A DNA stretch of 64,000 nt from Candidatus Terraquivivens ruidianensis. GTDB lineage: Archaea > Thermoproteota > Nitrososphaeria_A > Caldarchaeales > Wolframiiraptoraceae. Position numbers and translations under genes: made by a program. The stretch spans positions 248,001 through 312,000 of the forward strand of contig JALNLA010000001.1 of the NCBI GenBank assembly GCA_023267975.1. Reading direction: 5' to 3'. Positions 1 to 64,000 of the stretch are shown here, piece by piece. Position 1 is the stretch's first letter; each line of letters starts with the position of its first letter. The notes beneath the pieces were generated by a model, which was not told the origin of the DNA, searched no databases, and saw nothing but the letters and a program-made list of their open reading frames with translations.

Positions 1-80
1 CTCACGTTTTTGCAAAATGCTGCACCAGTCATAAATTCTATGTCATAGATTAAAAAGGTTATCTAAGTAAGACCAAGGTC

Positions 81-791
81 CTAGGAACCATGTCTTTGCT
101 CGTACCATGCCACCCTTAACGTACCTATCTTAACATCGGTAAACTCACGTAACGTCTTCATAAGAATCATGGTCTTGCTAAGTGGAGGCTCCGGAAGTCT
201 GTGTCCGTAATTGTCGTACCCTACATATACAAAAGCAGGCCCTATGTCCCTTAACGCTCGGATAAAACGGTCGTCGAAGTCAATAATAGGTTCCACGACT
301 ACTCCTTTATAGGGATGCTTCAGCAACCTCATCGCCTCAAGCCTTTCGTAAGGCTTTGGGGCTCGTGACAATCCATAATCACGGTTGGACTCTATGGTCG
401 CGGCCAGCACGACATTCCCTGGAAACTCATTCTCAAGTCGCAAATATCGACTAGGGTTCTTCGTAAGGAACATGAAGTATGCTTGCGACTGTCGTCTAAC
501 TATGTCGAGTACACTCCGTATCCATTCTTCTGGAACCCACTCGCCGAAAAGGTCGCCCATATTGCACACGAATATCATAGCGTTTCTCTTGAAACGCTGG
601 TTAAGCCTCTGAGGAAGGAACGTCGGTTTGAATGCGTTGCTGGCGTAAGGTTCTACACCCATCGCCTCAAGCCTTCTAGCCAATCTTCTAGCCCAGCAAT
701 AAATACACTGATGATTACACCCTGTAATAGGATTCCAAGTACCCGTTATCTCACCAAACGTCCTCTGATGATATGTGTCTACCCCAGTCAC
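81..791 (-). CDS. DUF5131 (phage Gp37/Gp68-like) family protein
   Basis: The 236-residue protein opens with a segment containing Cys25-x3-Cys29-x2-Cys32 (GCNHQCIYCW), the spacing of a radical-SAM 4Fe-4S site, followed by an arginine-rich helix. This layout is typical of DUF5131, related to phage proteins Gp37/Gp68 and to radical-SAM enzymes. The reaction is unknown. Later conserved-looking segments include NMGDLFGEWVP and FLTKNP. Length is normal for the family, so it looks complete. It reads away from tpiA, with about 110 bases between them. A DNA- or RNA-repair or modification role is possible but is inference. The family is sure; the function is not known. Confidence 0.82.
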   Translation of the reverse strand: MTGVDTYHQRTFGEITGTWNPITGCNHQCIYCWARRLARRLEAMGVEPYASNAFKPTFLPQRLNQRFKRNAMIFVCNMGDLFGEWVPEEWIRSVLDIVRRQSQAYFMFLTKNPSRYLRLENEFPGNVVLAATIESNRDYGLSRAPKPYERLEAMRLLKHPYKGVVVEPIIDFDDRFIRALRDIGPAFVYVGYDNYGHRLPEPPLSKTMILMKTLREFTDVKIGTLRVAWYEQRHGS

Positions 792-902
792 TATACGTCC
801 TCAGCTCTTATAAAGATTGACGTGTTTTTATTGTTTGCGAATTCAACATGAGAGGGTACTGTAAAAGTATAAGTAGCGATAGCATTTGCATGCTCAAGGT
901 GA

Positions 903-1977
<1,075 letters not shown>

Positions 1978-2009
1978 AAACTGCTAGACCTTAAACGTAG
2001 ACCGACAGA

Positions 2010-2029
2010 TAAGGATTTAAAAATCCTTA
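2010..2029. promoter_or_regulatory. Inverted repeat over a shared TATA box, JAMM gene/proS
   Basis: Two 9-base arms (TAAGGATTT and AAATCCTTA) flank a two-base centre, and the middle reads as a TATA-like element on both strands. It lies about 40-57 bases before the proS ATG at 2067 and 33-52 bases before the JAMM gene start at 1977. Both distances suit an archaeal TATA box with a short leader. It is either a bidirectional core promoter or an operator over one. Confidence 0.5.
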
Positions 2030-2066
2030 ACACTCATGCATAGGCTTAGGGTTGGAGGAAGACGGT

Positions 2067-3506
2067 ATGACCGTAGCGTCGACCATGATTAATAAGTTCA
2101 CAAACTTTAGCAACTGGTTTGACGAATTGGTGTTCCAAGCTAGGATAGCCGACAGCAGGTTTCCGGTCAAGGGCTTTATAGTCTATCTCGAGAATGGTAT
2201 GTTCATCCTCGAAATGATAAAGAAGAGGCTGGAAGAGCTTCTTGTTGAGACTGGACACAAGAGTATGATGTTCCCCCTCGTAACTACCGACGAGCTTTTT
2301 GCCAAAGAGGCGGAACATATAAAGGGCTTCTCTTCCGAAGTCTTCATCATAGAGCGGGCTGGCGATAAACCGTTAGAAAAGAAGCTAATAATACGTCCGA
2401 CGTCCGAAACGATAATGTATCCTATGTTTAAGCTTTGGATAAGATCACACGCAGACCTCCCGCTTAAGGTTCACCAAACAGTAAATGTTTACAGGTACGA
2501 AACGAAGGCAACACGGCCTCTATACAGGGCAAGGGAGTTTCCGTGGAACGAAGGTCACACTGCGCATGCTACTGCCGCGGATGCGGAGCAGCAGGTGAGA
2601 GAAGCGATAGAGATATACTCCAAAGTCCTCAAGGAGCTTGGTATAAGCTATCTTCTATTGAAGAGGCCAGATTTTGATAAGTTCGCTGGTGCAAAGTACT
2701 CGATAGCTTTTGACGCTTGGAATCCAGACGGTAAGGTCAACCAAGTGGCCACGGTTCACAACCTCGGTAGGAACTTCTCGAAGGTGTTCGAGATAGAGTT
2801 TGAGCAGAAGGACGGTAGCAGGGCATTAGTGTACCAACTCTGCTATGGCTTTGGTCTTAGTAGAGTTCTAGCTGCCGTCATTTCACAACATGGTGACGAT
2901 AAGGGTTGCGTTTTTCCTCCCAGCATTGCGCCAGTTCAGGTAGTCATAGTACCCATACCCTTTAAAGGATACGAGGAAGCCATAGCATCATATTGTAAGA
3001 AAATTCATGAAAAGCTAGCACGAATATACAGGTGTGTGATGGACGATAGAGAAGATGTCACGCCTGGTGAAAAGTTCTACCATTGGGAAATGCTTGGCGT
3101 GCCGATGAGGGTTGAGGTAGGCCCGAAAGAAGTTTCGAGCAATAAGGTTACGCTCTTTAGGAGAGATACCTTAGAGAGGGTTGAGGTGGATTTAGAGGAT
3201 ATCGAGACCCAAGTTGAAGAACTCATGGCAAAGATATTCGCATCTCTAAGAGAAAGGAGTGCTAGAATGATGGAGCGATTGATAGTTGAGGCTCAGACTC
3301 CAGATGAGGTAAAAAAGGCTTTATCAGAAAGAAAGATAGCAAGGGTTGAGTGGTGCGGTAAGGAAGACTGTGCCCTAAAACTCAAAGAGTATGCTGGAGG
3401 CGAGGTAAGGGGCAGTAGGTTCGATATAGCAGAGGTGCCACAAAAGAGCTGCATAGTTTGCGGTGAGAAGGCTCAGGAGGTCGTCTACGTGGCCAAGGCA
3501 TACTGA
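2067..3506 (+). CDS. proS: Prolyl-tRNA synthetase (archaeal/eukaryotic type)
   Basis: Class II synthetase that charges tRNA-Pro. The class II motifs are present: RPTSET (motif 2 region preceded by IIRPTSE), the TRPLYRAREFPWNEGHTAH segment typical of ProRS, and the motif 3 region CYGFGLSR. The C-terminal zinc domain of the archaeal/eukaryotic form is present, with cysteines in WCGKEDC and SCIVCG, and the protein ends with the family's usual terminal tyrosine. I chose the ATG at 2067 because GGAGG at 2054-2058 is well spaced for it; a TTG at 2052 is in frame but overlaps that ribosome site. Length (479 residues) is normal. Confidence 0.96.
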   Translation: MTVASTMINKFTNFSNWFDELVFQARIADSRFPVKGFIVYLENGMFILEMIKKRLEELLVETGHKSMMFPLVTTDELFAKEAEHIKGFSSEVFIIERAGDKPLEKKLIIRPTSETIMYPMFKLWIRSHADLPLKVHQTVNVYRYETKATRPLYRAREFPWNEGHTAHATAADAEQQVREAIEIYSKVLKELGISYLLLKRPDFDKFAGAKYSIAFDAWNPDGKVNQVATVHNLGRNFSKVFEIEFEQKDGSRALVYQLCYGFGLSRVLAAVISQHGDDKGCVFPPSIAPVQVVIVPIPFKGYEEAIASYCKKIHEKLARIYRCVMDDREDVTPGEKFYHWEMLGVPMRVEVGPKEVSSNKVTLFRRDTLERVEVDLEDIETQVEELMAKIFASLRERSARMMERLIVEAQTPDEVKKALSERKIARVEWCGKEDCALKLKEYAGGEVRGSRFDIAEVPQKSCIVCGEKAQEVVYVAKAY

Positions 3507-3508
3507 CC

Positions 3509-4453
3509 TTAAGTTATATAGGTATCCAAATGACGAAGTCTCTTGGCAGGGTGCGGGTGAGTACTGAAAAGCTCCATCAGGATGCTTGGTTTTTCTGACT
3601 TAATCCGTTCTACAAGAGCATCTATGTCGGTGTAACCTCTGACAGTTACCTCAGGGTCTGCTATGAACAGTGCTTTCATCTGGGTATAAGAGGCAACCTT
3701 TTCCTTGCGAATCTTTCCCGATACGTTCATTATTCTGGCCAGGCCCCTCTGAAGGTTCTTTGCACCATTCTGCACAGATATCGCGGCATGCGAGTCAGCA
3801 TAATATTCTCTCAACCTGCTAAAGTAGAATACGAAGAGGTTAAAGATGAAGCTTAGAACCATCAGACCTGCTCCGATGAGCACCAAGAGCGCACCACCGC
3901 CTCCCCTTTGGTCCCTAGACATACTACCGAGCCAGCCGGAGTAGTAAAGTATGTGTCCGAGGTAATATATCAGCGCGGGTATTATGCTTATGACCATCAT
4001 GAACATGACGTCCTTATGCTTTACGTGGCCTAGCTCGTGTCCTACGACCGCCTCAACTTCTTCACGAGGCAACGTGGATAGGAGACCCTTAGTGACCGCC
4101 ACGAAATTACCCGTAATCGGGCTACCGTAAGCGAAGGCGTTAGGCAAATCTATCTCTGCTAGCATAAGCCTCGGCTTTACATCGAGCCCGCTTACGGCCG
4201 AGATCTTTGATACGGCCTCATGGAGCCAAGGATACTCATGCGCTTCGAGAGGTCTGACCCTATATATGGCGTTAATTATGTAGGGCGCGATTAACCACTG
4301 TAGTATATGGAATGCAACCACTATACCGAGTATCGTGTATATGCCAAATGGAACCTCAAGCCAACTTAAAATCAGCACAAGAATAAGCGTTGCTAAGCCG
4401 GTTATAACAGCCAGCGTACTCAACATAGCAAGCCTTAATTTTATAAGCGACAT
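3509..4453 (-). CDS. htpX: Zinc metalloprotease HtpX homolog (M48)
   Basis: Membrane-bound zinc endopeptidase of peptidase family M48, thought to degrade misfolded membrane proteins. Membrane helices lie at the N-terminus and on either side of residues 175-235 of the open frame. The zinc motif HELGH is followed downstream by the third ligand region SRLREYYADSHAA. An open frame continues upstream to a TTG at 4525, but the family usually begins like MSLIKLRLAML, and AAGGCAGG precedes the ATG at 4453, so I start there (314 residues). It lies 3' of rps26e on the same strand and converges with proS, with 2 bases between the stops. Confidence 0.92.
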   Translation of the reverse strand: MSLIKLRLAMLSTLAVITGLATLILVLILSWLEVPFGIYTILGIVVAFHILQWLIAPYIINAIYRVRPLEAHEYPWLHEAVSKISAVSGLDVKPRLMLAEIDLPNAFAYGSPITGNFVAVTKGLLSTLPREEVEAVVGHELGHVKHKDVMFMMVISIIPALIYYLGHILYYSGWLGSMSRDQRGGGGALLVLIGAGLMVLSFIFNLFVFYFSRLREYYADSHAAISVQNGAKNLQRGLARIMNVSGKIRKEKVASYTQMKALFIADPEVTVRGYTDIDALVERIKSEKPSILMELFSTHPHPAKRLRHLDTYIT

Positions 4454-4531
4454 GCCTGCCTTAGGCATCATAGAAGACGCACCGATTTCAAACAGACTAA
4501 ATCCCTCTAAAAAACCTTTACCCAAATTAAT

Positions 4532-4810
4532 TTAAGGATACGGCCTCCTTTCTTCCCTAGCCCTCACCTTCAGGATGCCGTAATGTATTGCACAACTGAT
4601 GCAGAGGTTCTTTGTTATTACGTTCTCGGCAAGGTATGTGCCCTGCTGCTTTAACTCTTTAGCAAGGTCTTTGCTCACGAGCGATACCCTCCTCGTAACT
4701 CTCTGAATCTTGCTCCTAGGTACGTAAGCGCCGCAGTTGTCGCACTGCACCATCGGCTCCTTGCCCTTTGCGCCTTTGGCCCTACCTCTACTCTTACGCT
4801 TGAAAGGCAT
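4532..4810 (-). CDS. rps26e: Small ribosomal subunit protein eS26 (S26e)
   Basis: A 92-residue basic protein with a zinc ribbon (Cys23, Cys26, Cys70, Cys73) and the eS26 hallmark CISCAIHYGILKVRAREER near the C-terminus. In eukaryotes eS26 sits at the mRNA exit channel of the small subunit. Among archaea it is known mainly from TACK and Asgard lineages, which is a useful taxonomic clue. A TATATA element on the minus strand at about 4843-4850 lies some 35 bases before the ATG, giving a short leader. Confidence 0.95.
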   Translation of the reverse strand: MPFKRKSRGRAKGAKGKEPMVQCDNCGAYVPRSKIQRVTRRVSLVSKDLAKELKQQGTYLAENVITKNLCISCAIHYGILKVRAREERRPYP

Positions 4811-5024
4811 AGCCTACTCCTCACTGTATCAAAGCTCAGCGGTTATATAAAATGTTAACCGGACTTGAGCTTGCCCATCGCGTCACCTCTACACGTTCTT
4901 TACGCCCATGACGGCTATTTTGTGCTAAAGTAAACGTTTTAACCCCCGTTAATTACTTCTCTAAGCTAGCAGAATGGGCAGATGGAAGGCTGAATACGGT
5001 TGAAAGTCAGGAGAGTTCAATGGT

Positions 5025-5543
5025 ATGCCAATTAGTTTAAAGGAAAGGATAGAGATGCTCAGGCAAGGCATCCTCCACCGCTATGTGATACCTGCCTTAG
5101 AAGAGAGGGGTTTTATGGTGAGTAATTGGAAGAGACCGCAGAGCCTTGAGGACATGGTGTTAAGGGAGGAGGGCTGGGTCCCTCTGTACACCCAGTTTAC
5201 GACGTGGGAAACTTATTGCAGGGATAGCCCTCTATACGTTTATTTTAATACTTTCTATGGGGATGTTTACGAAAAAGCTTACAAGATATGCTTCGTCGAG
5301 TTCATAATAAACGCGCTGAGTTTTCCTCTTAAGAAGAGTCTCGTTGGAATTTTTACGAGACTTAACGTAAAGGACGGTTACTACTGGAAGACTAGAATGC
5401 CTATAGACCTATCTTTTCCGGACGTTTACGTCAACGAGATAGACAGCAAGTATAGCGAACTAACGTTACTCATGTCCCACGAAGGTGTTATAGAAGAACT
5501 CGCGAACGTTAATAAATCAAAAACAGAGAGGAGGGTTACCTGA
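5025..5543 (+). CDS. Hypothetical protein (orphan)
   Basis: A 172-residue soluble protein not recognised as any known family. It is rich in aromatic residues in the middle (TTWETYCRDSPLYVYFNTFYGDVY), has no signal peptide, no clear membrane helix and no metal-site pattern. The ATG at 5025 follows AGGAGAG at 5010-5015, a plausible ribosome site. The gene stands alone between rps26e and the Lrp/AsnC gene, and its last 8 bases overlap the convergent end of the latter. Its codon choice looks like that of its neighbours. Coding status is likely; function is unknown. Confidence 0.6.
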   Translation: MPISLKERIEMLRQGILHRYVIPALEERGFMVSNWKRPQSLEDMVLREEGWVPLYTQFTTWETYCRDSPLYVYFNTFYGDVYEKAYKICFVEFIINALSFPLKKSLVGIFTRLNVKDGYYWKTRMPIDLSFPDVYVNEIDSKYSELTLLMSHEGVIEELANVNKSKTERRVT

Positions 5544-5949
5544 CGACTCTGAGCACTAAGACCGTGTTGGTGTTCCTCACACCATCTATTTTCCTTATCT
5601 CTTCAATACACTTGTTTAACCCGGCTACATTGTTAGCGGAGACTATGGCGGCTACATCGTATTCACCGGTCAACTCATAAACACTCTCAATACCGTCTAA
5701 GGCGGCAAGCTTTTCGCTCACAAGTGGTGTTGGCATCCCAGGGTCCACCGTGATAAAGGTTATTGCCCTCACAGCATGCCCTTTCTCAACTTCTATAGTG
5801 AACCTGGTTATCACGTTGTTCTTAATTAAATTCTTTACACGTCGTCTGACAGCACCCTCTGAAAGCCCCAGCTCCTTACCTATCTCCACGAAAGGTTTTC
5901 TTGCGTCTCTTTTTAATATCTCGAGTATCCTATTATCAATTTCGTCCAT
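5536..5949 (-). CDS. Lrp/AsnC family transcriptional regulator
   Basis: A 137-residue Lrp/AsnC protein. An N-terminal helix-turn-helix (RKPFVEIGKELGLSEGAVRRR) is followed by a RAM ligand-binding domain (from AITFITVDPG to VLVLRVV). I start at the ATG at 5949 (MDEIDNRIL) because that is the usual start and a TATA-like AGTATTTAAC lies about 30 bases upstream; an in-frame start 16 codons earlier would include promoter DNA. It is divergent from argG across 140 bases, so control of argG or arginine/lysine metabolism, as for Sulfolobus LysM-type regulators, is likely but inferred. Confidence 0.9.
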   Translation of the reverse strand: MDEIDNRILEILKRDARKPFVEIGKELGLSEGAVRRRVKNLIKNNVITRFTIEVEKGHAVRAITFITVDPGMPTPLVSEKLAALDGIESVYELTGEYDVAAIVSANNVAGLNKCIEEIRKIDGVRNTNTVLVLRVVR

Positions 5950-6037
5950 GCAAAAATTTTTATTTACACCATTCGTTAAATACTTTACGGAAACCATTAA
6001 TGAAGAATATTAAGAAATTGACCAAAAACAATAAAAC

Positions 6038-6089
6038 GTTTTTAAACAGCCTTTTTATACAAGGCATGGTTTCTTTGGAGGGATGTGTC
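6038..6089 (+). promoter_or_regulatory. argG promoter and ribosome binding site
   Basis: A TATA-like GTTTTTAAAC at 6038-6047 predicts transcription from about 6068. GGAGGG at 6077-6082 then lies 7 bases before the GTG at 6090. Together they favour the GTG over the in-frame ATG at 6066 as the argG start. Confidence 0.5.
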
Positions 6090-7280
6090 GTGAGAGTAGC
6101 GTTAGCCTATAGCGGCGGTCTCGATACGACTGTGATAATTAAATGGCTCCAAGAGAAGTATGGCGCAGAGGTTATAACTGTAACAGTAAACGTCGGCCAA
6201 GAGGAAGATTTTGGTGCGATAGCTGAACGCGCAAAGCTGAGCGGTGCATTAAAGCATTACTATATAGATGCAAGAGAGAAGTTTGCAAATGAGTTCATAG
6301 CGAGGGCCATTAAGGCTAACGCTCTATATGAGGGAGAGTACCCGCTAACCGCTGCCCTTAGCAGGCCCTTGATAGCTGAGGAGACGGTTAAGGTGGCGCT
6401 AAAGGAGAACGCCGACGCGGTAGCCCATGGGTGTACTGGAAAAGGCAATGACCAAATAAGGTTTGAGACAACGTTCGCAGCGCTCGCGCCCGGGATAAAG
6501 ATACTAGCGCCTGTGAGGGAGTGGAATATGAGCAGGGATGAAGAGATAGAGTATGCGCTATCCAGGAAGCTACCGATACACCCCAAGAAAAGCAGGTTCA
6601 GCGTTGACGAGAACTTGTGGGGAAGGTCGATAGAGGCGGCTGAGCTGGAAGACCCATGGCTTGAACCACCGCAGGAGGCCTTCAAGCTTGTTGCGCCTTT
6701 AGATAAAGCTCCGGACAAAGCTGAAGAGGTCACAATAGGTTTTGAGAAAGGCGTACCTGTTTCGCTAGATGGCGAGAAGTTGCCTTTGACGGATATAATA
6801 AGGCGCTTGAACCAAATCGGCGGAAAACACGGCTTCGGTATAGTTGACCACGTAGAGGATAGGGTCGTGGGAATAAAATCAAGGGAGGTATATGAAGTCC
6901 CGGCCGCGCTCATGCTAATCAAGGCTCACGCCGACTTGGAGAAGATGACATTAGGCGGAAGGCATCTGATGTTTAAGCAGATGATCGACAGGCAGTGGTG
7001 TTACATGGTCTACGCTGGCTTATGGGTTGACCCACTAATGGATTCGCTTAACGCTTTCATAGACACCTCGCAGGAAAACGTCACTGGCGATGTAAGGATA
7101 AAGTTGCATAAAGGCTCTGCTAGGATTGTTGGGAGAAGGGCTGAAAAACCTGTATACTCGGTAGCCATGGCAACGTACTCACGCGAGAGCACTTTTGATC
7201 AGAAGATGGCCGAGGGCTTCGTGAGAATATGGGGGCTAGAGACAGTCCTAGGCCGAGCGGCGCTGCAAAAGAAGGAGTAA
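6090..7280 (+). CDS. argG: Argininosuccinate synthase
   Basis: Joins citrulline and aspartate with ATP in arginine synthesis. The protein begins with the ATP-pyrophosphatase loop AYSGGLDTT and contains the family segments AHGCTGKGNDQIRFE and SRFSVDENLWGRS (citrulline/aspartate site). From the GTG at 6090 it is 396 residues, normal for the family. An open frame extends 63 codons further upstream, but that part crosses the promoter and is not family-like. It is divergent from the Lrp/AsnC regulator. No other arginine gene is in the window. Confidence 0.96.
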   Translation: MRVALAYSGGLDTTVIIKWLQEKYGAEVITVTVNVGQEEDFGAIAERAKLSGALKHYYIDAREKFANEFIARAIKANALYEGEYPLTAALSRPLIAEETVKVALKENADAVAHGCTGKGNDQIRFETTFAALAPGIKILAPVREWNMSRDEEIEYALSRKLPIHPKKSRFSVDENLWGRSIEAAELEDPWLEPPQEAFKLVAPLDKAPDKAEEVTIGFEKGVPVSLDGEKLPLTDIIRRLNQIGGKHGFGIVDHVEDRVVGIKSREVYEVPAALMLIKAHADLEKMTLGGRHLMFKQMIDRQWCYMVYAGLWVDPLMDSLNAFIDTSQENVTGDVRIKLHKGSARIVGRRAEKPVYSVAMATYSRESTFDQKMAEGFVRIWGLETVLGRAALQKKE

Positions 7281-7317
7281 AAGTCAGGTTATATGATGCG
7301 AACCATAGCTTTTTAAC

Positions 7318-8385
7318 TCATATACTAGCGAACGTTCTTTCCCCAAGGATAAACTTGAAACCCCTCGGTCTGTTCTTCTCATGCTCTATTATCGTGGTAT
7401 AGTTGCCGATTATACTGTCAACTATTCTCCTGTTACATTCTATGACAACGTTATTCATTATTATGCTATTCTCTATCTCCGCGCTGACTATTCTTGTTCC
7501 GTCGCCTATGGACGTATAAGGGCCTATGTAGACGTTTGGGCCTATCTCACAATTGCGACCTACTATAACAGGCCCTCTTATGGTGCTGTTTTTATGTACT
7601 ACGGTCCCTTCTTCGATGACTACGTTGCCCGTTATCACTACTCCATCCTCCAAGCTTCCCTTAGTATAGGGCTCGAGCTCTTGTAGAACGAGCTGGTTGG
7701 CCTCAAGTAGGTCTTCTGGCTTGCCCGTATCCTTCCACCATCCTTCAACAAAGTTAACGTCTACTCTCTTCTTCATGTCAATGAGCGTCTGTATAGCATC
7801 CGTTATCTCTAGCTCGCCCCTCCAAGAAGGCTTAATCCTTCTACATGCTTCAAATATGGAAGCATTAAAAACGTAAACACCAACCAAAGCAAGATTACTT
7901 CTCGGCTGCTTTGGCTTCTCTACAAGCCTGACAACCTTTCCATTCCCCATCTCCACGACGCCGAACCTTTGCGGCTCCTTTGTCGGCGTTACGCCTATCA
8001 CGCCATCGCTTTGGTTTTTCTCAAAAAGTTCCACGAACGATTTAATCCCCTGCTTAAGCAGGTTATCACCAAGGTAGACGACGAAATTCTCATCATGGAG
8101 AAAGTCCTCAGATATTAAGATGGCATGAGCTATACCAAGCGGCTCCGGTTGGTGTATGTATGTAACTTTCAGGCCGAACTTGGACCCGTCGCCTACGGCC
8201 TCCACGATGCCCTCTTTTATCGGCCCAAGTATTATCCCGACTTCCTTTATGCCGACCTTTGCTAGATTCTCAAGCCCGTAAAAGAGTATCGGCTTGTTGG
8301 CAATGGGAAGAAGGTGTTTGTTACCAGTAAATGTAAGAGGCCTCAGCCTAGTTCCATGCCCTCCTGCTAGGAGCAGACCCTTCAC
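7318..8385 (-). CDS. rmlA: Glucose-1-phosphate thymidylyltransferase (long form)
   Basis: Makes dTDP-glucose from glucose 1-phosphate and dTTP, the first step of dTDP-L-rhamnose synthesis. The N-terminal nucleotidyltransferase domain has the signature LAGGHGTRLRPLT and the later sugar-binding part RGELEITDA. The C-terminal 110 residues form a left-handed beta-helix of hexapeptide type (VITGNVVIEEG...IGPNVYIGPYTSIGDG), which makes the archaeal long form of 355 residues. The GTG start overlaps the rmlD stop by 4 bases (GTGA), so the two are translationally coupled. It is the last gene of the minus-strand operon galU-uxs-rmlC-rmlB-rmlD-rmlA. Confidence 0.93.
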   Translation of the reverse strand: MKGLLLAGGHGTRLRPLTFTGNKHLLPIANKPILFYGLENLAKVGIKEVGIILGPIKEGIVEAVGDGSKFGLKVTYIHQPEPLGIAHAILISEDFLHDENFVVYLGDNLLKQGIKSFVELFEKNQSDGVIGVTPTKEPQRFGVVEMGNGKVVRLVEKPKQPRSNLALVGVYVFNASIFEACRRIKPSWRGELEITDAIQTLIDMKKRVDVNFVEGWWKDTGKPEDLLEANQLVLQELEPYTKGSLEDGVVITGNVVIEEGTVVHKNSTIRGPVIVGRNCEIGPNVYIGPYTSIGDGTRIVSAEIENSIIMNNVVIECNRRIVDSIIGNYTTIIEHEKNRPRGFKFILGERTFASI

Positions 8386-9284
8386 ACAGTAGCGCCCCCT
8401 GCTTTTAATTCATAAAGGTTATGGATAAGCATGTTAAGACCGATTTCTAACGTTATTGGTTTTTCTTTTAAAATTTGTAATGCTTTTGAAACATCGAGCG
8501 ATGAATCCTCTGGCCTTTTTGCATCGAGCTTAAGCTCCGAGAGAGGTGTTGGGTCGATTAGGGCTTTGTCTAGATTAAGCAACTCGGCTACCTTTACGGC
8601 CACCTCCAGCCTAGATGCCCTAGTACTGCCTGACAGGTGTATTATGCCCTGCATGTCACGCTCTACAACCTCTAGGAGCATCCTACAGAAGTTCGGAACA
8701 TATGTAGGTGATGTAAATTGGTTGTACGCAACCTTAACACTCTCACCTTTAGCGAGCCTTTCTATTACGTATTCAGGAAAGGTCTTTTTCATCTTATGGA
8801 TGCCATACGGTGTGCTAAGCCTTGCGATACACCATCTCTCAGCAAATTTCTTTACCGCAACTTCACCCTTGAGCTTTGATAGGCCGTAAGCGTTTATCGG
8901 ATTTGGCTCATCGGTCTCTCTGTACATCCCTTTCACTCCGTCAAACACGTAATCCGTTGATATGTATATAAGGAACGCCCCCCTCCTTTTTGCTTGTAAG
9001 GCTATCTGTGCTGTTGCATCCGAGTTTACCCTGAAGGCCAGCTCCGGATTCCTTTCGCATAAATCAACATCCGTGAGCGCGGCCGTATGGATAACAACCT
9101 CAGGTCTAGACTTCTCATAAGCAGATTCTATGCTTAATGCATCAAGTAGGTCAAGCTTTACGGGAATGCCAACATCGACACTGGTTTCATGCTCGGCTGC
9201 ATAAACATCATGCCCCATCTTAACGGCCTCCAGACAAAGCCGTCCGCCTATCAAGCCAGAACCACCAGTCACGAGCAACCTCAA
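8382..9284 (-). CDS. rmlD: dTDP-4-dehydrorhamnose reductase
   Basis: Short-chain dehydrogenase that performs the last reduction to dTDP-L-rhamnose. The Rossmann loop GGSGLIGG opens the protein and the catalytic YGLSK follows; the RmlD-type segments STDYVFDG and TALTDVDLCE are clear. I place the start at a TTG (9284) two bases after the rmlB stop, preceded by AGGTGG, because the protein then begins MRLLVTGGSG. An upstream in-frame TTG at 9305 would overlap rmlB. Length of 300 residues is normal. Confidence 0.92.
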   Translation of the reverse strand: MRLLVTGGSGLIGGRLCLEAVKMGHDVYAAEHETSVDVGIPVKLDLLDALSIESAYEKSRPEVVIHTAALTDVDLCERNPELAFRVNSDATAQIALQAKRRGAFLIYISTDYVFDGVKGMYRETDEPNPINAYGLSKLKGEVAVKKFAERWCIARLSTPYGIHKMKKTFPEYVIERLAKGESVKVAYNQFTSPTYVPNFCRMLLEVVERDMQGIIHLSGSTRASRLEVAVKVAELLNLDKALIDPTPLSELKLDAKRPEDSSLDVSKALQILKEKPITLEIGLNMLIHNLYELKAGGATV

Positions 9285-9286
9285 GC

Positions 9287-10288
9287 TTACCACCTGAGCT
9301 TCCAAGGCATCGGGTGAAGCGTCTTCTCATCCGCTAAAGGCCTCCACCACCATTCATTATCCATGTACCATCTTATGGTCTTCCTTAAAGCCTCTAAAAA
9401 GCTATGCCTTGGCGCCCATCCTAACTCGCGCCTTATGAGCGAAGAGTCAAGCGAATATCTGACATCGTGCCCAGGTCTGTCCTCGACATGCTCTATAAGG
9501 TCCATGGGTTTATCCATTATTTTCAGAATTTGCTTTACAACCTCTAAGTTGTTGATCTCATTACCTGCTGAGATGTTGTATACCCTTCCGGCTTTTGCCT
9601 TTAGAAGAGCCAACTCTATTGCTTCTACATGGTCTTCCACGTATATCCAATCCCTCACCTGTCTGCCGCTACCGTAAACAGGTATCTTCAGGCCGAGGGC
9701 TGCTCTGATTATCGTCTTAGGTATAAGCTTCTCTGGGTGTTGGTAGGGGCCAAAGTTGTTGGTAGACCTGGTAATCATGGTGTTAAGCCCATAAGTTCTG
9801 TTATATGCCATCACCAGACAATCGGCCGCCGCCTTCGTTGCTGAGTACGGGCTGCTAGGTCTGAATGCATCGTCTTCATTGAATGATTTATCGTCTGGAG
9901 CATCACCGTAAATCTCATCGGTCGAAACTTGCATGAAGAGACCAACTTCGCTACGTCTACATGCCTCAAGCAAGTTGAAAGTACCTAACACGTTCGTTTC
10001 CACGAAAGGTCTGGGGTTCGATATGCTCCTGTCGACATGCGTCTCCGCTGCGACGTTAATGACGACATCCACATCCCTAACTAACCTAAATACGAGTTCC
10101 GAATCTCTTATGTCACCGTAGACAAAAGCATATTTTCTATTCGCCTCGACATCCTTAACGTTGTTTATGTTCGAGCCGAAGCCCATGTTGTCAAGATTTA
10201 TCAAATGGGTACACCAATCACTGACGACGAGCCCCCTCACCAAGTGGCTACCTATGAACCCTAAACCACCCGTGACGAGCACCCTCAT
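9287..10288 (-). CDS. rmlB: dTDP-glucose 4,6-dehydratase
   Basis: NAD-dependent dehydratase converting dTDP-glucose to dTDP-4-keto-6-deoxyglucose. It has the Rossmann motif GGLGFIGS, the segment AAETHVDRSISNP typical of RmlB, the acid pair in STDEIYGD and the catalytic YSATKAA. The ATG at 10288 (MRVLVTGG) is preceded by TAGGTGAG at a good distance, while an in-frame ATG at 10315 lies within the end of rmlC. At 333 residues it is of normal size. It is the fourth gene of the nucleotide-sugar operon. Confidence 0.94.
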   Translation of the reverse strand: MRVLVTGGLGFIGSHLVRGLVVSDWCTHLINLDNMGFGSNINNVKDVEANRKYAFVYGDIRDSELVFRLVRDVDVVINVAAETHVDRSISNPRPFVETNVLGTFNLLEACRRSEVGLFMQVSTDEIYGDAPDDKSFNEDDAFRPSSPYSATKAAADCLVMAYNRTYGLNTMITRSTNNFGPYQHPEKLIPKTIIRAALGLKIPVYGSGRQVRDWIYVEDHVEAIELALLKAKAGRVYNISAGNEINNLEVVKQILKIMDKPMDLIEHVEDRPGHDVRYSLDSSLIRRELGWAPRHSFLEALRKTIRWYMDNEWWWRPLADEKTLHPMPWKLRW

Positions 10289-10295
10289 CGAAGTC

Positions 10296-10796
10296 TCACC
10301 TATGGGGTGGTGCATTCCAATCGTAAGGCTTTCCTGTCCTAGGGTCTATTATCCTCTGGTCATTCCAAGGCCTCCTCTCCTCGTCTGGTCTCGAGTAATC
10401 GTAAAGTCTGTTCACAAAGTAAAGGGTCAGTGCGGGCTCTGGCGCTATAGCCTTGAAGCCATGCCAATAGTGTCCCGGTATACGGAGTAATTGAAACTTT
10501 TCGGAGCTTAAGATTATCTCGTTGAGCTGCCCTCTGGTGGGTGATTCCCCTTCATCGTCGTATACTGCAACCTTCAGCGCTCCACGTAGGACTATGAAGT
10601 AATCTATTTGTCCCCTTAAATGCCTATGCCATGCTCTAACTACGCCAGGATACGTTAACGAAACGTTAGCTTGGACAACTCTATCGCCTTCCAGCAAATC
10701 CTGCCAGTCATCTCGGAATACCTCAGCGAAGAAGCCCCTCTCATCTGGCAACTTGTTGATATCCTTTACCTTAACACCAGGGAGCATCGCGTTCAA
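10296..10796 (-). CDS. rmlC: dTDP-4-dehydrorhamnose 3,5-epimerase
   Basis: A cupin epimerase of COG1898 acting between RmlB and RmlD. The active-site region reads VVRAWHRHLRGQIDYF rather than the bacterial RGLHYQ form, and the tail has YDYSRPDEERRPWND, where the catalytic tyrosine is expected. At 166 residues it is a little shorter than bacterial RmlC. The start is a TTG at 10796 that overlaps the upstream stop (TTGA) and follows GAGGGG; an ATG at 10787 is an alternative. Because the histidine region is of the divergent archaeal type, a related C3/C5 epimerase activity cannot be excluded, but the full rmlABCD set supports RmlC. Confidence 0.88.
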   Translation of the reverse strand: MNAMLPGVKVKDINKLPDERGFFAEVFRDDWQDLLEGDRVVQANVSLTYPGVVRAWHRHLRGQIDYFIVLRGALKVAVYDDEGESPTRGQLNEIILSSEKFQLLRIPGHYWHGFKAIAPEPALTLYFVNRLYDYSRPDEERRPWNDQRIIDPRTGKPYDWNAPPHR

Positions 10797-11815
10797 ACAC
10801 TGCCCCTCAGTTTATACCACTCAACAGTTCTTTTCAGACCATCTTCCAATTTCACGAAGGGCTTCCATCCAAGGAGCTTTTTCGCCTTTCTTATGTCTGG
10901 CACACGTCTCTTAGGGTCGTCAGGAGGCAACTCCATGAACATTATCTTCGAGTCGCTATCGGTTATACGCTTGATGAGTCTTGCAAGCCTTAGTATCGTT
11001 ATTTCGTGTGGATTGCCTATGTTTATGACCTCACCTCTAGCCTTCTCGTTAAGCAAGGCTAACGTTATGCCTGTTATGGTATCAGAAATATAGCAGAAAG
11101 ACCTAGTCTGCCTTCCTGTGCCGTAGACCGTTATGGGCCTCCTAGACAGGGCTTGATTTATGAACTTCGACACGACCCTACCGTATGCCCCATCATATCT
11201 CATACGTGGGCCGAAGCTGTTGAATATTCGTACAATTCTTACGTCCAAGCCGTATTGCCGTATGTAGGCCATGATAAGGGCCTCGCTGAATCTTTTCCCC
11301 TCATCATAACAGCTCCTAGGCCCTATCGGATTCACGTTACCCCAATAGGTCTCCGGAGTCGGTAGAGCTTTTGCATCGCCATAGACTTCGCTCGTGGAAG
11401 TATAAAGCATCCTCGCATCACTTCTTCTTGCAACTTCTAACATGTTTAATGTACCGACTGAATTGGCCCTCATAGTATCGACAGGTTTAGATTGATACTC
11501 TTCTGGAGCGGCTGGGCTTGCTACGTGTAGAACATAATCAAATTTTTCGTTTGGCTCAAAGCTGGACACGTCTGCCTTTATCAAGGTGAACTTTCCGCTC
11601 CCGAGTAAGTGATCTATGTTCTCTATTTTGCCACTGGATAAATCATCAACACATACAACATCTGCTCCAAGCTTGTTTACTACATCGCAAATATAACTAC
11701 CCAAGAACCCAGCACCGCCAGTCACAAGCACTTTACAGGTCTCCAGAGCTTTACCCATATTTCCAATTCTACTGACTATCGATTCCACGTCTTCGGAGAC
11801 TATCCCGTCCAGCAT
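10793..11815 (-). CDS. UDP-glucuronate decarboxylase-like epimerase
   Basis: Extended short-chain dehydrogenase of 340 residues. Beyond the Rossmann loop GGAGFLGS it shows segments diagnostic of UDP-xylose synthase: HVASPAAPEEY, YTSTSEVYGD, GNVNPIGPRSCYDEGKR (catalytic YxxxK) and VRIFNSFGPRM. The reaction would be UDP-glucuronate to UDP-xylose (or the 4-keto pentose). The neighbours galU and ugd supply UDP-glucose and UDP-glucuronate, so the three genes form a complete route. The ATG at 11815 follows GGAAGGA; a shorter start (MGKALETC) exists 19 codons later. Confidence 0.85.
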   Translation of the reverse strand: MLDGIVSEDVESIVSRIGNMGKALETCKVLVTGGAGFLGSYICDVVNKLGADVVCVDDLSSGKIENIDHLLGSGKFTLIKADVSSFEPNEKFDYVLHVASPAAPEEYQSKPVDTMRANSVGTLNMLEVARRSDARMLYTSTSEVYGDAKALPTPETYWGNVNPIGPRSCYDEGKRFSEALIMAYIRQYGLDVRIVRIFNSFGPRMRYDGAYGRVVSKFINQALSRRPITVYGTGRQTRSFCYISDTITGITLALLNEKARGEVINIGNPHEITILRLARLIKRITDSDSKIMFMELPPDDPKRRVPDIRKAKKLLGWKPFVKLEDGLKRTVEWYKLRGSV

Positions 11816-11818
11816 GGT

Positions 11819-12670
11819 TCATTCCTTCCCAAAATAATTGTAGGAAATTGTTAACGACTCCCAGCACGTATGTGGGGTTCCTATGTCCAGTCTTTGCTCA
11901 TCGGGCATGAGCTTGACGGCATAAACTTTAAGACCCCAGTCCACGAGCTTTTGGATGGCATCCGTGAGCTGTATCTCGCCACCCTTGCCAGGCCTCGTTA
12001 TCTCCAGTGCCTTGAAGATTACAGAGTCGAAAATGTATATCGGCATTATCGCCAAATTCGTTTTCGGTTTATCCGGTTTCTCCTCGAGATTTCTGACTAA
12101 GATAACGCCTTCTGAAACTTCGTCACCCTCTATGACACCATAAGCCCTCGGGTCTTCAACCTCCTGTATGAGGATTGTAGCATCGGCGTTAAACTTTTTA
12201 TGAACGTCAAATAACCGTTTGAGATGTCCATCACCCTTAGAGATTATGTACGTGTCCCCCGCATGAAGGAGAAACGGACCGTTAATCACAGGTTTTGCGG
12301 CCAGCACGGCATCGCCGAAGCCACGCGGCTCAGGTTGATTAACGAACACTATGTTAGAGGTTAGTATTTTATTATAGAATGACTCCAGCTCCGCCGCCAG
12401 GCTGTGTTTGTTCCTCATCTTAAGCAGTTCTATGAACCCCTTGTCAGGAGTGAAATGGTCTTCTATAGCCCTCTTACCCCTGCCGACCACGATCACAAAC
12501 TCTCGGAAGCCGAAGTTGTAGAGTTGCTCGTAGACGGCCTGAATCATCGGCTTTAGGCAAAGCCCCTCATCTGTGCTTCTAACAAAAATTGGCAACATTT
12601 CTTTAGGTAACTCTTTTGTTATGGGTAGAAGACGTGTACCAAGCCCAGCAGCGGGTAGCACTGCTTTCAA
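11819..12670 (-). CDS. galU: UTP-glucose-1-phosphate uridylyltransferase
   Basis: Makes UDP-glucose from glucose 1-phosphate and UTP. The N-terminal signature AAGLGTRLLPITKELPKEMLP is that of GalU, followed by the EEKPDKPKTN segment and the KGGEIQLTDAI sugar-binding part. At 283 residues it is the usual length. It is the first gene of the minus-strand operon, four bases upstream of the UDP-glucuronate decarboxylase-like gene. Its promoter (TATATA on the minus strand near 12703-12712) faces ugd, the next enzyme of the same pathway. Confidence 0.94.
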   Translation of the reverse strand: MKAVLPAAGLGTRLLPITKELPKEMLPIFVRSTDEGLCLKPMIQAVYEQLYNFGFREFVIVVGRGKRAIEDHFTPDKGFIELLKMRNKHSLAAELESFYNKILTSNIVFVNQPEPRGFGDAVLAAKPVINGPFLLHAGDTYIISKGDGHLKRLFDVHKKFNADATILIQEVEDPRAYGVIEGDEVSEGVILVRNLEEKPDKPKTNLAIMPIYIFDSVIFKALEITRPGKGGEIQLTDAIQKLVDWGLKVYAVKLMPDEQRLDIGTPHTCWESLTISYNYFGKE

Positions 12671-12823
12671 CTCAGACCAACTATTTTAGCGAAGTTAACA
12701 AAGGTATATAACATTTAGTTAGAATAAAATTAAAACAAAAGTTACACCGAAGTGGAACAGTCTTTAAGAAATTTCTTCCAGAAAAAGCTTTAAACAGAAC
12801 GCAGAACACCCGTTAGAACGGCT
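12671..12823. promoter_or_regulatory. Divergent galU/ugd promoter region
   Basis: The galU side has ATGTTATATACC on the minus strand (about 12703-12714), predicting a start near 12683. The ugd side has GCTTTAAAC (about 12788-12796), 28 bases before the ugd ATG. Between them sits a 12-base perfect palindrome AAGAAATTTCTT at 12766-12777, just upstream of the ugd TATA box, where a regulator could bind. Confidence 0.45.
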
Positions 12824-14161
12824 ATGGGCTATAAAATTTGCGTAGTCGGCTCTGGGTATGTCGGGCTCGTGACAGCCGCATGCTTTGCTAGTAGAGGTAT
12901 GAGAGTTACATGCGTAGACATCGACAAACGACGTGTCGAAAAAATTAAAAGAGGTGAGTCTCCGATACACGAGCCTGGTCTTGAGGAGATCCTAACTAAG
13001 GTAACCTCCGAGGGTCTGCTGAAGGCCACAGACGAATATGCCGAAGGAATGGAGGGCGCTAAGTTTTCCTTTATATGTGTAGGAACGCCGTCAAAATCCG
13101 ACGGTAGTATAGACCTATCCTATGTAACCTCTGCCGCCGAGGCCGTTGGTAAGAGCCTTCATCTAGCAAGCAAAAATCATTTGGTCGTGGTGAAGAGCAC
13201 GGTAGTGCCGGGCACGACGTCAAGAGTCGTCGCTCCAATTTTAGAATTTTCATCGGGCATGAAGGTCGGACTAGATTTCAGCCTAACCTTTAATCCAGAG
13301 TTTTTGAGGGAAGGCTCTGCGGTCGAGGATACTTTCCATCCCGATAGAATAATAATAGGCGAGCACGATAGGGGCTCGGGTGAGAAGCTCCTCAATTTGT
13401 ATAAGGATTTTTATGGCGATCCATTACCGTCTTACATCGTCACGGATACTGTGAATGCAGAGTTAATTAAGTACGCGAACAATGCCTTCTTAGCCACAAA
13501 GATCAGCTTCATAAACGAGATAGCAAACATCTGCCAAAGAATTCCAGGTGCGGATGTGGAGGTCATTGCGAGGGGCATAGGTCTTGACAAGAGGATAGGA
13601 CCGCTCTTCCTCAGGGCTGGGCTTGGCTATGCTGGCCCTTGTCTCCCCAAAGACCTGTCCGCTTTGGTCAACCATGCCCAATCCTTAGGATATGAACCGT
13701 TAATACTGCGTGCCGTTCAGCGCACGAACGAGAACCAGCCATACCAAGTCGTCTTACTAGCGAAGAACTTACTCAAGACGCTGAAAGATAAAAAGGTGGC
13801 TTTGCTGGGCTTGGCTTTTAAGCCGGATACGGATGACGTAAGGGGCGCTATCTCATTGAGGCTAATCGATATGCTGTTAAAGGAGGGCGCTGAGATAGCC
13901 GTGTTCGACCCTAAGGGTTTAGAGAATGCTAAGAAGCTCTTAGGGAACGTAGTTTTATATGCAAGCTCCGCGGCGGAGTGCATCAAGGGTGCCGACTGCT
14001 GCATCGTCGTCACGGAATGGGATGAATTTAAAAGGTTAAGGCCCGAGGACTTCATAAGGCTCATGCGCACACCCGTCGTCATTGATGGGAGAAGGATATA
14101 CGACCCAAGAGAGTTTAGTGGCAAGCTCGTGTACGCGGCGATAGGCTACTGTCCACCATGA
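12824..14161 (+). CDS. ugd: UDP-glucose 6-dehydrogenase
   Basis: Oxidises UDP-glucose twice to UDP-glucuronate with NAD. The 445-residue protein has the Rossmann motif GSGYVGL (residues 9-15), the TTxD-like KATDEYAEG segment, STVVPGTT, the FNPEFLREG substrate loop, and the catalytic Cys273 in GYAGPCLPKD. All active-site motifs are intact, in contrast to the degenerate relative at 35832. It is divergent from galU and feeds the UDP-glucuronate decarboxylase-like enzyme of the galU operon. Two glycosyltransferase genes follow on the same strand with very short spacing. Confidence 0.95.
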   Translation: MGYKICVVGSGYVGLVTAACFASRGMRVTCVDIDKRRVEKIKRGESPIHEPGLEEILTKVTSEGLLKATDEYAEGMEGAKFSFICVGTPSKSDGSIDLSYVTSAAEAVGKSLHLASKNHLVVVKSTVVPGTTSRVVAPILEFSSGMKVGLDFSLTFNPEFLREGSAVEDTFHPDRIIIGEHDRGSGEKLLNLYKDFYGDPLPSYIVTDTVNAELIKYANNAFLATKISFINEIANICQRIPGADVEVIARGIGLDKRIGPLFLRAGLGYAGPCLPKDLSALVNHAQSLGYEPLILRAVQRTNENQPYQVVLLAKNLLKTLKDKKVALLGLAFKPDTDDVRGAISLRLIDMLLKEGAEIAVFDPKGLENAKKLLGNVVLYASSAAECIKGADCCIVVTEWDEFKRLRPEDFIRLMRTPVVIDGRRIYDPREFSGKLVYAAIGYCPP

Positions 14162-14176
14162 GTTGGTGATTTGCAT

Positions 14177-15160
14177 TTGAGAGACGTTATACGCGTTGTT
14201 ATGGTAAACGATTGCGCTTGGGTTGGACAAACGCTCATCAGATATTCTCCGTCCAACATAGTCTACTCACATATTAAAAGGAGTCGTAACCCGTTCTCCA
14301 AAACGCTTGGAATACTTACGAAGATTGCTCTCTCAAAGGGCGATGTTTTTCATGTACATTACGGCCTTCAAGATCATCTGCTGGTAAGATCGCTAAAGAA
14401 TAGCCCTACAATATGCCACTTTCATGGCTCCGACCTCAGGACAACATTGAATTCCAAGTGGGGTTGGATAGTGAAAGAGAATCTTAAGTCGGCTGACAAG
14501 GTCTTAGTCAGCGTTCCCGACATACTACCAATTGCTAGGCAGCACAGGTCAGACGCCGAGTATTTACCAAATCCTGTTGACCTTGAATTTTTTAAACCTC
14601 AAGTAGTAAAGGAGCGCTCAGGATTTAACGTCCTGTGGGCATCGGACCTATCCTACATAAAAGGAGCGGACAAGTTCGTTAAGGCATTCTCAGAATTTCA
14701 AAAAGAGCATCCAAACAGTATGCTGAAGGTTATAAATCATGGGAAGGACTCCATTCGTATACTGAATTTATTAAGGGACTTAGGTGTGAAGCACGAGACA
14801 GTCAAATATCAGCCTCATGAGAAGATGACCGAGCTATACGGCTGGGCTGACGTGGTGGCTACGGACCTCACACTTGGATACCTGCATATGAGTAGCTTGG
14901 AAGCTATGGCATGCATGAGGCCTGTAATACAGTATATCAACAAAGAGTATTACAAAGATTTGCTCGTGCCTCCGGTAGTGTCAGCGTTTACACAGGATGA
15001 CGTAGTTGAGGCATTAAATAGGTTGAACGACATAAAAGAACGTGCATCCGTATCTGAGCTACAGAGGGATTACGTTCTTAAGGTACACAATCCTAGAATA
15101 ATATCTTCGAGGGTTGTTGAGATTTACCGTTTGTTAGCAGAAGAAAGTCGAGCTGGATAG
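14177..15160 (+). CDS. Glycosyltransferase family 4-like (GT-B)
   Basis: A GT-B glycosyltransferase of about 327 residues. N-terminal strand IRVVMVNDCAWVGQ is followed by an acceptor-domain part with HFHGSDLR and a C-terminal donor domain with GYLHMSSLEAMACMRPVI, the usual E-x7-E region. The nucleotide-sugar and acceptor are unknown. The start is a TTG; I use 14177, which lies 6 bases after GGTGAT, although a TTG two codons earlier is also possible. It lies 15 bases after ugd and is followed at once by a GT2 gene, so the three are likely co-transcribed. Confidence 0.85.
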   Translation: MRDVIRVVMVNDCAWVGQTLIRYSPSNIVYSHIKRSRNPFSKTLGILTKIALSKGDVFHVHYGLQDHLLVRSLKNSPTICHFHGSDLRTTLNSKWGWIVKENLKSADKVLVSVPDILPIARQHRSDAEYLPNPVDLEFFKPQVVKERSGFNVLWASDLSYIKGADKFVKAFSEFQKEHPNSMLKVINHGKDSIRILNLLRDLGVKHETVKYQPHEKMTELYGWADVVATDLTLGYLHMSSLEAMACMRPVIQYINKEYYKDLLVPPVVSAFTQDDVVEALNRLNDIKERASVSELQRDYVLKVHNPRIISSRVVEIYRLLAEESRAG

Positions 15161-15161
15161 C

Positions 15162-15914
15162 ATGTGTACAACAAACGAATTCCGAGTGACCGATGAAGAG
15201 CATCTGTATGTGCCTGAACTTGTATCTATAATAATTCCTGTGCATGATAGAAATAAGCTGGCAAACTGCTTAGGAGCTATTAGAGCCCAGACTTATCCAA
15301 GGATTGAGACGATACTCGTAGAGTTTAGAGGCCTTCCGGCAGAGAAGAGGAACGTCGGCTTCGTCGCAAGCGAGGGCGAGTACGTTTACTTTCTTGATGA
15401 GGATGAGTACATAAGCTCAACGGTCGTTGAAGAGTGTGTGAAAAAAGCAAGGCAGGGCTACGACATAATTGCCGTACCCGTTACTAAGAGCGTGCCAAAC
15501 GAGTACCTAGCAAAATGCATAGCTATCATCAGAGAAAGCACTTACAAAACCATGTTCTTCAAACGTGAAGTACTCAAAAAGATAGGGCTGTTTGACCCGA
15601 GATACAGGCTTTGCGACGACATAGAGATACGGCTAAGGGCCCTGAATGCTGGTTACAAAGTATCGGCCATAGAGACCGGAAGCCTAGCCCACGACGAGAG
15701 GGTAACCGTAACCGATACGCTGAGGAAAACACTGCTATCAAGAAAAGCCTTCAGGATGCTTAGGCAAGCCTATGGCCGCGAAACCTACCAGAAGTTGGTA
15801 AGAACCCAATTCCACAGAAAGAGAATCCTTAGGGAGTTACTGGCAAACCCAGTCCACATATTGGGAGTAGCTCTAATAGTGGTCATGCGCTTTATAGCTA
15901 GGAGGATGCCCTAG
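15162..15914 (+). CDS. Glycosyltransferase family 2 with C-terminal membrane anchor
   Basis: GT-A glycosyltransferase of 250 residues starting MCTTNEF, one base after the previous stop. The fold begins at LVSIIIPVHDRNKLANCL; the metal-binding region reads YFLDEDEYISS and the later acid region CDDIEIRLRALNAGY. The C-terminus has one hydrophobic stretch (HILGVALIVVMRFIARR) that probably ties it to the membrane. Sugar and acceptor are unknown. The 167 bases after it hold no gene that I can see. Confidence 0.85.
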   Translation: MCTTNEFRVTDEEHLYVPELVSIIIPVHDRNKLANCLGAIRAQTYPRIETILVEFRGLPAEKRNVGFVASEGEYVYFLDEDEYISSTVVEECVKKARQGYDIIAVPVTKSVPNEYLAKCIAIIRESTYKTMFFKREVLKKIGLFDPRYRLCDDIEIRLRALNAGYKVSAIETGSLAHDERVTVTDTLRKTLLSRKAFRMLRQAYGRETYQKLVRTQFHRKRILRELLANPVHILGVALIVVMRFIARRMP

Positions 15915-16081
15915 GATAGAGCTTTAATTCTCGGTAGGAAGCTGGTAGTGTACCTTAGAAACAGAAACAAAGTGTTGGCATTATTCGAGCCTCTAAGATT
16001 AAGCTTTTATTTCAAGGCTTGTATGCGGAATTACCGTTCAGCATTTATCAAAAAGTTTCTCTTGGGATGACTTTTATGCTA

Positions 16082-17578
16082 TTAATGCCTTAAAATCCTA
16101 GCTACCTTGCCCTTTAAGAAATTCAAACCGCTCATGAAGAGCTGTCTGACCTCTTTGTCAATCAGTAAAAGAACAACAAAGTACACGCCGCCTCCAGCAA
16201 GCGCAGTAGCTATGGTTCTTACAGACCCGCTAGGATAAAATACCAAAAGAAAAACTATCATGAACGCACACCCCGTCAAGTACTTTATGGTGGCTGATGC
16301 GGGAAAGCTGAACTTAATCTTTCTTAATGCTGACCAGTACGTGTAGACAAGTACTACGATGTAGGCTACAAGGGCTGCAAAGTTTGCATATAGCGGCACC
16401 GAGAGCCGAGCATTCTGCTCCCCTTGGAAAATTGTGGCTATGAAGCAGACGCTCAAAAGGTACATGAAAGCAACTAACATCATAACAAGCGGTATTTTAA
16501 AAAGCGTACTCTTCAGGAGTTCTTTAGCCTTCAATCTTCCATCCATATCCACTTTTTCCGCACCAGTGGCCACGCCATGAAAAACGCTTGATAGCAGATT
16601 CACGAATGCGACGAGGGCGCCGACCCTGAGTATCCCAGAGGATGCTATGTATTCTTGGCCTAGGACGCCAAGGAGCGGCTCAGAGAGCACCAAAGCCCCA
16701 ATAGTCATAGGCATGGCAAAGAGTAGCACGAGCTTAAGCGTAGCCTCTACATGGAACCCGCTCCCGTCTTTGAGTAACTTAGGATATATGGCAGAAGCAA
16801 GAGCGCTAGCCATGGTTATAGTACCGTAGATTATTTGTGCCGCCCTCCAAAACGCAATCGGCTCTGAAGATGCCAGAAATAAAGTCACGAGAAACATATC
16901 CAAACCCAAAATTGTGGCCGGTGCCTGCCTAAAGGCTGGAAGCCATCCTGTTTTGAGCCATTCGGCCGCAACTTTCCACTCAACCCTATCGCCCATCATA
17001 TTCGTAGCTCTTAAAAATAAGAACACATCTTGGGCAATGTATGCGATCAGCATAGCCGTTAATACGCCCACCAAACCCTGCCTAAAATAAAAAACTGCGA
17101 TTATGCCTGCCGAAAGTTTTACAACTTCAAAGATTATTGTACCATAGTAAACCACGTGCGGCTCGTAGCCCTGTAATATGGCCTCGAGCGTTGAGGCCAA
17201 ATATATCGGAGGGATGCTAAGCATTGCCAGGGCAAAGTATATTATGCTTGTGTTGAAAAAGTCGACACTCCAAATCGATATACCAACGAATGCTATGGAT
17301 GCGATGATTGATAGTAGAAAGCTTACTAAGACGGAGGTTTTACCTACGAGCATCCCTCTAGCTATGAACCTGACGGTCCACCCGCTCCATCCACCCACGA
17401 TAAAATTGGGAAAGAGTAAGTATCCAGTTATGAGTGATATGTACTGCCATATACCGAACTCGGCCACGGGCACGTTCCTCGTTACCATGACGACGAATGC
17501 CACCCCAGTCAGCATGCTGAACAATCTGGAGGCGAAGCCCAGAATTCCAGTATACCGTAGCCTTATCCTATCACCCAT
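16082..17578 (-). CDS. Polysaccharide/lipid-linked oligosaccharide flippase (Wzx-like, MOP superfamily)
   Basis: A 498-residue integral membrane protein with about 12-14 hydrophobic helices and the N-terminal pattern of polysaccharide biosynthesis proteins (short basic lead RIRLRYTGILGFASRL, then FVVMVTRNVPVAEFGIW). Members of this MOP-superfamily group move lipid-linked glycans across the membrane. It is the natural candidate for transporting the glycan built by this island. It is divergent from the sugar epimerase at 17693. No catalytic site is expected; the substrate is inferred from context only. Confidence 0.85.
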   Translation of the reverse strand: MGDRIRLRYTGILGFASRLFSMLTGVAFVVMVTRNVPVAEFGIWQYISLITGYLLFPNFIVGGWSGWTVRFIARGMLVGKTSVLVSFLLSIIASIAFVGISIWSVDFFNTSIIYFALAMLSIPPIYLASTLEAILQGYEPHVVYYGTIIFEVVKLSAGIIAVFYFRQGLVGVLTAMLIAYIAQDVFLFLRATNMMGDRVEWKVAAEWLKTGWLPAFRQAPATILGLDMFLVTLFLASSEPIAFWRAAQIIYGTITMASALASAIYPKLLKDGSGFHVEATLKLVLLFAMPMTIGALVLSEPLLGVLGQEYIASSGILRVGALVAFVNLLSSVFHGVATGAEKVDMDGRLKAKELLKSTLFKIPLVMMLVAFMYLLSVCFIATIFQGEQNARLSVPLYANFAALVAYIVVLVYTYWSALRKIKFSFPASATIKYLTGCAFMIVFLLVFYPSGSVRTIATALAGGGVYFVVLLLIDKEVRQLFMSGLNFLKGKVARILRH

Positions 17579-17692
17579 CGTCTCCTCACGTAGTTTTGCG
17601 GCCGCTCTTCTCTCTGGAAGAAAGCGGCTTGCTAATTAATCCTTGTCTATACTACGCATATCTTATATAGATGCCACTTACGCTCAAGAGCG

Positions 17693-18835
17693 ATGAATGC
17701 TAGGGGTATCGATAGAGTCCTCGTTACTGGCGGCGCTGGCTTTATAGGCTCGCACACGGTAGACCTCCTCCTTGAACGAGACTACGAAGTGATAATCCTC
17801 GATAGCTTAGTTGAGCAAGTTCACCATGGAAAATTTCCGGACTACCTGCCAGATGGTATCCGATTTGTTAGGGGCGATATAAGGGATAGAGAACTGCTTA
17901 TCAAATTACTACGGGAATGTCAGGCCGTCATACACTTAGCTGCAGCGGTCGGTGTTGGTCAATCCATGTACGAGGTCGAGAATTACGTCGACGCAAATAC
18001 AAGGGGCACATCGTTGTTGTTAGATGTGTTGGTTAACGAGGAGCATGATGTAAAAAAAGTCGTTGTTGCATCCTCCATGAGCATCTACGGCGAGGGCAAG
18101 TATTTCTGTGAAGAATGTGGCGAGCCGCGCTTTCCTGGGTTAAGGTTGGAAGAGCAACTTGCGGCCGGAGTTTGGGAGCATAGGTGTCATGTATGCGGCA
18201 ATTTCCTAAAACATTTACCTACGGACGAGGAAAAACCTTTGATGCCAACGTCGATTTACGCCATGAGTAAGAGACATCAAGAGGAGATGGTTCTGCTTAT
18301 TGGAAGGACTTACGGTATACCGTCTGTAGCTTTGCGCTATTTCAACGTCTACGGTCCAAGACAATCCCTATCCAATCCTTATACGGGGGCATGCGCAATA
18401 TTTGTGAGCAGAATACTAAACGGAAAGCCACCCTTCATATTCGAGGATGGCCGACAGCTAAGGGATTTTATACACGTCAAGGATGTTGCTAAGGCGAACC
18501 TTTTGGCGCTTGAGAACAGTAGTGCCGATTATATGGCCGTGAACGTTGGAACAGGAAAGCCAAAATCCATACTGTCCGTGGCCAACCTACTCACGGAGCT
18601 GATAGGTGGAAAGGTTCAGCCGTACGTATCGGGAAAGTTTCGAAAAGGCGACGTTAGGCATTGCTATGCAGATACCTCGAATGCTGAGCGGTTGCTTGGC
18701 TTTAAGGCAGAGCATGACCTATACGACGGCCTCAAAGAGTTAGCCGAGTGGGGGAAGCTTCATGGATGGTCAGCCATGGACCTTTTTGAAAAATCATTAG
18801 AAGAGCTTCGGACGCGTGGCTTAACATCAGCATGA
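17693..18835 (+). CDS. NAD-dependent epimerase with a Cys4 insert (dTDP-L-rhamnose 4-epimerase-like)
   Basis: Extended short-chain dehydrogenase of 380 residues: Rossmann GGAGFIGS (residues 13-20), a catalytic YAMSK at 189-193. Between the catalytic serine strand and the tyrosine lies an insert of about 45 residues with two CxxC pairs (Cys139/142 and Cys165/168) that should bind zinc. The same insert is known in enzymes annotated as dTDP-L-rhamnose 4-epimerases, which make dTDP-6-deoxy-L-talose. dTDP-L-rhamnose from the nearby rml operon would be the substrate. The ATG at 17693 is the only sensible start. The specificity is inference. Confidence 0.8.
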   Translation: MNARGIDRVLVTGGAGFIGSHTVDLLLERDYEVIILDSLVEQVHHGKFPDYLPDGIRFVRGDIRDRELLIKLLRECQAVIHLAAAVGVGQSMYEVENYVDANTRGTSLLLDVLVNEEHDVKKVVVASSMSIYGEGKYFCEECGEPRFPGLRLEEQLAAGVWEHRCHVCGNFLKHLPTDEEKPLMPTSIYAMSKRHQEEMVLLIGRTYGIPSVALRYFNVYGPRQSLSNPYTGACAIFVSRILNGKPPFIFEDGRQLRDFIHVKDVAKANLLALENSSADYMAVNVGTGKPKSILSVANLLTELIGGKVQPYVSGKFRKGDVRHCYADTSNAERLLGFKAEHDLYDGLKELAEWGKLHGWSAMDLFEKSLEELRTRGLTSA

Positions 18836-18869
18836 AATTTACTTAGAAAATTTTTCGTTTTAGTAGATG

Positions 18870-19586
18870 CTATCTTTGCAGAAAATGACGTAAAAATAAT
18901 CTAATTGCGGTTAGACCATAATCCTTCCAAACTTTCAGGAGTTTCATTTTCGATTTACCAGCACCTCTTTCTCTCCATTCTGTCGGTATCTCGGCAATCT
19001 TTGCGCCCATCAGGTATGCTTTTATTATTATTTCTGCGTTTATCTCAAAACCTTTGGACTCAAGCTTCAAGTTCGATAACAACTTTCGGTTATAAAGCTT
19101 AAAAGCATTAGTACTGTCCTTTAATTTTAAACCAAAGAGCATCCTAAGGAAGAAGTTGTAGAGTCTGTTTGCTATAAGCTTCATGAAAGAATATCCGTAC
19201 GCCCTTCCTCCGCTGATGAACCTCGAACCTATGACTATATCATAACCTTCCTTAACCTTCCGCAGCAACTTGAGTATGTCCTCCGGATCATCCGAGAGGT
19301 CTGCCATAAAGGGCACGACGTAATCGCCCCTAGCGGCTTCTATTCCAGACCTTATCGCCATTCCGAAACCTTTCATGCCGTCCGTCCTGTGGACAACCCT
19401 AACCCTTCCTATCTTAGCTGCTAGCAAGTCTGCCAGCTTCGGTGTACTATCCGTGCTGTTGTCGTCCACTACTATAATCTCCCCATCAACACGTGCCCTA
19501 CTTAGTAAATTGTCTACCCTCGTTACCGCCTCATCTAGGTTATCCTCCTCGTTATGCGCTGGAATTATGACAGAAACCTTCTGCAT
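18870..19586 (-). CDS. Dolichol-phosphate mannosyltransferase-like glycosyltransferase (GT2)
   Basis: A 238-residue GT2 enzyme of the DPM1 type, without C-terminal membrane helices. It begins KVSVIIPAHNEEDNL, has VVDDNSTDSTP, the metal-binding region MADLSDDPEDI, and ends with the WRERGAGKSKMKL segment that marks DPM1-like enzymes. It would transfer a sugar from a nucleotide donor to a polyprenyl phosphate, making the donor for GT-C enzymes such as those at 27807 and 29493. The exact sugar is unknown. It stands 85 bases upstream, in reading direction, of nothing on its own strand, and converges with the epimerase gene. Confidence 0.88.
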   Translation of the reverse strand: MQKVSVIIPAHNEEDNLDEAVTRVDNLLSRARVDGEIIVVDDNSTDSTPKLADLLAAKIGRVRVVHRTDGMKGFGMAIRSGIEAARGDYVVPFMADLSDDPEDILKLLRKVKEGYDIVIGSRFISGGRAYGYSFMKLIANRLYNFFLRMLFGLKLKDSTNAFKLYNRKLLSNLKLESKGFEINAEIIIKAYLMGAKIAEIPTEWRERGAGKSKMKLLKVWKDYGLTAIRLFLRHFLQR

Positions 19587-19671
19587 AGACCTCTTCCGTA
19601 AGGAACATCCTACGCTACTGAATAATTAAAGCTTACGAAACCGTTTACGCTAAATCAAAACATAAATGGCT

Positions 19672-20892
19672 CTACAAACTTTCTAAACGTTCAATCAAAT
19701 TTTGTGTAATCCTACTTAATGTAAATTCTGAAACCCTTTTTACCGCATTCTTCCCCATCTCACTCGCAAGTTCCTCATTGTCGACTAATCTTAAGACGGC
19801 TTTTGTCGCGCCCTCTATGTCTTCTGGACCATTAACATGGATGCCATCGATTCCGTCCCTGACCAGCCAACGTTGGCCGTCGACCGCTGAAGTGATTACA
19901 GGCTTACCGGCATACATGAATTCTAATTGTGTGATTCCAAGCGCTTCCATCCTACTCATGATGATGTTGGCGTACGACGCTTTTATCAGCGATATCTTCT
20001 CATCATCACTAACCTCACCAACGTATCTGAAATTTGAAAGAGCTCGGGTAGCTTTAGTTAAAATATCGGATTGGTCGGATGGCGAACCGGCTACGATGAA
20101 GATTATATCTTTTCTATTGAGTAATCTAGTAGCAACTTTGACTATAGCGGCGGGGTTCTTTCGCCTTTCCACAGTTCCTATGAAAGTTATCATCTTAGCG
20201 TCCTTAGGTATGTTAAATCTCGAATATACATCCACTTTACCTAGATTATTGAACATCTCCTCGTCAATCCCTCCAGGATAAAGGTGGCACTTGTTAACAT
20301 CGGCGCCTAGCTCGACCATTTGATTAGCCTCAACGGGCGTTGTGCAAAGTATCAGATCTGCCGTCTTGAATATTATAGGAAATACCGTGCTATTCCATAC
20401 CTCTCTGTACAGTCTTTCAATTTGTACGTAATGTATAGGGCTCGGAGGTTGGTAGTGGGGCATGAAGCAAGCTATCAGCCTTCTATCCCTTAACCTCTCC
20501 CTGACCATCATGTCACTCCATAGTTTGAAGCGGGCGAGTTCCTCCGGGCCATTCCATAGCGTGCTATGGGCTATGAAACACTCTATCCCTAAGTCCTCAA
20601 CGATGTGTCTGAAGGTTGATTGCGCATCCCTAAGCATGATTCTCCTTGGAGGCCAACTAGATATATATCCGTCCATCCTTATCACAGGAATACCAAATTC
20701 CTCCTTAACCGTATAGCCCCTTACGCTCTTCAACACTTGCTCGTACCAAGGAACACGTTTTCCATCGTGGAATAAAGTAGACAAGAGAAAGGCATCCTTT
20801 CCTTGCCTACGTAGCTCTTTCGTCATTCGAAGAGCGACAAGCTCTTGGCCCTTAGTCAGGCTAGTCTGGTACATCAAAACGGCAATCTTCAA
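19672..20892 (-). CDS. Glycosyltransferase family 4 (GT-B)
   Basis: A 406-residue GT-B glycosyltransferase. The N-terminal domain begins KIAVLMYQTSLTKGQELVA; the donor domain has TFIGTVERRKNPAAIV and the MSRMEALGITQLEFMYAGKPVI active-site region with the two glutamates. It ends in a typical helix (SRITQNLIERLES). Twelve bases separate it from the upstream HAD gene on the same strand, which overlaps a membrane protein gene, so all three may form one transcript. Sugar specificity is unknown. Confidence 0.88.
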   Translation of the reverse strand: MKIAVLMYQTSLTKGQELVALRMTKELRRQGKDAFLLSTLFHDGKRVPWYEQVLKSVRGYTVKEEFGIPVIRMDGYISSWPPRRIMLRDAQSTFRHIVEDLGIECFIAHSTLWNGPEELARFKLWSDMMVRERLRDRRLIACFMPHYQPPSPIHYVQIERLYREVWNSTVFPIIFKTADLILCTTPVEANQMVELGADVNKCHLYPGGIDEEMFNNLGKVDVYSRFNIPKDAKMITFIGTVERRKNPAAIVKVATRLLNRKDIIFIVAGSPSDQSDILTKATRALSNFRYVGEVSDDEKISLIKASYANIIMSRMEALGITQLEFMYAGKPVITSAVDGQRWLVRDGIDGIHVNGPEDIEGATKAVLRLVDNEELASEMGKNAVKRVSEFTLSRITQNLIERLESL

Positions 20893-20904
20893 TATCCTGC
20901 ACCC

Positions 20905-21663
20905 TTAAACTCTGCAAAGCGGTAGGCGACTTGGGTCAAAATTCAATTCAAGATTAACAAGTTCGGAAAGAAGTTTTGGTACATTCTCAAACTTAATAAA
21001 ATATTGACATTCCAGAGATGGGGCATCATGATTGTGGATTACGCCCACGGATATGTTAGTGGCCTTGAAAGCTGGATTATCCGTTTTACTATCGCCTATA
21101 TACATTATAGGCCCGTCTATACCAAGAACATCCTTAATGAAAGATACCGCAACTCCCTTATCCGGTCTAGCTGGGAAGATGTCTAGGAACGGCTCGTATC
21201 TGTATTCTTCGACATAAAGCCTAAATCTCCTTGCTACTTCTCCTATCTTTTTCAAAAACCGCTCGACAGGAGCCTTTCCATAACGCCAGTCGATACATAA
21301 ACCAGCAACTCTTCTATTCCTTAAAGCCTTTACTTCAAAAACGACATCGGGGTCTGTAATTATTTGAATCGAAGCCTCTAGTAATTTACTAATTGCTTTA
21401 AGCTTCTGCACTACGCCCCTCCTTATCCAAGACCTGTCTTCTATGACGACTTCTATTCCGCCTATACACCCAATAGCATCCACGTTTGGTAGCCTGCTTA
21501 TGAGAAACCAGTAGTCTTTCGTGCTTACCACAGCGAACTTCCCATGCTCTCTGATATAACCAATGCTATCCTCAACCCCATCCAAAAGTTTTGATTCTTT
21601 ACGTGCTATGTTTTTCGGGGCCAGTGTCCCGTCGTAATCCGCAAATATCCCAGATAGCCTCAT
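20905..21663 (-). CDS. HAD-IIB phosphatase (trehalose-phosphatase-like)
   Basis: A 252-residue HAD phosphatase. The nucleophile motif is DYDGTL (FADYDGTLAP), the Ser motif is VVSTKDY and the final acid motif is YIGDSKTDNPAF. The cap is of the type seen in trehalose-6-phosphate and mannosyl-phosphoglycerate phosphatases. Which sugar phosphate it hydrolyses cannot be read from the sequence. It shares a 4-base start/stop overlap with the upstream membrane protein (21660-21663) and is followed closely by a glycosyltransferase. A role in making a compatible solute or a glycan precursor is inference. Confidence 0.75.
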   Translation of the reverse strand: MRLSGIFADYDGTLAPKNIARKESKLLDGVEDSIGYIREHGKFAVVSTKDYWFLISRLPNVDAIGCIGGIEVVIEDRSWIRRGVVQKLKAISKLLEASIQIITDPDVVFEVKALRNRRVAGLCIDWRYGKAPVERFLKKIGEVARRFRLYVEEYRYEPFLDIFPARPDKGVAVSFIKDVLGIDGPIMYIGDSKTDNPAFKATNISVGVIHNHDAPSLECQYFIKFENVPKLLSELVNLELNFDPSRLPLCRV

Positions 21664-22331
21664 TGTCTACCACTTCCCTTCAGCGCCCTCTCAATAAGCT
21701 CTTTAACCCTGTCCTTTAAAGTCCAGCCAACGATTATTCCGAGTATTATTGCTACGCTCCATGCTATAGGTGTGACGAATATGTAAATTATTGTAATGTC
21801 AATACGTAGGTTCGCAAGCGCCACCGTGATTACGATGAAATACAAGAATACCCTGATAATATCTGAAGCTAATGTTGATAATTCGCTCTTGGGCTGGCTC
21901 TGCTTAACGAGTTCGGCAGTCCAATCAGAAAGTATCAACCCCACAACTAAAATGATTATGCCAGTAACTAGACTCGGAAGATAGGTAAATATTTGCGAAA
22001 CTCCTGCGGATAGTTCTGGAATATCCAGCGCGTAGATTGAATATAGTATAGCTATGAAGTAAACTAACCATTTAATGATAGAAGCTGAAAATGTGCCTGC
22101 GGTGTAACCTGAACTAAGTATTGCCCTCCCGATTGCTGTCTTACGCATATGGTGCTCCCATCCCATCTTCCCGATGATTCTTGAGACAGCAGAATAAAGT
22201 AGCCTGCCGATTATCCAACCGATTAGCAATATGGTCACGAAAACTAGCAGCCTGGGCGCCCACTCAAAAAAGCTGGTAATCAATACTTTAAGAAACTCGC
22301 TAGGGTCGAATCCATAAGTAGCATTGTTCAT
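21660..22331 (-). CDS. Membrane protein with MscS-like conserved TM helices
   Basis: About 223 residues with four hydrophobic helices: LLVFVTILLIGWIIGRLLY, SIIKWLVYFIAILYSIYAL, TGIIILVVGLILSDW and a C-terminal pair ending AIILGIIVGWTLKDRVKEL. The glycine-spaced helices match the conserved TM-helix repeat found in proteins related to small-conductance mechanosensitive channels, but the soluble MscS beta domain is absent. I start at the ATG at 22331; a TATA box (ATTTAAATAATATA, minus strand, about 22361-22374) lies just 5' of it and would be inside the gene if the upstream ATG at 22400 were used. Translation is coupled to the HAD phosphatase. Confidence 0.75.
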   Translation of the reverse strand: MNNATYGFDPSEFLKVLITSFFEWAPRLLVFVTILLIGWIIGRLLYSAVSRIIGKMGWEHHMRKTAIGRAILSSGYTAGTFSASIIKWLVYFIAILYSIYALDIPELSAGVSQIFTYLPSLVTGIIILVVGLILSDWTAELVKQSQPKSELSTLASDIIRVFLYFIVITVALANLRIDITIIYIFVTPIAWSVAIILGIIVGWTLKDRVKELIERALKGSGRQ

Positions 22332-22434
22332 AGTCCTTGACGACCCGTAGGGAAACGGTATATTATTTAAATGTTTAATTTCTAGAGCATGATTACACAA
22401 ACGTATTTAATCAAGGTATACGGAAAAATTTTGT
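22332..22434. promoter_or_regulatory. Divergent promoter region, MscS-like gene/epimerase
   Basis: On the minus strand ATTTAAATAATATA (about 22361-22374) predicts transcription from about 22340, giving a 9-base leader. On the plus strand CGTATTTAATC (about 22402-22412) lies some 25 bases before the ATG at 22435, which suggests a leaderless message. Confidence 0.45.
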
Positions 22435-23481
22435 ATGAAAGTAGTGGTCACGGGCGGTGCTGGCTTCGTAGGTTCACATGTAGCTGAGTTCTATGCGAAT
22501 ATGGGCAACGAGGTCATAGTAGTCGATAACCTCTCAAGGTCGGCACTTCTCGGGAAGCTCATCGGCGACCCTATGTTTAACGTAAATTACCTGAGGCGTT
22601 ACGGTAACATAAAGCTCTTACGATATGATATAAGGGAAAGGGAAGATCTAGAAAAGAACGTAAGTGGTGTGAACGTCATAATACACGCCGCTGCACAAGT
22701 TGCAGTCACCACGTCAGTAAGCGACCCTATGACAGATTTTGAGGTGAATGCTCTCGGAACTTTTAATATGCTCGAGATAGCTAGGAAGAATGACGCAGAC
22801 TTTGTCTACCTCTCGACCAATAAGGTATACGGCGAGAACGTTAACAAGATACCGGTCAAGGAAGGTGATAAACGCTACTCGTTCGCGGATGTAAAGTATG
22901 CGTCAGGGATACCCGAGGACTTTCCGGTAGATGGATGCGGACATAGTCCATATGGCTGCTCAAAGCTTGCTGGCGACATGTACTGCCAAGACTATCATCA
23001 CACGTACGGTTTGAAAACGGGAATCTTCAGGATGAGTTGCATATACGGTGAGAGGCAGTTCGGCGTTGAGGACCAAGGATGGGTTGCTTGGTTCACGATA
23101 GCAACACTAACCGGCAGACCTATAACCATATATGGTGATGGAAAGCAGGTTAGGGATGTGTTACATGTCAGCGACCTCGTGAATGCCTTTAATCTGTTTC
23201 TAAGGAGCAACCTAAGGCACGGGGTTTATAACACAGGCGGAGGTCCAAAGAATACGCTATCTCTTTTAGAACTCTTAGATATGTTAAAGTCTATGACAGG
23301 TATAAGCCCCTCAGTATCCTTCTCCGATTGGAGACCGGCCGACCAAAAGGTCTACATATCTGATATATCCAAAATAAACCGTGAACTCGGCTGGAGCCCA
23401 AAGGTCACACCTGCTGAAGGTGTATCAAGACTTGTGAAATGGGTCAGGGAAAACATAAACATATTTGGCCAAAAGTCATGA
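22435..23481 (+). CDS. CDP-paratose 2-epimerase-like NAD-dependent epimerase
   Basis: Extended short-chain dehydrogenase of 348 residues. The Rossmann loop GGAGFVGS is followed by HAAAQVAVTTSVSDP, the STNKVYGEN strand, the catalytic segment CGHSPYGCSKLAGD and FRMSCIYGERQFGVEDQGW. These last two segments are characteristic of TyvE, CDP-paratose 2-epimerase. However, no gene for making CDP-glucose, CDP-6-deoxy sugar or CDP-paratose is visible in the window, so another nucleotide sugar may be the substrate. The ATG overlaps nothing upstream; the downstream GT2 overlaps its stop by 4 bases. Confidence 0.82.
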   Translation: MKVVVTGGAGFVGSHVAEFYANMGNEVIVVDNLSRSALLGKLIGDPMFNVNYLRRYGNIKLLRYDIREREDLEKNVSGVNVIIHAAAQVAVTTSVSDPMTDFEVNALGTFNMLEIARKNDADFVYLSTNKVYGENVNKIPVKEGDKRYSFADVKYASGIPEDFPVDGCGHSPYGCSKLAGDMYCQDYHHTYGLKTGIFRMSCIYGERQFGVEDQGWVAWFTIATLTGRPITIYGDGKQVRDVLHVSDLVNAFNLFLRSNLRHGVYNTGGGPKNTLSLLELLDMLKSMTGISPSVSFSDWRPADQKVYISDISKINRELGWSPKVTPAEGVSRLVKWVRENINIFGQKS

Positions 23482-24272
23482 ACCCTTCATGCTCCGTCGT
23501 GGTCATTGTAAGAAATGCCGAGAAAACCGTATCGGGTTGTCTCTCATCCTTGCTCCGTCAGACGTTTAAACCTAAGGAAATTATAGTTGTCGATAACGGC
23601 TCTACAGATTCGACAGCGAAGATAGCCGCAGAGTTCGGTGTGAAAGTCGTTTACGAACCGGTCGTGGGAAGGTCGAGGGCTAGGAACAAGGGCGTTAGGG
23701 AATCCGACGGTGAGCTTGTGGCCTTCATAGACGCGGACGCTGTGGCGGATGTAAATTGGCTTGCTTGGCTTATGAGGCGCTACGCGCAGGGTAGCTTAGC
23801 TGGCGTCGCAGGAAGCATAAAGGCCCTTAACCCGGACAAGCTGGCAGCAAGGTTACTCGAGCTCGCCACGGCCAATAAGCCCCACTATGGCGGCGGCAAC
23901 GTAATGTACGAGAAGGATGCTATAACGGAGGTAGGAATGTTCAACGAGGAACTTCAGATGGCCGAAGATGTTGAGCTGGCGTGGAGAATACTGAGAACTG
24001 GAAGGAAGATAGGCTTTGAACCGAGGGCGGTCGTATACCATGCCCACAGGGAAAGTATGCCAGAACTACTAAGACAGCAGTACAATTTCGGTAAATGGTC
24101 AGTCAGGGCGAGAAAAATTCACGGCATGAGTACTTGGAAGCAGCGTGCACTACTCTTCGCAGTCCCGCTTTTACTTGTCAAGAATCTGCCGAAGATTAGA
24201 TTGCATCCGATTTTACCTGTGTTCATGACAGCGGTCAGTATAGCTTATGGCGCAGGAGCGCTAGCTGCATAG
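23478..24272 (+). CDS. Glycosyltransferase family 2
   Basis: A GT-A glycosyltransferase of 264 residues. It begins MNPSCSVVVIVRNAEKTV, has VVDNGSTDST, the metal site FIDADAVAD and the later acid region MAEDVELAWRILRTG. One or two C-terminal hydrophobic stretches (LLFAVPLLLVKNL, VFMTAVSIAYGAGAL) suggest membrane attachment. The ATG at 23478 overlaps the epimerase stop (ATGA), so I prefer it to an in-frame start 13 codons earlier. The next GT4 gene follows after about 10 bases, forming a three-gene unit. Confidence 0.87.
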   Translation: MNPSCSVVVIVRNAEKTVSGCLSSLLRQTFKPKEIIVVDNGSTDSTAKIAAEFGVKVVYEPVVGRSRARNKGVRESDGELVAFIDADAVADVNWLAWLMRRYAQGSLAGVAGSIKALNPDKLAARLLELATANKPHYGGGNVMYEKDAITEVGMFNEELQMAEDVELAWRILRTGRKIGFEPRAVVYHAHRESMPELLRQQYNFGKWSVRARKIHGMSTWKQRALLFAVPLLLVKNLPKIRLHPILPVFMTAVSIAYGAGALAA

Positions 24273-24282
24273 GAGGGTGAGC

Positions 24283-25410
24283 ATGAGGATAGGTCTGGTG
24301 TACAGAAACATAGCGGTTACGCGAAGTGGCTTGGGTGGAGGTGGGGATGTGTTCGTTGTATATCTCCTTAGAGCCTTAAAGGAGCTGGGACACGAAGTCA
24401 TTTTCGCTACAACCAGACCAACCGACTGGGAGCCCATCCAGAGAAGCTTAGGATGGCTTTTCAGACCCGACGAAGAAAGAAGGTTGACGATAATGCCAGA
24501 CGTAAACGGTTTCAAACTTTACAGGGACCTGCTACCTGCTCCCCTCGTTAAAAAGCTGAGGAGGGATTGCGACATAACGTTCGATGCCTATGGCTTAAAC
24601 CTTCTGTGGAACTTGGACATAGCTTACTTACACACCCCCTTGACAAAGGACGAACTTAGCACAAAATATTCAAGAAGCATGTATGCTAAGCTATATTACA
24701 GAATCTACAGGTACCTAGCGGATAGGAAGTTAAGGAAGCTTAAGACAAGGGTGCTTACGAATAGCAAGTACTCCAGACAAATAATATGGGAGACGCTCGG
24801 CATAGACTCGCAGGTAATTTATCCCCCTGTCGATACGGCGCTTTACTCCAAGCTTACAGCCAACGAATTTAGGGATAACATAGTCTTGACCGTTGGTAGA
24901 TACACATGGGAAAGGAAGCTTGAGCTCATAGCTGATTTGGCCGTTCTGGTACCAGAAGCGGAGTTCCATATAGTCGGCAATACTGCCATGAAGTACGCAC
25001 ATGAAGTCATAGCGCTCATAAAATCTAAGGCCGAAAGATTAGGGGTATCGAATAGGGTTCATATTCACGTTGACATATCGCTAAAGGAGAAGATGGATTT
25101 GATGTCGAGGGCGAAAGTTTATCTTAACACGCTTAGGGACGAGCATTTTGGAATAGCCATAGCTGAAGCGATGTCCGCAGGTATCATACCCATCGTTCCG
25201 AATGAGGGTGGTCAACGCGAAATAGTGCCCTCGAACGAGTTCATGTACGAAAGCATCGAGGAAGCCGCTGAACTAATAAGAAGGTGGCTTAAGGATTGGA
25301 ATCCATCGCTCGCCAAAAAGCTCTCATTAGCAGTAGAGAGGTTCAGCTACAACAGGTTCAAAAGCGAGATTGGAGAACTATTAACCACGTTCGAGAACCC
25401 AAAACTTTAG
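24283..25410 (+). CDS. Glycosyltransferase family 4 (GT-B)
   Basis: A 375-residue GT-B enzyme starting MRIGLVYRNIAVTRSGLGGG. The donor domain reads LTVGRYTWERKLEL and HFGIAIAEAMSAGIIPIVPNEGGQ, which holds the two conserved glutamates and a glycine-rich loop. This resembles ALG11-like mannosyltransferases, but the sugar cannot be decided. The ATG at 24283 has an excellent AGGAGGGTG at 24271-24279. Its last 30 bases overlap the 3' end of the convergent GT2 gene. Confidence 0.88.
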   Translation: MRIGLVYRNIAVTRSGLGGGGDVFVVYLLRALKELGHEVIFATTRPTDWEPIQRSLGWLFRPDEERRLTIMPDVNGFKLYRDLLPAPLVKKLRRDCDITFDAYGLNLLWNLDIAYLHTPLTKDELSTKYSRSMYAKLYYRIYRYLADRKLRKLKTRVLTNSKYSRQIIWETLGIDSQVIYPPVDTALYSKLTANEFRDNIVLTVGRYTWERKLELIADLAVLVPEAEFHIVGNTAMKYAHEVIALIKSKAERLGVSNRVHIHVDISLKEKMDLMSRAKVYLNTLRDEHFGIAIAEAMSAGIIPIVPNEGGQREIVPSNEFMYESIEEAAELIRRWLKDWNPSLAKKLSLAVERFSYNRFKSEIGELLTTFENPKL

Positions 25411-26343
25411 AATACTGTACAATAACCCTAAAAGGTAAGCGGACGATATAAGCAGGCCGACGAATGCGAGGTCAAGCCTGTAAGGTTTCGTCAGCTTTAG
25501 CGCATGTCTGACGATCAGCAGGGCTAATGGTAACAACATTATGTAGGCTGAGAATATTATCCCGATGAATACTAGAGCCCAGCAGAGAAAAGTTGCGATA
25601 GCTACCAAGAGCGCTTTTCCGACCCCGTCACCTAGAACGCTCTTATGAATCTTTAGATTTAGAGTCCTTGCGAACCCCCTATGGAACATCCTCCTAAGCT
25701 CTTCTAGCAACGAAGGCTCCCTGACATGCATGGCAGTAGGCTCGTTCATGTCCACAACAGTCTTGTACCCTAACTCGTTAACCTGCAAGTGGAGGTCCAC
25801 GTCCTCGCCAGCCCTCTTGAACCTCTCATCAAGCCGAATTTTGGCAGCAACTTCCGGCTTAATCACTATGCAGGTCGTCGCTCCACCTATGGCCTCTCTT
25901 ACACCAGTACCTTGGGCAGTTTTTACCGTTGAATAATATTGCGAAACAAGGCTTTTCTTGGGACGTCCTAAGATGGCTCTTAGCTCTGCGGTTCCAACTT
26001 TAGGGTCCTCTAAGAGCGGAAGTAGTCTCTTGAAAAAGTCATCGGGCAAAACTACGTCCGAGTCTACGAAGCAATAGTAGTCGGAATCCTTTGAGACTTT
26101 GTTAAGAGCTAAGTTCCTACACAAGGCCAAGTTCCTTACGGGGGAATGAACGAGCCTCAACTTTTCTCCAAACTTTTCACGTAGCATCCTTACTGTGCCA
26201 TCTGAGGAACCACCATCGACCACTATTAACTCATACTCATAGTCTTTCAGAACCTTCTGAAGGGCGTCCAATACACCTACCCTGAAGTATTTCTCGCTAT
26301 CGAGCGTAAGCATCATGACAGCGATTTTCTTCTTTTCATTCAT
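25381..26343 (-). CDS. Glycosyltransferase family 2 with C-terminal membrane helices
   Basis: A 320-residue membrane-bound GT2. N-terminal catalytic domain: KKIAVMMLTLDSEKYFRVGV, VVDGGSSDGT, the metal-binding YCFVDSDVVLPDDF and the REAIGGATTCIVIKPE and GEDVDLHLQVNELGY segments. From about residue 245 it has three hydrophobic helices (LLVAIATFLCWALVF, IIFSAYIMLLPLALLIV, LAFVGLLISSAYLLGLLY). Substrates are unknown. It lies 68 bases downstream of the methyltransferase/GT2 fusion gene on the same strand, so co-transcription is possible. Confidence 0.87.
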   Translation of the reverse strand: MNEKKKIAVMMLTLDSEKYFRVGVLDALQKVLKDYEYELIVVDGGSSDGTVRMLREKFGEKLRLVHSPVRNLALCRNLALNKVSKDSDYYCFVDSDVVLPDDFFKRLLPLLEDPKVGTAELRAILGRPKKSLVSQYYSTVKTAQGTGVREAIGGATTCIVIKPEVAAKIRLDERFKRAGEDVDLHLQVNELGYKTVVDMNEPTAMHVREPSLLEELRRMFHRGFARTLNLKIHKSVLGDGVGKALLVAIATFLCWALVFIGIIFSAYIMLLPLALLIVRHALKLTKPYRLDLAFVGLLISSAYLLGLLYSILKFWVLERG

Positions 26344-26411
26344 CCAACGTCTCCCTATGCTGTCTATGTATTATTATTAACGTTTATGCTATGGCTTAAA
26401 TCAATTTTGAG

Positions 26412-27752
26412 TCAAGCTCTCTTTAAAAATGGCTTGAGCTTAAACTCCAATATGCCTCTAAGAATCATCCTTGAAAGCCTCAATCCATGCTTGAAAATCT
26501 TCATCTTCGATTTACCAGCCATCCTGCGCTTGTAGTGTACGGGCATCTCAACAATCCTCAAACCATTCTTCGCGGCCCCAAACAACAAGTCAAAGTCAGG
26601 CCAAGATTTCTCCTTTATGCTGATTTTCCCTAGATAGTCGCTCCTTCTGATAGCCTTCGTGCCGCACAACGTATCCGTTATTCTCTGTCCAAGTAGCCAG
26701 CTAAAGGCAACGCTGAAAAGCTTGTTGCCAAAAAAGCGTATATCGGACATTGCGCCAGGCTCCATCGGATAAAGGAACCTTGTCCCGTTTACAAAATCGG
26801 CCATTCTGGTCGCAAGCGGCCTCACAAACCTCATAGCCTCGTCCGGTGAAACCGATAGGTCCGCATCAACTATGACGAATATATCGCCACTCGCTGCCTC
26901 GAACCCTCTCCTCACTGCCACGCCCTTTCCTTGGTTTGGCTTATACGATACGAGCTTAACCCTGCTATCATTCAAGGATAAAACGAGCTCGGCTGTCCTG
27001 TCTGTTGAACCATCGTCAACTACGACGACCTCGACGTCAAACAGATTACTTTTGAGTATTCCGTCGATGGCCGCAAGTATGTTCTCTTCTTCGTTATAGC
27101 AAGGTATCACAAAGGATACTTTGGCACCCTCGGGTTTTGGACGTTCTATTAAAGGCGTCGCGGTTATTAGTTGAACTGATTTGAAGAAATGTTTTTCAAC
27201 CTTGCTGACCTTAAACCCTTGTAAGCTTAACATTTGTTTTATGTCCTCATGGGATAGCCAATTGTGGGGGCCGTCTGAGCCTTTTAGTCCCAACTTCTCG
27301 AACATATGCAGGATGAGCATCCAAGAAGGGTTGACTGTTGCAATCACTAACTTGGTTCCAGGATGGCATATATCCCTGAGCTTTCCAAAAACTTCGTAAG
27401 CATCGTCGAGATACGCAACCACGTCACTCATCACTATACAGTCGAAGCGCACCCTAAGCGGCAGAAACTCCGCATCGGCAACTATGAAGTGAATCCCGCG
27501 CTCTCTGAACGCCCTTTGTACGTCCTTGTCGGTCCCATCGGAGATGCAGGCTACGACTGCCTCCTCAAAATGGAGCCTGTCGCTTAGTAACACTATCCCA
27601 AAACCAACCTCAAGGAGCATCCCACACGCCCCAACCTCACGCTCGAGGAATTCAGCTAAAGCACTCTGGAGTTTCGTCAGCCTCTTCATACCATAATTCC
27701 TAATTATGCTGTCGAAGTACTCTTCGACCCATCGCTTCAGCTGTATATCCAA
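26412..27752 (-). CDS. Fusion of a class I SAM methyltransferase and a DPM1-like glycosyltransferase
   Basis: One open frame of 446 residues with two domains. Residues 1-200 look like a Rossmann methyltransferase: motif I region LLEVGFGIVLLS (residues 46-57), DAEFLPLR and CIVMSDVVAYLDDA. Residues 210-446 are a GT2 of the DPM1 type: KVSFVIPCYNEEEN, VVVDDGSTDRTAEL, DADLS at 296-300 and a C-terminal MAGKSKMKI. Motif I keeps the first two glycines but has IV where a third glycine often stands, so SAM binding needs testing. Start is TTG. It could methylate the glycan or lipid that the transferase handles; that is inference. Confidence 0.82.
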   Translation of the reverse strand: MDIQLKRWVEEYFDSIIRNYGMKRLTKLQSALAEFLEREVGACGMLLEVGFGIVLLSDRLHFEEAVVACISDGTDKDVQRAFRERGIHFIVADAEFLPLRVRFDCIVMSDVVAYLDDAYEVFGKLRDICHPGTKLVIATVNPSWMLILHMFEKLGLKGSDGPHNWLSHEDIKQMLSLQGFKVSKVEKHFFKSVQLITATPLIERPKPEGAKVSFVIPCYNEEENILAAIDGILKSNLFDVEVVVVDDGSTDRTAELVLSLNDSRVKLVSYKPNQGKGVAVRRGFEAASGDIFVIVDADLSVSPDEAMRFVRPLATRMADFVNGTRFLYPMEPGAMSDIRFFGNKLFSVAFSWLLGQRITDTLCGTKAIRRSDYLGKISIKEKSWPDFDLLFGAAKNGLRIVEMPVHYKRRMAGKSKMKIFKHGLRLSRMILRGILEFKLKPFLKRA

Positions 27753-27806
27753 GCGTCATCGCCTTTTGATGCCCCTAATTCCTCAAGGGCGTTTATTAAA
27801 TAAACA

Positions 27807-29411
27807 CTAGGGGGTTTTAAGCGGTTTCTTGAGAACGTATATGCTGCCCAATTTTTCACCGAAAGGACCGCTATAGGATATCTCCCTAAGGACATCATAA
27901 TCCTCTAGTGGGCTGAACGACACTATGTACTCGTCGCTGAGACTATACGACCATCCGTACCATCTTACTGGCTTTACGTTGATGTTATTACATCCTTCGA
28001 AGAACCTAGCATTGTACTCCATACCTCCGTCAATGCTCTCTTCGGGCACACCCATGCTAAGAAGGTACTCTATGCCTTCCCATCTGGCACTGTTCCAAGA
28101 AAAGTTATCATAAACCCCGTACCAAGACCATGCGCCCAAGATGACTATCGTCAGGATAAGCCCGACCTTCGTGAACTTGTAGTTCTTAGTAGAAGTCAGG
28201 ACTATCGGAAGCACTAGCGGAACTGCTATTAAGTAATATCTGTCGAAGAAGTTTCCGTAGAAAGTCTGAGGGACTATCACCGAAAATATAAAGGCGAGCA
28301 GCATCAGGGTTTTTGGGTTTGAAGAATTTCTTAAGGTTTGGACGACCAAGCCAAATGCTGTGATGACCGATAGAAAGCATATAGGTAGCCAGAGCCATGT
28401 TGGAAAGAAGTAAGGCTTAGAGCCGGCCAAGGGAGTCGCGCCAACGCCGGTAGGGTTTGCTGTAGCATAGGCGAATGGCATGGCCGGCACCCAAAGGTTG
28501 CCTAGACCGTAAACAGTCCTGAGCACCATAAAGCTTACTAGGACTGCAAACACAACGATTAAGAAAAATTTAAGGTATTTTTTCAAACTTAAAAAGTCCT
28601 TGAATAGTGCTTTGTGGTCGGCCAAGTAGGCGATGCCCAGCGGGAACAGGAAATAGCCCGTGAAGAGCAGCGCCTGAAGCATGTTTTTGGGAATCCATCC
28701 ACCCAAACCCATTACGTATGCGCACTTATGCTCTAAGTCATGTAGTAGCGGGAACAGATACCACCAGACAGCTAAGTTGATTGCCGGCACGACTAAGAGC
28801 ATCGTTACCCTTTTAAATGTGAACTCATTCTTCTTCTCAAAAATCAGCTTATAGACGTACCACAGGATTACTCCACCGATTAACAGAATGGAATACTGCC
28901 TGACCCAAAAGCCGACCAATGCGAGTGTTACGCCCGTTGCAATATGAGCGTCCTTACCGTCATGGGCACCCTTAAAAAGGAATAGGAGCGAGGGTACCAT
29001 GAAGACCAAGGAATAAACGTCTGTCATGAATGTATGGCTGAGATAGTAGTATGCGGGGTTTGCTAGCATTGCAAATGAGCCCAACGCCGCAAGCTGTCGA
29101 CTTGTCCAAATCCTGAACCATATATAGGCGAAAGCTATCGGAATCGCACTCAGAAGCATCGTGGTAAACATGAGCGTTTTGTGGCTCAGGCCGAGCAGAG
29201 AAGCTGCCACACTTCCTATGAGTATCTGAATTATGGAGGTGGCGGTCGCGGAGTGATGCATCCTGAACTTCCCCTCTACTAAGAACGTCTTCACCTCAGA
29301 ATAGTAGGCATAGTCGTCCGACAGGGGGAAATCTCGCGGTGGTATGGAAAATACGAATAGGTACGTTGTTATCACGATGATGACTAAGACGACGGCATCC
29401 TTTCTGTCCAT
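27807..29411 (-). CDS. GT-C family membrane glycosyltransferase (PMT/ArnT-like)
   Basis: A 534-residue protein with about 11-12 membrane helices and a small C-terminal soluble part. The first external loop carries PLSDDYAYYSEVKTF, the acid pair of GT-C enzymes that use polyprenyl-phosphate sugars. The long loops contain MHHSATAT and AYVMGLGGWIPKNM. It has no WWDxG motif, so it is not the oligosaccharyltransferase AglB. It would add a sugar outside the cell from a lipid donor, perhaps made by one of the DPM1-like enzymes nearby. It is divergent from the second GT-C gene. Confidence 0.82.
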   Translation of the reverse strand: MDRKDAVVLVIIVITTYLFVFSIPPRDFPLSDDYAYYSEVKTFLVEGKFRMHHSATATSIIQILIGSVAASLLGLSHKTLMFTTMLLSAIPIAFAYIWFRIWTSRQLAALGSFAMLANPAYYYLSHTFMTDVYSLVFMVPSLLFLFKGAHDGKDAHIATGVTLALVGFWVRQYSILLIGGVILWYVYKLIFEKKNEFTFKRVTMLLVVPAINLAVWWYLFPLLHDLEHKCAYVMGLGGWIPKNMLQALLFTGYFLFPLGIAYLADHKALFKDFLSLKKYLKFFLIVVFAVLVSFMVLRTVYGLGNLWVPAMPFAYATANPTGVGATPLAGSKPYFFPTWLWLPICFLSVITAFGLVVQTLRNSSNPKTLMLLAFIFSVIVPQTFYGNFFDRYYLIAVPLVLPIVLTSTKNYKFTKVGLILTIVILGAWSWYGVYDNFSWNSARWEGIEYLLSMGVPEESIDGGMEYNARFFEGCNNINVKPVRWYGWSYSLSDEYIVSFSPLEDYDVLREISYSGPFGEKLGSIYVLKKPLKTP

Positions 29412-29492
29412 GGTGAAAATAGGCTTTGAGTGAGTGAAATATATTTTTGTCTATGAAATTCTTAAATAATGTTTAGAGGATGCAAGGGTGTT

Positions 29493-30569
29493 ATGAATCG
29501 ACGTCTAGCAATCGTTCTGATAATAGCTTTAGCGGTTCTTCATGGTGCGACACATGTTAGACCATACGACGATATAGAGAGCGAAGTTTACTATGGTTTA
29601 GCAAAGTTCTTCTCCGGCGAGATGTCATTAGACCAGCTTAAGGAATTAGCAGGTGGAATAGTTCACTTCCTCCTCAGACCGCTGACGCCTTTTTTGGCTG
29701 CCGCGTTCTATCCGTTTGTTGGCATGGAGTTGGCCTTCGTACTTCTAAACCTTATCTTTTTAGTCCTAGGAACGTTATTCGTTTACAAACTTACAGAAGC
29801 TTTCGCCGGATGGGCTGCGGCATTCTCGGCAGCCGTCTTATTTCCGTCTCTACCAGTTATACTCTATTATGCTGTTGGCTCGAGGGTCGACATGTCGGGC
29901 TTTATGTTCGCACCCCTCCTTGCTTATCTTATACTATTCAGGATGGGTGAGTGGAGAAGTATAATCAAATACGTTGCCCTTGGGCTACTACTGGGCATCG
30001 GTCTCTTGGCGAGAGAAAGTAACGTCTTCGCAGTTCTGCTTCTCTTAACGTTTCTACTATGGAAGAAACTCACTCCTAAAAATTTTTTAGCCATACTGCT
30101 ATCGGCAGCTGCGCTCCTTATTATGTGGATGGGTGTAGCTGGTTTAACTTACACAATAACTTTTAAGGAGTTGATGATTACGCATGGAGGGTACGAGGGT
30201 TTGCTGAAGAACCCAGTACTTTTCCTAAAATCTTTCGCGGGCTTTTCTATGCCTGCCCTACTGCTAGCGATATTAGGTTTCTTGAGCGTTGATAGCGATG
30301 GCACCAAAAAGGTTTACATGCTGATCTTATCCACGCTCATACCGCTGATACCGTTGCCCCAAGTTCCTGACGTTAGGGTGACCTTTACCATGTTCCCTGC
30401 ACTCGTACCGCTGGTAGGCATAGGACTGGTAAGGCTTGCAAGCTCCCTTGCTTCAAAGCCCGTTTTATCATTCATCGGAGAGCGTGGTTGGTTAGTTATT
30501 TTACTTATCACAATACTCGCTTATAATAACTACATGGCCTTACAGTGGTTTAGGCTCATACCATTTTAA
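29493..30569 (+). CDS. Short GT-C-like membrane protein
   Basis: About 358 residues with nine or ten hydrophobic helices. After the first helix (RLAIVLIIALAVLHGATHV) comes PYDDIESEVYYGLAKFF, the acidic first loop of GT-C glycosyltransferases. It lacks the large C-terminal soluble domain and is shorter than most members, so it may be a minimal GT-C enzyme or a partner protein. The ATG at 29493 follows AAGGGTG; an ATG eight codons earlier (29469) is in frame. The intergenic stretch to the next gene (about 110 bases) shows no feature. Confidence 0.75.
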   Translation: MNRRLAIVLIIALAVLHGATHVRPYDDIESEVYYGLAKFFSGEMSLDQLKELAGGIVHFLLRPLTPFLAAAFYPFVGMELAFVLLNLIFLVLGTLFVYKLTEAFAGWAAAFSAAVLFPSLPVILYYAVGSRVDMSGFMFAPLLAYLILFRMGEWRSIIKYVALGLLLGIGLLARESNVFAVLLLLTFLLWKKLTPKNFLAILLSAAALLIMWMGVAGLTYTITFKELMITHGGYEGLLKNPVLFLKSFAGFSMPALLLAILGFLSVDSDGTKKVYMLILSTLIPLIPLPQVPDVRVTFTMFPALVPLVGIGLVRLASSLASKPVLSFIGERGWLVILLITILAYNNYMALQWFRLIPF

Positions 30570-30681
30570 AAAGCATTTATAAAAATGTCAATAGAAATCT
30601 TTAGGGCGATAAATCTCAAGGCTGGCCTTAGGATGTTAAGGTTGATACTAGCTCAGAGATTGTGAAAAGGATGGTGCACTC

Positions 30682-31674
30682 TTAATCTTTCTCCTCATCC
30701 TTTCTTCGTATGTATTCTCTAACGCCGCCCAAAAACAACGTAGCTATTCCACCTATCACAAGAAGATAGGTCGTCTGGACAACGTGAACGACTATGCCGG
30801 ACGATATCGCTTGCGCCTGACCCAAGCCTAAGACCGTGAACACTCCGACCCATACCAACTCAAAAGTGCCGATGTTGCCCGGTGGAGCTGGAATTATGGC
30901 AGATAGAGCAACGGCCGTGCTTCCTACCATGATGGCCAGTAAAGGTAGTTGCAAACCCGTGGATGCGAAGAGCACCACCAAAGAGTATATATTGAATAAC
31001 GTTATCATAAGAGTCCACAGGTGAAATTTTACACTCTTTATGCATGCGGTCGACTGTTCTAAGCCACTGACAATAGATTCAATAGCTTTGGTGAACCTAT
31101 TCTGTACGCTTGAGGGTAATATACGTCCTACCATTCCGTTAAACAGCCTTAAAGCGAACGTACCTCTTTTGAGCAGTATAAGCAATATGGCGACGATAAC
31201 GATTAAGCCTATACCAGAGACAAGCACGAGTGTTTTAATAGGCTCCGCTTGGACAAGCCCGCCGATTATGGCTGCCAGCAAACCTAGTGCCACCAACAGA
31301 TAAGCTAGGTCAAACACACGTTCAACGACTACGGTTGCGAATACTGGCATGAACCCTACTTTGCTCTTTTTCGAAACGGCAACAGCCCTTGCTATCTCCC
31401 CGAGCCTCACAGGAAAGATTACGTTAACAAAGTATCCCATGCCCGTCGCGGTCAGCGTAAGCGTAAGGCCAGGGTCCTTTAACATGGATAAAAGCATCCT
31501 CCATCTGAATGCCCTAGAAATGAAGTATAGCAAGAGTAGAACGAAGCTGAGCGTCAGATGACCTAAGCTCAGGCGTGTAAATGTTTCAACCAGAGCCTCA
31601 AAGCTTATGTAATATGCCATAGCCAAGAATACGGCGATGCCAACGAGCAACAACATCAAAAAACGTAAACGCAT
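30682..31674 (-). CDS. LPG synthase TM/UPF0104 family membrane protein
   Basis: A 330-residue integral membrane protein with about eight helices. Recognisable features are the basic SRAFRWRMLL after helix 2, the segment NVIFPVRLGEIARAVAVS and FATVVVERVFDLAYLL. These mark the transmembrane family of lysylphosphatidylglycerol synthase (UPF0104), which also includes archaeal AglD-type C-terminal domains and flippase-like proteins. Members often stand in glycan gene clusters, and a lipid-handling role fits, but no activity can be assigned. It is divergent from the ribophorin-like gene. Confidence 0.82.
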   Translation of the reverse strand: MRLRFLMLLLVGIAVFLAMAYYISFEALVETFTRLSLGHLTLSFVLLLLYFISRAFRWRMLLSMLKDPGLTLTLTATGMGYFVNVIFPVRLGEIARAVAVSKKSKVGFMPVFATVVVERVFDLAYLLVALGLLAAIIGGLVQAEPIKTLVLVSGIGLIVIVAILLILLKRGTFALRLFNGMVGRILPSSVQNRFTKAIESIVSGLEQSTACIKSVKFHLWTLMITLFNIYSLVVLFASTGLQLPLLAIMVGSTAVALSAIIPAPPGNIGTFELVWVGVFTVLGLGQAQAISSGIVVHVVQTTYLLVIGGIATLFLGGVREYIRRKDEEKD

Positions 31675-31764
31675 TTCGGGTTGCGTGGAGATTTACAAAT
31701 ATAAAGGCTTTACAGAGAAGAGTATAATAACCCTCGTTAAAGGTTAAAGTTAGTTACGGTAGGG

Positions 31765-33399
31765 TTGGCCTTGAAGAAGCTGGTAACCATCACAATCCTT
31801 GTTATACTCGTCTGTACAGTACTAGCACAATTCGCCGTTGTATCCTCCGAAGGAGAGAGCTATGAAGTGGTCAGGGGTGTTGAGGTAAAGGATTGTGGGT
31901 TAATGTACATCTCAGACAGTCTATACGTCGAGCCAGGCAGGACTATAAAGGTCGGGTTTGACATAGCCTTGAAGGATAAGCTCGTAGCATTTTATGCGGA
32001 ACAAGCTACGATCGAGACAAGATACGTGGAGGAGGAGTCACCACCATCTCTCTTCTTCATAGAGATGAGGAACGTCGGCGAGCAAACCGTAAGGGCGAAC
32101 CTGGTAACGGTTTTCAAGGGTTTGGTAACGGAGGAGGATTCTAAGACCTTCGTGGCAAACGTACCTATGTTACCCGTAATCAAGAAGACGGTAGCATCTT
32201 TTTACATGGTGGTACGCTTTCCGAGCGGAAGCGAGGTAGAGCTTCCAGAGAGACCGGGCTTTAACTACACTACTGCGATGGATGGAGTGTTCACGGAGGC
32301 CAAGGACATAGACCTGCTTTTACCCACAAGTGTTTCTGTGAGGTTTATGAACGACAAGGTTTCAATAGTGTCCGTCGAGAAAGCCGACGTTACTGTATTC
32401 GTCGGAAACCCAAGACAGGTGTCCTTCTTCCTCAAGATAGTTAACCACGGCAAATCGTCTATAAACGAAGTCAAGTTGTTGCTGCCAACGAATGCAACTT
32501 TACTTAACGTTAAAGATAGCCTTGGGGCGTTGTCGAGCAGCTACGTGCGGGAAACTGGTAGTCTGGTTGTCAAGACTAGATGGGATGTTAAGAGTGGTGA
32601 GAAGGTGTCCTTCACGGTCGAGTATCTCGAACCCTACGCCCACGAATCCGGATACACATACGTGCTGAGCTATCCATCTCTACTGGATACCGTATACGGA
32701 AGATATTCTCTAAAAGTTATTCTATCACCCGGCTACGATTTCAAAGGTTCATCACCAGAGCCCGAAGAACTCGTTAGGGATCAAAGCGGTGCTACGATGC
32801 TTAGCTACGTCAGCGGAAGCGTAGCAACCCTTCAACCAAAAACCGCTATAAGCATCAGTTATATTGCGGGTGTGAGCATTATGCCGTACCTTCCGTACCT
32901 GTGGATAGCGACTTTTGGTGTACTCTTGACGACGGCCGTTACCTATAGACTTTCCCGCAGACCTAAAGCACCCATGCTACCAGAAGAGGTCAAAGAAGCC
33001 ATCAAGACAGTGACCTCTAAGGTGTTTGAAGTGGTAAAGGCTTGCGAGAGGTTGGCCTCGTCGATTCCGCTGGACAAGAAATCGATATCCAGATGGTCGA
33101 GGAGCGCTTATGAAAGTGAGCTTACTACCGTCAAGAGGGACGTTGATAGGATCAGCGCGTTAAAGAAGAGGCTTGGAGGTTTTCCAGAGATTATGGCAAA
33201 GCTCGGCCCCCTCGAGACGCAAATCTCTGAACTTGTGGGCATCATGACAGCACTCAGTAGGACTATCGAAGACTTTAGGCTGGGAAGGATAGGAAAGGCC
33301 ACCTACGACAGAATAACAAAGGAATACGCAAAGGACATTTCATCGCTTACATCCAGAATAAGGGAGACGACAAGGGAGATAGAAACGTCTTTAAGATAA
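31765..33399 (+). CDS. Ribophorin I (OST1)-like type I membrane protein
   Basis: A 544-residue protein. A signal peptide (residues 1-28, LVTITILVILVCTVLAQFAVVSS) precedes a beta-rich outer part of about 345 residues, one membrane helix (about 374-395) and a basic coiled-coil tail of some 150 residues. Eukaryotic ribophorin I has this order with almost these lengths. Local likeness is seen before the helix (YSLKVILSPGYDFKGSSPEP) and in the tail (KLGPLETQISELV, then RLGRIGKATYDRI), where human ribophorin I has similar spacing. The gene lies alone on the plus strand in the glycan island, with AglH-like and flippase-like genes close by. A role as an oligosaccharyltransferase partner is inference. 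The start is TTG; a second TTG lies two codons later. Confidence 0.6.
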   Translation: MALKKLVTITILVILVCTVLAQFAVVSSEGESYEVVRGVEVKDCGLMYISDSLYVEPGRTIKVGFDIALKDKLVAFYAEQATIETRYVEEESPPSLFFIEMRNVGEQTVRANLVTVFKGLVTEEDSKTFVANVPMLPVIKKTVASFYMVVRFPSGSEVELPERPGFNYTTAMDGVFTEAKDIDLLLPTSVSVRFMNDKVSIVSVEKADVTVFVGNPRQVSFFLKIVNHGKSSINEVKLLLPTNATLLNVKDSLGALSSSYVRETGSLVVKTRWDVKSGEKVSFTVEYLEPYAHESGYTYVLSYPSLLDTVYGRYSLKVILSPGYDFKGSSPEPEELVRDQSGATMLSYVSGSVATLQPKTAISISYIAGVSIMPYLPYLWIATFGVLLTTAVTYRLSRRPKAPMLPEEVKEAIKTVTSKVFEVVKACERLASSIPLDKKSISRWSRSAYESELTTVKRDVDRISALKKRLGGFPEIMAKLGPLETQISELVGIMTALSRTIEDFRLGRIGKATYDRITKEYAKDISSLTSRIRETTREIETSLR

Positions 33400-33402
33400 C
33401 CG

Positions 33403-34473
33403 CTACACGCCTCTTCCAGACGCTACGTTCTCCAACCACCCGGCCACAACCTTTGCAGGGTTGACCATCCTCCGCTTCAGCCGGTTCGCAAGCCTCGTCT
33501 GAAATTTTCTAGCATCATCGGCACGTTCTAGTATGTTTAAGGCCTTTTTCAGCGCATCCTGCCAACTCCTAAAATGACTGAGAGCGCCGATACCTACAAG
33601 GTAACGGTGGACTGCTGGAAGCCTTCCTGGATATGCTGACATCGTAGGCACACCCATCAGAACGGCCTCTTGCGTCATCGTTCCGCCGCCACCGATGAAA
33701 AGCGATGCATAGTATAGAATGCTGTGGTCCGATACTGGTTTATCAAGTATAAGGGCACCCTTTCCTAACTTTTTCAACTGCGTTGTCTGCTCACCGTACC
33801 TTGCCAACACGACAAGCTTAACGCCACTAAGGTTTGAGGTCAATTTCTCCGCAAGCTTCGTTACGTATTCTGTGTTGACTCCTATAAGGTAGGATGCCTG
33901 CGTCTCGGGCATTCTGAAGAGGACGTAGTTAAACTCGTCAAGGCCAAGCTCATCCAGTATTCGCCTATTGGGCTTGAAACCGTCCAGCCAAGCCATAGGG
34001 TCTAACGCTCTGTATTTTAATACACTACGGCAGTTTATTCCATACTTTACCCACTCATCCTTTGAAATTATCCACGGTGTGAAGACGTAATTTGAAAGCG
34101 GGACACAGTATCTATTAACCGGAGACTCTGGCGTATCCGAGAGAAGAATATGGGGGATGTGTAAACCGAAGGAAATTCTCGTCATGTCCAGCGAGCCACT
34201 TGACACACAGGCATCGGGCGAATGTTTCTCGATAACGTCAACGAGCTCCATGGTCCTACTGACGCTCGCCTTAAGCTTTCCAAGCAGAGATCCGCCGCCG
34301 AATTCTCCGACGACGATTATATCCTTGCGACCAACATCTTCCAGTATTGGTATAATTTGTTCGTATCTTCTAGATGTAAGCAACACTTCTAAACCGCGCT
34401 CTCTCAACTCCTTCTCGATTGACGTGAAAAACCAAAATTGTTTAGGCGTCAGTATATCAAACCATACCTTCAA
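33403..34473 (-). CDS. DUF354 family protein (GT-B fold)
   Basis: A 356-residue soluble protein with the DUF354 start MKVWFDILTPKQFWFF and the segments SSGSLDMTRISFGLHIPHI, YRALDPMAWLDGF and IGGGGTMTQEAVLMGVPT. The fold is of the GT-B/UDP-GlcNAc 2-epimerase type, and GGGGTMTQEA corresponds to the nucleotide-sugar-binding loop. Family function is not established. Next to the AglH-like gene it could be the enzyme adding the second sugar to the lipid carrier, as Alg13/14 does in eukaryotes; this is inference. It converges with the ribophorin-like gene, with 3 bases between stops. Confidence 0.85.
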   Translation of the reverse strand: MKVWFDILTPKQFWFFTSIEKELRERGLEVLLTSRRYEQIIPILEDVGRKDIIVVGEFGGGSLLGKLKASVSRTMELVDVIEKHSPDACVSSGSLDMTRISFGLHIPHILLSDTPESPVNRYCVPLSNYVFTPWIISKDEWVKYGINCRSVLKYRALDPMAWLDGFKPNRRILDELGLDEFNYVLFRMPETQASYLIGVNTEYVTKLAEKLTSNLSGVKLVVLARYGEQTTQLKKLGKGALILDKPVSDHSILYYASLFIGGGGTMTQEAVLMGVPTMSAYPGRLPAVHRYLVGIGALSHFRSWQDALKKALNILERADDARKFQTRLANRLKRRMVNPAKVVAGWLENVASGRGV

Positions 34474-34578
34474 GGATTTTCACCCCTCAACCATCCACAA
34501 ACACGAGAGATGTGAGTAATAACGCTTATCTGAGAAGAAGGAAAAAATTAATAGGTTAGGGACGGAGTGAGCGATAAC

Positions 34579-35565
34579 ATGTCTGCTATACCGTTACTGT
34601 TTGCCTCGTTTATCTTATCTGCTCTCTTATCTTACGCATCAGTACCTTTCATAAAGAGTTTGGCCAGAAAGGCTAAACTATTCGGCGTTGACGTTCACAA
34701 AAGCTGGAGACCGTTAGTCCCGAAGATAGGTGGTATATCGGTTTTCATCGGCGTTACCGTATCTGTTTTGGTAACGTCTTTTTTGTTTAACATGGTTGAC
34801 AACAGGGTTTTGGCGTTCATCATTTCGACGGAGCTAGCAGCTATCGTAGGCCTATGGGAGGATTTTAGGGAGCTGAACCCAGTTTTAAAGCCAGTGTTGT
34901 TGGCACTAGCTGGGCTCCCGATAGTTTTTATGGGTGCTTACTATCCGTATCCAAATTTGCCATTCGTCGGTAAAAGAATGCTGACGATACTTTATCCAAT
35001 ACTCGTGCCCATAGCTTTCACGATAGTTACTAACGCCGTCAACAGCATGGACGTACTTAACGGTTCTATGACGTTCACGTCAATCGTAGCCGTGTTCACG
35101 ATTTTTTTGATAGCCCTAACAAACGGTAATGCCCCTCCAGCGTATCTGTGTACTGCGCTCCTTGGCTCCTTAATCGTCTTCGCATACTATAACAAGTATC
35201 CGGCGAGGCTCTTTTCTGGAAACGTCGGCAGTTTGTACGTCGGTGCCAGCTTAACATCTATAGCAATAATTGGTAGCATGGAGATAGCGCTGCTGATAAC
35301 TATACTCCCCCAAATAATGAACGAGTTTCATATAATATACTCTATGAAAGGTTTTAGGTCTGCAAAGAATTTATCCGAGAGACCCGTTTTAGTAGAAAAT
35401 GATATGTTATCTGCAAACCCGTCTAAGAAAGCTCCTATAACGCTCGTAAGGATGCTTACGTCTAGATGTAGCTTATCCGAGAAGGAGGTGGTGAAGATGC
35501 TTGTCATGATCTCAATCGTTTCTGCAACCCTCGCCCTCATTACAGAGTTTCTTATCATAAAGTGA
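34579..35565 (+). CDS. DPAGT1/AglH-like polyprenyl-phosphate sugar-1-phosphate transferase
   Basis: About 328 residues and ten membrane helices, of the PNPT family (UDP-GlcNAc:dolichyl-phosphate GlcNAc-1-phosphate transferase, MraY, WecA). Visible hallmarks: HKSWRPLVPKIGGISVF, GLWEDFRELNPVLKPVL, NAVNSMDVLNG and ARLFSGNVGSLYVGA. It would start glycan assembly on the lipid carrier. Two expected aspartates differ: the DD of the first loop is ED, and the metal-binding GD before GSL is GN. An A/T box at 34545-34552 predicts transcription from about 34575, so I start at ATG 34579 rather than GTG 34567. Three small or unusual genes follow closely. Confidence 0.82.
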   Translation: MSAIPLLFASFILSALLSYASVPFIKSLARKAKLFGVDVHKSWRPLVPKIGGISVFIGVTVSVLVTSFLFNMVDNRVLAFIISTELAAIVGLWEDFRELNPVLKPVLLALAGLPIVFMGAYYPYPNLPFVGKRMLTILYPILVPIAFTIVTNAVNSMDVLNGSMTFTSIVAVFTIFLIALTNGNAPPAYLCTALLGSLIVFAYYNKYPARLFSGNVGSLYVGASLTSIAIIGSMEIALLITILPQIMNEFHIIYSMKGFRSAKNLSERPVLVENDMLSANPSKKAPITLVRMLTSRCSLSEKEVVKMLVMISIVSATLALITEFLIIK

Positions 35566-35566
35566 G

Positions 35567-35866
35567 ATGAGTAGTATGTCAAATGTAAAGGATAAGTTTC
35601 TCACAATATCCATGATAGCTATCCTCCTACTCATAGTGTGGGGGATGTTCCTCGGTGTTCTTTATCTGATGTCAGTGTTCGTGATTCCGTTGACTACTTC
35701 ACCTAATGAGCCTCTACTGCTTTCGGTATACAGAATCGGGACGGCTCTCTTGATTCTCGTGGTGTGGATTATCGGCTGGCACAGGCTTGCGACGTTCTGG
35801 CTGTATAGGGTTTTGAAAAAGGGTGGTGGACATGAGGGGTCCGAGAGAAACGATAGTCCAAGTTGA
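35567..35866 (+). CDS. Small two-helix membrane protein
   Basis: A 99-residue protein with two hydrophobic helices (FLTISMIAILLLIVWGMFLGVLYLM and IGTALLILVVWIIGWHRLATFWL) joined by a short outer loop and followed by a charged, histidine-containing tail. No known family is recognised. Its ATG comes one base after the stop of the AglH-like gene, and its end overlaps the next gene by about 35 bases, so it is part of that transcript. It may be an accessory subunit of the phosphotransferase; this rests only on position. Confidence 0.65.
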   Translation: MSSMSNVKDKFLTISMIAILLLIVWGMFLGVLYLMSVFVIPLTTSPNEPLLLSVYRIGTALLILVVWIIGWHRLATFWLYRVLKKGGGHEGSERNDSPS

Positions 35867-36998
35867 CGTCTCTATCACTGGTATCCCAACATCGGTCAAG
35901 ATAGCTAGTGCGGGCTACAAGGTGATCTTTGCAACGACCAGCGACTACGTTGCAGCCCAGCTAAAGGAGTATAGGTCATCGCTACATAGGGTACCTAAGT
36001 CGCTCTTCACAAAACTTTTGTTAGGAGGAATGCTCATGGCAACAACTGACATAGAAAGCGCCTTAGCCTCATCGAAGACTATACTCGTCACAAGCCATGC
36101 ATTAGGAATTGAAGAAGAAATGGAAGCCGTGATGAATCTCTTCAAACAGATGGCGCCTCACATAACCCCAAACTCGCTGTTGGTATACGGCGGGCTGGCT
36201 CCTCCAGGGACAATGGAAGGAGTGATAAACATACTTGAGAGATACTCACGACTCGATACAGAAAAAGACATCAGCGTGGCTCTGATTACACCTTTTGAAG
36301 CCCAAGCCGAAACATACATTGTTTGCTCACCTAAATCTGAGGCGGCCAACATAGTAAAGAAATTCATGTCTACCTTCGTTCCGTCGAACATGATAAAATT
36401 GTATAGAACGTTTAAGGAGGCCGAGACGGCTAACTTGTTACTCATAGCAAAGCAGGCAATCATGAAGGCACTGTCTTCGTATGCTTTGTTGCTGTTTAAA
36501 CAAATGGATGTGAATGTCGAAGATGCACTGAGCCTCTCTGAATGTAAGGCGCCAACTGTAATAGAGGATGACCCAATCTCCCAGATGGTAATGAATTATC
36601 TAGTATCTGAGGAGAGGAGGTTACCGCAGAGGTTAATGCTCATGCGGAACATCATTCGAACAAAGATTGTATTGCTAAGGGCAATAACCACAAATCTTAG
36701 GCGAGAAGTCAAGTTGGCACTCCAGAGAAGCAAAGGTTTGACAGTTGCATGCGTATTTGAGCGCGAGTCTGATAAGGAGTTAGTGAGCACCATGCTACCA
36801 AAAAAAGGAGTCAAAGTCCACTTCTATAACATAGACGAGATTGAGCCAAAGGTCGAGGCTGGCGCAGAGAGAATAATCCCATTCAAGGTTAACTTAATAA
36901 TTTTGGCGGTACATCCCCAAAATATCTCGGAGCGTACGATATGTAGGCTGAAGGAAGAGACGAAACTCATAGACTTGGGCCGCATCATCTCCGTCTAG
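35832..36998 (+). CDS. Degenerate UDP-sugar dehydrogenase-like protein
   Basis: A 388-residue protein whose order of segments follows the WecC/Ugd dehydrogenases: a first strand then ITGIPTSVKIASAGYKVIFAT, KATT-like MATTDIESALASSKT, and PPGTMEGV in place of the usual (V)PGTT. Yet the glycine-rich NAD loop is lost (no GxGxxG), and the catalytic GGxCxPKD is absent: ECKAPTVIEDDP stands in that region. The C-terminal third is diverged. It is probably not a dehydrogenase. Position behind the AglH-like gene and before a Gfo/Idh/MocA gene suggests a binding or regulatory role in the same pathway. The ATG at 35832 follows GGGTGGTGG. Confidence 0.65.
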   Translation: MRGPRETIVQVDVSITGIPTSVKIASAGYKVIFATTSDYVAAQLKEYRSSLHRVPKSLFTKLLLGGMLMATTDIESALASSKTILVTSHALGIEEEMEAVMNLFKQMAPHITPNSLLVYGGLAPPGTMEGVINILERYSRLDTEKDISVALITPFEAQAETYIVCSPKSEAANIVKKFMSTFVPSNMIKLYRTFKEAETANLLLIAKQAIMKALSSYALLLFKQMDVNVEDALSLSECKAPTVIEDDPISQMVMNYLVSEERRLPQRLMLMRNIIRTKIVLLRAITTNLRREVKLALQRSKGLTVACVFERESDKELVSTMLPKKGVKVHFYNIDEIEPKVEAGAERIIPFKVNLIILAVHPQNISERTICRLKEETKLIDLGRIISV

Positions 36999-37088
36999 AT
37001 TGATTCCAAAATATAGAATGCTTTTTCTACTCTTCGAATGGATAACGCTTAAAAGGTAAACGTACAGGAGGTGGCTAGGTCAAAGGAT

Positions 37089-38066
37089 ATGCGGGAAATT
37101 ATTGTTGCAATAATCGGCGCAGGTTTTTGGGGCAAGAATCACGCAAGGGTACTCAAAGAGATGCCGGGTGTTAAAGTAACCCACGTATGCGATATAGATA
37201 TAAACAGGGCAAAGGAGCTGGCTTTAAGATACGGAATTCCCAAATACACGACCGACTACAAAGAAGCTTTATCCGATGATGTGGATGCGTTCATTGTGTG
37301 TACCCCATCGAACACCCATGCTGATATAGCTCTTACGCTCATAAGAGAGGATAAGCATGTGTTAATAGAGAAGCCTATGGCAACGACGATAAAGCAGGCC
37401 GAGGACATAGTCGCCGAGGCAGGGCATAGTAAGAGCACGGTGATGGTGGGTTTCATAGAAAGGTTCAATCCGGCAATCGGATTAGGAAAAGAGTTGATGG
37501 ACAAAGGTGAGATAGGTCCCATCATACTTTCTTACAGCAAGAGAATAGGTAGTTGGCCTGAGAGAATAGGCGACATAGGCGTCGTGAAGGATACGGCAAT
37601 ACACGATATAGACTTAGCAAGATACATCTTTAATACCGAACCAGTCAGCGTGTATGCCAAGGGAGGCTCTATAAGACATAAGCTCGAGGACCACGTTCAA
37701 GCCGTTTTATCGTTTGAGGGTGACAGGAGTGCGCTGATAGAGGCTAACTGGCTCACGCCCAGAAAGAAGCGTGAGATGCATGTAACTGGCGAGGAAGGTG
37801 TCATAAGCATACAGTTCCTTTCAAGGGAGGTTGTTGTGGAAAAAGCTGATAGCAGTAGGTCTCCTATGGTGAAGCAGGTCGAACCTTTAATGGTAGAGGT
37901 GCAGCATTTCATAGATTGCATTAGAAAGGGCGAGAGACCCCTGGTCGGTGAAGTTGAAGGACTCAAGGCCACGCTCATAGCAGATGCGATACTCGAATCC
38001 ATGAGGACAGGAAAGATTATTGACCTAGAAGAGTTCATGAAGAAAGAACTGACCATAACACTTTAG
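37089..38066 (+). CDS. Gfo/Idh/MocA family sugar dehydrogenase
   Basis: NAD(P)-dependent oxidoreductase of 325 residues. The N-terminal Rossmann loop is GAGFWGKNH, and EKPMAT carries the conserved lysine. The substrate domain has VGFIERFNPAI and DTAIHDIDLARYIF. This subgroup is often annotated as UDP-N-acetylglucosamine 3-dehydrogenase, acting in the synthesis of amino-sugar or uronic-acid residues of glycans. An A/T-rich box near 37048-37058 suggests its own promoter; the ATG at 37089 is preferred, with a GTG six codons upstream (37071) possible. It closes the glycan island. Confidence 0.87.
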   Translation: MREIIVAIIGAGFWGKNHARVLKEMPGVKVTHVCDIDINRAKELALRYGIPKYTTDYKEALSDDVDAFIVCTPSNTHADIALTLIREDKHVLIEKPMATTIKQAEDIVAEAGHSKSTVMVGFIERFNPAIGLGKELMDKGEIGPIILSYSKRIGSWPERIGDIGVVKDTAIHDIDLARYIFNTEPVSVYAKGGSIRHKLEDHVQAVLSFEGDRSALIEANWLTPRKKREMHVTGEEGVISIQFLSREVVVEKADSSRSPMVKQVEPLMVEVQHFIDCIRKGERPLVGEVEGLKATLIADAILESMRTGKIIDLEEFMKKELTITL

Positions 38067-38102
38067 AACCCACACATGAATGGACTCATAGAGGTAGGTT
38101 TT

Positions 38103-39155
38103 ATGCCCAAAGAGTTACGGACGGTTTTTTGGAAACGCAATCAGGTCAGGCTCATAGACCAAAGGAAGCTTCCGTTTAAGCTAAGCTATATCAGCTGCAA
38201 TAGCTACAGGGACGTCGCATTCGCCATCAAAAACATGGCGGTTAGGGGTGCGCCAGCGATAGGCGTAGCTGCGGCCATGGGTATGGCCTTGGCGGCTAAG
38301 AGTGGAAAAAATAAAACCGTAGAGAAGCTCATGTTAGAGTTGGAGAAAGCCAAAAAGGTTCTAGCCTCGACAAGACCTACGGCCATAAACCTCTACTGGG
38401 CGCTCGAGAGGGTCATGAAGGTAGCTAGGGAAGCGGCGAAGAGCGGAAACGTTGAGCACGTAATCTCGAGCGTATTGGAGGAAGCGAAAAAGATGGCAGA
38501 TGAGGACGTGGAAGTAAACAGAGCTATAGGAAGGCAGGGCTCGACGATAATAAAAGACGGAGACACTATACTAACGCACTGTAACGCCGGCTCTCTTGCA
38601 ACAGTCGGTTACGGCACGGCGCTTGGAGTGATAAGGGCTGCATTCGAGGATGGAAAATCCATTTCGGTCATAGCTACCGAGACTAGACCTAAGTTACAGG
38701 GTGCGAGGCTAACGGCCTTCGAGCTGAAGATGATGGGCGTACCCTTTAAACTCATCACGGATGGTATGGTGGGCTACGTGATGCAGCAGGGCTTGGTGAG
38801 CAAGGTCGTGGTTGGAGCCGACAGGATTCTGGCAAGGAGCGGCCACATCGTGAATAAGATAGGTACGCTCACGATAGCCATATCGGCCAAGCACTTTGGC
38901 ATACCCCTCTACATTGCAGCGCCCACCTCCACGATAGACTTCGAGAGTAGGCCGGAGGACGTAGTCATAGAGTTCAGGGATGAGGACGAGGTGCACTACG
39001 TGGGAAGGACGAGGATAACACCAAAGGGTGTTAAGACCATAAACCCGGCTTTTGACATGACGCCACCAGAGCTCGTCACGGCGGTCATCACGGAGAAGGG
39101 AATATACGAGCCACACCGTCTCATGGAGCTCTACCGCTCAATCACCAGCCAGTAA
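38103..39155 (+). CDS. mtnA: S-methyl-5-thioribose-1-phosphate isomerase (eIF2B-like)
   Basis: Aldose-ketose isomerase of the methionine salvage pathway. The signature RPTAINLYWALERV, the catalytic cysteine in THCNAGSLATVGYGTALG and the catalytic aspartate in VVVGADRI are intact. From the ATG at 38103 (MPKELRTVFW) it is 350 residues; an ATG nine codons earlier is in frame. The related ribose-1,5-bisphosphate isomerase has a different RP region, so MtnA is preferred. It follows the Gfo/Idh/MocA gene by 36 bases. A strong palindrome lies just after the stop. Confidence 0.93.
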   Translation: MPKELRTVFWKRNQVRLIDQRKLPFKLSYISCNSYRDVAFAIKNMAVRGAPAIGVAAAMGMALAAKSGKNKTVEKLMLELEKAKKVLASTRPTAINLYWALERVMKVAREAAKSGNVEHVISSVLEEAKKMADEDVEVNRAIGRQGSTIIKDGDTILTHCNAGSLATVGYGTALGVIRAAFEDGKSISVIATETRPKLQGARLTAFELKMMGVPFKLITDGMVGYVMQQGLVSKVVVGADRILARSGHIVNKIGTLTIAISAKHFGIPLYIAAPTSTIDFESRPEDVVIEFRDEDEVHYVGRTRITPKGVKTINPAFDMTPPELVTAVITEKGIYEPHRLMELYRSITSQ

Positions 39156-39176
39156 ATCCAAAAGCTTAGGATAGGG

Positions 39177-39208
39177 TGGGCCCATAGAACCATGGTTCTA
39201 TGGGCCCA
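39177..39208. repeat. Perfect 32-base palindrome downstream of mtnA
   Basis: The two halves (TGGGCCCATAGAACCA and its complement) match without an error, centred on CCATGG. It begins 22 bases after the mtnA stop. As RNA it would form a 14-base-pair stem with a 4-base loop; a run of eight T lies 27 bases further on (39235-39242). It may be a terminator or a processing signal, or a site for a dimeric DNA-binding protein. No second copy was noticed in the window. Confidence 0.85.
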
Positions 39209-39264
39209 AGAATTAGTTACGAACGCAGGAAAAATTTTTTTTCCCACGAGGGCAACTAATTAAC

Positions 39265-39308
39265 TTAATGTAAAATTTATAAACATACGACCCCCACCTT
39301 TCTTTGAA
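39265..39308 (+). promoter_or_regulatory. Promoter of the resolvase-like gene
   Basis: AAAATTTATAAACA (about 39271-39284) is a good archaeal TATA box some 30 bases before the TTG at 39309, which implies a leaderless or almost leaderless message and supports that start. Confidence 0.5.
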
Positions 39309-40070
39309 TTGTTGCTTGAAATACTTGTCATTCTACTTTTGGTAGCGCTTATTATTACCATTTGGAAGTATTCGAGCCTTAAGTCCGTGATGAAGCTTGA
39401 GATTGAGAAACGCGTGGCCGAAGCCATCGCAGATCTTGAGAAAGAGGTTGCAGAAAGGACTCTAGCCAACAGGCAGGAGTTAGAGAGGTGGGCTCAAGAA
39501 GAGACCGAGAGGAGGTTTGAGGAATGGAAAAGGAATGCGTTGCAGGTGGAGTTGGAGAAGTGGCGTGCGACTGAGGAGGAGAGGATAAGGATGGATGCGA
39601 TAGCAAGGTCGCTCTCTACGACTTTAGGACGTGTAAGCGAACAGATAGCGCCCTTGTACATGCTGGCGAAGCTCGGCGTGAACCCAAAGGATGCTCGATT
39701 CATAGGGAGCCCGATAGACTTCATAGCGTTCAAGGGGCTGGAGGAAGGAAGGCCGGAGAAGATACTCCTGATAGACGTCAAAACCTCCAAAACGAGCGAG
39801 CTGACTAAAAGGCAAGAAATGATTAAAAGGTTGGTGGACGATAAGCAGGTCGAGTGGGTGACTTTCAATTTACGTGAACTTATAGAGGAAACGGTTCAGA
39901 CGTTAAAGGAGGAGACGATGGAAGAAGCAAGGTATCAGAAAGAGGAGATGGATTTCGAGACATGGCTGAGAAAAGAAATAGGCGTAACGCCCGAAGAGTA
40001 TCAGGCTCTGGACGAACGCTTCAAAATGGAGATAAAGGATACGTATCTGAAGAGACGCGCCGGAACCTAG
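39309..40070 (+). CDS. Membrane-anchored Holliday-junction-resolvase-related endonuclease
   Basis: A 253-residue protein: one N-terminal membrane helix (residues 3-18), a charged helix of about 80 residues likely to form a coiled coil, then a PD-(D/E)xK-type nuclease core with Asp137 (GSPIDFIAF), Asp156 and Lys158 (LLIDVKTSK). This is the layout of proteins annotated as endonucleases related to archaeal Holliday junction resolvases (COG4741). The C-terminal 60 residues are acidic and helical. Natural substrate is unknown. The start is TTG, well placed for the TATA box at 39271-39284. It has no operon partner. Confidence 0.78.
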   Translation: MLLEILVILLLVALIITIWKYSSLKSVMKLEIEKRVAEAIADLEKEVAERTLANRQELERWAQEETERRFEEWKRNALQVELEKWRATEEERIRMDAIARSLSTTLGRVSEQIAPLYMLAKLGVNPKDARFIGSPIDFIAFKGLEEGRPEKILLIDVKTSKTSELTKRQEMIKRLVDDKQVEWVTFNLRELIEETVQTLKEETMEEARYQKEEMDFETWLRKEIGVTPEEYQALDERFKMEIKDTYLKRRAGT

Positions 40071-40123
40071 AATAATCTTAACAGGCGATAAAGAAACCCG
40101 TTTAAGAGTACCACTTCACGGAC

Positions 40124-40136
40124 AAAACCTTTATCG
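40124..40136 (+). promoter_or_regulatory. TATA box of the SRP RNA gene
   Basis: AAAACCTTTATCG is centred about 26 bases before the 5' base of the closing SRP RNA helix at 40158, the standard archaeal distance. Confidence 0.55.
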
Positions 40137-40157
40137 GGCAAAGATATTCCTTTATTC

Positions 40158-40485
40158 GGTGGCGGCAGGTAGGGCTGGGGAGCTAGCCCTTCCCCTCAAC
40201 TCGAAACGGGCTACACGCGAGGGCCGGATAACCTGGTGGGATGTGGAGAGCTTGGCAGGAATGCATGCCGGAAGGGGGCGTGAGGGTGCGCCTACGCGGG
40301 GTCTCGGAGGGACGCAGCCTCTCCGTAAGGAGGGGATAGGCATCCCTTACGCGCCGAACTGTGTCAGGCTCGGGAGAGAGCAGCACTAAGGCGCGACGGC
40401 ACCGCTGCGTAGCATCGTACCCGATCCTGCTTCCAGCAAGCGCACCTGTCGGGCCCTCCGCTACCCACTGGGGGCTGCCGCCACC
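40158..40485 (+). ncRNA. ffs: Signal recognition particle RNA (7S RNA)
   Basis: RNA scaffold of the archaeal SRP. The ends pair perfectly (GGTGGCGGCAG at 40158-40168 with CTGCCGCCACC at 40475-40485), giving about 328 bases, near the usual archaeal size of about 300-320. Helix 8 is at 40361-40386: GTG, TCAGG, CTC, loop GGGA, GAG, AGCAG, CAC, which shows the conserved SRP54-binding loop. A GTAA-capped hairpin at 40318-40336 (CCTCTCC/GGAGGGG) fits helix 6, the SRP19 site. The GC-rich 5' part (about 40169-40230) fits the Alu-type helices 3 and 4. The exact ends are estimated from pairing. Open frames across it on both strands are not genes. This RNA fills most of the protein-free stretch 40071-40652; the remaining 167 bases to 40652 show no gene. 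Confidence 0.93.
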
Positions 40486-40652
40486 TATAAGCACGCACCG
40501 AATGGTTCTGTAATGTCTCAGCTTTGAGTAACTTAGAGAAGTGGAAAGCTTACATTTCTAAGGGTTAAACCAATTGAATTCTAAAAACATAGAATATGTG
40601 TTCCAATCTTTTGAACAAAAAAAGATTTAATCGCTCATTATATGCTGACTTT

Positions 40653-41012
40653 ATGATGAGCGGGCTTCGTGACTTAATGAGGATAGGCATCCTCTTGATA
40701 GGTATATCAGCCATCATCATAGCGTCGCTCATCATGCACATGTATTTGACACAGTTCGTCAGACAGCAGCCACCCCTCACAGCTTACTGCTCCGATATGG
40801 CGATAGTCATCACGGCAGGGAAGGAATTAGAGAACGTCAAGATATTGGATAACAGGTCGTCGACGTTACATACGTTCCAGAGAATACCTGCCGGTTCACA
40901 AGAGTTTTTCATAGCCCCATCGCAAGGTGTTTATGCGGTCCAAGCTGATGATTATAAGGTTGTAGTCCATTGCGTAAAGCCACAGATACTACCGTCCCGA
41001 ATGTATGATTGA
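40653..41012 (+). CDS. Small membrane-anchored extracytoplasmic protein
   Basis: A 119-residue protein with one N-terminal hydrophobic helix (about residues 10-31, IGILLIGISAIIIASLIMHMYL) and a beta-rich outer domain (MAIVITAGKELENVKILD, IPAGSQEFFIA, YKVVVHCVK) with two cysteines. No catalytic motif is seen. TTTAATC at about 40626-40632 lies some 25 bases before the ATG at 40653, which suggests a leaderless message. An in-frame ATG at 40596 would place the promoter inside the gene. It overlaps the next gene's open frame by 8 bases, so the two may work together. Confidence 0.65.
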   Translation: MMSGLRDLMRIGILLIGISAIIIASLIMHMYLTQFVRQQPPLTAYCSDMAIVITAGKELENVKILDNRSSTLHTFQRIPAGSQEFFIAPSQGVYAVQADDYKVVVHCVKPQILPSRMYD

Positions 41013-41676
41013 AAACTATTCTTTTTCAGACCCTTTCAAATCATTGATGAGTGTTCGAATGCTTAGAAATATAGATGGGTCTCTACAGTATACGAATAGG
41101 TGTTTGGCGTTGAAGAGCGTCTGGAAAATAATTATTCCGGTAGCCGTCGTAGCAGCAGCGGTCATGTTATACATGGCTGGCGCCTTCCCGATTACGGGAG
41201 CTAAACCGCATCTGAAATACAGCGTTAGTTCATCGTGTTGTCCGACATCATACGAAGGTGTTGAGACTGACCAAGTCTTGCTGGAGGTCAAGGGGAGCTA
41301 CGTCTACCTAAAGCACGTCATACTCTATCCTTGTTGTGCGGAGTTTAATGTGGCTCTCGATGAAGAACCCCTCGAGCGGGGCGCGGTCGCAATCGAGGAG
41401 AAAAACGTAGGTGGGATGTGCAGATGCATATGTCGATATGTTATTAGCATTCAGGTTGGACCGTTACCAGAAGGGAAGTACGTCGTTCAGTTATGGGGAG
41501 TGGAGTTCCAAGACCAAGAACCCTTCTTACGATGGGAGGGGGAAGCATTTGTCGGAAACGGAAAAGCTTGTGTGGATATGTGCGGCGACGGTGTTTGCCA
41601 AGAGTTCGTTTGCATGGCTGTCGGTTGTCCATGCCCAGAAACGCCGGACACGTGTCCGATAGATTGCAAAAAATGA
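41005..41676 (+). CDS. Cysteine-rich membrane-anchored surface protein
   Basis: A 223-residue protein. A hydrophobic segment (about residues 39-60, VWKIIIPVAVVAAAVMLYMAG) anchors or exports it. The outer part is rich in cysteine: SSCCPTS, YPCCAEF, CRCICRY, and a terminal module of about 35 residues with nine cysteines (CGDGVC, then GCPCPETPDTCPIDC). Such CGDGxC...CPxDC ends occur in several archaeal secreted proteins and probably bind calcium or are held by disulfides. The true start may be a later ATG (41047 or 41059), which would shorten the cytoplasmic lead. Function unknown. Confidence 0.68.
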   Translation: MIENYSFSDPFKSLMSVRMLRNIDGSLQYTNRCLALKSVWKIIIPVAVVAAAVMLYMAGAFPITGAKPHLKYSVSSSCCPTSYEGVETDQVLLEVKGSYVYLKHVILYPCCAEFNVALDEEPLERGAVAIEEKNVGGMCRCICRYVISIQVGPLPEGKYVVQLWGVEFQDQEPFLRWEGEAFVGNGKACVDMCGDGVCQEFVCMAVGCPCPETPDTCPIDCKK

Positions 41677-41740
41677 CGACAACCATAAAGACGTTTTAAA
41701 GTATAAATTGAAAAACACAAACAATCTTAGAAAGAAAAGC

Positions 41741-42235
41741 ATGTCCGAGGAAGATGCATCGAAGGAATTAGAATCCCTTAAGGAGAAGCTGGAGGCTCTC
41801 GAGAAGGAAAACGAGAAGCTAAGGAGCGACTACTTGTACTTAGCGGCAGAGCTGGATAACCTTAGGAAGTATGCGGTGAAGGAGGTAGAGAGAGCGAGGA
41901 GGTCGGCCATCGAGAACATACTCATACGGTTGATAAACGTTTACGAGACAATCGAAAGGGCTACGGAATCTTGCGGTGAGCAACCATCCCCTTTGCTTGA
42001 GGGTTTAAGACTCATCGGTAAGGACGTTCTAAAAATTCTGGAGGATGCGGGTGTAAGGAGGATGGAGACCGTTGGAAAGAAGTTTGACCCCTTCATCCAC
42101 GAAGCAATAGAACACGTCGAGACGGACGATGTAGAGGATGGTACAATCGTAGAAGAAGTGGCGAAAGGTTACACGTTCAACGATAAGGTTTTGAGGCCGC
42201 CCAAGGTAAGGGTAGCCAAGAGCAAGAAGGCGTGA
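41741..42235 (+). CDS. grpE: Nucleotide exchange factor GrpE
   Basis: Exchanges ADP for ATP on DnaK. An N-terminal coiled coil (EKLEALEKENEKLRSDYLYLAAELDNLRKY) leads into the beta-domain with VGKKFDPFIHEAIEHV and VAKGYTFNDKVLRPPKVRVAK, the GrpE signature. I start at ATG 41741 (164 residues); TTTTAAAGTATAAA near 41693-41706 is the TATA box and lies partly in a longer TTG-started frame. dnaK and dnaJ follow about 2 kb downstream on the same strand, after four other genes. Confidence 0.95.
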   Translation: MSEEDASKELESLKEKLEALEKENEKLRSDYLYLAAELDNLRKYAVKEVERARRSAIENILIRLINVYETIERATESCGEQPSPLLEGLRLIGKDVLKILEDAGVRRMETVGKKFDPFIHEAIEHVETDDVEDGTIVEEVAKGYTFNDKVLRPPKVRVAKSKKA

Positions 42236-42242
42236 AGATAGC

Positions 42243-42602
42243 ATGCCGATATTCGTCGTCCATGAACATCATGCAAGGAGAGCAGGCCTTCACTACGACT
42301 TAAGGTTAGAAATGGATGGTGTCCTAAAATCTTGGGCGTTCAGGAAGGAACTGCCGAAAGAAAAAGGTGTGAAGCGGCTTGGCATACAACAGGAAGACCA
42401 CGACATCGATTATGCTTCGTTTGAGGGTGAGATAGCTGAGGGATACGGTGCCGGGAAGGTACTCATATGGGATAAGGGCGATTATGAAATCCTAGAACAC
42501 GTTCCGGATGAGAAGCTCGTCTGCATGCTAAAGGGCTCAAAGCTCAATGGCAAGTATGTTCTATTGAAGACAAAGATGGGGTGGCTGCTCTTTAAGACCT
42601 GA
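42243..42602 (+). CDS. Stand-alone LigD-type 3'-phosphoesterase
   Basis: A 119-residue 3'-phosphoesterase (PE) domain, known from bacterial LigD and from short archaeal proteins, which trims 3'-phosphate or a 3'-ribonucleotide from DNA ends before ligation. The active-site segment HEHHARRAGLHYDLRLE is intact, as are SWAFRKELP and GYGAGKVLIWDKGDYE. There is no ligase or primase domain here and no ligase gene in the window. It starts 8 bases after grpE, so it is probably co-transcribed with it. Confidence 0.92.
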   Translation: MPIFVVHEHHARRAGLHYDLRLEMDGVLKSWAFRKELPKEKGVKRLGIQQEDHDIDYASFEGEIAEGYGAGKVLIWDKGDYEILEHVPDEKLVCMLKGSKLNGKYVLLKTKMGWLLFKT

Positions 42603-42640
42603 CGAACGCTTATTAATGCTCGATATGTACTTTAAATTGT

Positions 42641-43438
42641 ATGGCTGGACTGATACGTGAGCTTGTAGAAACTCTTTTCGATAAGTTCCAAAATGAGCGC
42701 TTGGAGGACATAAGGGTTGGAATATTTTATACTGGCGTGAAGCTCAGCACAGGCCACGGTGGCGTATCCTACACCATGGCAAGGGGCCTCACAGAAACTA
42801 CATGCTGCCCAAAGGTTCCCATGGCTGGCGAGATTGCTGGCATGAGCGTTAGCGATGCCATTAAGTTGGCAGAGGAGGAAGACACGATTCTGTCGGCCAT
42901 CGGCATAGCTACGATTAACGCAGCATCCCAGTCGCTTATATTCGGTGAGATGAGAAGCCGTTACAACGTCATCCTTGGAAACGATGCTTTAGATACCGTC
43001 AGCATAAAGCCCTCCGACAGCGTCGTCATGGTCGGAGCCTTTCCGCCCTACGTCAAGAGGTTGATGCAGAACGTAAGGGAATTGATAGTTTTCGACGATA
43101 ACAAGTCGGCACTGATGGAACTGGGTCTACCGACAGAGCCCGGCGTAAGTCTCGAGAAGTCTTTGAGGAACGCATCAGTAGCGATAATTACCGGCTCTGC
43201 ATTCGTGAACAAGACGATAGAAAGGCTCCTTGAACTATCGAGCAACGCAAGGGAGGTGCTAGTCGTTGGCCCGTCGGCTAGTATGGTACCAGACCCACTC
43301 TTTAAGCGTGGTGCGACTGTAGTTGGTGGCATAAGGATAATGGACGTTGAGGGGATGCTAAGGGTCGTGAGCGAAGCCGGGGGCACCCGGGCGCTTCTGA
43401 AAGCTTGCGCCGAAAGATACACGATATCGAGGCACTGA
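42641..43438 (+). CDS. DUF364 family protein (putative heavy-metal chelatase-like)
   Basis: A 265-residue protein of the DUF4213/DUF364 type. The N-terminal part has VGIFYTGVKLSTGHGGVSYTMA, and the central part IGIATINAASQSLI; the C-terminal Rossmann-like domain holds VVMVGAFPPYVKRL, VIITGSAFVNKTI and VVGPSASMVPDPLFKRGATVVGG. Members have been linked to metal or Fe-S handling, but no reaction is proven. It is separated from the winged-helix gene by 3 bases. An A/T-rich element (TACTTTAAATTG near 42628-42639) lies directly before the ATG. Confidence 0.88.
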   Translation: MAGLIRELVETLFDKFQNERLEDIRVGIFYTGVKLSTGHGGVSYTMARGLTETTCCPKVPMAGEIAGMSVSDAIKLAEEEDTILSAIGIATINAASQSLIFGEMRSRYNVILGNDALDTVSIKPSDSVVMVGAFPPYVKRLMQNVRELIVFDDNKSALMELGLPTEPGVSLEKSLRNASVAIITGSAFVNKTIERLLELSSNAREVLVVGPSASMVPDPLFKRGATVVGGIRIMDVEGMLRVVSEAGGTRALLKACAERYTISRH

Positions 43439-43441
43439 GGT

Positions 43442-43879
43442 ATGTCGGAGAGGGATGTAGAGTCTCAGCTTAAGGGAAAGACCGCCCAAGTCTACATGTT
43501 ATTGATAAAGAATGCAGGAACGCCGATGGGTGTAAGGGAGGTCCAGAGAACTCTGGGTCTCAGTAGCCCGAGCATAGCCCATCACCATTTGGAGAAGCTA
43601 GTTAACATGGGACTCGTGCGAAAGACCACAAGGGGTGAGTACGAGGTAGCTGAGGTTGTTAAGGTAGGTGTGCTGAAGAGCTTCGTCAGGATAGGCAGAC
43701 TTCTTGTGCCCAGATATGCCTTTTACTCCGTCCTCTTAAGCACGATGCTCATCATCTACGTCTTGCTATATCCGCAGAATTTCTCAAGCCACAACGTCGT
43801 AGCGCTGATATTCGGCTCGGTCGGCTGCATGATACTTTGGTACGAGACATTTAGAGTTTGGAAGGAATCTGGGTTGTAA
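43442..43879 (+). CDS. Membrane-anchored winged-helix protein
   Basis: A 145-residue protein: winged helix-turn-helix at residues 12-72 (KTAQVYMLLIKNAGTPMGVREVQRTLGLSSPSIAHHH...), followed by two membrane helices (about 92-110 and 118-138). The DNA-binding part resembles ArsR/MarR-like archaeal regulators with the Pro-Ser-x-Ala-x-His-His recognition helix. A transcription factor held at the membrane could sense membrane state. It lies between DUF364 and the small membrane protein before dnaK; what it regulates is unknown. Confidence 0.78.
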   Translation: MSERDVESQLKGKTAQVYMLLIKNAGTPMGVREVQRTLGLSSPSIAHHHLEKLVNMGLVRKTTRGEYEVAEVVKVGVLKSFVRIGRLLVPRYAFYSVLLSTMLIIYVLLYPQNFSSHNVVALIFGSVGCMILWYETFRVWKESGL

Positions 43880-43935
43880 ACGTCGACCGTTCTAACTGAT
43901 AGAATTATATCGGAGAATTAATGAGCTGATATGGG

Positions 43936-44187
43936 ATGATGGACTTAGCGACCAAGGTTGCAGCTTTAATATTCTTGGCCGTAGCTTTAGGTGTTATGCT
44001 GATGTTACTGCCGACGTTTATCCCAACGGGCGATGCGGGTGTGAAAGCACTTGACAAGGCGGAGCCGCTGAGAGGGCCTTTAGAGCGTCCGGAACCACCG
44101 GCCGTGCTAACGGCAACATCCATAATCGTTCCAGGGCTAATAGCAGGTCTCTTAGCCTTTATTCTGGCAAAGAAGCTCAGCCGCTAA
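43936..44187 (+). CDS. Tiny two-helix membrane protein
   Basis: An 83-residue protein with two hydrophobic helices (about residues 8-27 and 58-77) and a 30-residue proline- and charge-rich outer loop (KALDKAEPLRGPLERPEPP). No family recognised. GAATTATATCGG near 43900-43913 could be its promoter. It sits between the membrane-anchored winged-helix gene and dnaK and may be a partner of the former. Confidence 0.6.
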   Translation: MMDLATKVAALIFLAVALGVMLMLLPTFIPTGDAGVKALDKAEPLRGPLERPEPPAVLTATSIIVPGLIAGLLAFILAKKLSR

Positions 44188-44278
44188 ATCTTTAACGTAA
44201 GGTTTAATTTTTGCCTCTAACATCCGCTACATTGGTCTAGGTAAATAACGCTTATCGTTTGTTTAGGGGTGAAGTATC

Positions 44279-46117
44279 GTGCCTGAGAAGATAATAGGCA
44301 TAGACTTGGGAACGAGCAATTCGGCTGCGGCCGTGGTCATAGGTGGAAGACCGGTAATCATACCGAGCTCAGAGGGCGTGACGCTCTACGGCAAGGCGTT
44401 CCCGTCCTACGTGGCCATCATGAAAGATGGACAACTCTTGGTCGGTGAGCCCGCCAGACGCCAGATGGTCACGAATCCTGAAGGGACAGTAACCGCCTTC
44501 AAGCGAAAGATGGGTACTGACTACAAGTACATGCTACATGGTAAGGAATTCACGCCGCAGCAACTCTCGGCATTCTTGCTCCAGAAGATCAAAAAGGACG
44601 CAGAAGCCTTCCTAGGAGAGCCGGTGAAGAAGGCCGTCATAACGGTTCCGGCGTACTTCAACGACAATCAGCGACAAGCTACGAAGGATGCCGGCATGAT
44701 AGCTGGCCTCGAGGTTGTCAGGATAATAAATGAGCCGACTGCCGCCAGCCTCGCATACGGTCTCGACAAGCAGGATAAGGAGATGAAGATAATGGTCTTC
44801 GACTTCGGCGGCGGAACGCTTGATGTGACGATACTTGAGTTTGGCGGCGGCGTGTTCGAGGTAAGGGCAACCTCCGGCGATACACAGCTGGGAGGTACAG
44901 ACATGGATAGGGTCTTGGTGGATTACATAGTCAACAAGTTCAAACAAGACACAGGCATAGACCTCACGAGAGACCAGATGGCGATGAATAGGGTGAGGGA
45001 GGCTGCGGAGAAGGCCAAGATAGAGCTCTCGACGGTCTACGAGACGGAGATAAACCTTCCGTTCATAGCCCAAGATTCCTCAGGTCCTAAGCACCTAACT
45101 ATGACGCTCACGAGGGCAAAGCTAGAGGAGCTTGTCAGACCGATAGTCGAGAAATGCGCAGGTCCGATGCGGCAGGCGCTTGCTGACGCAAAGCTCAGGC
45201 CGGAGGACATAGACAAGATCATCTTAGTCGGTGGCCCCACCAGGATGCCGATTGTTAGGGATTTTGTCAAGAACTTCATGGGGAAGGAGCCGGAGCGTGG
45301 CATAGACCCGATGGAGTGCGTTGCCATGGGTGCTGCTATACAGGGCGCAATAATAGCTGGCGAGATAAAGGACGTGGTCCTGCTAGATGTGACGCCGCTA
45401 TCGCTGGGCGTCGAGACTCTGGGCGGCATATTCACAAAGATCATAGAGAGAAACACGACGATACCCGTCAGGAGAAGCCAAATATTCACGACGGCCGCCG
45501 ACTTCCAGACAAGCGTCGAGATACACGTTCTTCAAGGCGAGAGACCGATGGCGGTGGATAACACCTCGCTCGGTAGGTTCACGCTCTCTGGTATACCACC
45601 AGCACCAAGGGGTGTGCCTAGGATTGAGGTAACTTTTGATATAGATGTGAACGGAATACTCACGGTCACGGCCAAGGACTTAGGCACGGGTAAGGATGTC
45701 AGTGTGAAGATAACCGCGCCACATAGGCTCTCCAAGGAGGAAGTAGAGAGGATGATGAAAGAGGCGGAGATGTATGCCGAGCATGACAGGAAGAGAAAGG
45801 AAGAAGCCGAGTTGAGGAACGAAGCCGAGTCGCTTATCTACACTATCGAGAAGGGCCTCAAAGATTTTGGAGATAAAGTGCCGAGCGACGTCAGGTCAAG
45901 AGTAGAAGAAGCGCTGAAGAATCTGAAGGATGCCTTGGCAGGCAAAGACGTTCAGGAGATAAAGAAGAGGATGGAGGAGCTGAAGAAGGTAGCTCAGGAG
46001 ATGGGAGCAGTGATATACCAGCAGACGCAACAATCTACGCAGCAAGGTCCTAGCAGCTCGGGCTCAAGGACTGTCGATGCCGATTACAAGGTTGTTGACG
46101 AGAATAAGAAGAGCTAA
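44279..46117 (+). CDS. dnaK: Chaperone DnaK (Hsp70)
   Basis: ATP-dependent chaperone. The 612-residue protein has the Hsp70 signatures [28 protein letters not shown] and [11 protein letters not shown], the linker-adjacent [18 protein letters not shown] and a full substrate-binding domain ending in a glutamine- and serine-rich tail with a final acidic [13 protein letters not shown]. Start is GTG at 44279. The protein lineage is bacterial in type, as in other archaea that acquired this system. dnaJ follows after 59 bases with its own TATA-like element. Confidence 0.97.
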
Positions 46118-46129
46118 AATAATCGCTCT

Positions 46130-46176
46130 TAATTGTAGGTTGATATATATCTTGGCCGCCTACATCTTTAGAAGGG
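46130..46176 (+). promoter_or_regulatory. dnaJ promoter
   Basis: GTTGATATATATCTTGG contains a TATATAT core at about 46143-46150, about 27 bases before the dnaJ ATG at 46177. dnaJ can therefore be transcribed apart from dnaK. Confidence 0.5.
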
Positions 46177-47286
46177 ATGTCGAGCGTAGGAAAGAAAGAC
46201 TACTATGAGATACTAGGAGTACCAAGGAACGCGACGAAAGAAGAGATAAAGAGGGCATACAGGAGGCTTGCGCTGCAGTATCATCCGGATAGGAACAAGT
46301 CGCCGGACGCAGAAGAGAAATTCAAGGAAATAAGTGAAGCTTACGCAGTTCTTTCAGATGATGAGAAGCGAAGAATATACGACATGTACGGACACGAAGG
46401 CCTAAGCGGCGCTTATACACACGAGGACATATTCAGGACAAGCACGTTCGACTTCGACGAGATATTCAGGGACCTTGGTTTTGACCTTAATTCGATATTC
46501 GAGAGGTTCTTCGGCGTTAGGAGAGGTCCACCGAAGGGGAGGGACATTATCATGAATTTGGAAGTTTCACTCGAGGAGGCCTTTAACGGTGCGGAGAAGC
46601 TCATGAACGTGCCAGTATCAGAAGTTTGTAGCGTATGCGGTGGTTCTGGAGCCGCGCCCGGTGGTCTCAAGACCTGCAAGACGTGCGGCGGAACTGGTCA
46701 GAAGGTTGACAGGAGACAGACGCCGTTCGGCTTCTTTACTTCGGTTACAACGTGCCCAGCATGTGGGGGCTCCGGAAAGTTTATTGAGAAGAAGTGTCCA
46801 GCGTGCAAAGGTTTTGGCTACGTCGATACTATGAAGAACATATCTGTAAAGGTGCCTAGGGGTGCCGACGATGATTTAGTTCTAAGGATTCCTGGAATGG
46901 GTGAGAGGTACGCAGGAGGTCAACCTGGCGACCTGCTACTCGTCGTGAAGCTCAAACCTCATAAAATCTTCACACGAAAAGGTGACGACCTTTACATGGA
47001 CCTTCCCGTATCGGTATCCGAGATTGCCCTTGGCTCAAAAGTCACGGTTCCAACGCTTGACGGTAAGGTAGAGGTAAGCATACCCAACGGGACTCCACCA
47101 GGGCATGTCATCACGATTAAGGGCAAGGGGATGCCCAGCATGCGGGGCGGCAGGGGAGACTTGAAGATAAGGCTTAAGATGGTCGTGCCGAAGAAACTTT
47201 CTCACGAGCATAAGAGGCTGTACGAACAGTTGTATCTATTAGAGAAACCTTTCGTAGAAGAGGAGAGGAGATTACTCAAGAGTTAA
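46177..47286 (+). CDS. dnaJ: Chaperone DnaJ (Hsp40, type I)
   Basis: Co-chaperone that stimulates DnaK ATPase. J-domain at residues 6-70 with HPD in LQYHPDRNK, a short Gly/Phe-poor region, four zinc-finger repeats ([32 protein letters not shown]) and the C-terminal substrate domains. At 369 residues it is a complete type I DnaJ. GGAAGGG-like purines (GAAGGG) stand just before the ATG. Its stop overlaps the convergent mptD gene by 4 bases. Confidence 0.97.
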
Positions 47287-47696
47287 TCTATCTTCGAGAT
47301 GTACATGAGAGGATAGTTTCCAAGGGATTTTACGGCTTTCATGCATGCTTTTACCCTCGCTTTACCGTATTTAACATACACTTCAACATCCATCATGGTG
47401 GGGCTCAGGATTCCGTAATCGAATTGGTGACGCTTTCGACCGCTTAAGCCGTAGGGCCTTATCCTTACTTTTGCGTCTAACTTGTATGGTTGAAGATGTA
47501 TCGCATCCTCAATCACCCTTTCAAGCCTTCTAAGGTTTTGCAAATTACCCGTTATCGGTATGCCCATAAACTGATGGGCGATGGCTCCAAGGGCTATGCC
47601 CGCCTCGAAGGCGCCCCTCTCCCTTTCCGTTAAGCCTTTACAGAAGAACCTCTCAGCGATTTGTTCCACTCTACTAGCCTTATGTGTTTTTTGCAT
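47283..47696 (-). CDS. mptD: Archaeal dihydroneopterin aldolase (MptD type)
   Basis: A 137-residue protein of the archaeal DHNA family (Pfam DHNA, PF04038), which cleaves dihydroneopterin to hydroxymethyl-dihydropterin in pterin cofactor synthesis. The segment [24 protein letters not shown] is its mark. The N-terminus before it is slightly longer than in Methanocaldococcus. It lies downstream of the DUF1464 gene on the same strand by 15 bases. No other pterin gene is in the window. Confidence 0.85.
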
Positions 47697-47711
47697 ATAG
47701 ATTCATCCCTT

Positions 47712-48797
47712 TTAGGGATACTTTTCCTTTATGTTACTTACGTAGACGTAATCCAAAACCGTGCCATAGGAGCGGCGTATCTCCATGCGTTCCACGAGCT
47801 CGCTCATCTTACCACCAGCTAAGCCGTCGGCTATGAGTGCAGCTCCTTGTGCCGCCTCTTTTACGTTCTTCGCAAAGCCTTGTACCCTATCGACGGGTGC
47901 TATGGCGGACAACCTCTTCTCAAGCTCATCGTAGATGCCCGGAATCCTACTAAGCCTTCCCGATAGCATTATGGCCTGCGGTTTTTTCACGACTGCCCTC
48001 AAAGACCAGACGCACTTCTCGATGCCCTCCATGAAAGCTTCCCAAGCAAGCGTAGCCCTTTTATCCTTCTTGGCCCTTTCAAGAAAATCCTCCGGCATCA
48101 TAGAATCGTCACCGACGAACGACCTCACGCCTCCCTTAAACAGGTCTGCCTTACTTATGCTGCCAGCCAAATACGCAACCTCGCCGTCCCATGCACCAGA
48201 CGTCAGAAAACCAGGACCGGCCTTTGTGCCGCCTATCCCGTCAACTACCTTTCCAGATTCGATGGCTACGATGGCGTTGTAACCAAAGCCAACCTCGACT
48301 AGTATGAACGTGCACTCTTCGTATGGAACCTTGTATCTTGACGAGTAGTCATGTATAGCAAGGGCCGCGCAGCAGAGTTTGTCAGCAGTCCCCATGTCGA
48401 TGGTATTAAACTTCCTGTACTCCGGAACGGTCGGAAGATGTATGACGCCCGGCAGGAAATACACTTTTAGAGTAGAGCGCTTGAGATGCCTAACAGCCTC
48501 GGCAAGTCCTACGAGAACTGGTATCTTTACGTCTTCCTTCCTGACGAGGACCATGAGGGAGATGTGCTCCTCCGTTAAATCCTCCAAGCTAATGAGCGGT
48601 AGACCGTATCCGGATGGACCAGCGATCATGTCAAGAGGCTCGGCCTCCTTAAGCACGTCGAGCAGGATATCGGGACTCTTGGCTATCGCTTCCGAGGGTA
48701 TGGACTTCTCGTAGAAAACCCTGATGTCTTCTAAGCCGCAGAAGTCAAAGCTTTTCGTTCCAGGGTCAACACCAACGACCCTTACCAGCTCTACCAC
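47712..48797 (-). CDS. DUF1464 family protein (ASKHA kinase-like)
   Basis: A 361-residue archaeal protein of the DUF1464 family (COG2441, sometimes called predicted butyrate kinase). The N-terminal phosphate-1 loop VVGVDPGTKSFDF and the central VEVGFGYNAIVAIESG show the actin-like ATPase fold, and LSGRLSRIPG corresponds to the adenosine region. The substrate is unknown. The GTG start overlaps the HAD gene stop by 7 bases, so the two are translated together; mptD follows. Confidence 0.85.
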   Translation of the reverse strand: MVELVRVVGVDPGTKSFDFCGLEDIRVFYEKSIPSEAIAKSPDILLDVLKEAEPLDMIAGPSGYGLPLISLEDLTEEHISLMVLVRKEDVKIPVLVGLAEAVRHLKRSTLKVYFLPGVIHLPTVPEYRKFNTIDMGTADKLCCAALAIHDYSSRYKVPYEECTFILVEVGFGYNAIVAIESGKVVDGIGGTKAGPGFLTSGAWDGEVAYLAGSISKADLFKGGVRSFVGDDSMMPEDFLERAKKDKRATLAWEAFMEGIEKCVWSLRAVVKKPQAIMLSGRLSRIPGIYDELEKRLSAIAPVDRVQGFAKNVKEAAQGAALIADGLAGGKMSELVERMEIRRSYGTVLDYVYVSNIKEKYP

Positions 48798-49465
48798 CCC
48801 ATCAGTGCATCCCTAAGCTGAAGTAGGTCTCTAAATCTATAGTCGTATTCGAAGTGAACACCCTCGCTAAGTCCCTTCCTATCGATCCATGCGACACGCA
48901 GGCCAAGCGATTTTGCGGGTATTATATCGTAGCTCGGGCTGAAGGATACGTGTAGCATTCTCTCCTTCTCGTCTTTAGCGATTTTCTTAACAGCATACTC
49001 GAATACTTTCGTCGAGGGTTTGTAAGCACGCACGTCCTCGGAAGTTATTACATAATCAAAATTGACGTTCATTAACTTTATCGACTCGACTATGATGTCA
49101 TTGTCTATGTTGGATATAATCGCGAGCTTATACTTACGTCTCAAACTTCTTAGTGCTGGCTTAACGTCTGGGAAGGGCCTCCATGAGCTAACCGAGGATA
49201 CAAATTCGTCGCCATCGGTCTCAGAGTAATCTATGCCGAGGTCTTTCATTACCCGCCTCAAACTGGCCCTCAGAATCTCCTTATAGGGTCTATAAGGTCC
49301 TTGGACTTGTCTAAAATCTTCTTCAAGCCATTTGGACAAGAATGTATCTACCCCGATACTCCTGCTCTTACTTGAAAGAATCCTTGCAAAGAACTCCCTT
49401 GCACCGCTTTCCCAATCTATGAGAGTGCCATAACAATCGAACGTTAGCACATCGAACCCATACAC
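48791..49465 (-). CDS. HAD hydrolase (haloacid dehalogenase type II-like)
   Basis: A 224-residue HAD protein. The nucleophile is Asp10 in TFDCYGTLIDW, the threonine/serine motif is ISNIDNDI and the lysine motif is YKPSTKVFEYA. The cap is helical as in the type II dehalogenase or phosphoglycolate phosphatase-like group. Substrate is unknown. It is the first gene of a unit with DUF1464 and mptD. The upstream antiporter gene is divergent. Confidence 0.85.
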   Translation of the reverse strand: MYGFDVLTFDCYGTLIDWESGAREFFARILSSKSRSIGVDTFLSKWLEEDFRQVQGPYRPYKEILRASLRRVMKDLGIDYSETDGDEFVSSVSSWRPFPDVKPALRSLRRKYKLAIISNIDNDIIVESIKLMNVNFDYVITSEDVRAYKPSTKVFEYAVKKIAKDEKERMLHVSFSPSYDIIPAKSLGLRVAWIDRKGLSEGVHFEYDYRFRDLLQLRDALMGW

Positions 49466-49563
49466 GTATTAAGAGGGCGCTTTCAGGTTTAAATTGTTAT
49501 CGGTAAGGAAGGTTTATTTTGACGCACCTGTAATGGACAGGTATAAAATTGAGTTGAGCAACG

Positions 49564-50952
49564 TTGCCGAAGCTGTTAAAGCCGACAACTTACATCGGCA
49601 TAGTTTTACTCGTAGGAATGTTCTCCTTGGCTTTTGGTATGTCGAGGGATCAGACAATATCGTTAGTAGTGTTCTCGGGAATAATCGCAGGTGTGTTGCT
49701 TTATTGGAGGATGAGGCTGGCTTTTGCCTTGGCAGGGCTGAGTATGCTTTTAGCTACTGGAGTGATAGACCTACCGCACTTCATTGAATTTGCCAGCTTA
49801 GACATAATAGTCTTTCTAATCGGAATGATGATCATCATAGGATTCCTTGAGGAGAGACGATTCTTCGAGGCCCTACTCGAACGTATTATAGGTTTTGCCA
49901 AGGGGAGTGCTATAAGAGCTATATCTTTGCTTATGCTCATGGCGGCACTCTCTGCAGCCCTTGTAGATGAGGTAACGTCTATCTTATTCATAATGACAAC
50001 GGCAATCCATCTCGTGGCACGACTTAACATTTCAATAGTGCCTTTGATGATGATGCTGGTTTTCGCAACAAACATAGGAAGTAGCGCAACTGTCGTCGGG
50101 AATCCGGTCGGTGTCATGATAGCGATGAAGGCAAAGCTTACCTTCGCTGATTTCATAAGATGGGCAACGCCTATTGCGATAGTAGGTTTAGGTCTTTGTA
50201 TGATGTTGTCCTTTGCTTATTTTAAAGGGTACATAAAAAGCATGAACGATGCCATGGTTAACACAAGGCAGCAATTAGCTGAAGCTCGGGAGAACGCTAA
50301 GGCAAGATTTGACGTAACCTCTGTCCTTCTGTTCGTAGGAACTTTATCGGGCCTAGTCATGCATAGTCAGATAGAGCAATATCTTAAATTAGAAAAAAAC
50401 ACGATGCTCATCGGCGTTGCAGTAATCTTTGCAGCAATTGCGCTTTTACTCATGAAGGATAAGGCGAGGGAACTTGTTGAGAGGCGAGTAGACTGGTGGA
50501 CGTTGATGTTTTTCCTAATATTCTTTTCATCCGTCGGTACGCTTAAGTACACTGGTGTGACGGCGCAGATATCTGAAGCCCTAATACAGCTTACGGGTGG
50601 AGATCAACTGTTAACATTCTTCCTATTTGGCTCAATCGTTGGCATTCTATCGGCTTTGATGGACAACGTCCTAGCAGTGGCTACTTTTATCCCAATAGTC
50701 TCCGACATCGGTAGCGCCGGTCTTAACATTTTTCCAATTTGGTGGAGCATGCTATTCGGTGCTACTTGGATGGGAAACTTGACTATGGTTGGGAGCACCG
50801 CTAACATAGTGGCGGTGGGCATGATCGAGAGGCAGAGACTCGGCCACGTTACCCTTCGTAAATGGATAGTGCCCGGCGCTATAGTATCGTTGGCAACGTT
50901 CCCTATCGCCCTCTTACTGCTATACATTCAGATACCGTTTATGCCCGGCTAG
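49564..50952 (+). CDS. ArsB/NhaD-type anion or Na+/H+ transporter
   Basis: A 462-residue membrane protein of the ion-transporter superfamily, with about 12 helices. The conserved re-entrant segments are visible: ALVDEVTSILFI, FATNIGSSATVVGNPVG and, in the second half, ALMDNVLAVATFIPIV and MGNLTMVGSTANIVAVG. They fit ArsB/NhaD and the related P-protein group; arsenite export, Na+/H+ exchange or dicarboxylate transport cannot be told apart here. No arsenic genes are nearby. The start is a TTG and uncertain by a few codons. Confidence 0.85.
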   Translation: MPKLLKPTTYIGIVLLVGMFSLAFGMSRDQTISLVVFSGIIAGVLLYWRMRLAFALAGLSMLLATGVIDLPHFIEFASLDIIVFLIGMMIIIGFLEERRFFEALLERIIGFAKGSAIRAISLLMLMAALSAALVDEVTSILFIMTTAIHLVARLNISIVPLMMMLVFATNIGSSATVVGNPVGVMIAMKAKLTFADFIRWATPIAIVGLGLCMMLSFAYFKGYIKSMNDAMVNTRQQLAEARENAKARFDVTSVLLFVGTLSGLVMHSQIEQYLKLEKNTMLIGVAVIFAAIALLLMKDKARELVERRVDWWTLMFFLIFFSSVGTLKYTGVTAQISEALIQLTGGDQLLTFFLFGSIVGILSALMDNVLAVATFIPIVSDIGSAGLNIFPIWWSMLFGATWMGNLTMVGSTANIVAVGMIERQRLGHVTLRKWIVPGAIVSLATFPIALLLLYIQIPFMPG

Positions 50953-51194
50953 TCTGTTTTCGGCTTTGATACGATAAATAACTTCTCACCGTCTGTATCA
51001 ACCCATACTTCGTGTCCTATTCTAAGCAACAGCTTGAACACACTAGCCCACGGAAAAGTCATATGATCAATAACTTCTACCCGGTATCCACCATACTCCT
51101 CCATTATTTCTCCATAATCTCCTATGATGCTCTTTAGCGCTACTTGCGGGTCGATAAATCCCCTGCTGTCAGGTTTATTTCTTTCGTCGCCCAA
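50949..51194 (-). CDS. Hypothetical small protein
   Basis: An 81-residue soluble protein with a compact alpha-beta pattern (VALKSIIGDYGEIMEEYGGYRVEVIDHM, then FKLLLRIGHEVWVDTDGEKLFIVSK). It is not recognised. It stands alone between the transporter, whose end it overlaps by 4 bases, and glyA, with A/T-rich promoter-like DNA upstream in the 113 bases before glyA. Coding status is likely from its regular composition and the tight junction. Confidence 0.5.
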   Translation of the reverse strand: MGDERNKPDSRGFIDPQVALKSIIGDYGEIMEEYGGYRVEVIDHMTFPWASVFKLLLRIGHEVWVDTDGEKLFIVSKPKTD

Positions 51195-51307
51195 CTTTCA
51201 TCTCTACCTAAATAATGCATTTATCGCTTTTTAATCTTACGAGTATATAAAGCCTGATTTTAGGCTTAAAAAATATTTATTTAACCTCTAACCTCGCAAA
51301 GAGATAA

Positions 51308-52645
51308 ATGTTGTTTGAGAAGGACAGTTTGACGTATGCGAAGGCAGCGTACGAGCGCACCCTTAACCTTCTAGAAGAACACCATCGTTTCATCAAAGAT
51401 TCTCTACCGTTGATAGCCAGCGAAAACGTACCGAGTCCGGCCGTGAGGGAGACCCTGGCATCGGACTTTGGCAACAGGTACGCGGAAGGATGGCCCGGTG
51501 AGAGAATATATGCTGGTTGTAAGTACATAGACGAAGTTGAACTTCTGGCGATAGAGCTTGGTAAGATGTTATTCAAAGCAGAATTCATTGATGTCAGGCC
51601 AATATCAGGCGTCGTCGCGAATTTGATAGCGTACACGGCATTCACAGAACCTGGTGAGGTCATGATGGCTTTGGCCATACCGCATGGCGGCCACATCAGC
51701 CATAGCAAGCGGAGCTGGGGAGGAACCGCGGGCGCCGTCAGGGGGCTTGTTGTTGAGCACTACGAGTTTGACGAATACAACTACGAAATCGACTTAGATG
51801 CAACCCGTAAGAAGCTCAGGACATTAGCCTCTGAGGGCAGGAAGCCGAAGCTTTTCATGTTGGGAGCAAGCGTCTTCCTCTTCCCACACCCAGTAAAAGA
51901 GGTAGCGGAGATGGCAAAGGAATTCGATGCCCGTGTAATCTATGATGCTGCACATGTTGCAGGTCTGATTGCTGGCGGAATATTTCAAGACCCGTTAAGA
52001 GAGGGTGCTGATGTGATGACGATGAGTACGCATAAGACCCTCGCAGGCCCTCAGCACGGTATGCTGTGCTCATGGTCTAGGTACGAGGAGACTCTTAAGA
52101 AAGCCGCCTTTCCGGGTATGTTGAGCAACCACCACCTTCACGCCGTAGCTGGCTTGGCAATTTGCCTCGCCGAAGCCATAGCATTCTACAAGGACTACAC
52201 AAAGCAGATCGTGAGAAATTCTAAGGCACTTGCCCAGGCGCTTTATGAAAGAGATATAGACGTGTTGTATGAGCATAAGGGCTTCACGGAGTCTCATACG
52301 ATAGTGGCCGATGTGAGCAAACACATGAATGGCAAGCAGGCGGAAGAGAAGCTAGAGCAGGCCAGGATAATAATCAACAGAAACCTCATCCCGAAGGATT
52401 ATAGGCTTAAGACTGACTATAAGACGCCGAGTGGAATAAGGCTCGGAACGCAAGAAGTCACGAGACTTGGTATGAAGGAGAGCGAGATGGAGTGGATAGC
52501 CGAACTTATAGCTAAGGTGATAGTAAGGGGCGAGGATCCATCGAAAGTTGCACAAGAGGTTTCCGAACTCAAGAGACCATTCAATAGGGTTCACTACTGT
52601 TTTTCTTCGAAAACCGAGGCATACTCCTACATACAAATAAGGTAG
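51308..52645 (+). CDS. glyA: Serine hydroxymethyltransferase
   Basis: PLP enzyme that interconverts serine and glycine with a pterin one-carbon carrier. The 445-residue protein has the family segments PLIASENVPSP, GNRYAEG, DAAHVAGLIAGG and the PLP-lysine region MSTHKTLAGPQHGM. The pterin carrier in this lineage may be tetrahydromethanopterin or folate; the sequence does not decide. A TATA box (GAGTATATAAAG at about 51240-51251) lies upstream. It converges with serS. Confidence 0.96.
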   Translation: MLFEKDSLTYAKAAYERTLNLLEEHHRFIKDSLPLIASENVPSPAVRETLASDFGNRYAEGWPGERIYAGCKYIDEVELLAIELGKMLFKAEFIDVRPISGVVANLIAYTAFTEPGEVMMALAIPHGGHISHSKRSWGGTAGAVRGLVVEHYEFDEYNYEIDLDATRKKLRTLASEGRKPKLFMLGASVFLFPHPVKEVAEMAKEFDARVIYDAAHVAGLIAGGIFQDPLREGADVMTMSTHKTLAGPQHGMLCSWSRYEETLKKAAFPGMLSNHHLHAVAGLAICLAEAIAFYKDYTKQIVRNSKALAQALYERDIDVLYEHKGFTESHTIVADVSKHMNGKQAEEKLEQARIIINRNLIPKDYRLKTDYKTPSGIRLGTQEVTRLGMKESEMEWIAELIAKVIVRGEDPSKVAQEVSELKRPFNRVHYCFSSKTEAYSYIQIR

Positions 52646-52649
52646 CCAA

Positions 52650-53930
52650 TCACTTCTTGGGCCTTAAGACATCTATGTCATCCATGTAGGGCCGCAAAAC
52701 CTCAGGGATGATCACAGACCCGTCCTCTTGTTGGTAGTTCTCGAGTATGGCTGCAATCGTCCTCTCGGTAGCTATTGCCGTGCTGTTCAGCGTGTGAACG
52801 TACCTCGTCCTCTCCTCATGGGGCATCTCTCTGTACCTGATGTTGAGCCTTCTTGCTTGATAATCCGTGCAATTGCTACAGGACACTATTTCCCTGTACC
52901 TCCTTTGCGCGGGCATCCATACTTCTATATCGTACTTCTTCGCCGCAACCATTCCCAACTCGCCCAAGCATATGTTGACCACTCTGTATGGTAAGCCTAG
53001 TTTTTGATAAATCTCCTCGGCGTTTGACAGTATGAACTCATGTTCTTCCCAAGACTGCTCCGGCTTGCAGAAGATGAACTGTTCGACCTTCTCGAACTGA
53101 TGAACCCTGAATATCCCTTTCGTGTCTTTCCCATGCGCTCCAGCTTCTTTTCTAAAGCAGGGGCTTATGCCCGCATACCTTAAAGGTAGGTACCTTCCGT
53201 CAAGAATCTCGTTGGCGTGGAGACCGGCGAGTGCATGCTCTGAGGTTGCGATGAGGTAAAGGTCTTCTCCGTCGATTTTGTATATCATGTCCTCGAAGTC
53301 CTGCAAGCTGGTAACACCTTCAACAACCCATCTCCTGAGCATGTAAGGTGTCTGGTAGACCTCGAAACCATTACTTGCGAGTAAGTCCAGCGCGAACCTT
53401 ATAAGGGCTAAGTTAAGCTTGACGAGCTCGTTCTTGATGTAATAGAATCTTGCCCCGGCCACCTTGCCAGCCCTCTCTATCTCCAGCAGGCCGAGACCTA
53501 TGGCAATGTCGTCATGGTCCCTCACCTTAAAGCTGAACTCCGGTATTTTGCCCCACCTTCTGACTTCAACATTGTCTTCCTCACTGGTACCGGGTGGAAC
53601 CGACTCATGTGGTATGTTAGGTATCCTCATCATCATGTGGTTTATCTTGCTGTCAAGCTCGGCGATTTTGTCTTCCAACAGCGCTATCCCATCTGTAAGG
53701 GTCTTCATCTCTTGCATGATCTTGGTCGGATCTTTACCCTCTTTCTTCATGGCGGCTATCTCTAACGATACAATATTCCTTCTATGTTGTAGGCTCTGCA
53801 AATTCATCATTAGCTTTCTCTTTTCCCTATCCCATTCCAAGAGCTCGTCGACTGGCAAACTCAGCCCCCTTTTCATCAGCATGTCCTTGACGAACTCTGG
53901 ATTGTCCCTGAGTATCTTAATATCTATCAT
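52650..53930 (-). CDS. serS: Seryl-tRNA synthetase
   Basis: Class II synthetase of the common (bacterial/eukaryotic-like) form, 426 residues, not the rare methanogen form. The N-terminal 110 residues form the long helical arm that binds tRNA-Ser (NLQSLQHRRNIVSLE...). Motif 2 is seen in GISPCFRKEAGAHGKDTKGIFRVHQFEK and motif 3 in NSTAIATERTIAAILENYQ. The ATG at 53930 is the natural start. It lies between glyA and a divergent GTPase gene. Confidence 0.96.
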   Translation of the reverse strand: MIDIKILRDNPEFVKDMLMKRGLSLPVDELLEWDREKRKLMMNLQSLQHRRNIVSLEIAAMKKEGKDPTKIMQEMKTLTDGIALLEDKIAELDSKINHMMMRIPNIPHESVPPGTSEEDNVEVRRWGKIPEFSFKVRDHDDIAIGLGLLEIERAGKVAGARFYYIKNELVKLNLALIRFALDLLASNGFEVYQTPYMLRRWVVEGVTSLQDFEDMIYKIDGEDLYLIATSEHALAGLHANEILDGRYLPLRYAGISPCFRKEAGAHGKDTKGIFRVHQFEKVEQFIFCKPEQSWEEHEFILSNAEEIYQKLGLPYRVVNICLGELGMVAAKKYDIEVWMPAQRRYREIVSCSNCTDYQARRLNIRYREMPHEERTRYVHTLNSTAIATERTIAAILENYQQEDGSVIIPEVLRPYMDDIDVLRPKK

Positions 53931-54081
53931 GGCATTTATAGCAAACCAGAACGTCTCACTCTATATACTTTTTGACCTTTAATGTCCTGATATATGCCGT
54001 TATGGTTGAGAGAACGTTTATCAAAACTTTTTAATTACCAGTTGCTTTTTGAAATATAAAGGGCCGTTTGGTGATGGTAAG

Positions 54082-55296
54082 GTGCCCATAAAGATTGGAC
54101 TCATAGGTAAGACTAATACGGGTAAGACGACGTTTTTCAACGCCGCAACGCTCCAGTCAGCAGAAGTTTCTACGTATCCCTTCACGACAAAGCAACCGAA
54201 CTATGGGATAACGAATGCCATAACCCTTTGCGTCTGCAGAGAATTTAACGTAAAGGACAACCCTAAAAATTCAAGGTGTATTGACGGCTGGAGACACATA
54301 CCCGTGGAGCTGATAGACCTGCCCGGTTTGATAAAGGGCGCGTGGGTAGGTAAAGGGCTTGGAAACCAATTCTTGGCAGTCGCATCGGAGGCAGATGCTC
54401 TGCTCCACGTGGTTGATGCCTCTGGTAGCGTTGACGAAGAAGGTAGGCTAACCGAACCAGGTCAGGGGAACCCTATAGCAGATGTTTATGATATTGAAGA
54501 AGAGCTGGTTATGTGGTTTCTTAAGCTCATAGAGAAATCGGAGAGCAAGATAATTAAGGACATAAAGTCTGGAAAAACTTTAGCAGACAGCATGGCAGAA
54601 GTTTTGAGGGGTACCAAGGCAACCGCGGAGCACATAAGAACTGCCCTAAAGCAAAGTGGTCTGGAGAAGAAGGATTTTGAGAACTGGACTAAGATGGACG
54701 ATAAGAAGTTTGCAGAGAAATTGAGAGAGCTCTCGAAACCTACCATAATAGTTGCTAACAAGATAGACATAGAGACGGCATCCAAAAACTTCATGTTGCT
54801 AAGGGACCAGTTTTCTGATAAGATAGTAGTTCCTTGCAGCGCCGAAGCAGAGTTGTTGTTGAGGAGGGCTGAGCAGAAGGGTTACATAAGGTATCTACCT
54901 GGCGAAGAAACTTTCGAGATGATTCAAGAAAGCTTGCTAACTGACAAGCAGCGTTGGGCTTTGGAATTCGTTAAGGATAAAGTCTTAAAAGACTATATGA
55001 GGACGGGCGTCCAGTTTGCGATAAACGTGGCGGTTTTTAAACTCTTAAGGATGAACACAGTCTATCCAGTATATGACATAACGAAGCTAACGGACAGACA
55101 CGGGAACGTCCTACCTGACGCCTATCTACTTCCAAGTGGCTCCACTGTGATGGATTTGGCGAAAGAGGTGCACAGCGAGCTGGCAAAGGGACTCCTTTAT
55201 GCGGTAGATGCTAGGACTGGTCTGAGGTTACCTGTTGATTATCAACTTAAGGATAGGGATGTCCTGACGATAGTATCGGCCACTAAGAGGGGCTAA
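54082..55296 (+). CDS. ychF: OBG-type GTPase/ATPase, YchF family
   Basis: A P-loop protein of the OBG/YchF family, which associates with ribosomes. G1 is GKTNTGKTTFFN, G3 is DLPGLIKGAWVGKGLG, G4 is VANKIDIE, and a TGS domain closes the protein (GSTVMDLAKEVHSELAKGLLYAV). The archaeal form of about 400 residues is complete. I start at GTG 54082 because it directly precedes the first strand (PIKIGLIGK); a TTG at 54049 is in frame. It is followed by a HAD gene after 57 bases. Confidence 0.9.
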   Translation: MPIKIGLIGKTNTGKTTFFNAATLQSAEVSTYPFTTKQPNYGITNAITLCVCREFNVKDNPKNSRCIDGWRHIPVELIDLPGLIKGAWVGKGLGNQFLAVASEADALLHVVDASGSVDEEGRLTEPGQGNPIADVYDIEEELVMWFLKLIEKSESKIIKDIKSGKTLADSMAEVLRGTKATAEHIRTALKQSGLEKKDFENWTKMDDKKFAEKLRELSKPTIIVANKIDIETASKNFMLLRDQFSDKIVVPCSAEAELLLRRAEQKGYIRYLPGEETFEMIQESLLTDKQRWALEFVKDKVLKDYMRTGVQFAINVAVFKLLRMNTVYPVYDITKLTDRHGNVLPDAYLLPSGSTVMDLAKEVHSELAKGLLYAVDARTGLRLPVDYQLKDRDVLTIVSATKRG

Positions 55297-55353
55297 GATA
55301 GGGTCATTCTGTCAAGTTTTTAAGGCATTTCGCAATTGGCCTGTGTGCGTTCC

Positions 55354-56037
55354 ATGTATGCTAAAGGAAAACCATTTCGTGTAAAAGCGGCAATCTTTGA
55401 CCTAGACGGTACGTTGATTGAATTTAAGCTGAGGGTCAAGGACGCGAAGCTGGAAATAATCTCAAGGTTAAGAGAATTGGGGCTTGATTCAGGAAACCTG
55501 TCGCCAGAGGACTCGATACAAACATTAATCTCGAAGGCAACGACCATTGATGGAATCGTACGCAAAGAGCTTAATGAATTTGTAAGGCGTGAAGTTTTCA
55601 AAGTTATGGAAAAGTTCGAGCTTGAGGCCGCATCTGCGCCGTCACCTAGGAACGATGCGCTAAAAACCCTCACGAGTCTAAAGTCTATGGGCATCATGGT
55701 GGCCGTAGCAACAAACAGTTGTAGGAAGGCCGCACTACTGGCACTCCAGAAATGCGATATGACCGCCTACGTTGACCTTGTGGTAACTAGGGATGACGTT
55801 GAAAAGATAAAGCCGTCAAACGATTTGTTGAAGAAAGCGATAAGCCTGCTTGGAGTATCTTCGGAGGAAGTAGTTTACATTGGAGATAGCACATATGACG
55901 TGGAGGCAGCAAAGAGCATGGGCGTGACGTCTATAGCAGTTTTAGGGGGAGTTCACCCGGAGGGTGTGTTGGCCGAGAAGAAGCCAGATTACATCATCGG
56001 GTCCCTATCCGAACTTCTGCACATTATCCAAAGGTAA
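55354..56037 (+). CDS. HAD phosphatase (phosphoglycolate phosphatase-like)
   Basis: A 227-residue HAD protein: nucleophile in AAIFDLDGTLIEF, threonine motif VAVATNSC, lysine in KPSNDLLKKA and final acid motif VVYIGDSTYDVEAAKSMG. A helical cap of type C1 lies in between. It resembles phosphoglycolate or pyrophosphatase-type phosphatases, with no way to decide the substrate. The ATG at 55354 is chosen over a TTG six codons earlier. It converges with the DUF488 gene, with 3 bases between stops. Confidence 0.87.
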   Translation: MYAKGKPFRVKAAIFDLDGTLIEFKLRVKDAKLEIISRLRELGLDSGNLSPEDSIQTLISKATTIDGIVRKELNEFVRREVFKVMEKFELEAASAPSPRNDALKTLTSLKSMGIMVAVATNSCRKAALLALQKCDMTAYVDLVVTRDDVEKIKPSNDLLKKAISLLGVSSEEVVYIGDSTYDVEAAKSMGVTSIAVLGGVHPEGVLAEKKPDYIIGSLSELLHIIQR

Positions 56038-56040
56038 TGT

Positions 56041-56508
56041 CTAAATTTCCGCATCGTTAAGACTCGATTGCGTAGCAACACCGATTTTTACCCACTTCTT
56101 TTCAGATATTATATGAACAACCTCGTAACCGCTACTGACCAACTTTTCAGCTATAAATCGGCGGTGACAACCCGATGGTCCTACCTCGAGACACATGATA
56201 CAAACTCTACCCCTTCTTGTAAGCTCCATCAGAGCCCTTAGCCCATCCTTAAACCCTTCAGTCTCGGTGTAAGCCCGGTAGCCACCCTTCCTATATCCGC
56301 CGAGACTGTCGCCTAGCCATACGTACTCTATACCAGCCCCCGGCAACCACTCCTTAAGTTGCTCACGCTTAAAGTGTTCCGTTTTAGAAGTCGGCCAGCG
56401 CCTGACGTCGGCTAAAATCTGGATACCGTGAGTCCTGAGAAGGTTCAGGAAAACTTCCTTACCCCTGCTACCGTGGCCTATTGTGTAGATTGTTACCCCC
56501 TTATCCAT
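56041..56508 (-). CDS. DUF488 family protein
   Basis: A 155-residue DUF488 protein. The family marks are the start TIYTIGHGSRGKEVF, DVRRWPTSKTEHFKRE, LGDSLGGYR and the cysteine-histidine element MCLEVGPSGCHRRFIAEKL. The conserved cysteines and the CHR element suggest a metal or nucleic-acid site, but no activity is known. I start at ATG 56508; a TTG six codons upstream is possible. It is divergent from the PIN-ATPase gene. Confidence 0.88.
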   Translation of the reverse strand: MDKGVTIYTIGHGSRGKEVFLNLLRTHGIQILADVRRWPTSKTEHFKREQLKEWLPGAGIEYVWLGDSLGGYRKGGYRAYTETEGFKDGLRALMELTRRGRVCIMCLEVGPSGCHRRFIAEKLVSSGYEVVHIISEKKWVKIGVATQSSLNDAEI

Positions 56509-56581
56509 AGCGGAGCAACCGTCCAAAATATTGAGAAACTCAAATATATATTACCGCCGGGCTTTCCAGATAGAGAGAAGC

Positions 56582-58378
56582 ATGCATGTGAAGGTCGTAC
56601 CAGATACCAGCGTAGTAATAAACGGTAAGCTTACGGAATATCTCCAGTCGGAAGAGCTGAAAGAATGTGAAGTGATAATACCCGTCGCGGTCGTGGACGA
56701 ACTCCAAGCTCAGGCATCAAAAAAACGGGAGCCTGGCTTCATTGGTCTGAACGAACTTAAGAGGGTAAGGGACATCTGTGTAGAGAAGAACATACCCATA
56801 AAATTCTCCGGCGAGAGACCTTCGTTAGAGGATATAAAGCTGGCAAGAAGCGGCAGGATAGACGCGCTGATAAGGGATGTTGCCAAGGCCGAGGGCGCCA
56901 TGCTTTACACGTCAGACTACGTGCAAGCCTTAGTGGCTGAGGCTGAGGGCATCTCGGTACGCTACGTGCCCGTCGAGCCGAAGAAGTTTGAACTTTCGTT
57001 CGAGAGATACTTCACGTCTGAAACGCTAAGCCTTCACCTTAAGGAGGGCGCACCGCCCATGGCTAAGATGGGAAAGCCAGGAAATCTAACGCTGATTAGG
57101 CTTAGGGATGAGCCATGCACCCAGCAGGAAATATCTGAGATGATAAACGAAATAATCGAGGCGGCTAGGTCGAGGGGAGACGGTAGTATAGAGATAGTTA
57201 GAAGTGGTGCGCTCGTTATACAGCTAGGTCCTTATAGGATAGCCATAGCAAGACCGCCGTTCTCGGACGGTCTCGAGCTAACGATAGTCCGCCCCATCGT
57301 AAAGCTCACGCTTGAGGATTACCACCTTTCCCAGAAGCTTATAGAGAGATTGAGGAGCAGGGCCGAAGGTATACTCATAGCTGGCCAGCCCGGCAGCGGA
57401 AAGACAACGTTTGCCTCCAGCCTTGCAGAGTTCTATGCAAGACAAGGGAAAATAGTGAAGACGTTGGAATCGCCGAGGGACCTACAGGTAGGCCCGGAGG
57501 TTACTCAGTATGGACCATTGGAGGGAGACTTCGAAAAGACGGCGGAGATACTGCTACTCGTGAGACCTGACTATACCGTCTTTGACGAGATTAGAAAGGA
57601 AAAGGACTTCCAAGTATTCGCCGACATGAGGTTGGCGGGCGTTGGCATGATAGGCGTCGTCCATGCTAGTAACACGGTCGATGCCATACAGCGCTTCATA
57701 GGAAGGGTTGAGTTGGGAATGATACCGCATATAATCGACACGGTGATATTCTTGAAGGACGGTGAGGTGAAACAGGTCTACGAGCTGAGCCTCATCGTCA
57801 AGGTTCCGACGGGGATGGTTGAAGCAGACTTGGCGAGGCCGGTCGTAGAGGTAAGGGACTTCGAGACCGGAAGATTAGAGTATGAGATTTACACGTTCGG
57901 TGATGAGAACGTTATAGTTCCTGTATCCGATGTCAAGCAAAAGCTGAGTAGTATAAAGGATAGGGTGTTGGCGGTTGTGAGCCGCTTTGACACAAACGCC
58001 CGAGTAGAGGTTGTATCGACGGATAAGGCGATAGTAAGGGTAAGTAGCGAGAACATACCGAGGCTTATAGGAAGAAGGGGTGAGACGATCAGGAGGCTGG
58101 AAGAGGAGCTTGGCATAAGGCTTGATGTAGAGCTGCTCACCCCGACTATGGGCGAAGAGGTGCGATTTAAGGTAGTCGAGTCGGGAAAGACAGTAGATGT
58201 GCTTTTTGATGAGGACACGATTGGCAAGACCGTAAACGTTTACGTGGACAACGAGCACTTACTGACGGCCATCGTAGGGAAAAAGGGCAGGATAAGGGTC
58301 TCAAAGTCTAGCAGTAGCGGTAAGACCTTAATGAATGCGCTACTAACCGGGAAAGAAATAAAAGTATTCAGGACGTGA
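56582..58378 (+). CDS. PIN-ATPase-KH protein (PilT-like, COG1855)
   Basis: A 598-residue protein typical of archaea: PIN nuclease domain first (acids Asp8, Glu40, Asp94, Asp112), then a PilT/VirB11-type ATPase with P-loop GQPGSGKTTFA (residues 268-278) and a Walker-B-like VFDEIRKEKDF, and near the end a KH RNA-binding domain with IPRLIGRRGETIRRLEEELG. It probably cuts or remodels RNA using ATP; the exact target is not known. The ATG at 56582 (MHVKVVPDTS) is chosen because the PIN domain begins there. Confidence 0.92.
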   Translation: MHVKVVPDTSVVINGKLTEYLQSEELKECEVIIPVAVVDELQAQASKKREPGFIGLNELKRVRDICVEKNIPIKFSGERPSLEDIKLARSGRIDALIRDVAKAEGAMLYTSDYVQALVAEAEGISVRYVPVEPKKFELSFERYFTSETLSLHLKEGAPPMAKMGKPGNLTLIRLRDEPCTQQEISEMINEIIEAARSRGDGSIEIVRSGALVIQLGPYRIAIARPPFSDGLELTIVRPIVKLTLEDYHLSQKLIERLRSRAEGILIAGQPGSGKTTFASSLAEFYARQGKIVKTLESPRDLQVGPEVTQYGPLEGDFEKTAEILLLVRPDYTVFDEIRKEKDFQVFADMRLAGVGMIGVVHASNTVDAIQRFIGRVELGMIPHIIDTVIFLKDGEVKQVYELSLIVKVPTGMVEADLARPVVEVRDFETGRLEYEIYTFGDENVIVPVSDVKQKLSSIKDRVLAVVSRFDTNARVEVVSTDKAIVRVSSENIPRLIGRRGETIRRLEEELGIRLDVELLTPTMGEEVRFKVVESGKTVDVLFDEDTIGKTVNVYVDNEHLLTAIVGKKGRIRVSKSSSSGKTLMNALLTGKEIKVFRT

Positions 58379-58384
58379 GTGTGC

Positions 58385-58636
58385 TTACCTAGACTTAAGC
58401 CTAAATTCTATGCCAGCGCAGTGAACCTCGCCCTTAACCCTCCTTATGAACGAGACGCATGCAAAACAATCTAGGAAAGGCACATAGCGACCGACAACGG
58501 GGCAGTTGACTCGCTCCTTTTTCATCTTAGACAACATCTTCTTGCTAATGGCCCCCTTTAGAAGTTCTAGGCTCTCTTTGGATTGCTTTAGGGATTTTTC
58601 CGTCTGCTCAACCTTCACCAAGTATTTTGTCTCCAA
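58385..58636 (-). CDS. Small cysteine-containing hypothetical protein
   Basis: An 83-residue protein. The N-terminal half is a charged helix (coiled-coil-like, QTEKSLKQSKESLELLKGAI); the C-terminal half carries four cysteines (NCPVVG, LDCFACVSF, VHCAG) spaced C-x11-C-x2-C-x12-C, which may bind a metal. No known family. It converges with the PIN-ATPase gene, 6 bases from its stop, and diverges from the ornithine cyclodeaminase-like gene. Confidence 0.6.
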   Translation of the reverse strand: METKYLVKVEQTEKSLKQSKESLELLKGAISKKMLSKMKKERVNCPVVGRYVPFLDCFACVSFIRRVKGEVHCAGIEFRLKSR

Positions 58637-58716
58637 GCATACGCACCCTCTTACTACAGACGCTTACTAGGACTTTAAAAATGAAAGCTTTTTTAAATAT
58701 ACTTTTACGTTTACCT

Positions 58717-59673
58717 ATGATACATATCACTGAAGATGAGGTCAAGAAGCTCCTTAACATGGACGAGACGATAGCGGCGGTCGAGAAGGCTATCAAGGAG
58801 CTAAGTCTCGGTACCGCTAAGATGCACCCGCGTGTCAGGATGCGGATAGAAGAGCATGAGGGCGACATACTGGTGATGTCAGCCTACGTGCCGAGCCTTA
58901 ACATCTTTTCAACAAAGGTGGTATCGTCCTATCATAGGAACGTGGGTAGAGGTCTTCCGACAATCAACGCTCTTTTGGTAGTATTTGACCCGAAGACCGG
59001 GAGGCCCTTGGCTACGATTGATGGGGCCTACCTTACTGCCGTGAGGACTGGTGCTATCAGCGGTGTTGCGACGAAGTACTTAGCGAGAGACGGCGCGTCC
59101 ATCCTGACAGTGATAGGTTGCGGTGTCCAGGCGAGGACGCAAGCCCTTGCAATAAGCAAGGTGAGAAAGCTGGAAAAGATTTACGCTTATGATATAAGAC
59201 GTGAGGCGGCCGAGGTTTATGCGAAAGAGATATCGGACGCCTTGAACGTCGAGACTTCTGTGGCCAACTCGCCAGCAGGAGCAGTCAGCGAGGCCGATAT
59301 AGTTGTGACCGCGACGACCTCGAAACAGCCGGTGATAAGATGGGAGTGGTTAAAAAAGGGCGTCCATATAAATGCGGTAGGCTCATATACACCGGATGCG
59401 AGGGAGCTTGATTCTGAGACCATAATTCATTCTAAGGTCGTCATCGATTATATGCCCGCCGCACTCGAAGAAGCTGGTGACGTGCTGATACCGATATCCG
59501 AAGGAAAGTTCTCTGCCAAGAGAATATATGCAGAGTTGGGAGAGGTTATAGCTGGTATTAAACCCGGCAGGGTGAGCGACGAGGAGGTAACGGTCTTCAA
59601 GAGCGTCGGTCTGGCTGTTCAGGATGCCGCAGCAGCCTCCGTCATACTCATGAAGCTGCCTCTTTCGAGATGA
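58717..59673 (+). CDS. Ornithine cyclodeaminase/alanine dehydrogenase family enzyme
   Basis: NAD-dependent enzyme of the mu-crystallin family, 318 residues. The family segments are KMHPRVRMR, FSTKVVSSYHRN, DGAYLTAVRTGAISGVATKYLA and the Rossmann loop VIGCGVQARTQA. It may act as an ornithine cyclodeaminase or as an alanine dehydrogenase, as in Archaeoglobus; both use the same fold and the residues seen do not decide. The ATG at 58717 (MIHITEDEVKKL) is the usual start; a longer frame begins at 58627. Its last 26 bases overlap the convergent transporter gene. Confidence 0.9.
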   Translation: MIHITEDEVKKLLNMDETIAAVEKAIKELSLGTAKMHPRVRMRIEEHEGDILVMSAYVPSLNIFSTKVVSSYHRNVGRGLPTINALLVVFDPKTGRPLATIDGAYLTAVRTGAISGVATKYLARDGASILTVIGCGVQARTQALAISKVRKLEKIYAYDIRREAAEVYAKEISDALNVETSVANSPAGAVSEADIVVTATTSKQPVIRWEWLKKGVHINAVGSYTPDARELDSETIIHSKVVIDYMPAALEEAGDVLIPISEGKFSAKRIYAELGEVIAGIKPGRVSDEEVTVFKSVGLAVQDAAAASVILMKLPLSR

Positions 59674-60544
59674 GAAATATTCCAATAAGTACAGCGATTG
59701 CTCCTACTACAAAAACTGGATGCGGCACTTCTAGGAACAGCAAAGCCGCAAGGGAAGAGGCAACCATGGGCTCGAGTAAAGCGGTCGTAGCTGCCTGAAA
59801 GGGTGTTAAACCCTTCAAAGAGGAAAAATGTAGCGTGTGACCTAATGCAGTAGGAAGAAGTGCCAGAGCCACCAAGACAACGAGTTGGGAAAGTCCGGGA
59901 ACATAAAGATGGCTGCCAGATGCATAAATAAGCGGAAACATGATTCCAGCGGCTACTATATATATGAACGGCATGAGTGCAAGCAGCGGAACCTTCTTTC
60001 TTAAAGGCCTTCCCAAGTTCAAGTAGAGTGCCCAAAGGAAGGCAGCCACTAACGCCTCCAAATCGCCCCTGAAGTTTCCGGGCGTTAAGGAAGCAGTTGA
60101 TAGCGCAATCAAGAATGTTCCAGCGAAGCTGATAGGTAAGCCGACCAGCGCCACGAAAGTCGGTCTTATGCCGAAGAACGCTAAGCTTATGATTGTTGCG
60201 AATATGGGCGTCGTGTTCACTAAGATTGTTGCATTCATCACTGTTGTGTTTTTAACGGATGATATGAAGAAGATGAAGTGAAGACCCAAGAGTATGCCGA
60301 GCGGTACGGATTGCCTAAGGTAGGATGCAAGCTCCGAGCGGCTAGGTCTGAAGAGTATGTAGTCGATCACCGCCAAGAAGGCAGCGGCCATCGTCAATCG
60401 ATAAAAGCCTATGGTAGGCGCATCAAGCATGGGAAGGAGCCTTATGAGTATAGAGGCGGTGCCGAAGAGTACGCCAGCAGATAATGCCTCCGCTAACGAG
60501 ACGCCTTTACCCCTAAGCCGAAAACACCGTGAACTCATAGCCAC
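59648..60544 (-). CDS. EamA/DMT family transporter
   Basis: A 298-residue protein of the drug/metabolite transporter superfamily with ten predicted helices in two EamA repeats (first from LAEALSAGVLFGTASIL, second from GDLEALVAAFLWALYLN). The helix-end glycine/proline pattern of EamA is clear (NTTPIFATIISLAFFGIRPT; LLEPMVASSLAALLFLEVP). The substrate (amino acid or metabolite export) is unknown. It overlaps the previous gene's end by 26 bases. Confidence 0.88.
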   Translation of the reverse strand: MAMSSRCFRLRGKGVSLAEALSAGVLFGTASILIRLLPMLDAPTIGFYRLTMAAAFLAVIDYILFRPSRSELASYLRQSVPLGILLGLHFIFFISSVKNTTVMNATILVNTTPIFATIISLAFFGIRPTFVALVGLPISFAGTFLIALSTASLTPGNFRGDLEALVAAFLWALYLNLGRPLRKKVPLLALMPFIYIVAAGIMFPLIYASGSHLYVPGLSQLVVLVALALLPTALGHTLHFSSLKGLTPFQAATTALLEPMVASSLAALLFLEVPHPVFVVGAIAVLIGIFLISKEAAS

Positions 60545-60623
60545 TACTTTCTAAGTACACATGTCAAAATTCTCTAAGCATAAAAAGATATTACAAAAAA
60601 TTTAGGCGTTAGCCTACGTAAGA

Positions 60624-60944
<321 letters not shown>

Positions 60945-61019
60945 TCACTTGAGCTAGATAAAATTTAGGTAATATTTTAAGTTATATTTTTTATTAAAGT
61001 ATGTTTAGAAATAATTAAG

Positions 61020-62276
61020 GTGATCGTGTCGCTGGATGTACATCATCCGTCAAAGGACATAAAGTATGCAGACAGCAAAATCCTCGATGAGAAGTTGATT
61101 GCTTACTGCATAACTGGTAGTGTAGCTGCGTACATGGCTCCGGAGATTGCCCGCCGCTTAATGAGACACGGAGCAGAAGTTATCCCAGTCATGTCTGCGG
61201 ATGCCCAGAAGCTGATAAGTCTTGAATTGATGCGTTGGGCTACTGGCAATCCAGCAGTTTGCACGCTTACAGGAGAATTAGAGCACGTTGCCTTGACGAG
61301 TGGAAAATCAAGGGTGAACCTCGTTCTGATAGCTCCGGCAACGGCTAACACTTTATGTAAACTGGCCCACGGAATAGCAGACACACCCGTAACGGCCTTA
61401 GCGATGGCGGCCATGGGCTCGGGTATACCGATACTCGTCGCACCAGCCATGCACTACTCAATGTATACGTCAGCAGCAGTGCAGGAGTGTTTGAGTAGGC
61501 TAAGGGCTTTGGGCGTAGAGATAGTAGATCCTATGGTATCAGAAGCAAAGGCAAAGATGGCAAACGTAGAGGAGATATTAGCAAGAGTGACCCGTACTCT
61601 ACATCCAAAGGCAGATATGAAGGGTCTGAGGATAGTCGTGACAGCGGGAGCCACCGTCGAGCGACTTGACCCGATAAGGGTCTTGACAAACCTCAGCTCG
61701 GGTAAGATGGGCATAGCCATAGCTACGTCGGCGTACTACAGGGGGGCAGATGTTAAGCTAGTGATGGGGCACGGAACGGCACAACCTCCAAGTTTCATTC
61801 GTTGCAGTAAAGTGCTTACGACAGAGGACATGTTTAACGCCGTCGTTGCAGAGCTTAAAGATGGTGTGGATGTATTCGTCAGTACTGCAGCCGTCACAGA
61901 TTACATGCCGGAGCGTTCTTTCGAAAGTAAGATAAAGAGCAAGCTCGTAGAATCCTTTGAAGTTAAGCTAGTCAGAACCAGAAAGATATTGCCGATGGTA
62001 AAGCGGTTCTCTCCAAAGACGGTCGTCGTCGGGTTCAAGGCAGAGTATGGCGTCGACGACGTAACGCTGGTTGAGAGTGCTAAGGAATATCTAGAGTTTG
62101 CGGACGTCGTTTACGCCAACGATGTAGGAAGGGAGGGCGTGGGCTTTGGTTCAGATACGACGGCTGGCATAATATTAAGAAGGGATGGAAAAATGGACGA
62201 GATAAAATTGGTTAAGAAACTCGATGCCGCCGAGCTCATACTCGACGCGGCCATGTTTATGCTTAGATACGTTTAG
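61020..62276 (+). CDS. coaBC: Bifunctional phosphopantothenoylcysteine decarboxylase/phosphopantothenate-cysteine ligase
   Basis: Two steps of coenzyme A synthesis in one 418-residue protein. The N-terminal CoaC flavoprotein begins at LIAYCITGSVAAYMAPEIA and has LIAPATANTLCKLAHGIADTP and VAPAMHYSMY. The C-terminal CoaB domain begins at IVVTAGATVERLDPIRVLTNLSSGKMG. An A/T-rich promoter is seen just upstream (60966-61000). The start is GTG at 61020, with a second GTG two codons later. The first 25 residues are longer than usual, so translation may start later. Confidence 0.94.
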   Translation: MIVSLDVHHPSKDIKYADSKILDEKLIAYCITGSVAAYMAPEIARRLMRHGAEVIPVMSADAQKLISLELMRWATGNPAVCTLTGELEHVALTSGKSRVNLVLIAPATANTLCKLAHGIADTPVTALAMAAMGSGIPILVAPAMHYSMYTSAAVQECLSRLRALGVEIVDPMVSEAKAKMANVEEILARVTRTLHPKADMKGLRIVVTAGATVERLDPIRVLTNLSSGKMGIAIATSAYYRGADVKLVMGHGTAQPPSFIRCSKVLTTEDMFNAVVAELKDGVDVFVSTAAVTDYMPERSFESKIKSKLVESFEVKLVRTRKILPMVKRFSPKTVVVGFKAEYGVDDVTLVESAKEYLEFADVVYANDVGREGVGFGSDTTAGIILRRDGKMDEIKLVKKLDAAELILDAAMFMLRYV

Positions 62277-62287
62277 GTCTGCTATCG

Positions 62288-63031
62288 CTATCCGATGACG
62301 TACGTCACCTGAACGCTCACCGACACACTAGTCACACCGGGGACTATCGGCGTCTCTACACCCATGTATTCCGCCTTATAGACAGGTATCGGCTCGTAAC
62401 CCTCGATTATAGAGGCCGTCTTGACCCTTATAATCCTAAGACCGAGCGGTCCAAGAAGCGCATCGGCCTTAGCTTTTGCATCTTCCAGTGCACTCTCCAT
62501 GAGTTCAAGCCTCAGCTGCTTTGCCTTCTGCTCGGAGAGATAAAAGTTCAGGCCGTATATTCGGTTGGCTCCGGCTTTGACAGATTCGTCGACGATTTTC
62601 CCAGCCATATTTAATTTATCGGTTGTGACTGTCAGCATGTTGACCACTCTGAAGCCGATTATGTCTTTACCGAACTCATCATATACAGGGTATATGGTGT
62701 ACATCGACGTTGAGATTTCCTTATCCGTTAAGCCTATGACCTTTAGTGCAGAAATTATTTCGTTCATTACTCTAGCGTTCTCCGTAGCAGCATCTGCGAC
62801 GGTCTTTGCCATAGTCTCGACACCAAGCGTGGCCGTGAACACATCTGGCATGACGTAGGTCCTAGCGGAACCTATGACTGTTATGATTTCTTCCTCTTTT
62901 GGCTGGACAGGTACCTCCTTACCACCCGTTATGGCAAGCACGTTCGTCACTATAGCAGTGACGGCGACGGCGGCTAGCAGACCTAGTACGACGTAAAAGG
63001 CGACGCCTCGTGTATCAGTTTGCATGACCAC
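62288..63031 (-). CDS. SIMPL (DUF541) domain protein, membrane-anchored
   Basis: A 247-residue protein with an N-terminal membrane helix (FYVVLGLLAAVAVTAIVTNVLAI) and an outer SIMPL domain: ITVIGSARTYVMPDVFTATLGVE, KEISTSMYTIYPVYDEFG and the C-terminal VSVSVQVTYVIG. The function of the family is not well known; it often concerns the cell envelope and oxidative stress. The ATG at 63031 or the one two codons later can be the start. It stands 58 bases downstream of the phosphoribosyltransferase gene. Confidence 0.87.
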   Translation of the reverse strand: MVMQTDTRGVAFYVVLGLLAAVAVTAIVTNVLAITGGKEVPVQPKEEEIITVIGSARTYVMPDVFTATLGVETMAKTVADAATENARVMNEIISALKVIGLTDKEISTSMYTIYPVYDEFGKDIIGFRVVNMLTVTTDKLNMAGKIVDESVKAGANRIYGLNFYLSEQKAKQLRLELMESALEDAKAKADALLGPLGLRIIRVKTASIIEGYEPIPVYKAEYMGVETPIVPGVTSVSVSVQVTYVIG

Positions 63032-63089
63032 TTCATCACCTCAAGGTTTACTACAACAAAGGAGCATTTATTTCTAGAAATCAGAACAC

Positions 63090-63710
63090 CTATTGTTCCA
63101 CCGTCTCCTTGTCCTTTATTTTCTCGCTGGGCAGGTTTCTCCTTACCACATCGGCGTTCGAAACTATCTTCATAAGCTCCTCAAAAGTTTTAGAAATTCC
63201 AAGCCTTGGAATCATATCGGGTGCCAGCTTCCTGACGAGCTCATTGATACCCCAGGGGTAAACTATCCAAGCGTTAACATTCTCAACGTAGAAGTCAGGA
63301 AGAAAGGAGGTATGGGGCTTAATATGCAGCGTAGCCGTCTTGATGCTTTTTGGGTATAGGCTCTTGACGTACTGTACTATGTGCTTCATGGTCTCGCCCG
63401 TGTCGGCAACGTCGTCGACTATGAGGACGTCCTTATCCCGCAGGGAGTTCAGCGAGAGATGTTGGTATATGAAGACCGTCTCCTTTTTTTCAACTCCCAC
63501 GTAGGACCTGCAACCTATTGTGTAGACTTCGCGCATATCTAGGACGTCGGAGAGCATGCTGGCCACTATCGCGCCCCCTCTAAGAATCCCCACCAGCATG
63601 TTAGGCTCGTACCTAGAAGAAATACGCTCAGCTAACTTATCTACAAGCATCTCTATGTCGGACCAGCTTAGAGATAGGTATCGACGGCCATCAACTACCT
63701 TTAAATCCAT
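63090..63710 (-). CDS. Phosphoribosyltransferase
   Basis: A 206-residue type I phosphoribosyltransferase. The PRPP-binding motif VLIVDDVADTGETM and the upstream VGILRGGAIVASML are intact. The family joins a purine base to PRPP (hypoxanthine, xanthine or guanine); short archaeal members like this one are often annotated as purine or xanthine phosphoribosyltransferases, and the base cannot be read from the sequence. The C-terminal 25 residues are charged and may be a loose tail. Confidence 0.88.
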   Translation of the reverse strand: MDLKVVDGRRYLSLSWSDIEMLVDKLAERISSRYEPNMLVGILRGGAIVASMLSDVLDMREVYTIGCRSYVGVEKKETVFIYQHLSLNSLRDKDVLIVDDVADTGETMKHIVQYVKSLYPKSIKTATLHIKPHTSFLPDFYVENVNAWIVYPWGINELVRKLAPDMIPRLGISKTFEELMKIVSNADVVRRNLPSEKIKDKETVEQ

Positions 63711-63770
63711 ACCAAAACTTCTTCGGTCTTACATGTAAATGTATCGTTGGGCTTTATGACCCTTTAACCT

Positions 63771-63831
63771 TATTATTTAATAAGCACACCATCCGAGTCC
63801 GAGTGACCCGTACGGGAGCCGTGAGTTTCCT
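63771..63831 (+). promoter_or_regulatory. Promoter region of the ABC transporter gene with a palindrome
   Basis: TTATTTAATAAGC (about 63772-63784) is a TATA-like box that predicts transcription from about 63805. The 10-base palindrome CCCGTACGGG (63807-63816) lies at that start, between the box and the ATG at 63832. It is a possible operator. Confidence 0.4.
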
Positions 63832-64000
63832 ATGAGCGTGGCTGTGGAGGTTTCAGAGGTTACAAAAGTTTTCGGTAATATTCGTGCTTTAGATGGATTA
63901 TGCCTCGAAGTGAAGCCCAAGGAAATCTTCGGGCTTATAGGTCCTAACGGAGCAGGAAAGACAACCGCTTTACGGATAATTTCGACACTTCTTCTGCCCA
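63832..64000 (+). CDS. ABC transporter ATP-binding protein (partial)
   Basis: Only the first 56 codons are in the window. The start [22 protein letters not shown] leads to the Walker A motif [11 protein letters not shown], followed by [10 protein letters not shown], which is common in DrrA/CcmA-type exporters and their relatives. The rest, including the signature motif and Walker B, lies beyond 64000, so the substrate cannot be judged. The membrane component is expected just downstream. Confidence 0.92.

Follow-up and report, generated by a model that had tools for sequence, protein, structure and literature searches.

In archaea, N-glycosylation is usually ascribed to AglB alone, and further subunits of the oligosaccharyltransferase (OST) are seen as a trait of Asgard archaea and eukaryotes. 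A 2016 study in Biology Direct came upon no promising homologues in archaea (PMC4973528). In 2022, a paper in eLife stated that the archaeal OST is a single subunit and noted Asgard homologues (PMC8993221), and a 2023 Nature paper referred to earlier reports of Ost1 and Ost3 in Asgard archaea (PMC10307638). A single clause of a 2024 paper in JBC places OST1 and OST3/6 in eukaryotes, TACK and Asgard archaea; the same work demonstrates ribosome binding by the MK-D1 and human OST1 tails in pull-downs (PMC11417166). The gene described here lies in a window of 64,000 nucleotides (the whole stretch of DNA that was analysed) from Candidatus Terraquivivens ruidianensis, a hot-spring archaeon that is not a member of the Asgard group. 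Its product is a member of the known OST1 (ribophorin I) family, whose range turns out to be unexpectedly wide and little described.

The open reading frame at 31765-33399 (+) is a real gene that encodes 544 residues. Orthologues with open frames were present in 41 of the 61 genomes searched, its own genome included. Identities were 68-75% to members of the genus and dropped to about 20-27% over the order as a whole. The frame starts with TTG, and a second in-frame TTG follows at 31771. The genome had been called TACK-like from the letters alone, which agrees with its genus: this includes Candidatus Terraquivivens tikiterensis (Aigarchaeota-type; a 75% match), and NCBI assigns it to Candidatus Wolframiiraptoraceae, Nitrososphaerota. 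In the AlphaFold2 model, secondary structure assignment by DSSP gave a signal peptide helix at residues 2-26 (31768-31842), with a hydrophobic N-terminus in the homologues as well, a beta-rich ectodomain at residues 33-368 (31861-32868) and a single membrane helix at residues 373-397 (32881-32955). The remainder, residues 407-543 (32983-33393), is predicted to form a basic, cytosolic, putatively ribosome-facing four-helix bundle (helices 407-432, 446-469, 474-505 and 511-543). This is the order of parts in OST1: signal peptide, outer beta domains, one membrane helix and a C-terminal cytosolic bundle. The sequence-only reading had proposed a signal peptide, a beta-rich outer part of about 345 residues and one membrane helix at 374-395, all of which reappear in the model. 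It had also proposed a basic coiled-coil tail; the basic character held, with a net charge of +8 (46 of the 46 tails checked were net basic, and the ectodomains of family members are mostly net acidic), while the simple coiled coil gave way to the predicted bundle.

The likeness to ribophorin I was then sought at the sequence level. The protein scored 27.1 bits against the Pfam model PF04597 (Ribophorin_I), above the curated cut-off of 25, over residues 227-323 (32443-32733). Scores reached 42 bits among relatives in the genus and 50.8 bits for the best member in the phylum, and the model matched 44 of 300 phylum genomes and none of 14 control genomes. A search of the PDB with the single protein sequence returned nothing significant, and a profile was therefore needed. 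We searched two archaeal family profiles, one of 35 rows (A1) and one of 46 rows (A2), against all PDB sequences. With the 35-row profile, human RPN1 ranked first (E = 1.9e-13), and the cytosolic domain of MK-D1 OST1 came next. With the 46-row profile, human RPN1 again ranked first (E = 6.7e-33), and the MK-D1 OST1 tail (8whn_A, E = 6.5e-14) and yeast Ost1 (E = 7.2e-12) were also reached. The likeness to eukaryotic OST1 at this level covers the second ectodomain half, the membrane region and the tail, which aligns with human RPN1 through its last residue. The N-terminal ectodomain half gave a weak profile match (10.3 bits) and resembles OST1 by fold only. Two local likenesses named in the sequence-only reading (KLGPLETQISELV; RLGRIGKATYDRI) proved well placed, since the HMM alignment pairs those spots with 'KLDAQVKELV' and 'AGKLKKDTYIEN' of human RPN1. 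NCBIfam held no model naming the protein.

The predicted fold pointed the same way. The AlphaFold2 model, built on the family alignment, had a mean pLDDT of 84.7 and was compared by Foldseek with 350,542 solved chains. Ranks 1-8 were all OST1 chains from solved OST complexes, with those of human and yeast OST as the nearest folds (E = 5.9e-26 to 5.2e-15), and the next matches were M1 aminopeptidase domains at 1.1e-5. Whole-chain TM-scores were modest (about 0.5) and the rmsd was high, which may be what is expected if the domains hinge. A separate model of a member from family f29, the large group that diverges most, with 14% identity to the window protein, also found OST1 first (E = 2.9e-21 to 6.5e-15), and its next fold match stood at 7e-6. 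An identity as a DUF11 protein or adhesin was tried and rejected: DUF11 scored 14.2 bits against a cut-off of 24.6, and the predicted fold is that of OST1. Thus the Pfam cut-off, the profile searches and the predicted fold agree on the ribophorin I-like character proposed earlier, and computation shows family membership together with the predicted layout and fold of OST1.

By homology, we consider it probable that the protein is an archaeal OST1, that is, a non-catalytic subunit beside AglB. The beta domain would face outward from the cell, anchored by the single membrane helix, with the basic four-helix bundle in the cytosol. Placed next to the catalytic AglB, the ectodomain would present or hold the nascent substrate near the active site. 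The tail would dock translating ribosomes and so couple N-glycosylation to secretion through SecY; this step draws on the ribosome pull-downs with the homologous MK-D1 tail (PMC11417166), and the ribosome-related feature computed for the tail of the window protein is its basic charge only. The catalytic partner was looked for elsewhere in the genome and found: an AglB with a PF02516 score of 139 bits at G000:C2:206289, carrying the WWDYGYW motif (L161:8176-10263), with a tandem sequon region also present. It lies on another contig and is unlinked to the OST1 gene. AglB occurs in 270 of the 300 phylum genomes, and because it is nearly universal, its co-occurrence with OST1 is weak evidence; among the listed genomes that lack a PF02516 match, three belong to the 140 OST1-positive ones, two of these three being incomplete. 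A possible Ost3/6 (a PF04756 match) proved to be an ordinary thioredoxin. Models of Ost4 and Ost5 gave no match in this genome and were equally silent in every control. Directly after aglB, at L161:10298-11179, lies a gene for a TlpA/ResA-like thioredoxin that is anchored in the membrane and bears a CKYC motif; it could take the part of Ost3/6 with a different arrangement of domains.

Around the OST1 gene, several genes relate to lipid-linked sugars. A flippase-like membrane protein (30682-31674, -; PF03706, TIGR00374) diverges from it, and a DUF354 gene (33403-34473, -; PF04007) converges on it, as the sequence-only reading had named both; being flanked in this way, OST1 forms no operon with either, and operon linkage with glycan genes was rejected. 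Beyond DUF354 come a polyprenyl-phosphate sugar-1-phosphate transferase-like gene (GPT-like, of the MraY/WecA/Alg7 superfamily; 34567-35565, +; PF00953), a gene with a UDP-glucose/GDP-mannose dehydrogenase NAD domain-like product (35823-36998, +) and a GFO/IDH/MocA oxidoreductase (37071-38066, +), the last two in the same syntenic block as OST1. The GPT-like neighbour is likewise confirmed; MraY outscored human DPAGT1 in a single-sequence search, so that the label 'AglH-like' given from the letters is plausible only. The block of OST1, DUF354 (-), GPT-like (+) and, further on, GFO/IDH/MocA is shared by 14 of the order's 18 loci, drawn from three families, and what lies upstream varies. Beyond the order, the neighbours of OST1 are mostly housekeeping genes. 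A glycan gene island, as it had been called, therefore exists within the order and dissolves outside it. The DUF354/GPT-like pair together with GFO/IDH/MocA, kept across three families, may carry out the initial reactions in building lipid-linked glycans.

These neighbourhoods and partners also bear on a different function. The OST1 homologue might work apart from AglB, for example by tethering the ribosome or SecY or by assisting the assembly of surface proteins, and its tie to N-glycosylation would then be secondary, made in the line of eukaryotes and Asgard archaea. The unlinked aglB, the housekeeping neighbours outside the order and the many AglB-bearing members of the phylum without a confident OST1 would suit such a protein. 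Against it, OST1 keeps company with lipid-linked sugar genes within the order, and a missing OST1 goes along with an AglB more distant from the STT3 consensus. Across families, the AglB scores against the STT3 model were lower in those without OST1 (family medians of 13 vs 40.5 in -log10 E, P about 1e-5), and the same was seen inside the OST1-variable family f33; phylogeny confounds the comparison, and no such pattern is seen in family f8. Divergence of this kind would possibly fit functional coupling or linked loss. We consider the separate function rather unlikely, and a subunit role beside AglB remains our preferred reading.

The range of the family was determined with the 46-row profile in 300 genomes of the phylum. 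Matches at E <= 0.001 occurred in 195 genomes, and their scores fell into two groups, with nothing between 6e-13 and 6e-9. We count the stronger group as confident homologues; it comprised 140 of the 300 genomes and 39 of the 55 family codes. Weak matches in other families (E of 1e-9 to 1e-3) were taken as coiled-coil noise and left out of the counts. Families with weak matches only include f6, f7, f13, f18, f21, f24 and others, with many complete single-contig genomes, and they appear to include well-known cultured Crenarchaeota and ammonia oxidisers. The complete members of the stronger group that we inspected all have a signal peptide and one membrane helix, and the tail measures about 130-155 residues except in f8. 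In a tree of 85 sequences, the family label changed 26 times, the least possible number, compared with a mean of 61.7 after shuffling; nearly every family stood together, and f1 fell into two parts. A tree that follows the genome families suggests mostly vertical descent, as for a long-resident gene. Placed beside earlier statements, the claim that such a subunit is wider than thought stands with respect to PMC8993221 and PMC10307638; it does not stand as wholly new, for occurrence in TACK archaea is already given in PMC11417166. In the open-licence literature searched, we found no account of how broad the distribution is, of the fold evidence, of a family without tails or of the synteny at order level.

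Several variants of the protein were encountered. Most frames of family f8 span 416-478 residues. All 13 of its carriers lose the profile match near position 400-412, and in the two proteins measured the chain continues for only about 20-31 residues past the membrane helix. Tail-less loci of this family are L050, L131, L132, L064 and L074, and a separate tail ORF near OST1 was absent from the three loci checked. In f26/g57 (L128, L068), the N-terminal half is mostly without a profile match, and one ectodomain has a net charge of -43. Three g52 genomes have an OST1 frame with a single in-frame stop, namely G101:C137:4996-6735 (TGA), G254:C10:1138380-1140116 (TAA) and G205:C11:193697-195481 (TGA), and the frame of a fourth g52 genome has none; sequencing error, decay or something else may account for these stops. 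A second class of proteins, of about 535 residues, combines the second ectodomain part and membrane helix of OST1 with about 250 further residues and another membrane helix (L154:1535-3154, L155:5823-7442, L156:5490-7079, L157:5809-7398 and L158:4937-6526); a Pfam scan of three of them gave no match above the cut-off.

This distribution makes it highly improbable that the lineage acquired the gene recently from Asgard archaea or eukaryotes. Such an origin is suggested by the best-described relatives, which are Asgard and eukaryotic, and is opposed by the presence of OST1 in 140 genomes and 39 family codes of the phylum and by a tree, built within the phylum, that keeps to the families; an old transfer into a single deep ancestor would still fit such a tree. 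The idea that the protein comes from a different family of type I membrane proteins and has just a resemblance to OST1, being a DUF11-like or aminopeptidase-N-like beta-sandwich with a coiled-coil tail, is largely refuted and left with next to no chance: DUF11 does match the window protein weakly (E = 0.058), the fold search lists M1 aminopeptidase domains next (1e-5) and coiled-coil tails draw spurious matches, but the OST1 chains lead any other fold by about ten orders of magnitude, the match runs in sequence through ectodomain, membrane helix and tail, and both the ectodomain alone and the tail-less L131 pass PF04597.

A broader reading seems to us evenly poised between right and wrong: a ribosome-linked OST of at least two parts, AglB and OST1, would be ancestral to Thermoproteota and would predate the Asgard/eukaryote line, with several later losses and one family that retained the ectodomain and lost the bundle. 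Losses in lineages resembling the commonly cultured Crenarchaeota and ammonia oxidisers would then account for the single-subunit picture of the archaeal OST. With a full-length OST1 in many Thermoproteota families, the origin of a multi-subunit OST coupled to ribosomes would lie well before eukaryogenesis. Such an OST could also be tested in simple systems, perhaps of two parts only, and the members that naturally lack the tail can be compared with the others to learn what the ribosome-facing bundle does.

Among the known systems, human ribophorin I (RPN1; PDB 6s7o chain E and 8b6l chain O; PF04597) is both the best sequence-profile match and the best fold match. The two proteins share a signal peptide, a beta ectodomain, one membrane helix and a C-terminal four-helix cytosolic bundle, at about 15% identity and with lengths of 544 residues here and 607 in RPN1; the window's genome gave no evidence of the other subunits of the eukaryotic OST. 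The tail of OST1 from MK-D1 (Candidatus Prometheoarchaeum syntrophicum; cytosolic domain in PDB 8whn), matched by the family's tail profile at 6.5e-14, is a four-helix bundle with basic patches and demonstrated ribosome binding (PMC11417166). MK-D1 is an Asgard archaeon in which OST3/6 and TRAP subunits are also predicted, whereas only AglB and OST1 were found in the window's genome. Yeast Ost1 (476 residues; PDB 6c26 chain 1, 6ezn chain A) matches in ectodomain and membrane helix by profile and fold. It aligns only as far as the membrane helix and has no bundle, unlike the window protein; the bundle is thus absent from yeast Ost1 and from the tail-less archaeal family f8 alike. Finally, AglB is in the usual description a single-subunit archaeal OST, and the window's genome has such an AglB with its WWDYG motif. 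The occurrence of OST1 beside it suggests an enzyme of at least two parts.
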